A stretch of 33,248 bases of DNA from Massilimicrobiota sp. An134 (lineage in GTDB: Bacteria; Bacillota_I; Bacilli_A; Erysipelotrichales; Coprobacillaceae), in contig NZ_NFLH01000028.1 in assembly GCF_002160815.1 (NCBI RefSeq), positions 1 to 33,248 on the forward strand, in the 5' to 3' direction. The notes beneath the pieces are model-generated. The model was given only the letters and a program-made list of their open reading frames with translations. It did not search any database and was not told where the DNA came from. Below are positions 1-33,248 of the stretch, in pieces (the first letter of the stretch is position 1; each line of letters opens with the position of its first letter). The position numbers and the translations under genes are program-made.

Positions 1-2
1 TC

Positions 3-53
3 ATTCATATCATTAATCCAGAAAATGAGGAACAAATAATCAATAACATATAA
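3..53 (+). CDS. C-terminal end of an upstream gene (partial)
   Basis: The frame opening at base 3 reads IHIINPENEEQIINNI and stops at TAA 51-53. It is open to the window edge, and the hairpin at 73-103 follows 20 bases later, as expected for the end of a transcription unit. Only 16 residues are visible, so the product cannot be named, and a chance open frame is possible. Confidence 0.3.
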   Translation: MHIINPENEEQIINNI

Positions 54-72
54 CAAGAAAATTCGTAAGACT

Positions 73-103
73 AAATTCCACTTTATTTTTTAAAGTAGAA
101 TTT
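73..103. repeat. Hairpin AAATTC/GAATTT, possible terminator
   Basis: Two 12-13 base arms (73-85 and 91-103) pair with one C-A mismatch around a T5 loop, followed by a T-rich stretch. It may terminate the upstream gene. The arm TAAATTCCACTTT (72-84) occurs again exactly at 29495-29507, and GTAGAATTT (95-103) again at 29538-29546, in the palindrome beside the IS30 element. It could therefore be a copy of a dispersed element and not a plain terminator. Confidence 0.5.
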
Positions 104-155
104 ACTTTTACAATTAACCAATTGAATAAAAAATTATGGAAATTTATAAAAATGA

Positions 156-184
156 TTGACATTTTTGTATTTATCGCATAATAT
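156..184 (+). promoter_or_regulatory. Promoter of the aro operon
   Basis: A perfect -35 TTGACA (156-161), a 17-base spacer and a -10 TAATAT (179-184) form a strong sigma-A type promoter. Predicted transcription starts near 191, just upstream of the T-box leader. Confidence 0.75.
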
Positions 185-220
185 ATTAACATATTCAAAA
201 TACTGTTATAAATACTGTGA

Positions 221-476
221 AAAGAAAGAGTAGATAAGTCAGCTTGTATAGAGAGTTCTTGGTTGGTGAAAAAGAATCAGGTCAGCTTATTGAATTCCTC
301 TTGGAGTAGGTGGCTGAAATAAAAGTAGGCTAACACGGGAATGCCCGTTACAGCATCAGAGTATGAACCTGATAGACAGGCGTACTTGTTAAGGCTTATA
401 TAGTGATATATAGGTGAATTAAGGTGGTAACACGGCAGATGATAATCTCTCGTCCTTAGGGATGAGGGATTTTTTA
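221..476 (+). promoter_or_regulatory. T-box riboswitch, specifier TTC (Phe)
   Basis: Canonical T-box parts are visible. AGTA (229-232) faces GAA (292-294), as in the S-turn of the specifier loop. ATAAG (234-238) pairs with CTTAT (286-290). GGTTGGTGAAA follows in the apical part. The T-box core AGGTGGTAACACGG lies at 422-435, and an intrinsic terminator closes the leader. The triplet after GAA is TTC (295-297), a phenylalanine codon. The TGGT bulge (425-428) can pair with an ACCA tRNA end, which fits tRNA-Phe. Uncharged tRNA-Phe should promote antitermination and turn on the aromatic pathway genes including pheA. Stem II/III details were not folded. Confidence 0.92.
444..476 (+). terminator. 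T-box intrinsic terminator
   Basis: AATCTCTCGTCC (444-455) pairs with GGATGAGGGATT (460-471) through a TTAG loop with two G-U pairs, followed by a T run. The 5' arm overlaps bases needed for the antiterminator, as in other T-box leaders. Confidence 0.85.
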
Positions 477-507
477 TTTATACAGTAGCGAAAGGAGATA
501 GAGAAAA

Positions 508-1524
508 ATGATTATTGTATTTAAACCCAAAACAACTGATGAAGATGTACAAAAAATAGTCAAACAGGTAGAGGACAAAGGACTCACAACGCATATTGTT
601 GTGGGAACAGAAACGACGATTTGTGGTGTTATTGGAGATGTCACAAAGGTTGATCCTAAACAATTAGAGGTTTCACCTGTTGTCGATCACGTGATGCGTG
701 TCAGTGAACCTTATAAACTAGCAAACCGTGCCTTTCATCCAGAAGATTCCATCATTGATGTTGCCGGTGTCAAGGTTGGTGGAGACCATCTGGCATTGAT
801 TGCAGGTCCATGTTCTGTTGAATCCAAGGAACAGGTTATCATGATTGCCAAAGCTGCCAAGGCAGCAGGAGCTAACATGTTAAGAGGTGGGGCATTCAAG
901 CCAAGAACATCACCCTATGCTTTCCAAGGAATGGGAACAGCTGGATTAGATATCTTGTTAGCTGCAAAAGAAGAAACAGGATTACCCATTGTGTCAGAAT
1001 TAATGAGTGCTGAGTATATTGAAGAATTCAATGAAAAGGTTGACTTGGTACAGATTGGGGCAAGAAATATGCAAAACTTTGATCTTTTAAAAGAAGTAGG
1101 AAAAAGATGTACAAAGCCAATCTTATTAAAACGTGGATTAAGTGCAACATATGAAGAATGGATCATGAGTGCAGAATATATCATGGCTAGCGGAAACCCC
1201 AATGTGATTCTATGTGAAAGAGGGGTCAGAACATATGAAACCTACACAAGAAATACATTAGATTTACAGGCGATACCTGTTATCAAAAGATTAACACACT
1301 TGCCAATCATTATAGACCCATCACATGCAGGAGGAAAATGGTGGCTGGTAGAGCCAATGGCTAAGGCAGCAGTTGCTGCGGGATGTGATGGATTGATGAT
1401 AGAAGTGCATAATGATCCAGAACATGCTTTATGTGATGGACCACAGTCATTAAAACCAGAGAAATATACAGAATTATTGAAACAGGTTGGAGAAATTGCC
1501 CATATTGTTGGAAAAGAAATTTAG
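508..1524 (+). CDS. aroF: 3-deoxy-7-phosphoheptulonate (DAHP) synthase
   Basis: First enzyme of the shikimate pathway; it condenses phosphoenolpyruvate and erythrose 4-phosphate. The 338-residue length and layout fit the type with an N-terminal ferredoxin-like regulatory domain (about 1-70) followed by the TIM barrel. Visible signatures are GPCSVES (100-106), RGGAFKPRTSPYAFQG (126-141), and near the end IDPSHAGG and IEVHND. The ferredoxin-like domain is the usual site of feedback binding by aromatic products in this subfamily. AAAGGAG lies just upstream of the ATG. It is the first gene after the Phe T-box leader, so the pathway entry step is placed under tRNA-Phe control. aroB follows after 10 bases. 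Confidence 0.95.
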   Translation: MIIVFKPKTTDEDVQKIVKQVEDKGLTTHIVVGTETTICGVIGDVTKVDPKQLEVSPVVDHVMRVSEPYKLANRAFHPEDSIIDVAGVKVGGDHLALIAGPCSVESKEQVIMIAKAAKAAGANMLRGGAFKPRTSPYAFQGMGTAGLDILLAAKEETGLPIVSELMSAEYIEEFNEKVDLVQIGARNMQNFDLLKEVGKRCTKPILLKRGLSATYEEWIMSAEYIMASGNPNVILCERGVRTYETYTRNTLDLQAIPVIKRLTHLPIIIDPSHAGGKWWLVEPMAKAAVAAGCDGLMIEVHNDPEHALCDGPQSLKPEKYTELLKQVGEIAHIVGKEI

Positions 1525-1534
1525 GAGTGAAAAG

Positions 1535-2593
1535 ATGGATTTAAAAGTCAATTTAGGAAAAGACAGTTACAAGATATATATCAAACAGGGATTGTTGGAT
1601 CATATTCTAGAATATATCGAGCCATTATGTAAAGGGAAACAAGTCATGATAATTTCTGATGATCAAGTTTATTCACATTATGGTCAAAAACTCACACAAC
1701 AACTCAGTCAGCGTTATCGTGTAGGTCAAGTTGTCATTCCTCATGGAGAACAATCAAAAAGATTTGATATTTTATCAGATATTTATCATCAGTTACTTGC
1801 TTTTCATTTAACAAGAAGTGATGCTATTATCGCATTAGGTGGTGGTGTGATTGGTGATTTAGCTGGTTTTGTTGCCAGTACATTTTTAAGAGGTGTGCAA
1901 TTCATTCAGATTCCAACATCGCTTTTAGCTCAGGTTGATTCCAGTGTCGGTGGGAAAGTCGCTGTTGATTTACCTGAGGGTAAGAATCTGGTTGGTGCTT
2001 TTAAACATCCTGGGGCTGTCTTTATTGATCCACTGACATTAAAGACACTTGATCAAAGATATATCAATGATGGTATGGGTGAAGTGATTAAATATGGCTG
2101 TATTTTTGATCAATCACTCTTTCAGCAATTGCTTTCTTATACATCTTTTGATGATCTATATCAGGATATTGATGAGATTATTTATCGTTGTGTTGATTTA
2201 AAACGTATTGTTGTGGAAAAAGATTTATTAGATTTTGGAGATCGCTTAGCTCTTAATTTTGGTCATACATTAGGTCATGCGATTGAACAGTATTATCATT
2301 ATGAAAAATATTCACATGGGGAAGCTATTAGTATTGGAATGGTTCAACTTAGCCTTATTGCTGAAAAGAAAGGATTAACCCAAAAAGGAACAGCTGATCA
2401 AATAAAAAAAGCATTAGACTTATATCATTTGCCTTACATAGCTCATATTCCTACTGAAGAATTAAAAAAAGCTATGGCTTTAGATAAAAAGAATATCAAT
2501 CAGAAACTATCTTTTGTTTTATTAAAGGAGATTGGAGATTGCTTTATTTATCCAAGTGATTTATCATTTATAGATGAAAGTAGGGAGGTCTAA
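1535..2593 (+). CDS. aroB: 3-dehydroquinate synthase
   Basis: Second shikimate step: NAD- and metal-dependent conversion of DAHP to 3-dehydroquinate. The frame is open further upstream, but the start is set at ATG 1535 because AGGAG (1523-1527) sits seven bases before it and a longer version would run into aroF. The 352 residues match the family. NAD-binding GGGVIGDLAGFVAS (about 102-115), the loop LAQVDSSVGGKVAVD (131-145), metal ligand Glu183 in GMGEVIKYG, and the histidine motifs GHTLGHAIE and HGEAISIGM are all present. The stop is two bases from the aroA start, so the two are probably translationally coupled. Confidence 0.95.
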   Translation: MDLKVNLGKDSYKIYIKQGLLDHILEYIEPLCKGKQVMIISDDQVYSHYGQKLTQQLSQRYRVGQVVIPHGEQSKRFDILSDIYHQLLAFHLTRSDAIIALGGGVIGDLAGFVASTFLRGVQFIQIPTSLLAQVDSSVGGKVAVDLPEGKNLVGAFKHPGAVFIDPLTLKTLDQRYINDGMGEVIKYGCIFDQSLFQQLLSYTSFDDLYQDIDEIIYRCVDLKRIVVEKDLLDFGDRLALNFGHTLGHAIEQYYHYEKYSHGEAISIGMVQLSLIAEKKGLTQKGTADQIKKALDLYHLPYIAHIPTEELKKAMALDKKNINQKLSFVLLKEIGDCFIYPSDLSFIDESREV

Positions 2594-2594
2594 T

Positions 2595-3869
2595 ATGGCA
2601 ATCAGTATAACACCTAAACAATTATCAGGGACAGTCTGTGTTCCACCATCAAAGAGCCTGGCACATCGTGCTATTATATGTGCATCATTATCACGTGGTA
2701 GAAGTGTCATTACCAATATAGAATATTCTCAAGATATTCGTGCAACTATTGGGGCTATGAAAAGCTTAGGAACAATGATTTTTGAATATGATGATTATTT
2801 AGAAATTGATGGAACAACAACTTTTATGAGAAATCAATGTGAAATCAATTGTTTTGAATCAGGATCAACTTTAAGATTTATGATTCCTATTTCACTTGTC
2901 TGTGAAAGTAATCTGCATTATATAGGTGAAGGAAGACTGGGGAAAAGACCAATGCAGGTTTATTATGATATTTTTGAACAACAGGGGATTTCTTATTTAT
3001 ATAGAGAGAATGTTTTAGATTTATATATCAGAGGAAGAATGCATGGAGGAGAATTTGAAATACCAGGTGATGTATCATCACAGTTTTTAAGTGGTCTATT
3101 GTTTGCGTTACCATTAATGGATGAAGATTCACGTATTGTGATCACTTCTCCAATGCAGTCAAAAGGTTATGCCGATCTCACATTACAAATGTTAGAAAAA
3201 TACGGTATTCACATTGAAAATCATGATTATCGTGAGTTTATTATTCGTGGAGGACAACAGTATCAGGCATGTGATTATCGTGTTGAGGCTGATTTTTCTC
3301 AGGCGGCCTTTTATCTGGTAGCAGGAGCTTTGCATAATGATGTGCTTCTTCAAGATTTGAATATTGATTCTTATCAGGGTGATAAGATTGTCATTGAACT
3401 GTTGAAACAAATGGGGTGTCAATTTGAAAGAACAGCTCAAGGAGACAGGATGTCTTGTCAAAAGATGCATGCAATCACAATTGATGGTTCACAATGTCCA
3501 GATATTATTCCCATGATGGCTTTAGCTTGTGCTGTTAGTGAAGGGGCTTCTAGAATTGAAAATATTCGTCGTTTACGTATCAAAGAATGTGATCGTCTCA
3601 AAGCAACAGTCGAAGTGATTAATCAACTGGGAGGACAGGCCAAGGAATTTGAAGACGCTATGGAAATTCAAGGCGTTACTTCATTACAGGGTGGACATGT
3701 TTCATCTTATCATGATCATCGTATGGCGATGATGGAAGCTATCGCTTCAAGTGTGTGTGATCAACCCGTTGTCATTGATGATGAACAATGTGTGGAAAAG
3801 TCTTATCCAGATTTCTGGGAGGATTTTCAGTCGTTAGGAGGTGACTTTCATGAGTGCGAACTGGGGTAG
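2595..3869 (+). CDS. aroA: 3-phosphoshikimate 1-carboxyvinyltransferase (EPSP synthase)
   Basis: It transfers enolpyruvyl from PEP to shikimate 3-phosphate. The start ATG 2595 follows AGGGAGGT (2582-2589); upstream codons in the same frame lie inside aroB. The protein has 424 residues. The substrate-binding PPSKSLAHRA (17-26, with Lys20), ESGSTLRF, a C-terminal LRIKECDR and DHRMAMM are characteristic. Its last 20 bases overlap aroC, and the aroC ribosome site lies inside the aroA end. It is the third gene of the Phe T-box operon. Confidence 0.95.
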   Translation: MAISITPKQLSGTVCVPPSKSLAHRAIICASLSRGRSVITNIEYSQDIRATIGAMKSLGTMIFEYDDYLEIDGTTTFMRNQCEINCFESGSTLRFMIPISLVCESNLHYIGEGRLGKRPMQVYYDIFEQQGISYLYRENVLDLYIRGRMHGGEFEIPGDVSSQFLSGLLFALPLMDEDSRIVITSPMQSKGYADLTLQMLEKYGIHIENHDYREFIIRGGQQYQACDYRVEADFSQAAFYLVAGALHNDVLLQDLNIDSYQGDKIVIELLKQMGCQFERTAQGDRMSCQKMHAITIDGSQCPDIIPMMALACAVSEGASRIENIRRLRIKECDRLKATVEVINQLGGQAKEFEDAMEIQGVTSLQGGHVSSYHDHRMAMMEAIASSVCDQPVVIDDEQCVEKSYPDFWEDFQSLGGDFHECELG

Positions 3870-4917
3870 TCATATTGAATTGTCACTTTTTGGTGAAAGT
3901 CATGGAGAAGCCATTGGTATTGTGATAGGGAACTTGCCAGCAGGTATTTGCCTGGATATGGAACAGATTCGCTGGTATATGAAACGTCGTGCACCGGGGC
4001 AAAATAAAATGTCAACACCTCGACAGGAAAAAGATGAGGTACATATTGTCAGTGGACTTGTAGATGGAGTCACAACAGGAGCGCCTCTATGTGCCATGAT
4101 TTATAATCAGAATCAGCATTCTAAAGATTATAGTGAGCTAAAAGCCTGCATGCGTCCAGGGCATAGCGATTATCCAGCCTATATGAAATATCATGGTTTC
4201 AATGATGTGCGTGGTGGTGGACATTTTTCAGGACGTCTGACGGCTCCCCTTGTTTTTGCTGGAAGTATTGCCAGACAAATTTTAAAAGAAAAAGGAATTA
4301 TTGTTGGGGCACATATTCAAAGTATTCATCATATTCAAGATCAACCTTTTCCAGTAGATATTGATGAAACATTATTAGAACAATTATCATCAAAAATGTA
4401 TCCCACTCTTGATGAAGATGTTTTTTTGCAAATGCAGGAAGTCATTGAATCTGCACGACTTCAACAAGATTCAGTTGGTGGAATTGTTGAATGTGCGATT
4501 ATAAATGTTCCAGCAGGAATAGGCAATCCATTCTTTGATTCTATTGAATCTCATTTATCGCCATTACTCTTTAGTATACCAGCGGTGAAAAGTGTCAGCT
4601 TTGGTCAAAGAAATATCAATGAAATGTATGGTCATGAAGCGAATGATGCTTACTATTATCAAGAAGGACAAGTGAAAACAAAAACCAATCATAACGGTGG
4701 AGTCACGGGAGGTATCACAAATGGAATGCCGATTGTTTTCCAGGTTGGTATCAAACCGACACCATCTATTTCACAAATACAGGAAACAGTCAATGTACAA
4801 ACACAAACAAATACACAAATTCAAGTGAAAGGAAGACATGATCCATGTATTGTACCAAGAGCAGTGGTCGTTGTTGAATCTATGGCTGCTTTAGGTATTT
4901 TGGATATGCTGGGATAA
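3850..4917 (+). CDS. aroC: Chorismate synthase
   Basis: It converts EPSP to chorismate using reduced FMN. ATG 3850 is preceded by a near-perfect AGGAGGTGA (3836-3844); an in-frame GTG at 3841 lies inside that ribosome site and is rejected. The 355 residues carry the family signatures GESHGEAIG (15-23), RPGHSDYPAYMKY and the FMN-site RGGGHFSGRLTAP. The protein is complete to the C terminus (RAVVVVESM). It overlaps aroA by 20 bases and is followed two bases later by pheA, which consumes its product. Confidence 0.95.
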   Translation: MSANWGSHIELSLFGESHGEAIGIVIGNLPAGICLDMEQIRWYMKRRAPGQNKMSTPRQEKDEVHIVSGLVDGVTTGAPLCAMIYNQNQHSKDYSELKACMRPGHSDYPAYMKYHGFNDVRGGGHFSGRLTAPLVFAGSIARQILKEKGIIVGAHIQSIHHIQDQPFPVDIDETLLEQLSSKMYPTLDEDVFLQMQEVIESARLQQDSVGGIVECAIINVPAGIGNPFFDSIESHLSPLLFSIPAVKSVSFGQRNINEMYGHEANDAYYYQEGQVKTKTNHNGGVTGGITNGMPIVFQVGIKPTPSISQIQETVNVQTQTNTQIQVKGRHDPCIVPRAVVVVESMAALGILDMLG

Positions 4918-4919
4918 TT

Positions 4920-6038
4920 ATGAAGGATTTAAAACAATGTCGTCAGGAAATTGATGAAATAGATGAACAGATGATGGCTTTATTTGAACGAAGAATGAAA
5001 GTAGCAAAAGATGTTGTGACGTATAAGATGGCTCATCATATGGAGATTTTTCAAAGTGAACGCGAAGCTCAGGTCATTCAAAACAATGTTTCACGTATCC
5101 AGTCAGAAGATCTTCATTCTTATGCAAAACTGTTTCTGACATCTATGATGAATATTTCAAAGTCATATCAGACAACATTTTTACCGCATCCTCAAACCTT
5201 GACTTATGCTTTGCCTAAGGTCAATAATATTACAGTTGGATTTCAGGGTGTACCAGGTTCTTTTTCACAAAAAGCATTAGATACTTATTTTGGTAAACAA
5301 ACCAAAAGACAACAATATACGCATTTTAAAGATGTTTTTGAAGCTTTAAAACGTGATGAAATAGATTATGGTATTGTTCCTTTGGAAAATTCATCTACTG
5401 GAGCTATTAATGATAATTATGATGCGATTAGAGATTATGGATTTTATATTGTTGGTGAACAGAGTCTTTCTGTTTCACAACATTTATTAGGCATCAAAGG
5501 GTCTAAGCTTGAAGATATTCAAGAGGTTTATTCGCATCCTCAAGGTTTATTACAGACATCTCTGTTTTTAGAAAAACATCATATTCAACCTCACGAATAT
5601 GAAAATACAGCGATGGCAGCCAAGTATGTCTCAACATTACAGAATCCTCATATTGGAGCCATAGCCTCTTCTCAGGCAGCTCAATTATATGATTTAGATA
5701 TTCTTCAAGATAATATTCAAAATATTCAAAACAATGCCACTCGTTTTATTATTTTTGGGAAACAATTAGAAGTTGTAGAAGATGCTTCATGTATCAGTAT
5801 TGTTTTTACCTTACCACATCAAGTTGGCACATTATATCAGGTCATGAAGATTATTTATGATTATGCGATTAATATGTTACGTATTGAATCACGTCCATTG
5901 TTAGAAACACCTTGGGAATATTATTTTTATGTAGATTTAGAAGGAAGTTTAAAAGATGTGGCGATGATACAGGCTTTAGAAGATATGAAAGCTCATACCA
6001 AGACAATGAGAGTATTAGGAAATTATGTTAAAAAGTAA
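4920..6038 (+). CDS. pheA: Chorismate mutase-prephenate dehydratase (P-protein)
   Basis: A bifunctional enzyme that turns chorismate into prephenate and then phenylpyruvate, the phenylalanine precursor. An AroQ-type mutase domain is at 1-85 (EIDEIDEQMMALFERR). The dehydratase domain follows from about 105, with GFQGVPGSFS (108-117), PLENSSTGAI (154-163), SHPQGL (205-210) and NNATRF (271-276). A C-terminal ACT domain carries VGTLYQV (302-308) and ESRP (323-326), the Phe-binding motif that gives feedback inhibition. Its presence explains the TTC specifier of the leader: the operon senses both free Phe, through the ACT domain, and tRNA-Phe charging. aroK overlaps its end by 14 bases. Confidence 0.95.
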   Translation: MKDLKQCRQEIDEIDEQMMALFERRMKVAKDVVTYKMAHHMEIFQSEREAQVIQNNVSRIQSEDLHSYAKLFLTSMMNISKSYQTTFLPHPQTLTYALPKVNNITVGFQGVPGSFSQKALDTYFGKQTKRQQYTHFKDVFEALKRDEIDYGIVPLENSSTGAINDNYDAIRDYGFYIVGEQSLSVSQHLLGIKGSKLEDIQEVYSHPQGLLQTSLFLEKHHIQPHEYENTAMAAKYVSTLQNPHIGAIASSQAAQLYDLDILQDNIQNIQNNATRFIIFGKQLEVVEDASCISIVFTLPHQVGTLYQVMKIIYDYAINMLRIESRPLLETPWEYYFYVDLEGSLKDVAMIQALEDMKAHTKTMRVLGNYVKK

Positions 6039-6531
6039 AAAAAATATTATCTTGATTGGTATGATGGGATGTGGAAAAACGACAATTGCACGTTTGTTAA
6101 AAGATCAGTTAAAAATGAATTGGATTGATATGGATATATATATTGAAGATAAATATCAGATGCGTATTTCTGAAATGTTTGATATATCTGAAGATTATTT
6201 TAGACAAAAAGAAACAGAATGTTGTTTGGATGTTTCTAAAATGGAAAACATGATTATTTCAACGGGTGGAGGTGTCGTTGAAAGATGCGATAATATCAAG
6301 GCACTTCGTCAAAATGGTTATATTATCTATGTTGATAGACCCATCCCCTTGATATTAGAAGATATAGACACTTCATCACGTCCTTTATTGAAAGATGGGG
6401 CTCAAAGACTTTATGAGCTCTATCAAAAAAGACATCCTCTTTATTTAAAGGCCTGTGATTATCATGTTAATAATGATGGAACATTAGAAGAGATATGTAC
6501 AAAAATAATATTGAAATTAAAAGAATTATAG
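6025..6531 (+). CDS. aroK: Shikimate kinase
   Basis: It phosphorylates shikimate with ATP. The 168 residues match the family. The P-loop GMMGCGKTT is at 12-20, DMD at 35-37 binds Mg/shikimate, GGGVV at 81-85 is the shikimate-binding loop, and the LID segment has DTSSRPLL (115-122). The start lies inside pheA (14-base overlap), so translation is probably coupled. It is the last gene of the operon; the terminator stem begins in its final codons. Enzymes for the two steps before it (aroD, aroE) are not in this operon. Confidence 0.93.
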   Translation: MLKSKKNIILIGMMGCGKTTIARLLKDQLKMNWIDMDIYIEDKYQMRISEMFDISEDYFRQKETECCLDVSKMENMIISTGGGVVERCDNIKALRQNGYIIYVDRPIPLILEDIDTSSRPLLKDGAQRLYELYQKRHPLYLKACDYHVNNDGTLEEICTKIILKLKEL

Positions 6532-6555
6532 TCATTGATAAGCTATAATTTTTTT
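6524..6555 (+). terminator. Terminator of the aro operon
   Basis: AATTATAG (6524-6531) pairs with CTATAATT (6543-6550) and leads into T7. The 5' arm includes the aroK stop codon. Confidence 0.75.
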
Positions 6556-6588
6556 ATCATTTCTGTAAAGATATTTCAGGTTTGGTTA

Positions 6589-6618
6589 TTCACAGGGAAG
6601 TTTATTTAATGGTATAAT
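6589..6618 (+). promoter_or_regulatory. Promoter of the ROK kinase gene
   Basis: TTCACA (6589-6594), an 18-base spacer and a perfect TATAAT (6613-6618) lie between the aro terminator and the kinase start. Confidence 0.6.
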
Positions 6619-6650
6619 AAAGTGTAAAAAGAATAAGAAAGGTGAATGAA

Positions 6651-7538
6651 ATGAAAAAATATTTATGTGTAGATGTTGGTGGGACAGCCATTAAAATGGG
6701 GATATTAGATGAAGAAGGAACAATTTATGAAACAAAGAAAGTCAAAGTTCCTCCAACAATAGAAGAGATGTACCAGGTTATCGTTGATGCTTTCTTTCAT
6801 GAAGATAATTTAGAAGGTGTTGCTTTAAGTATGCCAGGTGCAGTAGATAGTGAAAAGGGAATTATTGGTGGTTCTAGTGCTATTGATTATATTCATGGAC
6901 CACATATTAAAGAAGATTTAGAAAGTCGTTTACATGTTCGTGTCGAAATGGAAAATGATGCCAATTGTGCGGCATTGGCTGAAGTCTGGAAAGGGGCTGC
7001 CAGTGATGTTGATGATTGTTGCTTTATTGTCAGTGGAACAGGTATTGGTGGTGCCGTTGTCAAAAATCGCCGTATTCACAAAGGGGTACATTTACATGGT
7101 GGAGAGTTTGGTTATATGATTGCTCAATTTGACTTTGATACGCATGAAATGCATACATGGTCTGAAATGGGATCAACAGTTGCTGTTGTGAAAAATGTCG
7201 CAAAAGCAAAAGGAATTGATGCTTCCTCATTAAATGGTCAGGACATCTTTGATCATTATCATGATGATCCTATTTATGAAAAATATGTTGATCAATATTA
7301 TTATGTTTTAGCTAATGGTATTTATAATTTACAATATGCCTATGACCCTCAAAAAATAGTCATTGGTGGTGGTATTAGTGCAAGAAGTGATTTACTTGAT
7401 GAAGTGAACCAACGTTTAGATGTAATCTTTAAGACTTTTACACATGCGAAAGTTCGTCCAACCGTTTTCACATGTCAATATCAAAATGAAGCTAATTTAT
7501 TAGGAGCTTTATTTCATTTCTTCACAGTGAATTCATAA
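6651..7538 (+). CDS. ROK-family sugar kinase
   Basis: A cytoplasmic ATP-dependent sugar kinase of the ROK family (glucokinase / N-acetylhexosamine / beta-glucoside kinase group). ATG 6651 is chosen because AAGGTGA (6639-6645) is the ribosome site; an in-frame GTG at 6642 lies within it. In 295 residues the phosphate-binding DVGGT (8-12), the catalytic ENDANCAALAE (101-111, Asp103), GTGIGGAVV (129-137) and HGGEFGY (149-155) are visible. The CxCGxxGCxE zinc motif of most ROK kinases is absent, so assigning glucose as the substrate would be unsafe. No DNA-binding domain is present, so it is not a ROK repressor. It is co-transcribed with the next gene, 33 bases downstream. Confidence 0.88.
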   Translation: MKKYLCVDVGGTAIKMGILDEEGTIYETKKVKVPPTIEEMYQVIVDAFFHEDNLEGVALSMPGAVDSEKGIIGGSSAIDYIHGPHIKEDLESRLHVRVEMENDANCAALAEVWKGAASDVDDCCFIVSGTGIGGAVVKNRRIHKGVHLHGGEFGYMIAQFDFDTHEMHTWSEMGSTVAVVKNVAKAKGIDASSLNGQDIFDHYHDDPIYEKYVDQYYYVLANGIYNLQYAYDPQKIVIGGGISARSDLLDEVNQRLDVIFKTFTHAKVRPTVFTCQYQNEANLLGALFHFFTVNS

Positions 7539-7571
7539 AAATAATATATAATAATATAGAGGTGATGATTC

Positions 7572-8270
7572 ATGGAAAAAATAACACCTACTGTTGATTC
7601 TAAGTTAAGACATATTGTCAAAGTTCCTCAATGTATATATGATGTATCGGGAATCACAATTAATGGGAAAAGGATTAAATCTTTAGTGTTTTCTACTGAT
7701 GTGGCAGTTATTTCAAATTGCAATGCTGATGCCGTGATAGCTGTTTATCCATTTACCCCTACAATGCAGATTACAAATGCTATTATTGAAGTGGCACAAA
7801 AGCCTGTTTTTGCTGGAGTGGGTGGAGGAACAACATCAGGACCAAGAGTGAATAAAATCGCTTTAGATGCTGAATTACATGGGGCTACAGCTGTTGTCTT
7901 AAATGCACCGACTAAGACAAAATTTGTACAGGAGCTATCTCAGATTATTGATATTCCTATTGTTTTAACAGTTGTTTCTACTGATGAACCATTAGAAGAA
8001 AGAATGTTACATTCAGGAGCAAGTATCATTAATGTATCAGGTGGTAAAAAGACAGTAGAAATTATTAAAGCATTACGTAAGATTGATCGAGATTTTCCAA
8101 TTATCGCAACAGGTGGACCAAATGAAGAAACAATTAGAGAAGTCATTGCAGCAGGAGCGAATGCTGTAACGTATACACCACCATCAAATGGGGAAATATT
8201 TAAAGAAATGATGGAGCGCTATCGTATACAATGTTCACACCATGATGATGACGATGACGACGATGATTAA
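7572..8270 (+). CDS. Predicted TIM-barrel protein with Asp-rich tail
   Basis: A 232-residue soluble protein with ribosome site GAGGTGAT. Alternating beta-strand/helix segments (VLNAPTK, IPIVLTVVS, IIATGGPNEETIREVIAAGANAVTYTPPS) resemble phosphate-binding TIM barrels such as those of the NanE/ThiE/IGPS superfamily, with a GG-rich loop (GVGGGTTSGPR, about 83-93) and a second ligand-type loop VSGGKK. I do not recognise the precise family; members in related genomes may be labelled simply as hydrolases, and no substrate can be given. The C terminus is unusual: His-His followed by eight aspartates, a plausible metal-binding tail. Co-transcription with the ROK kinase suggests a role in sugar or sugar-phosphate metabolism, by inference only. 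Confidence 0.8.
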   Translation: MEKITPTVDSKLRHIVKVPQCIYDVSGITINGKRIKSLVFSTDVAVISNCNADAVIAVYPFTPTMQITNAIIEVAQKPVFAGVGGGTTSGPRVNKIALDAELHGATAVVLNAPTKTKFVQELSQIIDIPIVLTVVSTDEPLEERMLHSGASIINVSGGKKTVEIIKALRKIDRDFPIIATGGPNEETIREVIAAGANAVTYTPPSNGEIFKEMMERYRIQCSHHDDDDDDDD

Positions 8271-8293
8271 ATAATCACATACGATTTAAAAAT

Positions 8294-8328
8294 GAGATTT
8301 TCAAATATATTTGAGTATCTCTTTTTTT
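8294..8328 (+). terminator. Terminator after the TIM-barrel gene
   Basis: GAGAT (8294-8298) pairs with ATCTC (8317-8321), with an inner TCAAAT/ATTTGA stem, followed by T7. Confidence 0.75.
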
Positions 8329-8505
8329 ATGATCATTGATATTAATGAGTCTACTTTTATATATGCTTACAAAGAAATATTTTATAAAAGATACCAAGGC
8401 TATATGTGTATAAAAGAATTTTTCGTGCAATAAACGATATATTGAAGTCTGGTTAAAAATAATAGACTTTATCAATATCATTTCTATTTATGCAATACAA
8501 AAATA

Positions 8506-8534
8506 ATGACTTTTGTTTCTTTATTCGCTATAAT
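8506..8534 (+). promoter_or_regulatory. Promoter of thyA-dfrA-plsC
   Basis: ATGACT (8506-8511), a 17-base spacer and TATAAT (8529-8534). It lies inside the open frame that extends upstream of thyA and so supports the later GTG start. Confidence 0.6.
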
Positions 8535-8552
8535 AAGCAAGAGGTGAAAAAT

Positions 8553-9440
8553 GTGAAACAGTATTTAGATATGTGTCGTTATATATTAGAACATGGGGAA
8601 GATCGTGATGATCGTACAGGAACGGGAACACGTAGTGTTTTTGGTTATCAGACACGTTATGATTTACGTGAAGGTTTTCCTTTGATGACAACAAAAAAGA
8701 TGTTTTTAAGACCTATTGCAGAAGAGCTTTTATGGTTTATTAAGGGAGATACAAATATTAAGTATTTAGTTGATAGAAATGTCAAAATATGGAATGAATG
8801 GCCTTATGAAAATTTTAAGAAATCCAAAGATTTTCATGGTGAAAGTTTAGAAGAATTTGTTGCGAAAATAAAAGAACTGCCTGCTGATGATCCATTTGTT
8901 GTGAAATATGGAGAATTAGGGCCTGTTTATGGAAGACAATGGCGTAATTTTAATGAACAAGGTATTGATCAATTACAGAATTTAATTGATTCTTTAAAAA
9001 ACAATCCTTTTTCAAGAAGACATATTGTCAGTGCATGGAATCCTGTAGAAGTGGATCAGATGGCTTTACCACCATGTCATGCTTTTTTACAGTTTTATGT
9101 GTCAGCTGATCGCAAATATTTATCTTGTCAGTTATATCAAAGAAGCGCTGATACATTTTTAGGTGTTCCTTTTAATATAGCATCTTATGCTTTAATGACA
9201 GCTATGTTAGCACAGGTGTGTGGATATGAAGCCAAAGAATTTATTCATACCATTGGTGATGCCCATATTTATAAAGATCATTTTGATGTTGTGAAAGAAC
9301 AAATTTCTAGAGCACCACTTCCATTATGTCAATTAAAGTTAAATCCTGAAGTGAAGTCTTTATTTGATTTTACAATTGATGATATACATATTGAAAATTA
9401 TCAAAGTCATGGAAGATTATATGGGAAGGTGAGTGTCTAA
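8553..9440 (+). CDS. thyA: Thymidylate synthase
   Basis: It methylates dUMP to dTMP using methylenetetrahydrofolate. The start is GTG 8553, ten residues into a recognisable ThyA N terminus ([11 protein letters not shown]). GAGGTG (8541-8546) is correctly placed, and the predicted promoter at 8506-8534 would fall inside any longer version. The 295 residues include [19 protein letters not shown], the catalytic Cys175 in [12 protein letters not shown], and [13 protein letters not shown]. Its stop TAA overlaps the dfrA ATG (TAATG). Pairing with dfrA is functional: ThyA yields dihydrofolate, which DfrA reduces. Confidence 0.95.
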
Positions 9441-9916
9441 TGATTAGTATTATTGTGGCTATGGATGATAATCGTTTGATTGGAAAGAAGGATTCATCTA
9501 ATGGAATGCCATGGAACAACAAAGAAGATTTAAAGCATTTTAAAGAAACAACCATTCATCAGACTATTTTAATGGGTTATACAACATATCAGGCTATTGG
9601 TAGACCACTACCTCATCGTCATACTATTGTTGTGAGCTTTGAACCATTTGAAGATGATCGTGTAGAAGTAAGAACATCATTAGAAGAAGTGATTCAGGAA
9701 TATAAAGAGAGTGGAAAAGATTTATTTATTTCTGGTGGGGCTTCCATCTATAAGCAGTCTTTACCTTATGTTGACCAATTGTTGATTTCTAGAATAAAAG
9801 GAACACATGATGGAGAAACTTATTTTCCAGATTTTGATGGCTATGGTTTTGTTTTAAAGGAAGTTAAACCATTTGAAACATTTGATTTGGAAATTTATCA
9901 AAGAGGTGCCCAATGA
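9440..9916 (+). CDS. dfrA: Dihydrofolate reductase
   Basis: NADPH-dependent reduction of dihydrofolate to tetrahydrofolate. The protein has 158 residues, normal for bacterial chromosomal DHFR. The N-terminal [15 protein letters not shown], the active-site segment GMPWNNKEDLKHFK (22-35, with Pro24-Trp25 and acidic residue Asp30), the GRPLPHR segment, and FISGGASIY (NADPH-binding GG) are visible. It is translationally coupled to thyA by a one-base overlap and to the acyltransferase by ATGA (9913-9916). The chromosomal context argues against an acquired trimethoprim-resistance gene. Confidence 0.95.
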   Translation: MISIIVAMDDNRLIGKKDSSNGMPWNNKEDLKHFKETTIHQTILMGYTTYQAIGRPLPHRHTIVVSFEPFEDDRVEVRTSLEEVIQEYKESGKDLFISGGASIYKQSLPYVDQLLISRIKGTHDGETYFPDFDGYGFVLKEVKPFETFDLEIYQRGAQ

Positions 9917-10632
9917 AAAGAATTATATTTTTAATCTTTAGATTATTATACAGAATACCTGGATGGTTATTAACTATTCATCGTTATAATAAAAATAAAG
10001 AGAACATCAGTTTTGCACAAAGATTCTATTTTATTCAAGAATTGGTTAGAAAAGTCAATCAAAAATCAAGAGTTCAGATTCATTGTTATGGTAAAGAGAA
10101 TTTACCTGAAGAACAGGGTTATTTAATGGCTCCTAATCATCAGGGATTATTTGATGCCTTGATTTTATTTGGAACACATGATAAACCATTTAAGTTTATT
10201 GTAAAAAAAGAGTTAATGCATGTCTTTGTATTAAAAAATGTATTACATATGGTTGATGCTTTAGCCATTGATCGTGAAAATATTCGTGCTTCAGTCAAAG
10301 TCATTAGACAAGCTTCAAAAGATATGGCTGCTGGTACAAGCTATGTCATCTTCCCTGAGGGAACAAGATGTCGTCAACAAAACAAAATGCTTGAATTTAA
10401 AGGTGGAACTTTTAAATCTGTTATGGATGCAAAAAAACCAATTGTGCCAGTCGCATTAATTGATTGTTATAAGGTGTTTGATAATAACTCTATTGAAAAA
10501 GTAGATGCTCAGATTCATTATTTACCACCTATCTACTATGATGAATATAAAGATATGAATAGTACAGAAGTCGCTCATATGGTTCAATCAAGAGTTGAAA
10601 AATGTATTCAGGAAAACGAGAATAAATTCTAG
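9913..10632 (+). CDS. plsC: 1-acyl-glycerol-3-phosphate acyltransferase
   Basis: A membrane-associated acyltransferase that adds the second acyl chain to lysophosphatidic acid. In 239 residues there is an N-terminal hydrophobic segment (about 3-22), the HX4D catalytic motif at His76-Asp81 (NHQGLFDAL), FPEGTR (147-152) for glycerophosphate binding, GGTFK (164-168), and the IVPVAL strand motif. It overlaps dfrA by four bases (ATGA) and ends the operon; the terminator stem starts in its last codons. Other lysophospholipid acyl acceptors are possible. Confidence 0.9.
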   Translation: MKRIIFLIFRLLYRIPGWLLTIHRYNKNKENISFAQRFYFIQELVRKVNQKSRVQIHCYGKENLPEEQGYLMAPNHQGLFDALILFGTHDKPFKFIVKKELMHVFVLKNVLHMVDALAIDRENIRASVKVIRQASKDMAAGTSYVIFPEGTRCRQQNKMLEFKGGTFKSVMDAKKPIVPVALIDCYKVFDNNSIEKVDAQIHYLPPIYYDEYKDMNSTEVAHMVQSRVEKCIQENENKF

Positions 10633-10649
10633 AAATTTATTCTTTTTTT
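10620..10649 (+). terminator. Terminator of thyA-dfrA-plsC
   Basis: GAATAAATT (10620-10628) pairs perfectly with AATTTATTC (10634-10642) around CTAGA, followed by T7. Confidence 0.8.
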
Positions 10650-10747
10650 CTTATGAATTTTTTCACAAAACATTGATGAATTCAAAATAATTTGTATTTT
10701 CTATTTGTTTTGAACCTAAAAATAAGTGGGAAAACAGCGAAAAAAAC

Positions 10748-10776
10748 TTGATATATAAACGCTTTCAAGATATAAT
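10748..10776 (+). promoter_or_regulatory. Promoter of the duplicated lipoprotein gene
   Basis: TTGATA (10748-10753), an exact 17-base spacer and TATAAT (10771-10776). The longest open frame begins with this -35 box, which shows that its TTG is not the start codon. Confidence 0.8.
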
Positions 10777-10816
10777 ATATATAGTTCAAAAAAGGAATGG
10801 GAAGGAGAATTTTTTT

Positions 10817-11746
10817 ATGAACAAATTATTAAAAGTTTTAGCTGCATCTGCTTTAGTGGCTACTGTTTTAGTTGGATGCGGTAAGAAAAACGAAACAACT
10901 ACTAGCGGGGAAGAAGGAGCTAAATATGCAAAAGCAGGATTTGGTATGGTAACTACTATTTCTGATGGAAAGGTAAATACTACTATGGCTACTGTCGGAT
11001 TAGATAAAGACGGTAAAGTAAACTATATCGATGTTGACTGTGCACAACAAGATACAGAAGCAACAGGAGATAATCTTTTATCTAAATATGAAAAGAAAGA
11101 AAAATATGGTATGAAAGGTCAATCTCCAATCGGTAAAGAATGGAATGAACAAATCGATGCATATAAAGTATGGGCTACTGGAAAAACATTAGAAGAAATT
11201 GCTAATGTTGAAACTATGGATTTCCATGGTGGAAAAGCTGCAAATACTGGTTCTGAATTAGCTGCTGGATGTACAATCGTTATTGATGATATTCAAGCTG
11301 CTGTTGCTAAAGCTGGAGAAAATATGACAGATGTTAGTGCAGATAAAATGGGAGCTGGAGAAGTTACAACTATTTCTGATGGAAAAGTGAACACAACAAC
11401 TGCTTCAGTTGCAGTAGACAAAGATGGTAAAATCGTTTGGTCTTGGGTAGATTGTGCACAACAAGATACAGAAGCAACAGGAGATAATCTTTTATCTAAA
11501 TACGAAAAGAAAGAAAAATATGGTATGAAAGGTCAATCTCCAATCGGTAAAGAATGGAATGAGCAAATCGATGCTTATAAAGCATGGGCTAATGGAAAAA
11601 CATTAGAAGAAGTTGCTAATGTTGAAACTATGGATTTCCATGGTGGAAAAGCTGCAAAAACTGGTTCTGAATTAGCTGCTGGATGTACAATCGTTATTGA
11701 TGATATTCAAGCTGCGATGGCAGAAGCTGGAGAAACTTTACAGTAA
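10817..11746 (+). CDS. Lipoprotein with two near-identical 138-residue repeats
   Basis: An exported lipoprotein of 309 residues. ATG 10817 follows AAGGAG (10802-10807). The signal peptide MNKLLKVLAASALVATVL is followed by the lipobox LVGC with Cys21. After a Ser/Thr/Glu linker there are two copies of one domain, about 43-180 and 181-309, offset by exactly 138 residues. Each contains SDGKVNTT, DKDGK, a cysteine in DCAQQDTEATGD (Cys75, Cys213), GMKGQSPIGKEWNEQIDAY, and a second cysteine in AAGCTIVIDDIQAA (Cys152, Cys290). It resembles uncharacterised clostridial lipoproteins with a KEWxEQxxAxxxWxxGKT core. No clear S/T-G-A-T flavinylation motif is seen, although apbE lies next door. Its function is unknown; a redox or ligand-binding role is only suggested by context. 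Confidence 0.85.
   Translation: MNKLLKVLAASALVATVLVGCGKKNETTTSGEEGAKYAKAGFGMVTTISDGKVNTTMATVGLDKDGKVNYIDVDCAQQDTEATGDNLLSKYEKKEKYGMKGQSPIGKEWNEQIDAYKVWATGKTLEEIANVETMDFHGGKAANTGSELAAGCTIVIDDIQAAVAKAGENMTDVSADKMGAGEVTTISDGKVNTTTASVAVDKDGKIVWSWVDCAQQDTEATGDNLLSKYEKKEKYGMKGQSPIGKEWNEQIDAYKAWANGKTLEEVANVETMDFHGGKAAKTGSELAAGCTIVIDDIQAAMAEAGETLQ
11040..11301 (+). repeat. Intragenic direct repeat, copy 1
   Basis: 262 bases that match copy 2 (11454-11715) at an offset of 414 bases with about seven substitutions by eye. The near-identity at the DNA level points to a recent duplication or gene conversion, since the flanking parts of the same repeats have diverged more. Confidence 0.9.
11454..11715 (+). 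repeat. Intragenic direct repeat, copy 2
   Basis: Second copy of the 262-base stretch within the lipoprotein gene. The exact 138-codon offset keeps the frame. Confidence 0.9.
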
Positions 11747-11754
11747 AATGAAGG

Positions 11755-11787
11755 AAAAGTCATGAAATAAAAATCATGACTTTTTTT
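11755..11787 (+). terminator. Terminator after the lipoprotein gene
   Basis: AAAAGTCATGA (11755-11765) pairs perfectly with TCATGACTTTT (11774-11784), followed by a T run. A strong hairpin, so apbE probably has its own promoter; a TATAAT lies at 11812-11817. Confidence 0.85.
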
Positions 11788-11828
11788 GTGGTTTTTTTTT
11801 ATGTTTATTGCTATAATGAACACTGGTG

Positions 11829-12959
11829 ATGAAATTGAAAAAAGGAATATTAAGCTTATTGGCTTTATCAATGATGAGTTTGGTCGTTGGATGTGAAAAA
11901 AAATATGAATTAATGAGTCATCATTTTACGGGACCATTTGATACCATTACGACTTATATGTCTTATGCCAATAATGAAGAAGAATTTAATGAACAATGTG
12001 ATTATATTGAAGAACAGTTGAATTATTATGATCATCTGTTTGACAAGTATAATACATATGATAATATGAATAATCTCAAAACAATTAATGATAATGCAGG
12101 TCAAAAGGCCATTGAAGTTGATCTACCATTAATTGATTTATTGACACTAAGTATTGAAAGAAATAAAACGATTTCTTCTAAAGTGAATGTTGCTTTTGGA
12201 AGTGTCATTAATATTTGGCATGATTACCGTGATAAGGCTGAAGCTAATGGTGGTGTTGGTGAAGTGCCAGATAGCGAAGAATTAGAAAAAGCTAATTTAC
12301 ATACAAGTATTGATAGTATTCAAATTGATGAAAAGCAAAAGACTGTCTATATTGATGATCCTGAAGTTTCAATTGATGTAGGGGCCACTGCTAAGGGTTA
12401 TGCGATTGAATTAATTAAAGATGGTCTGATTGAAAAAGGTGTTGATAATTTCTTATTGAGTGGTGGTGGCAATGTGGCCAGCCATGGTCAAAGAAAAATT
12501 CAAAAAGAAGGTGATTTTTATCTTGATGAATGTGCCGATAAATTCTGTGTCGGTATTGAATCACCTCAAGATGGTAATTATTCAGCAAGTGCAGATGATC
12601 CTGACAGTGAAAATGAAGCTGTTTTAGTTGTTCAAGGAGAATCAATTGTCACAAGTGGAGACTATCAAAGATTCTATCAGGATGATAATGGCATCAGATA
12701 TCATCATTTGATTGATCCGGATACTTTATATCCAGCTGTTTATTTTAGAAGTGTCAGTATCATTACAGAAGATAGTGGCTTGGCTGATTTCTTGAGTTCA
12801 GCTGTCTTCTTGATGAGTTATGAAGATGGATTGAAATTGATCAATTCATTGGATGGTGTAGAAGCAATCTGGCTATTAGAAGATGGTCAAATCAGAATGT
12901 CAGATGGTTTAAAAGATAATGAAAATATTTATGTGATAGAAAAATCAAGATTGAAATAG
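11829..12959 (+). CDS. apbE: FAD:protein FMN transferase (ApbE), lipoprotein
   Basis: ApbE attaches FMN covalently to Ser/Thr of extracytoplasmic flavoproteins using FAD. The signal peptide ends in a lipobox VVGC (Cys22). The flavin transferase core is complete: DVGATAKGYA (183-192), SGGGN (211-215), HHLIDPDT (292-299) and the ADFLSSAVF metal-site helix. The 376 residues suit the family. The start is uncertain: GTG 11826, ATG 11829 or TTG 11835. The only ribosome-like site, GGTGAT (11825-11830), would serve TTG 11835, while the TATAAT at 11812-11817 leaves almost no leader for the earlier starts. Neighbouring genes are a repeated lipoprotein and a TSCPD protein, so the acceptor flavoprotein may lie elsewhere. 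Confidence 0.92.
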   Translation: MKLKKGILSLLALSMMSLVVGCEKKYELMSHHFTGPFDTITTYMSYANNEEEFNEQCDYIEEQLNYYDHLFDKYNTYDNMNNLKTINDNAGQKAIEVDLPLIDLLTLSIERNKTISSKVNVAFGSVINIWHDYRDKAEANGGVGEVPDSEELEKANLHTSIDSIQIDEKQKTVYIDDPEVSIDVGATAKGYAIELIKDGLIEKGVDNFLLSGGGNVASHGQRKIQKEGDFYLDECADKFCVGIESPQDGNYSASADDPDSENEAVLVVQGESIVTSGDYQRFYQDDNGIRYHHLIDPDTLYPAVYFRSVSIITEDSGLADFLSSAVFLMSYEDGLKLINSLDGVEAIWLLEDGQIRMSDGLKDNENIYVIEKSRLK

Positions 12960-12969
12960 GAGGAAAAGT

Positions 12970-13209
12970 ATGCAAAGTTATAAAACCAAAGGAACATGTT
13001 CATCACGTATTGATTTTGATATTGAAGATGGTAAAGTAACACATGTGAAATTTATTGGTGGCTGTTCAGGAAATACACAGGGAGTAGCCAGACTTGTTGA
13101 AGGGATGAGTAAAGAAGAAGCTATTGCCAGATTAGAAGGTATTCGCTGTGGTGCGAAATCAACATCTTGTCCAGATCAGCTTGCAAAAGCATTAAAACAA
13201 GCTCAGTAG
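12970..13209 (+). CDS. TSCPD-domain small protein
   Basis: A 79-residue cytoplasmic protein with the terminal motif STSCPDQLAKAL and cysteines in GTCSSRI, GGCSGN, IRCGAKSTSCPD. This pattern marks the TSCPD domain, also found at the C terminus of some class II ribonucleotide reductases and as stand-alone proteins of unknown function (TIGR03905-type). Four cysteines (Cys9, Cys32, and the pair in RCGAKSTSC) suggest metal or redox chemistry. It starts ten bases after apbE with an AGGAGG ribosome site, so it is co-transcribed with apbE. Confidence 0.85.
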   Translation: MQSYKTKGTCSSRIDFDIEDGKVTHVKFIGGCSGNTQGVARLVEGMSKEEAIARLEGIRCGAKSTSCPDQLAKALKQAQ

Positions 13210-13234
13210 AACAAAACAATGTTCTACTTTTTTT
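13206..13234 (+). terminator. Terminator after the TSCPD gene
   Basis: GTAGAAC (13206-13212) pairs perfectly with GTTCTAC (13221-13227), followed by T7. The 5' arm includes the stop codon. Confidence 0.8.
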
Positions 13235-13279
13235 GTCTTTTTTAGTTGTTGTCTACATATGATAGATTAGGTGATGTCT

Positions 13280-13588
13280 ATGATGATACGTAGAATGAAA
13301 AAAATGCAACTGTTATGTGGAATTCTTTTAATATTACAACTGGTATGTTTTCAATGGATGATTCCATTTCATTTTTTAGCTGTTTTGTTGAGTATCATTA
13401 TTATAATTAATCAAAGATGGTTTAAAGTTATACAACTTCAATATCATTTTTATTTAATTGGTTTATATTTTTATCGTTTATGGGTTTTAAGTATTGAAAG
13501 TTTTTATTTTTTAGATTTGATTTATGTTGTGTTTTGTCTGTATATTGCGATTATGTTAATTCTTTTCTCGTTTCATTGTATCTTATAA
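13280..13588 (+). CDS. Small membrane protein of unknown function
   Basis: About 102 residues from ATG 13280 (ATG 13283 is equally possible), with AGGTGAT (13269-13275) as ribosome site; the in-frame GTG 13271 lies inside it. A short basic start (MIRRMKKM) is followed by three to four hydrophobic segments (about 10-27, 32-46, 55-75 and 80-100), so it is an integral membrane protein with the N terminus probably inside. It carries no recognised motif. It lies between the TSCPD terminator and dnaE, 39 bases before dnaE. Confidence 0.6.
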   Translation: MMIRRMKKMQLLCGILLILQLVCFQWMIPFHFLAVLLSIIIIINQRWFKVIQLQYHFYLIGLYFYRLWVLSIESFYFLDLIYVVFCLYIAIMLILFSFHCIL

Positions 13589-13627
13589 TGATTTTTTTTG
13601 TTATAATGTAGCATAAAGGAGGCGGTT

Positions 13628-16600
13628 ATGATGTTTGGTCATTTGCAGATTTATAGTGGTTATAGTTTTCAGCAAAGTACAATTTTAATTGAAGATTTGG
13701 TTATGGCTGCAAAAGAGAAACATTTAGATGCCTTAGCCTTAACAGATAAAAATAATATGTTTGCGACAATAGAATTTAGTGAAACATGTTTAAAAAATAA
13801 TATTAAACCTATTTTGGGCATGGAAGCCAGTGTCTTGATTGATGGAAATATTTACCCATTTATTCTTTTGGCTATTGATGATCAGGGTTATTTTGATCTG
13901 GTTCAAATCTGCTGTGAGATTAACTTAAGTCAAGATCGAGCCATTGCCCTAAATAAACTGGCGTTGTATCATGAACATCTTTATATCATTTCTGGTTTGG
14001 AAGATGGCATTATTGAACGTCATGTCGCAAAGGAAATGGAAGATGAAGCGATTAAATATATGCGTTTATTTCAAGAACTTTTTCATGATCATTATTATAT
14101 CATGTTACAAAATCATCGTTTAAAATTTCAGGAACAACGCAATCAAAGAATCATATCTTTGGCTCGTTATGTTAAAGTCAAAGTGATTTGTTCTAATGAA
14201 GTGCGCTATTTAAAAAAACAGGATGCTTTGGCTGTTGATTTGATGCAGGCTTCTTTAAGTGGAACGGTCTTAGATGTGCAATATGAGCCATTGACGCAAG
14301 AAAAATATTTAAAAAGTGAAGCTGAAATGGAACAGTTATTTTCATCAGAGATTATTGAAGAAACAAGAAAAGTGTTAGTGACATGTAAAGCGACAGTGCC
14401 TTTACATGAAAAATATTTACCAACATATCCTGTCCCACATCAGGGAAAAGCTGTTGATTATTTAAGAAGTTTATGTAAGGTTGGATTAAAGAAACGTTTT
14501 GGTCATCAGGATATTCCCATCGCTTATAAAAAACGTCTACAATATGAATTGAATGTGATTCATGAAATGGGATTTGATGATTATTTTTTAATTGTCTGGG
14601 ATTATGTTCGCTGGGCAAAAGTGCATAAAATTCAAGTCGGACCTGGAAGAGGGAGTGCGGCTGGAAGTCTGGTTGCCTATGTTTTAGGAATTACCAATAT
14701 TGATCCATTACGTTATGATTTGTTGTTTGAGCGTTTTTTAAATCCTGGTCGTGTTTCTATGCCTGATATTGATATTGATTTTCAGGATGATCGTCGTGAT
14801 GAAGTGATTCGTTATGTTATTGATAAATACGGTCAGGATCATGCCGCACAGATTGTCACTTTTAATACTTATGGACCTCGTGTAGCAATCAAAGAAATGG
14901 GAAAAGTCATGGGAATTCCACTTGCACGATTAGAATTAATTGCCAAGATGATACCGACTTCTCCTAAAAACAAAAAAACGATTACGCAGATGTATCAGAC
15001 TTCTGCGCAGTTTCAATCTCTGATCAATCAAGATCCACGTCTTAAAAAAATCGTTGGAGCAACGAGTATTATTGAACATTTACCACGTAATGTATCAACA
15101 CATGCGGCGGGAGTTATTTTATCTAGACGTGCTTTACATGAAGTTGTGCCATTAGTTGTAGGGCCAACTTCAACATTAATGAGTCAATATTCTAAAGATT
15201 ATATTGAAAAAGCTGGTTTTCTGAAGATGGATTTTCTAGCTCTTAAAAATCTCACAATGTTAGATTATATTTGTAAAGATATTGAACACAATGAAGGGGT
15301 TTCTATTGCATTGAATCAATTGCCATTAGATGATGAAAAGACATATCGTCTGATTTCCAAAGCAGATACTTTTGGTGTCTTTCAGTTAGAATCTTATGGG
15401 ATGCGTCATTTGTTAAGACAGATGAAACCTTACTGTTTTGATGATATTGTGGCAGCCATAGCCTTGTTTAGACCAGGACCTATGGAAAATATTCCGACTT
15501 ATTTAAAACGTCGCAGTCATCAAGAAAAGATTACATATCCTTTAAAGGAATTAGAACCTATTTTAAAATCGACTTATGGCATCATGGTTTATCAGGAACA
15601 AATGATGCAGGTTGCCCAAAAAATGGCAGGTTTTTCACTTATGAAAGCTGATATACTGAGAAAGGCAACATCTAAAAAAGAAACACAGCTGATGCAGTCC
15701 ATGAAAGAAGAATTTATTCAAGGTTGTTTAGATCATGGTTTCACTCAAGAAAAAGCCATTGAAGTTTTTGGCCTGATTGAAAAGTTTGCCGATTATGGAT
15801 TTAATAAGTCACATAGTGTGGCTTATGGATACGTGGCTTATCAGTTGGCATATTTAAAAGCCAATTATCCACTTTACTTTTTTGCATCTATCTTATCTAA
15901 TGAATTATCAAGTGAAAATACAAAGGTGCATTGTATTCAGGAGTGTAAAGCTTATCATGTCCAGATTTTACCACCGTCAGTTAATTATTCTCAGGCTCGT
16001 TTTATGGTGGAAGATGGGCACATTCGCTATTCTTTATTAGCCATTAAAAATGTTGGATATGCGGGTTATAAAGCTATTGTTGAAGAACGTGAAAAAGGAT
16101 TATTTTTAGATATTTATGATTTTATGATGCGTATGGAAAATTCACATTTATCTAAAAAAATGTTAGAATCATTGGTTGATGCAGGGGCTTTGGATGAGTT
16201 TGGAATGTCACGTCAAACCATTTTAAAGAATCTAGATGCAATTAGGGATTATGGACATTTAAAAGAAAATCTGGGGATTGATGAAAAACCAGTTTTAACG
16301 ATTTATCAAGATCAACAGGAAGAAAAACTCGCAAGAGAAAAAGCTGTATTAGGTGTGTATCTATCTATGCATCCTATTGAACTGATGAAACAAAAGATTC
16401 AGACAGCTTATGTTAATGTGGCTGATTTGGATGAATATATCCAAAAGACAGTCAATGTGGTTGTGCAGTTACAACGTGTTAAAAATATTACTGATCGTAA
16501 GGGTCAGGAAATGTGTTTTATTGAAGCAATGGATGAAACAGGTAGTATGGATGGTGTTGTCTTTGCTTCAAGTTATAAAAACATAGGAATGATGTTAAAG

Positions 16601-16687
16601 AAAGGAAATATTTGTCTTATTCAGGGAAAAGTAGATATGAAAGATAAATTATCTTTGATTGTGGATAAGGCAAGGGTTGTTGAATAG
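13628..16687 (+). CDS. dnaE: DNA polymerase III alpha subunit, DnaE type
   Basis: A replicative polymerase; in Firmicutes DnaE works with PolC and extends RNA primers. The start has AAAGGAGG (13615-13622); ATG 13631 is an alternative. Of 1019 residues, an N-terminal PHP domain begins HLQIYSGYS, with metal histidines partly replaced as in Bacillus DnaE. The palm has GPGRGSAAGSLVAY (from 338) and the catalytic PDIDIDF (379-385, Asp380/382/384). LEHLPRN-like, FRPGPM and YGIMVYQEQ motifs follow. A C-terminal OB-fold segment reads VNVVVQLQRVKNITDRKG. No proofreading domain is present, so this is not PolC. It is slightly short for the family but shows no break. polA follows after two bases. Confidence 0.93.
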   Translation: MMFGHLQIYSGYSFQQSTILIEDLVMAAKEKHLDALALTDKNNMFATIEFSETCLKNNIKPILGMEASVLIDGNIYPFILLAIDDQGYFDLVQICCEINLSQDRAIALNKLALYHEHLYIISGLEDGIIERHVAKEMEDEAIKYMRLFQELFHDHYYIMLQNHRLKFQEQRNQRIISLARYVKVKVICSNEVRYLKKQDALAVDLMQASLSGTVLDVQYEPLTQEKYLKSEAEMEQLFSSEIIEETRKVLVTCKATVPLHEKYLPTYPVPHQGKAVDYLRSLCKVGLKKRFGHQDIPIAYKKRLQYELNVIHEMGFDDYFLIVWDYVRWAKVHKIQVGPGRGSAAGSLVAYVLGITNIDPLRYDLLFERFLNPGRVSMPDIDIDFQDDRRDEVIRYVIDKYGQDHAAQIVTFNTYGPRVAIKEMGKVMGIPLARLELIAKMIPTSPKNKKTITQMYQTSAQFQSLINQDPRLKKIVGATSIIEHLPRNVSTHAAGVILSRRALHEVVPLVVGPTSTLMSQYSKDYIEKAGFLKMDFLALKNLTMLDYICKDIEHNEGVSIALNQLPLDDEKTYRLISKADTFGVFQLESYGMRHLLRQMKPYCFDDIVAAIALFRPGPMENIPTYLKRRSHQEKITYPLKELEPILKSTYGIMVYQEQMMQVAQKMAGFSLMKADILRKATSKKETQLMQSMKEEFIQGCLDHGFTQEKAIEVFGLIEKFADYGFNKSHSVAYGYVAYQLAYLKANYPLYFFASILSNELSSENTKVHCIQECKAYHVQILPPSVNYSQARFMVEDGHIRYSLLAIKNVGYAGYKAIVEEREKGLFLDIYDFMMRMENSHLSKKMLESLVDAGALDEFGMSRQTILKNLDAIRDYGHLKENLGIDEKPVLTIYQDQQEEKLAREKAVLGVYLSMHPIELMKQKIQTAYVNVADLDEYIQKTVNVVVQLQRVKNITDRKGQEMCFIEAMDETGSMDGVVFASSYKNIGMMLKKGNICLIQGKVDMKDKLSLIVDKARVVE

Positions 16688-16689
16688 AT

Positions 16690-19299
16690 ATGGAAGAATT
16701 AATTTTGATTGATGGAAATTCATTGTTATTTAAAGCTTATTATGCAACAGCATCAATGGGAAATTTAATGGTGAATAAAGATGGGATACCAACCAATGCA
16801 GTCTTTGGCTTTGCGAATATGTTACAAAAGATATTAGAACGTGAAAGTGCCTATATTGTTGTGGCATTTGATTATGGTAAAAAGACATTTAGAAATGATT
16901 TATTGGAACAATACAAAGCCACAAGAAAAGAGACACCGGATGAATTAAAATGTCAGTTTGCAATGGTCAGAGAATTTCTAGATGCTTATTCTATTCCTTA
17001 TTATGAATTAGAGGGATATGAAGGTGATGATTTAATTGGAACATTATCAAGGCTAGGGGAAGAACAAGGTTTAAGCGTGTCTATTTTTACAGGAGATAAA
17101 GATGCTTTTCAGCTTGTTTCTAAGCAGACAACAGTTTATCGTACTGTGAAAGGTGTCACTCAGCTTGATGTTTATACACCTGAAACAATTCAGGAAAAAT
17201 ATGGTTTGGTTCCTGATCAGATTCGTGATTTTCTAGGACTTATGGGAGATAGTGCTGATAATATTCCTGGAATTAAAGGTGTAGGTGAAAAAACAGCTTT
17301 AAAATTGCTTCATGAGTATGGGACGATTGAAAACTTAAAGGAACATATGCATGAAATCAAAGGAAAAATGGGTGAAAAGATTCGTGAAAATATTGATATC
17401 GGACTTCAGTCTAAGAAAATAGCTACGATTTTAAGAGATGTTCCTGTGACATTAGGTTTAAATCAGGCCCGTTATGATGGATATGATTTTGAAAAGCTCA
17501 AAGCTTTTTATACACATTATGATATGAATTCATTATTGAAAAAGATTTCTGTTGAATCACGTCCAACATCAAAAACGGATTTTCAATATGAAGTTGTTCA
17601 AAAAATGCCACCTATTCAAGAAGACAGTAGTGTTTTAGGTGCTATTTATGATTCTAATTATCATAAATCCATTGTTTTAGGATATGCTTTATATAATGCA
17701 CATCAGGCTTATTTCATTACTTTTGAAGATGCTCTCAAAGATCAGCAGTTTTTAGACTATTTAAAAGATGAGCATTATCATAAATACAGTTATAATATCA
17801 AAGCTCAAATTTTATCAGCCAAATGGAATGGTATTGAAATCAAAGGTATGGACTTTGATTTACAATTAGCCTCTTATATTTTAAATCCAAGTTTAAAAGA
17901 TGAAATGAAATATATTGGAGATTATTATGGTTATACATCTTTACAATATGAAGAAGAGGTTTTTGGAAAGAATACAAAGAAACATATTCCTGAATTAGAT
18001 TTATTAGCCAAACATACCATTTCTAAAGCGAAGGCTATCTATGATTTAAAAGATCAGGCCATTGAAAAACTAAAACAGGAAGAACAGTATGATTTGTATC
18101 AGAATCTAGAATTACCAGTCACTTATATTTTGGCTCAAATGGAATATGTTGGAGCTAAGATAGATGTTGATGTCTTGAAAAAACTGGAACAGAATTTTGA
18201 TCAGCAGATTAAAGAAATTGAAGAAGATATTTATATGCTGGCTGGTGAAAAATTCAATATTGCTTCTCCTAAACAGTTAGGTGATATTTTATTTCATAAA
18301 TTAGGTTTGCCTAATGGTAAAAAAACAAAGAGTGGATATTCTACATCACAGGATATCTTAGAAAAGATTGAAGACTTACATCCTATTGTGCCTTTGATTC
18401 AACAATATCGTATGTTGACAAAATTATCATCTACATATGTCAAAGGATTACAGGAACAAGTCTTTCCTGATGGTAAAATTCATACCATTTTTAATCAGGC
18501 TTTAACACAGACAGGACGTTTATCATCTATTGATCCTAACTTGCAAAATATTCCTGTCCGTCAGGAAGAAGGAAAACTGATTCGACAGGCTTTTGTAGCG
18601 AGTCATGATTATTTAATATCTTTTGATTATTCACAGATTGAATTGCGTATTTTAGCACATTTGGCTCAAGTGAAATCATTGATTGACGCTTTCCATCAAA
18701 ATAAAGATATCCATACACATACAGCGGCACTGGTTTTCAAAGTCAAAGATGAAGATGTCACTCCACAAATGCGTCGTCAGGCCAAAGCCGTTAACTTTGG
18801 AATCATTTATGGTATGGGAGAATTCCGTTTATCTAAACAGATCGGTGTGACATTATCTGAAGCTAAAGAATTCATTCGTCGCTATTTTGAAGAATATCCT
18901 GAAATTCAACAATATATGCATCGTGTTGTAGAAGACTGCAAAAAAAATGGTTATGTATCTACGGTATTGAATCGTAAACGTTATATTCCAACTATTAATG
19001 ATAAGAATTTTATGGTGCGTGAACAGGCAAAACGTTTTGCGATGAATTCTCCAATTCAGGGAAGCGGTGCTGATATTTTAAAACTTGCGATGATTCAGGT
19101 AGATCGTTTAATGAAAGAAAAGAAAATGAAATCACAAATGATTTTACAGGTGCACGATGAATTGATTTTTGATGTTTATAAAGAAGAATTGGATGAAATG
19201 ATGACGATCATCAAATCAGCTATGGAAAATGCCTTCCAAATGGAAGTTCCATTAAAAGTAGATGGAACTTATGCGACCAACTGGTATGATTTAAAATAA
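16690..19299 (+). CDS. polA: DNA polymerase I
   Basis: A repair and Okazaki-fragment maturation polymerase of 869 residues. The N-terminal 5'-3' exonuclease/FEN domain (1 to about 290) has LIDGNSLLFKAYYA, AFDYGKKTFR, GYEGDDLIGTL, TGDKDAFQL and GDSADNIPG. The central 3'-5' exonuclease domain (about 300-470) lacks the DxE catalytic pair (it reads AIYDSN near 318), so proofreading is probably lost, as in Bacillus Pol I. The polymerase domain has DYSQIELRI (Asp646), RRQAKAVNFGIIYG and QVHDELIF (Asp823). It is part of a dnaE-polA-mutM-coaE-dnaB-dnaI run with short gaps or overlaps. Confidence 0.96.
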   Translation: MEELILIDGNSLLFKAYYATASMGNLMVNKDGIPTNAVFGFANMLQKILERESAYIVVAFDYGKKTFRNDLLEQYKATRKETPDELKCQFAMVREFLDAYSIPYYELEGYEGDDLIGTLSRLGEEQGLSVSIFTGDKDAFQLVSKQTTVYRTVKGVTQLDVYTPETIQEKYGLVPDQIRDFLGLMGDSADNIPGIKGVGEKTALKLLHEYGTIENLKEHMHEIKGKMGEKIRENIDIGLQSKKIATILRDVPVTLGLNQARYDGYDFEKLKAFYTHYDMNSLLKKISVESRPTSKTDFQYEVVQKMPPIQEDSSVLGAIYDSNYHKSIVLGYALYNAHQAYFITFEDALKDQQFLDYLKDEHYHKYSYNIKAQILSAKWNGIEIKGMDFDLQLASYILNPSLKDEMKYIGDYYGYTSLQYEEEVFGKNTKKHIPELDLLAKHTISKAKAIYDLKDQAIEKLKQEEQYDLYQNLELPVTYILAQMEYVGAKIDVDVLKKLEQNFDQQIKEIEEDIYMLAGEKFNIASPKQLGDILFHKLGLPNGKKTKSGYSTSQDILEKIEDLHPIVPLIQQYRMLTKLSSTYVKGLQEQVFPDGKIHTIFNQALTQTGRLSSIDPNLQNIPVRQEEGKLIRQAFVASHDYLISFDYSQIELRILAHLAQVKSLIDAFHQNKDIHTHTAALVFKVKDEDVTPQMRRQAKAVNFGIIYGMGEFRLSKQIGVTLSEAKEFIRRYFEEYPEIQQYMHRVVEDCKKNGYVSTVLNRKRYIPTINDKNFMVREQAKRFAMNSPIQGSGADILKLAMIQVDRLMKEKKMKSQMILQVHDELIFDVYKEELDEMMTIIKSAMENAFQMEVPLKVDGTYATNWYDLK

Positions 19300-19306
19300 G
19301 GATTAT

Positions 19307-20119
19307 ATGCCAGAATTACCAGAAGTAGAAACCGTCAGGCGTACTTTAAAGAATTTTATTTTAGAACGCCCTATTTTAGGCATTGATGTTTATTATGATC
19401 GTATCATTCAGGGAGATACACAATTATTTGTCAAAAGTCTTCAACATGAAATCTTTTGTGATATTGATCGTGTTGGAAAATATCTGATTTTTAAATGTCA
19501 AAATCATGCATTTGTTTCTCATTTGCGTATGGAAGGAAAATTCCATATTGTTGAAAGTGATGAGCCTGTCAGTAAGCATACACATGTTGTCTTTCATATG
19601 GATAGGCATCAGGATTTAAGATATATAGATACAAGAAAGTTTGGACGAATGGAATTGGTGAGTCTGGATGATTATCGTGAACAGTTGCCTTTAAAGAAAT
19701 TAGGCCCAGAACCTTTTGAAATCACAACAGAGGCTTTATATGAACGTTTGCATCATTGTTCTTTGCCTATTAAAACAGCCTTGCTTGATCAAAGTATGAT
19801 GTGTGGGATAGGAAATATCTATGCCAATGAGATATGTTTTTATATGCATATCGATCCACGTACGAAAGCTTCTCGTTTATCTCGAAAAAGAGTGGATGAA
19901 TTAAGAAAGGTTGCGATTATGGTATTACAAAGTGCCATTGAACAGGGTGGCACAACGATTCATTCCTTTGATGCTAATGGGATACATGGTCTGTTTCAGG
20001 TTCAGCTTAAAGTTCATGGACAAAAGGTTTGTCCAGTCTGTCATCATGATATTAAAAAAGTCATGGTTCATCAGCGTGGCACTTATTTTTGTCCACAATG
20101 TCAAAAGAAACGTTATTAA
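19307..20119 (+). CDS. mutM: Formamidopyrimidine-DNA glycosylase
   Basis: A base-excision repair enzyme that removes 8-oxoguanine and Fapy lesions and nicks the abasic site. The mature N terminus is PELPEVETVRR (Pro2 nucleophile, Glu3). LRMEGKF, YIDTRKFGR and GIGNIYANE follow, and a zinc finger with Cys242, Cys245, Cys262 and Cys265 encloses Arg257 in HQRGTYFC. The 270 residues are complete. It starts seven bases after polA; the polA-mutM-coaE order is conserved in many Firmicutes. Confidence 0.95.
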   Translation: MPELPEVETVRRTLKNFILERPILGIDVYYDRIIQGDTQLFVKSLQHEIFCDIDRVGKYLIFKCQNHAFVSHLRMEGKFHIVESDEPVSKHTHVVFHMDRHQDLRYIDTRKFGRMELVSLDDYREQLPLKKLGPEPFEITTEALYERLHHCSLPIKTALLDQSMMCGIGNIYANEICFYMHIDPRTKASRLSRKRVDELRKVAIMVLQSAIEQGGTTIHSFDANGIHGLFQVQLKVHGQKVCPVCHHDIKKVMVHQRGTYFCPQCQKKRY

Positions 20120-20131
20120 GGGGTGTGAAAA

Positions 20132-20728
20132 ATGAGTCGAGTCATTGGAATTACGGGGTCAATTGCAGTGGGAAAAAGCAGTGTGACACAATATTTAAGA
20201 ACACATGGTTATTGTGTTTTGGATGCTGATGAGATTTCACATCAGGCTTTAGAAAAGAACAGTGGATGTTATCATCAGATCATTGCTCACTTTGACTGTT
20301 TAGATGAAAATGGAAATATCAGTCGCCAAAAGCTGGGACAGATTGTTTTCCATGATGCCAAAAAGAAAGCTTTATTAGAAAGTATTATTCACCCTTATGT
20401 GAAAACAACATTACAGGAGGGAATTGAGACTTCTCAAGAACCGCTGATCTTTTTAGATGTACCATTATTATATGAAACGCATATGGATGAAATGTGTGAT
20501 AGTGTCATTGTTGTTTATGTTGATGAAATGACTCAAATGAAACGTCTGATGGCACGCAATCATATTGATGAAACACAGGCTCAACATTTAATGAGTCAAC
20601 AAATATCTATTGAAAGAAAAAAAGACATGGGAGATTATATCATTGATAATCGTTATGGTTTTGAAGAGTTATATCAAAATATAGAAAGGGTATTAAAGGA
20701 TTTAAAAGATGAAACTGTATGTGACTGA
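20132..20728 (+). CDS. coaE: Dephospho-CoA kinase
   Basis: Last step of coenzyme A synthesis: ATP-dependent phosphorylation of the ribose 3'-OH. In 198 residues the P-loop GSIAVGKS (9-16) is slightly unusual next to the common GGIGSGKS. LDADEISHQ provides the substrate aspartate, IFLDVPLLYE the family core strand, and RKKDMGDYIIDN the C-terminal motif. Ribosome site AAGGGGTG. The gene overlaps dnaB by 20 bases. Confidence 0.93.
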   Translation: MSRVIGITGSIAVGKSSVTQYLRTHGYCVLDADEISHQALEKNSGCYHQIIAHFDCLDENGNISRQKLGQIVFHDAKKKALLESIIHPYVKTTLQEGIETSQEPLIFLDVPLLYETHMDEMCDSVIVVYVDEMTQMKRLMARNHIDETQAQHLMSQQISIERKKDMGDYIIDNRYGFEELYQNIERVLKDLKDETVCD

Positions 20729-21956
20729 TTTATATCGTGTAGAAATGCGTTATCCGCTTGATGACGTACAAATAGATACATTATATTCTCTGTATCAGCC
20801 TTTGATTGGCATGAATGCAACGCATTTGTATATGATGCTTGTCATGGAAGGAAAACGTATGCGCCGTTTTATTGCACCTTGTCCACTTTCACGTTTAACA
20901 TCTTATATGTCAATGAGTGTCATGGATATGGAAAAAGCTTTACGTAGTTTAGAAGCAATAGGATTGGTGAAAACCTATGTCAAACATGAAAATGATATAA
21001 CCCAGTATATTTATCGTCTTTATGCCCCTTTATCTTTAAAAGCATTCTTTAAAAATCAGATTTTATCTTCATTATTACAGTTATCTTTATCTGAAGATGA
21101 TTTTCAAAAAACAGTGCAATATTTTAAGATTTCTTTAGAAAATCTAGATGGTTATGAAGATATTACAGCAAGATTTCAAGATGTTTTTACTATCCAGCAT
21201 TCTCCCCCAAAAACACGTCTTTTAAAATACAATGAAGATTTGATCCATCAAACAACACAGGATGTCAAAATAGATTATGATTATGATTTATTGTATCAGA
21301 GTTTAGCAGATTATCAGGTCAATCGTTCTTTACTGAGTCAGGATGATTTGAAGTATGCGACAGAACTGGCTTATGTTTATCATGTTGATGCTTTAACATT
21401 GGCAGGCATCATGAAGGATGCTATGGAATCACAGGGAATCAATCGTAGTCGTATGAAACAGGCAATTCAAAAATATTTTGATGTATCTCAAACATCTCAA
21501 CTGCAGGAAGTTTATCATAAGCAGCCTTTACAGTTTCAAACATCAGATCAGACTTCATCACCACTTGTTTTACATATGAAATATTTAGATTCCTTAACAC
21601 CCTATGATCTTTTAAAAGATAAACAGGGAGGCAAAGAACCTGTCTATCATGATTTAATGATTGTGGAAACATTAATGGTTCAATTAGGTTTAAAACCTGC
21701 TGTGGTGAATGTTTTGATTGAATATGTCTTAGGTAAGAATAACAATCGTTTATCAAAACGTTATTGTGAAGCGATTGGTGCTTCATGGGCCCGTAAGAAT
21801 ATTCAGACGGCTATGGATGCCTATCGTGAATTGATGAATCAATCCACACCAGAACAATCCAAAGAAGAAGAGGTTTCATCATCTTCATCACAAAGTCAAG
21901 TGTCATCACAAGAGCTGATGGACTTACTTAATCAATTGAAGGAGGGACAATTATGA
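20709..21956 (+). CDS. dnaB: Replication initiation protein DnaB (DnaD-like, Gram-positive)
   Basis: The Gram-positive primosome protein DnaB (not the replicative helicase), which with DnaD and DnaI loads the helicase at oriC and at restart sites. In 415 residues, an N-terminal winged-helix-like part (YPLDDVQIDTLYSLYQPLIG, LTSYMSMSVMDMEKALRSLEAIGLV) is followed by a DnaD/DnaB C-terminal domain (about 290-380: LMVQLGLKPAVVNVLIEYVL, KNIQTAMDAYREL) and a Ser-rich tail. The identity rests on this layout plus the neighbouring dnaI. It overlaps coaE by 20 bases and dnaI by four. Confidence 0.9.
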   Translation: MKLYVTDLYRVEMRYPLDDVQIDTLYSLYQPLIGMNATHLYMMLVMEGKRMRRFIAPCPLSRLTSYMSMSVMDMEKALRSLEAIGLVKTYVKHENDITQYIYRLYAPLSLKAFFKNQILSSLLQLSLSEDDFQKTVQYFKISLENLDGYEDITARFQDVFTIQHSPPKTRLLKYNEDLIHQTTQDVKIDYDYDLLYQSLADYQVNRSLLSQDDLKYATELAYVYHVDALTLAGIMKDAMESQGINRSRMKQAIQKYFDVSQTSQLQEVYHKQPLQFQTSDQTSSPLVLHMKYLDSLTPYDLLKDKQGGKEPVYHDLMIVETLMVQLGLKPAVVNVLIEYVLGKNNNRLSKRYCEAIGASWARKNIQTAMDAYRELMNQSTPEQSKEEEVSSSSSQSQVSSQELMDLLNQLKEGQL

Positions 21957-22846
21957 TCAAAATATCTGATATGATCGTCAAAGATGATATTGAAAAGTTA
22001 AAAAAAGAAAGCCAGTATGCATTATTAAAGGAACAAAATATTCAAGCTTTTTTAAAACAGAATCATTTAGATCCATCTGTTATGGATGATTACTGGGTAG
22101 AATTTTTAGATTATAATGATGATTTTCATGTTTGTCAGTCATGTCAATCTTTAAATCAGTGTCCTAAGGATACCATAGGTATGCAAAAAATATTAAAATA
22201 TTATGATGGTGAAATTGTTTTAGAACTGCAAAGCTGTCCTTTTGGTAAAGAAATTGAAAAGAAGAGAAAACTTCTCGATCACTTTGTGATGAGTAATGTT
22301 AGTGAAGATTTAATGCTGACAGATTTGTCTTCACTCAAGATTGTTGAAAATGCGGCGAAACTTTCAGCTAATCATCAAAATGCTTTAGGACATATTCTTA
22401 AGTATTCACAGACACCCACTTCACAAGGACTTTTCTTACATGGTCCAATGGGAAGTGGAAAGACAACATTGTTGGCTGGTTTGATGAATAGTTTAGCTAA
22501 GAAAGATAAACAGATTGGATTTATTCATTTTCCAACTTATCTGATTGATCTCAAAGCGAGTTTTTCTTCTGGTGATAATGAATACGCTATGGATAAGTTG
22601 TTGAAGGTTGATTATTTACTGTTGGATGAATTAGGTGAAGAAAATATCACAGCGTGGTCACGTGATGAAATTCTATTAACCATTTTATCTTATCGTTTAT
22701 TGAATCATTTACCTACTTTTTTTACAAGTATGTATGGTTATAATGAATTAAAAAAAGTCTATACTTTAAAAAAAGGTGATGAAATTCGTGCAAATACAAT
22801 TATTTCAAAATTGAAAGCGTTAAGCATTGAAATAATGCTTGACTGA
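21953..22846 (+). CDS. dnaI: Primosomal helicase loader DnaI
   Basis: An AAA+ ATPase that loads the replicative helicase with DnaB/DnaD. In 297 residues, the N-terminal domain has a zinc-type cysteine set (Cys61, Cys64, Cys70, Cys95). The AAA+ domain carries Walker A GPMGSGKTT (164-172) and Walker B YLLLDELGEE (221-230), with WSRDEI and a sensor region ending in IISKLKALS. The ATG overlaps the dnaB stop (ATGA). It closes the replication cluster; the pfkA promoter begins in its last codons. Confidence 0.93.
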   Translation: MIKISDMIVKDDIEKLKKESQYALLKEQNIQAFLKQNHLDPSVMDDYWVEFLDYNDDFHVCQSCQSLNQCPKDTIGMQKILKYYDGEIVLELQSCPFGKEIEKKRKLLDHFVMSNVSEDLMLTDLSSLKIVENAAKLSANHQNALGHILKYSQTPTSQGLFLHGPMGSGKTTLLAGLMNSLAKKDKQIGFIHFPTYLIDLKASFSSGDNEYAMDKLLKVDYLLLDELGEENITAWSRDEILLTILSYRLLNHLPTFFTSMYGYNELKKVYTLKKGDEIRANTIISKLKALSIEIMLD

Positions 22847-22867
22847 ACCAAAATGACGATATAGAAT
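22839..22867 (+). promoter_or_regulatory. Promoter of pfkA-pyk
   Basis: TTGACT (22839-22844), a 17-base spacer and TAGAAT (22862-22867). The -35 box sits in the last codons of dnaI. Confidence 0.6.
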
Positions 22868-22899
22868 GTACTCGAAAGTATAGAATACAACGTCATTTT
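22850..22899. repeat. Long-arm inverted repeat around the pfkA promoter
   Basis: AAAATGACG (22850-22858) and CGTCATTTT (22891-22899) are a perfect 9-base inverted repeat separated by 32 bases. TATAGAAT occurs twice inside (22860-22867 and 22879-22886). The -10 box falls within it, so it may be an operator for glycolytic control. A read-through terminator with a large loop is the alternative. Confidence 0.45.
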
Positions 22900-22939
22900 A
22901 TGATAAAATAATAACGAAAAAAGCGAGAGGAGAGTAGTT

Positions 22940-23899
22940 ATGGTGAAATGCATTGGAGTATTAACTTCTGGTGGAGATGCGCCAGGAATGAACGCAGCTA
23001 TCCGTGCTGTAACAAGAACTTGTTTAAACAAGGGAATTAAAATTTATGGGGTGCGATTAGGATATAAAGGACTTCATGATGGTGAATTTATTGAATTCGA
23101 TAGGCATAGTACACGTAATATTATTAACATTGGGGGAACATTCTTAAAATCTGCACGTTTTCCTGAATTTAAAGACCCTAAAGTCAGAGAAGAAGCCATT
23201 GAACAAATGAAAAAAGTTGGAATGGAAGCTTTGGTTGTTATTGGGGGAGATGGAAGCTATAATGGAGCTTTAAAATTAACAGAAATGGGAATCAACTGTA
23301 TTGGTATTCCTGGAACAATAGATAATGATATTCCTGATACTGATTTTACAATTGGATTTGATACAGCTTTAAATACAATTGTAGATGCTTTAGATAAATT
23401 AAGAGATACATCAAGCTCACATCAAAGATGTACAATTCTTGAAGTTATGGGAAGAAGATGTGGTGACTTGGCTGTTCATGCAGGACTTGCCTGTGGAGCA
23501 GAAATGATTGTGACAAGCGAAAGTGGTTTTGATGAAGAAGAAGTCATTGAAACTTTAAAACGTTCAAAAGCTTCTGATAAAAAACATGCTTTGGTTGTTA
23601 TTACTGAACATATTACTGATGTTCATGAACTTGCAAAACGTGTTGAAGAAGCAACTGGTTTTGAAACACGTGCTAATGTTTTAGGACATATGCAAAGAGG
23701 TGGACGTCCATCTGCTAGAGATCGTGTTTTAGCTACTCGTATGGGAATCAAAGCTGTTGAATTATTAGAAGAAGGTAAAGGCGGTCTTTGCATTAGTGAT
23801 GTTAAAGGTGAAATTGTTGGACTACCAATTCAAGAAGTCTTAGGACATAAACGTAAAGTCAATCAAGGTATTTACGAAGATGTATTAAAACTTCGTTAA
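22940..23899 (+). CDS. pfkA: ATP-dependent 6-phosphofructokinase
   Basis: It commits fructose 6-phosphate to glycolysis. The 319 residues are the standard bacterial length. LTSGGDAPGMNAAIRAV (8-24), GGDGSYNG (102-109), PGTIDNDI (124-131, catalytic Asp128) and MGRRCGDLA (170-178) are present. The glycine after GGD marks the ATP-dependent and not the pyrophosphate-dependent type. A GAGAGGAGAG ribosome site precedes the ATG. pyk follows after 32 bases, the common Firmicutes pfkA-pyk pair. Confidence 0.96.
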   Translation: MVKCIGVLTSGGDAPGMNAAIRAVTRTCLNKGIKIYGVRLGYKGLHDGEFIEFDRHSTRNIINIGGTFLKSARFPEFKDPKVREEAIEQMKKVGMEALVVIGGDGSYNGALKLTEMGINCIGIPGTIDNDIPDTDFTIGFDTALNTIVDALDKLRDTSSSHQRCTILEVMGRRCGDLAVHAGLACGAEMIVTSESGFDEEEVIETLKRSKASDKKHALVVITEHITDVHELAKRVEEATGFETRANVLGHMQRGGRPSARDRVLATRMGIKAVELLEEGKGGLCISDVKGEIVGLPIQEVLGHKRKVNQGIYEDVLKLR

Positions 23900-23931
23900 A
23901 TATAAACTAAGCTATAGGAGATTAATTGAGA

Positions 23932-25356
23932 ATGAAAGATAAGATGAAGAAAACAAAGATTATTTGTACAATTGGACCTGCATCTGAAGATCCAAAAATG
24001 TTAAAAAAATTAGTTTTAGCTGGTATGAATGTTATGCGTTGTAACTTCTCTCATGGTGATTATGAAGAACATGGTAAAAAAATGCAAACAATGCGTGATG
24101 TCAATGCTGAACTTGGGACAAACTGTGCTATTTTATTAGATACAAAAGGGCCTGAAATTAGAACTGGTGATTTTGAAGGTGGATTTACTGAATTTAAAAA
24201 AGGACAAGTATCTACAATCTGTGTGGAAGATATCGTAGGGACTGCAGATCGTTTCACAATCACTTATAAAGATTTATACAAAGATGTTAAACCTGGTGGA
24301 TTTATCTTAGTAAACGATGGTCAAGTTGAATTATTAGTTGACCATGTTGAAGGAACTGATATCGTTTGTGTTTGTGCAAATGATGGTAAAGTCAAAAATA
24401 AACGTGGAATCAATGTTCCTGGTATCGAACTTGGATTTGATTTCATTTCTGAAAAAGATAGAGCTGACTTAGAATTTGGATGTCAACAAGATGTAGATTA
24501 CATCGCTGCATCATTTGTACGTCGTCCTCAAGACGTTTTAGATGTTAAAAAAGTATTAGTTGAAAATGGAAAACCTGATATTCAAATCATCGCTAAAATT
24601 GAAAATAGCGAAGGTGTTGAAAAAATGGATGATATCATTAAAGTTGCTGATGGTATCATGGTTGCACGTGGGGATTTAGGTGTTGAAGTTCCTGCTGAAG
24701 ATGTACCATTAATTCAAAAAGAATTAATCAGAAAATGTAAAGCAGCTGGTAAAGTTGTTATTACTGCAACACAAATGCTTGAATCTATGCAAGAAAATCC
24801 AAGACCAACTCGTGCTGAAGTCAGCGACGTTGCAAACGCTATTTATGATGGTACTGATGCTATTATGTTATCTGGTGAATCTGCACAAGGTAAATATCCA
24901 GAAGAAGCTGTTATGGTTATGAACAAAATTGCAATTAAAACAGAATCTACATTAGATTATGCTTCATTACATAGAAAAGCTGTCAGAACTGCATCTGATG
25001 ATCCTTCTGAAGCTATCTGTATGTCAGTAGCTGAAATTGCAACAAAATTCAATGTTGCTGCCATCGTTGCATTTACAGAATCTGGATTTACAGCAAAGAA
25101 AATGTCTAGATATAGACCAGAATGTCCAATCATTGCGGCAACTCCATATGAAAAAACAACTAAGAAATTAGCAATTAACTGGGGTGTTAAATCTGTCACA
25201 TGTAAACACATGGATACAACAGAAGGTTTATTAAACTTAGCTGAAGTTATTGCAAAAGAAAACGGTGTTAATGCTGGGGAAACAATCCTTGTTACTGGAG
25301 GAACTCCTGGTGTTCGTGGAACAACAAGCTACTTACAATTAATCACTGTTAAATAA
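23932..25356 (+). CDS. pyk: Pyruvate kinase
   Basis: It converts PEP and ADP to pyruvate and ATP. Start candidates are TTG 23926 (5 bases after AGGAG), ATG 23932 (11 bases) and ATG 23944; ATG 23932 is preferred. The 474 residues contain TKIICTIGPAS, CNFSHG, DTKGPEIRTG, IAKIEN, GIMVARGDLGVEVP and ATQMLESM with the full C-terminal allosteric domain. The extra PEP-utiliser-like C-terminal domain of Bacillus Pyk is absent, so this is the short form. Last gene of the operon, with a terminator 30 bases on. Confidence 0.96.
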   Translation: MKDKMKKTKIICTIGPASEDPKMLKKLVLAGMNVMRCNFSHGDYEEHGKKMQTMRDVNAELGTNCAILLDTKGPEIRTGDFEGGFTEFKKGQVSTICVEDIVGTADRFTITYKDLYKDVKPGGFILVNDGQVELLVDHVEGTDIVCVCANDGKVKNKRGINVPGIELGFDFISEKDRADLEFGCQQDVDYIAASFVRRPQDVLDVKKVLVENGKPDIQIIAKIENSEGVEKMDDIIKVADGIMVARGDLGVEVPAEDVPLIQKELIRKCKAAGKVVITATQMLESMQENPRPTRAEVSDVANAIYDGTDAIMLSGESAQGKYPEEAVMVMNKIAIKTESTLDYASLHRKAVRTASDDPSEAICMSVAEIATKFNVAAIVAFTESGFTAKKMSRYRPECPIIAATPYEKTTKKLAINWGVKSVTCKHMDTTEGLLNLAEVIAKENGVNAGETILVTGGTPGVRGTTSYLQLITVK

Positions 25357-25383
25357 ATTTTCAATCAATTTCTATTCATGAGA

Positions 25384-25413
25384 AAAGTATCACTTTCAAA
25401 GTGATGCTTTTTT
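25384..25413 (+). terminator. Terminator of pfkA-pyk
   Basis: AAGTATCACT (25385-25394) pairs with AGTGATGCTT (25400-25409) with one T-G pair, then T6. Confidence 0.85.
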
Positions 25414-25511
25414 ATGTAAAATTTACATTTTAGAGATTTTTTCATATTTTATACACAAAAATATGATATTTTAAATATAGAAAAGAAATAAAGAGAAAGG
25501 TATGCTGAAAT

Positions 25512-25727
25512 ATGTTTCATCAAGCAGGAGATAAACTGAAGGTTTGTTCCTATTTATTTATGATTTTCTATACAATAAAATCACTCATTTTTCGATTACA
25601 ATATATATTGTCAATTGAAAATTTATTCAGTTTTTCAAAAGATATTGTTTTTGCATTCATTGTGTCATTATTGATTTATGGCTGTAGCTATATAGTGAAA
25701 TTATATGAAAATAAGAATATTTTATAA
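25512..25727 (+). CDS. Small membrane protein, paralogue 1
   Basis: 71 residues with an AAAGG ribosome site 11 bases upstream. Two hydrophobic segments (about 10-30 and 46-62) predict a two-pass membrane protein. It shares a layout with the next gene: D/SK-LKVC-Y-F near the start and a SLLIYGxxxIVxxYE ending. No known motif or function. The pair is flanked by terminators of housekeeping genes, which suggests a small lineage-specific insertion. Confidence 0.6.
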   Translation: MFHQAGDKLKVCSYLFMIFYTIKSLIFRLQYILSIENLFSFSKDIVFAFIVSLLIYGCSYIVKLYENKNIL

Positions 25728-25742
25728 ACTCCAAAAATGACA

Positions 25743-25750
25743 GGGGGGGG
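25743..25750 (+). repeat. G8 homopolymer in the leader of paralogue 2
   Basis: Eight consecutive G residues, contributing the ribosome site (AGGGGG) of the gene starting at 25759. Long G runs are rare in such AT-rich DNA and prone to slippage, which would alter the spacing to the GTG start. Confidence 0.7.
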
Positions 25751-25758
25751 TACATAAC

Positions 25759-26037
25759 GTGACTTATAAAGTATCTAAAATTTTAAAAGTATGTGCTTAT
25801 ATTTTCTTAGTTGGGAGTATCTTACAACAAGGATATACAATAGCGATGAATACATCTTATTTAAATACTGGTGAGCTAATGGGAGTAGAATCCATGCTGA
25901 TGATGTTGTGGTCTTGTTTTATCTCCTTTTTACTTTCATTAATCATCTATGGATTTGCAGAAATTATTGAATATTATGAAATGAAAAAAACAAAAGATAC
26001 AGATATCTTGACAAATGAGAATAATGATGTAAAATAA
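25759..26037 (+). CDS. Small membrane protein, paralogue 2
   Basis: 92 residues from GTG 25759. Two hydrophobic segments (about 10-30 and 47-68) are followed by a charged C-terminal tail (EYYEMKKTKDTDILTNENNDVK). It is paralogous to the protein at 25512-25727 (SKILKVCAYIF versus DKLKVCSYLF; SLIIYGFAEIIEYYE versus SLLIYGCSYIVKLYE). The distance between the ribosome site and start is set by a G8 run. The second T-box promoter lies in its last codons. Function unknown. Confidence 0.6.
   Translation: MTYKVSKILKVCAYIFLVGSILQQGYTIAMNTSYLNTGELMGVESMLMMLWSCFISFLLSLIIYGFAEIIEYYEMKKTKDTDILTNENNDVK
26008..26035 (+). promoter_or_regulatory. Promoter of the thrS T-box operon
   Basis: Perfect TTGACA (26008-26013), a 16-base spacer and TAAAAT (26030-26035), inside the end of the preceding gene. 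Predicted start near 26042, right before the T-box leader. Confidence 0.65.
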
Positions 26038-26049
26038 CTTTACAAGCAA

Positions 26050-26252
26050 TGATTTAGGATATGTTTTTATAAGTGATTGTTTAGAGAAAAGATGGTTGGT
26101 GAAAATCTTTGATAGCTTATAGAAATACTCCCTAATAGGCTACACTCGAAAGAGATTGTCGTAGAACTGCGTTAAAGTTTTGAGGTTATCTGATAGATAA
26201 TGAATAAAGGTGGTACCACGAGATTTCGTCCTTTGGATGAAATCTCTTTTTT
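26050..26252 (+). promoter_or_regulatory. T-box riboswitch of thrS, probable Thr specifier
   Basis: A T-box core AAGGTGGTACCACG (26207-26220) and an apical GGTTGGTGAAAA (26094-26105) are clear. TTAGG (26053-26057) pairs with CCTAA (26131-26135), and ATAAG pairs with CTTAT as in the first leader, enclosing the specifier loop. The codon is less certain than in the Phe leader. ACT (26127-26129, Thr) matches the downstream thrS but lies two bases past GAA, while the triplet directly after GAA is ATA. The 5' AGTA partner of the S-turn is not seen. The leader controls the GNAT gene and thrS together. Confidence 0.88.
26220..26252 (+). terminator. T-box intrinsic terminator of thrS operon
   Basis: GAGATTTCGTCC (26220-26231) pairs perfectly with GGATGAAATCTC (26235-26246), followed by T6. 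An open reading frame that runs through it is rejected in favour of the ATG at 26269. Confidence 0.88.
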
Positions 26253-26268
26253 ATTAAGGGGGTCAGAT

Positions 26269-26784
26269 ATGGAAAAAGGACATTTAGAATTTCCTGATTA
26301 TCATCATGAAGAATCAATGAAAGCATTGATTCAAGCTATGAAAGATGATCATAATCCTTTTGGTGTCAATGGTGCAGGTTCTTTTGAAAGCTGTTCAAGT
26401 TATCAGGAATGGATTTCAAGAGAAAAGAAGAATCATTTAGGTATTGAATTAGAAGATGGTTTTGTTCCAGGGACAGAGTTTTTATATGTTGTCAATAATC
26501 AAGTGATTGGTTGTATTCATATCCGTCATTGCTTAAATGAGGCTTTATTCAAACATGGTGGACATATTGGCTATTCCATTCATCCTGATTATCGTAGGCA
26601 GGGATATGCTACAGATATGTTGAAACAGGCACTTCAATTTTGTCAACAATGGGAAATTGAACCCGTATTAATCACTTGTCATCAAGATAATGTGGCTTCA
26701 AGAAAGACCATTGAAAAATGTGGTGGTGTTTTTGAAAATCAATATGATGATATTTTAAGATTTTGGATAGGAGGAAAGAAATAA
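26269..26784 (+). CDS. GNAT-family N-acetyltransferase
   Basis: 171 residues from ATG 26269, with AAGGGGG (26256-26262) as ribosome site. The open frame extends further upstream only through the T-box terminator, so the earlier start is rejected. Acetyl-CoA-binding motif A is HIGYSIHPDYRRQGYATDML (Q/RxxGxG/A type), preceded by VVNNQVIGCIHIRH and followed by the motif B-like VLITCHQDNVASRKTIEKCG. That last pattern is typical of the RimJ/RimL-like or predicted small-molecule acetyltransferase GNATs. The acceptor is unknown. The stop overlaps the thrS ATG (TAATG), so it is coupled to thrS and controlled by threonine charging. Confidence 0.87.
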   Translation: MEKGHLEFPDYHHEESMKALIQAMKDDHNPFGVNGAGSFESCSSYQEWISREKKNHLGIELEDGFVPGTEFLYVVNNQVIGCIHIRHCLNEALFKHGGHIGYSIHPDYRRQGYATDMLKQALQFCQQWEIEPVLITCHQDNVASRKTIEKCGGVFENQYDDILRFWIGGKK

Positions 26785-28520
26785 TGAGAGATTTTATTAA
26801 TGAAGAAGCTTTAAATACTTTAAATCATTCATGTGCACATGTGATGGCACAGGCAGTTAAGCATTTATATCCTCAAGCTAAATTCTGGGTTGGACCAGTT
26901 GTGAGTGAAGGATTCTACTATGATATTGATTTAGGTGACCAGGTGATTACTGATGATGATTTACCTAAAATTGAAAAAGAAATGAAGAAAATCTGTAAAG
27001 ATGGAAAAAGAATTATCAGAGAAGAAATTTCTAAGGAAGAAGCTTTAGAAATGTTTAAAGATGATCCTTATAAGTTAGATTTAATTCAAGGTTTAGAAGA
27101 TGGACATATTACATGTTATCGTCAAGGAGACTTCGTCGATTTATGTAGAGGGCCACATGTAGAAACTGTCAAATTATGTAAGAATTTTAAATTATTAAAA
27201 CATTCTGGGGCTTACTGGAAAGGTGATAAAAACAATAAAGTTCTACAAAGAATTTATGGTGTTTGTTTCCCAACAGCTGAAGAGTTACAGGAACATTTAG
27301 ACTTTTTAGAAGAAGCTAAAAAAAGAGATCATAAAAAATTAGGAAAAGAACTTGATTTATTTATGATGAGTGAATATGCACCAGGTATGCCATTTTTCTT
27401 ACCACATGGGATGTTATTAAGAAATACATTAGAACAATACTGGTATGAAGAACATGCCAAAGAAGGATATCAGTTCATTAAAACACCAATCATGATGTCA
27501 AGAGAGTTATGGGAAACTTCAGGACATTGGGATAACTATAAAGAAAATATGTATACAAGTGAAGTTGATGAGCGTGAATTTGCGATTAAACCAATGAACT
27601 GTCCAGGAAGTATGCTTGTTTATAAAAATGGTTTACATTCTTATAAAGATTTACCACTTCGTATGGGAGAACTTGGACAAGTGCATAGACATGAAGCCAG
27701 TGGTGCTTTAAATGGTTTATTTAGAGTACGTACTTTTACACAGGACGATGCACATATCTTTATGACACCTGATCAGATTGAAAGTGAAGTTGTACGTTTG
27801 ATTTCATTTATTGATCGTGTTTATTCTAATTTAGGCTTACCATATGATATTGAATTATCAACTCGTCCAGAAGAAAAATATATTGGAGATTTAGAAATCT
27901 GGGAAAAGAGTGAAGCAGCCTTAGCAGCAGCATGTCAAGCAGCTGGAAAAGACTTTAAAGTCAATCCTGGAGATGGAGCTTTCTATGGTCCAAAACTTGA
28001 CTTCCATGTCAGAGATTCTTTAGGAAGAGTTTGGCAATGTGGAACAATCCAATTAGATATGAACTTACCAGAAAGATTTGATTTAACATATGTGGATCAT
28101 AATGGTGAAAAAGTGAGACCAGTTATGTTACATCGTGTGATCTTTGGTTCTATTGAAAGATTTATTGGTATTTTGATTGAACACTTTGCAGGGGCATTCC
28201 CATTATGGTTAGCACCAACACAAGTCAAAGTGATTCCAGTTAAAAATGAATATCATTTAGAATATTCAAAAGAAGTCTATAAACTTCTAGAAGACAAAGG
28301 AATTCGTGTGGAATTAGATGATCGTGAAGAAAAATTAGGTTATCGTATTCGTGAAGCACAGATGAAGAAGATTCCATATCAGCTAGTCTTAGGTGATAAA
28401 GAAAGAGATGAAAGAACTGTGACTTTTCGTCAATATGGTGAAAAAGACCAAATTACTGTATCATTAGATAAATTTGTAGATATGGTCTTAAAACAAATTG
28501 AAGAAAAATCGGTAATCTAA
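26784..28520 (+). CDS. thrS: Threonyl-tRNA synthetase lacking the TGS domain
   Basis: It charges tRNA-Thr. The start ATG 26784 follows AGGAGG (26769-26774). The protein has 578 residues, about 60 fewer than the usual 640, because it begins directly at the editing domain; the N-terminal TGS domain is missing. Editing residues are kept: HSCAH (15-19) and DLCRGPH (119-125). The class II core has MNCPGSM (Cys273), DDAH (His324) and PVMLHRVIFGSIERF (His near 450), the three zinc ligands. A C-terminal anticodon-binding domain follows (about 475-578). No upstream in-frame TGS sequence exists, since the gene before it is the GNAT. Its last codons form the left copy of a direct repeat. Confidence 0.95.
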   Translation: MRDFINEEALNTLNHSCAHVMAQAVKHLYPQAKFWVGPVVSEGFYYDIDLGDQVITDDDLPKIEKEMKKICKDGKRIIREEISKEEALEMFKDDPYKLDLIQGLEDGHITCYRQGDFVDLCRGPHVETVKLCKNFKLLKHSGAYWKGDKNNKVLQRIYGVCFPTAEELQEHLDFLEEAKKRDHKKLGKELDLFMMSEYAPGMPFFLPHGMLLRNTLEQYWYEEHAKEGYQFIKTPIMMSRELWETSGHWDNYKENMYTSEVDEREFAIKPMNCPGSMLVYKNGLHSYKDLPLRMGELGQVHRHEASGALNGLFRVRTFTQDDAHIFMTPDQIESEVVRLISFIDRVYSNLGLPYDIELSTRPEEKYIGDLEIWEKSEAALAAACQAAGKDFKVNPGDGAFYGPKLDFHVRDSLGRVWQCGTIQLDMNLPERFDLTYVDHNGEKVRPVMLHRVIFGSIERFIGILIEHFAGAFPLWLAPTQVKVIPVKNEYHLEYSKEVYKLLEDKGIRVELDDREEKLGYRIREAQMKKIPYQLVLGDKERDERTVTFRQYGEKDQITVSLDKFVDMVLKQIEEKSVI

Positions 28521-28534
28521 AATAACACGGAGTT
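28511..28534 (+). repeat. Direct repeat at thrS 3' end, putative attL
   Basis: GGTAATCTAAAATAAC (28511-28526) matches 33059-33074 exactly, and the next eight bases match with two differences. Weaker similarity continues through the following hairpin. The repeat covers the last thrS codons and stop, so insertion would leave thrS intact. It fits the attachment site of a site-specific integrase. Confidence 0.65.
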
Positions 28535-28559
28535 GTGGGTTTTTGGATTATAAGAACTG

Positions 28560-28588
28560 GTGGGAAGAATAGCCTTCCCACTATTTTA
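28560..28588 (+). terminator. Terminator of thrS
   Basis: GTGGGAAG (28560-28567) pairs with CTTCCCAC (28574-28581), followed by TATTTT. A diverged counterpart stands at 33106-33135 beside the right-hand repeat. Confidence 0.65.
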
Positions 28589-28927
28589 AAACTGTATAGG
28601 AGAATCATGATTTGATGATGAGTCATGGTTCTTTTTTTCTGTTCTTTCTATCAGTTTATCTAACTTCAGATTGATTTCCTGAGTCAAATCATCCAGTTCA
28701 TCTGCATATTCATATACCATATTGAGTTTGTACAGTATATCTTCCAGCACTCGCTGTCTATTGACAATGCTTATATCATGATCATCCACTATCAGTGCAT
28801 AAATTTTTTTCTTGTCATCATTCTGTAAAATCTCCTCTGTTTTTGATTGGATATATGTGATATGTTGAGTCCTTATTGAGACAGTACATGATTCTCGTTC
28901 TGAAGCGATGCCAGTTGAGGTATCCAT
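28586..28927 (-). pseudogene. Remnant of a minus-strand gene, frameshifted
   Basis: An open frame of 113 residues runs leftward toward thrS. Its C-terminal half looks protein-like: LEDILYKLNMVYEYADELDD, then a lysine/glutamate-rich helix and a Ser/Asp/His tail. No ribosome site precedes its first ATG. In another minus frame just upstream (28980-28873) a coherent stretch reads RYLKQIHQATETQFKWIPQL and then SLQNENHVLSQ before a stop. This suggests one gene broken by a frameshift near 28875. The family is not recognised; a mobile-element protein is plausible from the position. Confidence 0.35.
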
Positions 28928-28974
28928 TTGAACTGTGTTTCAGTAGCTTGATGGATTTGTTTCAGGTAACGCGC

Positions 28975-29204
28975 ATGAAACAAAGAAAGAATGATATTTA
29001 TCCTATTTTTTATAAGGCAGAAGAGGTGACTAAGATTTTAGATGTATCAAAGCCAACAGCTTATAAAATCATCCAAAGCCTTAACCAAAGAATAAAGATG
29101 AAGGATACATCACGATTGCAGGAAGAGTCAATAAGGATTATTTCTGGAAATGCATGTATGTTGGAGAACAGCATCGTGGAGTTGTAAATGGATATGTCAG
29201 TTAA
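28975..29204 (+). pseudogene. Excisionase-like helix-turn-helix gene, frameshifted
   Basis: From ATG 28975 the frame reads MKQRKNDIYPIFYKAEEVTK, then ILDVSKPTAYKIIQSLNQ, a MerR/excisionase-type helix-turn-helix found in small integrative elements. After Gln at 29086-29088 the frame is lost. The expected wing continues in another frame from 29091 as NKDEGYITIAGRVNKDYFWK and on to a stop at 29202-29204. Adding one base in CAAAG (29086-29090) restores a single protein of about 76 residues. So this looks like a one-base deletion in an A run, or a sequencing error there. The stop region overlaps the start of the putative integrase fragment. Confidence 0.6.
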
Positions 29205-29271
29205 TAAGTATACGAAAAAGATAAAGGTTAATGGTGGCTATAAGGAAGTCACACAGTATGGAAGAGTATAG
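29188..29271 (+). pseudogene. Possible integrase N-terminal fragment
   Basis: A 27-residue frame from ATG 29188 (or 29194) reads KYTKKIKVNGGYKEVTQYGR before TAG 29269-29271. This resembles the arm-type DNA-binding start of tyrosine recombinases, and the overlap with the end of the excisionase-like gene is the usual xis-int arrangement. Nothing resembling the catalytic domain (R-H-R-Y) follows before the IS element, so if correct the integrase is lost. The assignment rests on a short segment and on context. Confidence 0.35.
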
Positions 29272-29499
29272 GGAATATAGTGAAAGAAATTGGGCATCTA
29301 CAATAATAGAAGAAATTATCCTTTTTAGGTGTAGACATTTATATATATTGGTTATGAGAATTGTTGATGATTTTCGGAAAAACGGATGAAGATAATATTA
29401 GACATGATAGCCTGATAAAATATACAAATTTATGAAAGTGTGAGGATGATAAAGTAAATAATAGCTCAATAAATAAAAAGGTGAAATGAAAATTTAAAT
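29272..29499. other. Degraded spacer without a clear gene
   Basis: AT-rich DNA with no long open frame or ribosome site followed by a protein-like sequence. A 43-residue + frame (29258-29389) containing ASTIIEEIILF and LVMRIVDDFRKNG may be debris of the element's genes, but it could be chance. It lies between the integrase fragment and the palindrome at 29500. Confidence 0.4.
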
Positions 29500-29562
29500 T
29501 CCACTTTGTATGTTTAAATTCTACTCTTCTTGTGGGTGTAGAATTTCAAATTACAAAGTGGA
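29500..29562. repeat. Interrupted palindrome left of IS30
   Basis: TCCACTTTGTA (29500-29510) pairs with TACAAAGTGGA (29552-29562), and inside it AAATTCTAC (29516-29524) pairs with GTAGAATTT (29538-29546), with a 13-base loop. TTTAAATTCYAC also occurs as a direct repeat at 29493-29504 and 29513-29524, exactly 20 bases apart. No T run follows, so it is a poor terminator. It resembles transposon-end or insertion hot-spot DNA. Confidence 0.7.
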
Positions 29563-29699
29563 GTTTTGTATTACAAAAAATCATCTCAAATATTGATTTT
29601 TTATACGTCAGATCTTAAAATGAACCTGTAAGAAGCAATTTGACTCATTTATGAGAGTATAGTAAAGCTAGGGTCAAATTTTCTGTTTTTTCGCAATGT
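29563..29699. other. Noncoding spacer with a possible hairpin
   Basis: No gene is seen. AATTTGAC (29637-29644) and GTCAAATT (29673-29680) form an 8-base inverted repeat followed by a T-rich stretch, which could be a weak terminator. Confidence 0.35.
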
Positions 29700-29766
29700 G
29701 AAATTCCACCCCGTGATGGTCTTATTTATTTGTATATTATGGGTATCCCTGTGTTTTGTTTATACT

Positions 29767-31071
29767 TTATTTTTTAGATAAGAGTGACTGAGTCAGATTG
29801 ATCTTATCTGGGTCAATATGTTCGATTCCAAAGTAGCTTGCAACTTCTTTGGAAAACAACAAAGTGAAGATAAAAAATGGTGTTTTGTCATTCAGCTTTG
29901 GACGAGCATACGAATTAATGTGAGACATCATCAAATTGATGTCTTTTTGCATATAAAGATCAAATGGTTTTCCTTTCGGTACGATTCTTCTTATAAATTC
30001 ATGATTAACTTCGCAGTCACCTTTTTCAAACGGAGAACTAGGATGACAGTAAAACATATATGTTCTTCTGTTTCCGTCTTCATCAAACTCAATGGCTTTT
30101 GGATTGGAGAACTCAGGTCCATTATCTGCCAGGATGACAGGAAACAGCTTCATGAACATATCTCTTCCAAGATAATCATAAATGTCGTTGAAGACATCAA
30201 TGACAGACTGTGCGTCATTATATTCTCTTCTAAAAGCAATCATAAATGTTGGCACTGTAAAATGAATTGTAAGCAGACAGGCACCACCTTTAGTGCCTTC
30301 AACTGTATCAATCTGGACAACAGGCATATCAGGTTTTTCCTTCATAAAATTTTCAAAATCTTCATATCTTCTTCCATCCAGACATTTTGAATCAATTTTG
30401 TATCTTGAAGACTTTTTTCTTTTTTTATAGGTTACCTGTCGAGGCAGGTCGATATTTCTCACTTTCAATATACCAGCATCAATAATCTTATAAAGAGTCT
30501 TTTCACTGAACATGATCTCATTCTTATGATGAATGTAGACATGATGAATGGATTGTCCCTGCTGGGCAATCAATGGATAAAGTAGCTCATTAAGATGATT
30601 GATTTCTTCTTGAGTAATGATGATACCTTTACGTGATTCAGAAAGTTTTTCTTGATATTTTTTATTGGCATCAAGTGCATAATAGATATGCTTTGTCAAA
30701 GTGCATTTCCTCAGATCAGGACAACCGTTGCAGACATATGGTGGTTTAGAAAGCTTAGGACAGATTTCTTCCACATAGTTGACGCATTCGTAGATGCAGC
30801 GAGTACAGGATCTGCAGAGCTGAGATTTCATAACTGGACAGTTATCGCAAGCAGAATTGCGTTCTTTGCATGTATGTCTGTTAAGACAGTTATTGAACGA
30901 ACGACCAACTGTACCAATTTTACGAACAGAAAGATTCTTTTTGACTTCCTTTGAGATTGTTGTACAATCCTTATCCAGTTTTTTGGCAATCGCCTTGAAA
31001 GATTCATTATTTTTCAGACTGTTTTCAATTGTGATTCTATCATGAGCAGTCAAATGTTTCTGATTAGCCAT
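29767..31071 (-). CDS. IS30-family transposase
   Basis: A 434-residue DDE transposase. The start is the ATG at 31071-31069, six bases after GGAGGTG (31084-31078); the open frame extends three codons into that ribosome site. An N-terminal helix-turn-helix (LTAHDRITIENSLKN, FKAIAKKLDKDCTTISKEV) is followed by a cysteine-rich insert (about 62-123, with CDNCP, CRSCTRC and CNGCPDLRKC) that probably binds zinc. The catalytic triad is intact: Asp255 in VVQIDTVEG, Asp316 in ILADNGPEF and Glu354 in GDCEVNHEFIRR. It has no frameshift or stop, so the element may still be mobile. It sits between the decayed integration genes and the nuclease-like gene. Confidence 0.95.
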   Translation of the reverse strand: MANQKHLTAHDRITIENSLKNNESFKAIAKKLDKDCTTISKEVKKNLSVRKIGTVGRSFNNCLNRHTCKERNSACDNCPVMKSQLCRSCTRCIYECVNYVEEICPKLSKPPYVCNGCPDLRKCTLTKHIYYALDANKKYQEKLSESRKGIIITQEEINHLNELLYPLIAQQGQSIHHVYIHHKNEIMFSEKTLYKIIDAGILKVRNIDLPRQVTYKKRKKSSRYKIDSKCLDGRRYEDFENFMKEKPDMPVVQIDTVEGTKGGACLLTIHFTVPTFMIAFRREYNDAQSVIDVFNDIYDYLGRDMFMKLFPVILADNGPEFSNPKAIEFDEDGNRRTYMFYCHPSSPFEKGDCEVNHEFIRRIVPKGKPFDLYMQKDINLMMSHINSYARPKLNDKTPFFIFTLLFSKEVASYFGIEHIDPDKINLTQSLLSKK

Positions 31072-31154
31072 GATGAGCACCTCCAGTAGAAGGGATACCC
31101 ACTATTATTATAAAAGTTTGCAGGATTAAATTCTATCATCTAATTTGTAAAATT

Positions 31155-31188
31155 AAATTCCATATAAATTGATTTAGGGATGGAATTT
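31155..31188. repeat. Hairpin at the right end of IS30
   Basis: AAATTCCAT (31155-31163) pairs perfectly with ATGGAATTT (31180-31188) with a 16-base loop. A related TTAAATTCTA lies at 31126-31135. Several AAATTCYA motifs in this end may be subterminal transposase-binding repeats. Confidence 0.65.
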
Positions 31189-31249
31189 CGTTTTTCAATT
31201 TACGCAATAAATAAAAAATATTCATTGTATTATAAAATATGCTATTTTA

Positions 31250-31280
31250 TTGAAATGATATGATATACTTTAGTTATAAT
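31250..31280 (+). promoter_or_regulatory. Promoter of the nuclease-like gene
   Basis: TTGAAA (31250-31255), a 19-base spacer and TATAAT (31275-31280). The -10 falls inside the longer open frame and so argues for the start at 31302. Confidence 0.5.
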
Positions 31281-31301
31281 AGGTTAAAAGGTGATGACAA
31301 A

Positions 31302-33026
31302 ATGCATATTTATCTATGGACAGATTATGAAGAAGAAAATAATTCGGAAATAGCAAAGCAAAATCCAAGCTTGATGAATTACATTGAAGATATGGATGAT
31401 TCATATTATTTAGAGATTCCATTTGGTGAGATAAAGAAAGATTTAGAAATGCACTTTAGTTCAAAATACAAAGGATTGCTAATGACTTATATTGGGATGT
31501 TTACTATGAAGAAAGATAAAGACAGCATATCCATTAAAAATGATGACATTACATATTCTGTTATGGAGAGTAATATAAAGTTATGTTTAGAAACTGAATC
31601 AAATATCATTGAGTTTGAAGAAAAAGTTGATTTTTTATGTTCGGATTACTATGGAGATATTATGCTATTATTAAGATTTCATGACAGTCAAATGAAATTT
31701 ATCATTACAAAGCATGGAAAGATGTTTTGGTTTAAGAACAATATGGATATTAATAAAAAACCAATTGTCTATAATAGTGATTTTTTTGAAAATAAAAAAA
31801 TATCAATCAGAAAAATAATGAGCATATATTCATATGTTGTTAGATTTTATGATGAATATATGGCTATTCCATACATGGACTCACAAAAAAGAAAAGCATT
31901 AGAGGAAACTCAAGATATCATATTATCTCAGGTGGCAAACAAAGATATTATTAAATACTTTGATAATGTAAAAAATGAATACTCAATTTTCTTAACATTA
32001 AATAATACAAAAAATGGGAAAATAGCAAGATATCTAATAGATAAATACCATATGGAATATAATATGGTACCTAATTTTTTTATGGATGATAAAACATTAA
32101 ATATTATACTCTATGAACCAGATGAGAAGGAGATACATCAGTATTACGAATATATCGTTCAAACGCATCGTAAATATTCTTCGTATTCAATATATAATAT
32201 TGATATTGATTTATTATGTAAAGCTATGCAAAAAAGTAATAATTATTTGGCTAAAAAGAAGATTAATAGCTATTCTTTTAGAACTCTGAATGATGTAGAG
32301 TATGCACAGTGTCTGGGAATAATAAAAAATATATTATTGACATTTCCTTTAAATGAAGAGGAACTGTTTGCTTTTGTTAGTAGAATAAATGAAATTGCTT
32401 ACAAAATTCCTAAATATAAATATGAAAAACAATTGCCTGAAACACCGCTTTATCCAAATACACCAAGATTACGTGAAATTGAAGATTTTTATTGGCGTAC
32501 ATATTTCAAAAATATAAAATATATTATTAGCGATAAGATTCAAAATAGTGATGAATTGACACCAGAAGAAATAGAATACAATAATGTGATGCAACCATAC
32601 CAAGAAAAGAAGAAAGAGGTTAATAACATGTTAGCTAGTATGGAATCAACATTTCTTTCTGAAATGATAGACCGTGGATTGTATAATAATAAATGGAAAA
32701 ATGAACAGGAATTATTTAAAGTGGTAAGAAGTTTATATTCAGATGCTATCTATCAATATCACTCAAAATTTCTAGAACTTCAATCATTAGATATTTTTAT
32801 TCCGTCAATAAACTTAGGAATTGAATATCAAGGAGAACAACATTACATACCAATTGATTTCTTTGGTGGTGAAGATGGATTGAGGAAAAGAAAAGAACTG
32901 GATGAAAAGAAATTAGAGAAATGTAAAGCCCATGGAGTTATGCTGTTGTATTGGAAATACAATGAATTAATAACTAAAAAAACGGTTAAAGAAAAAATTG
33001 ATGATTTTATTAATAATATAGAGTAA
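31302..33026 (+). CDS. Large protein with C-terminal PD-(D/E)xK-like nuclease domain
   Basis: 574 residues. ATG 31302 has AAAAGGTGAT (31286-31295) as ribosome site; an earlier in-frame ATG at 31260 precedes the predicted -10 box. The first 400 residues match no family I know: charged, mostly helical-looking, with few glycines and no signal peptide or membrane segment. From about 460 the chain looks like a Vsr/DUF559-type endonuclease fold. Glu468/Glu470 (NEQELF) lie in the first helix, Asp497 in SLDIFIP, Glu508 and Gln510 in GIEYQGEQHY, then FFGGEDGLRKRKELDEKK and a VMLLYWKY strand. The order E, D, ExQ fits a metal-dependent nuclease with the usual lysine of ExK replaced. Position between the IS element and the right-hand thrS repeat marks it as cargo. 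A defence role is inferred from domain and context, not shown. Confidence 0.75.
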   Translation: MHIYLWTDYEEENNSEIAKQNPSLMNYIEDMDDSYYLEIPFGEIKKDLEMHFSSKYKGLLMTYIGMFTMKKDKDSISIKNDDITYSVMESNIKLCLETESNIIEFEEKVDFLCSDYYGDIMLLLRFHDSQMKFIITKHGKMFWFKNNMDINKKPIVYNSDFFENKKISIRKIMSIYSYVVRFYDEYMAIPYMDSQKRKALEETQDIILSQVANKDIIKYFDNVKNEYSIFLTLNNTKNGKIARYLIDKYHMEYNMVPNFFMDDKTLNIILYEPDEKEIHQYYEYIVQTHRKYSSYSIYNIDIDLLCKAMQKSNNYLAKKKINSYSFRTLNDVEYAQCLGIIKNILLTFPLNEEELFAFVSRINEIAYKIPKYKYEKQLPETPLYPNTPRLREIEDFYWRTYFKNIKYIISDKIQNSDELTPEEIEYNNVMQPYQEKKKEVNNMLASMESTFLSEMIDRGLYNNKWKNEQELFKVVRSLYSDAIYQYHSKFLELQSLDIFIPSINLGIEYQGEQHYIPIDFFGGEDGLRKRKELDEKKLEKCKAHGVMLLYWKYNELITKKTVKEKIDDFINNIE

Positions 33027-33058
33027 ATAATTTTATCAAAATATATTCATATTTTTAT

Positions 33059-33082
33059 GGTAATCTAAAATAACTCGGGGTT
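33059..33082 (+). repeat. Direct repeat of thrS 3' end, putative attR
   Basis: A second copy of GGTAATCTAAAATAAC followed by TCGGGGTT, against ACGGAGTT on the left. Farther on, GGGTTTTAGATT and a GGAA/TTCC hairpin echo the sequence after thrS. It stands 32 bases after the nuclease-like gene and defines a 4,548-base unit with the copy at 28511. Confidence 0.65.
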
Positions 33083-33105
33083 TTAGGGTTTTAGATTCTA
33101 TATTA

Positions 33106-33135
33106 ATACGGAAAAAAATATCTTCCTGTATTTTT
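33106..33135 (+). terminator. Terminator after the right-hand repeat
   Basis: ATACGGAA (33106-33113) pairs with TTCCTGTAT (33123-33131) with one bulged T, followed by T5. Its place relative to the repeat matches the thrS terminator on the left. Confidence 0.6.
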
Positions 33136-33141
33136 GTATAC

Positions 33142-33168
33142 AATAAAACCCACAGATAGTCTGTGGGT
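33142..33168 (-). terminator. Hairpin terminating a transcript from the right
   Basis: ACCCACAGA (33148-33156) pairs perfectly with TCTGTGGGT (33160-33168). On the minus strand the stem is followed by TTTTATT, so it should stop a leftward transcript entering from beyond the window. Confidence 0.6.
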
Positions 33169-33248
33169 CAGTAAAAAGCTTTAGCGTAGTGATAATGTTA
33201 AAAACCTCCTGTATAATAGTATTGCGGCCTGGAAACTGCAAAACTAAA

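Follow-up and report, generated by a model that had tools for sequence, protein, structure and literature searches.

The nuclease gene and its surroundings

The window (the whole stretch of DNA analysed, 33,248 nt of contig NZ_NFLH01000028.1 from Massilimicrobiota sp. An134) carries near its right end a 574-codon open frame on the forward strand (31302..33026; ATG at 31302, stop codon at 33024-33026). The frame, already proposed by a sequence-only reading of this DNA, was confirmed: a Shine-Dalgarno-like ribosome-binding site, AAAAGGTGAT, lies immediately 5′ of the ATG. The gene is the sole copy in the 2.56-Mb genome, and the contig ends at 33248, shortly past its stop codon. The same reading had given the gene its own promoter, for which the evidence is weak. 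The TTGAAA (31250-31255) and TATAAT (31275-31280) hexamers are 19 nt apart, outside the 16-18 nt spacing used in our promoter scan, and promoter-like sites in the region of the gene were no more frequent than in shuffled sequence (11 observed versus 19.7 in shuffles).

Downstream of thrS, the window contains in order an ISL3-type insertion sequence (IS) end, a short helix-turn-helix (HTH) ORF, an IS30-type transposase gene, the nuclease gene and a second IS-like end. The first of these (28510..28963, reverse strand), which from its transposase sequence we take to belong to the ISL3 family, is inserted at the 3′ end of thrS and has several more copies in the genome as well as copies in a congener. 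The IS30-type transposase gene (29767..31080, reverse strand; HTH_38 match) is separate from the nuclease gene, lies upstream of it and has partial copies elsewhere in the genome. The second IS-like end (33059..33100, forward strand) is 83% identical to positions 28511-28552 and probably marks where a further insertion begins, at the end of the contig. In three congeners the DNA 3′ of thrS differs from that found here; judged by eye, it looks like a cysteine synthase gene. Given the flanking IS pieces and the different thrS-adjacent DNA in congeners, we place the nuclease gene in an accessory, IS-rich insertion and not in an intron or a conserved operon. No Rfam intron was found within 26000-33248, and no host gene is interrupted around the nuclease gene. 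The earlier description of the gene as cargo of a small element beside an IS holds in that IS fragments flank the gene; the element itself has no defined ends.

A 42-nt direct repeat (28511-28552 and 33059-33100) was considered as a pair of att sites bounding an element at the 3′ end of thrS. This idea was rejected because the left repeat turned out to be one end of an ISL3-type IS that is present in multiple copies, and because relatives run from thrS into another gene. In the short ORF at 28876-29187, the HTH part (residues 45-75) resembles excisionases of ICEBs1/Tn916 type (NCBIfam E 1.4e-5, PHROG 3.6e-9); on this similarity the ORF is likely a remnant of an integrative element. Farther upstream, a T-box leader match (26040-26236; Rfam E 5.7e-18, 85.2 bits against a gathering score of 93) precedes a GNAT-like ORF and thrS.

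The C-terminal nuclease domain

Residues 462-574 (32685..33023, forward strand) were assigned to a Vsr/EDxHD nuclease domain from PHROG matches, invariant alignment columns, an AlphaFold2 model and structural matches. PHROG families, including some annotated as HNH endonuclease and homing endonuclease, matched residues 450-568 at E = 6.6e-28. In an alignment of 67-68 relatives covering phages, plasmids and many bacterial phyla, seven positions were invariant (E468, D497, E508, G511, Q513, H514 and D534), and Y509, Q510, G522, K537 and L548 were at least 90% conserved. The order E...D...H...D is that of the EDxHD family (PMC3943268); the candidate catalytic codons are those of E468 (32703-32705), D497 (32790-32792), H514 (32841-32843) and D534 (32901-32903), all on the forward strand.

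The AlphaFold2 model shows an endonuclease fold in which pLDDT averages more than 93 across residues 451-570 and the elements run helix-strand-strand-strand-helix-strand-helix. The best Foldseek match in the PDB was the catalytic domain of the homing endonuclease I-Bth0305I (3r3p, probability 0.99). VIA-align matched Vsr (1cw0, Z 11.2, rmsd 2.7 over 108 aligned residues; 1vsr, Z 10.1) and 3r3p (Z 10.1); other restriction-type folds reached Z 4-6, and the same list holds mitoribosomal proteins at Z 7.7-11.2. Alignment and model together strongly support the assignment of the C-terminal ∼110 residues to a Vsr/EDxHD nuclease domain with a restriction-endonuclease-like fold. A sequence-profile search of the PDB returned unrelated kinases only, and the whole protein had no significant match in Pfam, NCBIfam or PADLOC. 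The nuclease domains of relatives gave weak matches to the candidates PDC-S69, HEAT_CxxC_PD-DEXK and mREase_II.

The sequence-only reading had offered a PD-(D/E)xK or a Vsr-like fold, with Glu468, Asp497, Glu508 and Gln510 as the active site. The Vsr-like alternative is the one borne out. At the position of the (D/E)xK lysine of canonical PD-(D/E)xK nucleases the protein has E508-Y-Q510, with no lysine. The four named residues are correctly placed and conserved, but the set is incomplete, with H514 and D534 equally invariant. Nor is Q510 a Lys-to-Gln change particular to this protein, as had been thought: the Vsr-type family does not use the PD-(D/E)xK lysine, and Q510 and Q513 are found family-wide. 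Vsr carries a zinc site with Cys/His ligands in its nuclease domain; this site is missing here, since residues 462-574 contain a single Cys (C541). The active site of Vsr is formed by the pair D51/H69 (PMC11879112), of which D497/H514 would be the equivalents by order and spacing (17 residues here versus 18 in Vsr).

The N-terminal parts and the family tree

The large unassigned N-terminal part noted earlier was confirmed as such, having no match in Pfam, NCBIfam or PADLOC. For residues 1-213 (31302..31940, forward strand) no relative was found, and the predicted structure has pLDDT mostly under 50. Residues 1-446 gave weak matches only against 395 genomes of the class; two that were checked were judged by eye to be DNA gyrase B-like proteins and were rejected.

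A predicted ferredoxin-like domain follows (residues ∼225-320; 31974..32261, forward strand), which is common to a small set of proteins from Clostridioides difficile phage-plasmids, Clostridia, Melainabacteria MAGs and viral contigs. It was linked to the relative L121 (L numbers denote our set of relatives) by BLASTP at 3e-4, was linked again by iterative profiles among the relatives, and matched the 574-residue protein at P = 7e-6 in a profile-profile comparison. A first structure model gave a block at pLDDT 72-90 for residues 231-290; a second, separate model gave the same core at a mean pLDDT of 57. The best VIA matches were ACT-like domains (Z ≤7.5, on a low-confidence model), which may reflect only a common arrangement, and we keep the label predicted ferredoxin-like with none closer. 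A scan of viral contigs using one middle domain found nothing. The AlphaFold2 model further predicts a helical linker at residues ∼388-457 (32463..32672, forward strand), with low pLDDT over 388-413.

A tree of 67 nuclease domains split into two groups at 100/100 support; the underlying alignment is short, and inner forks are poorly resolved. One group (36 rows) comes nearly all from viral contigs and the other (31 rows) is cellular, plasmid-borne or mobile and includes the 574-residue protein. Among sequence clusters of the N-terminal parts, a large phage cluster includes zinc-finger-type proteins (e.g. L140), and four zinc-finger matches were found in another phage relative, L104. The same nuclease domain is shared by ‘intron-encoded protein B’ of Twort and by the ‘group I intron-associated VSR homing endonuclease’ of Terranova, each located inside an interrupted terminase gene. 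Within the cellular/plasmid clade, the Clostridia relatives L007/L008 and L015 carry NUMOD1 or I-HmuI NUMOD-like modules directly after the nuclease (at L007:8460-9020 and L015:8408-8806), and L007/L008 branch off basally or nearly so. These modules point to homing-type members within this clade too.

Proteins of C. difficile phage-plasmids, such as WP_009894871.1 and WMU95128.1, likewise combine the middle domain with the nuclease, WP_009894871.1 being 31% identical over residues 240-574. They differ from the protein described here in having no counterpart of the first ∼200 residues, and their genes lie between antirepressor and tail genes. Compared with I-Bth0305I, which has the same fold and, judged by family name, the same E...D...H...D pattern, our protein has 574 residues, an orphan N-terminal region, a ferredoxin-like middle domain and no intron. 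Compared with Vsr, which also shares the fold and the Asp/His pair, it is much larger and is found in a mobile setting.

Possible role of the protein

We propose that the gene product is a DNA endonuclease made of a single chain and borne on mobile DNA. The Vsr/EDxHD domain would cut DNA, presumably with D497 and nearby acidic residues holding Mg2+ and with H514 as a candidate general base. The orphan N-terminal region and the ferredoxin-like domain may identify the DNA to be cut or sense the condition under which cutting is permitted, and the long helical linker would join these front parts to the nuclease. The benefit to the carrier could be a restriction-like, single-gene defence.

Interference with incoming or competing DNA is the leading reading of this role, which we hold at slightly less than an even chance. 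The single-gene anti-phage role first raised from the sequence is suggested by defence-type neighbours of relatives; the 574-residue protein itself matched no defence model in PADLOC. In favour of defence, its clade stands apart, at the 100/100 split, from the phage group of intron and zinc-finger homing proteins. On four alphaproteobacterial plasmids (L124, L236, L237 and L238) the nuclease is 53-81% identical with varying upstream genes, hence no conserved partner gene. We also counted for defence DUF2726 (PF10881), a domain of the same fold class; predicted defence proteins that join it to AbiJ-NTD3 have been described (PMC3710099). DUF2726 matched half of the aligned relatives weakly (best E 2.8e-6) and did not match the 574-residue protein.

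Defence-type genes lie beside four relatives that carry the middle domain or are close to it. Genes for a McrB-like AAA protein and McrC are directly 5′ of a middle-domain nuclease gene on a viral contig (L042:3826-8387); L016 has genes for ApeA-like and LA2681-like HEPN proteins and the candidate PDC-S01 as neighbours; in L234 the nuclease gene (7081-8151) directly adjoins a KAP NTPase gene with a PDC-S49 match (8151-9230); and L009 neighbours a type II restriction-modification pair. The arrangement in L234 resembles a two-gene operon. Another relative, L142, adjoins a Tn916-type excisionase.

Around the nuclease genes of eight plasmids, defence-type genes were present in six of the 12-kb windows, which hold TIR, two Abi genes, Mrr, a SMODS CD-NTase near a ThiF-family gene, HEPN/Toprim and a DNA methyltransferase. 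Control windows elsewhere on the same plasmids had them in 4 of 32 cases (Fisher p = 0.001, or p = 0.005 when two reverse transcriptases are counted as defence). This small, post hoc comparison, with categories set by annotation words after the focal windows had been seen and with non-independent windows from the same plasmids, is suggestive of enrichment near the plasmid relatives. A further plasmid, from Vibrio, had no defence-type neighbours at the nuclease gene, nor had the C. difficile phage-plasmids, which carry close relatives. These cases, together with the NUMOD modules of L007/L008 and L015, count against the defence reading.

A doubtful but serious competitor is that the protein is, or derives from, a free-standing homing endonuclease whose N-terminal region serves to bind one long and specific site, with cutting as the step that spreads the gene by gene conversion. 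Apart from Vsr, I-Bth0305I is the closest functional relative with a solved structure, and the Twort and Terranova proteins place the same domain in group I intron endonucleases. Moreover, a large, previously unrecognised outgroup of EDxHD/Vsr homing endonucleases has been reported in phage group II introns, many of them unannotated, with a C-terminal domain of ∼100 residues (PMC12350094). The position of the EDxHD/Vsr-like domain is the same in our protein; however, that outgroup has CapR/DUF4379-like modules, and the clade studied here splits from the phage group. The NUMOD modules of L007 and L015 bring homing features into the clade itself, whereas the 574-residue protein has no Pfam match to NUMOD or to zinc fingers of the kind seen in L104, and it falls outside the phage homing clade. 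The absence of an intron and of an interrupted host gene at the locus also argues against homing, although free-standing homing genes are compatible with such absence. Finally, the relatives occupy scattered accessory sites and not one conserved site.

It is quite unlikely that the gene is a decaying passenger, foreign DNA stranded between IS copies and either not expressed or inactive. IS fragments on both sides, the remnant xis-like ORF and the weak promoter would fit such a history, but the 574-codon frame is intact, its ribosome-binding site is good and every invariant residue is kept. A role in cellular DNA repair or mismatch cleavage, as for Vsr, the best structural match, is very improbable given the patchy distribution (any match in 3 of 148 relatives), the lack of another convincing match to its N-terminal part in the 395 genomes of the class, the missing zinc site and the mobile settings of the gene and its relatives.

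The defence reading could be extended to the whole cellular/plasmid clade, whose members would then be undescribed single-gene restriction systems separate from homing endonucleases, with a ferredoxin-like (ACT-like) sensor gating the nuclease and swappable N-terminal recognition parts. We regard this wider proposition as fairly unlikely. The EDxHD/Vsr domain has so far been known mainly from repair and phage homing; if the proposition is true, a separate clade with variable N-termini and defence-rich surroundings would mean that the same catalytic module is used in DNA interference, and many unannotated proteins would gain a testable function and named active-site residues.

A conserved two-gene cassette on the four alphaproteobacterial plasmids was also considered and rejected, as the upstream genes are homologous only in two sphingomonads. 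The upstream protein of these two, which has no Pfam match, begins with IFYSWQSD, a start that we take to recall TIR-like proteins.
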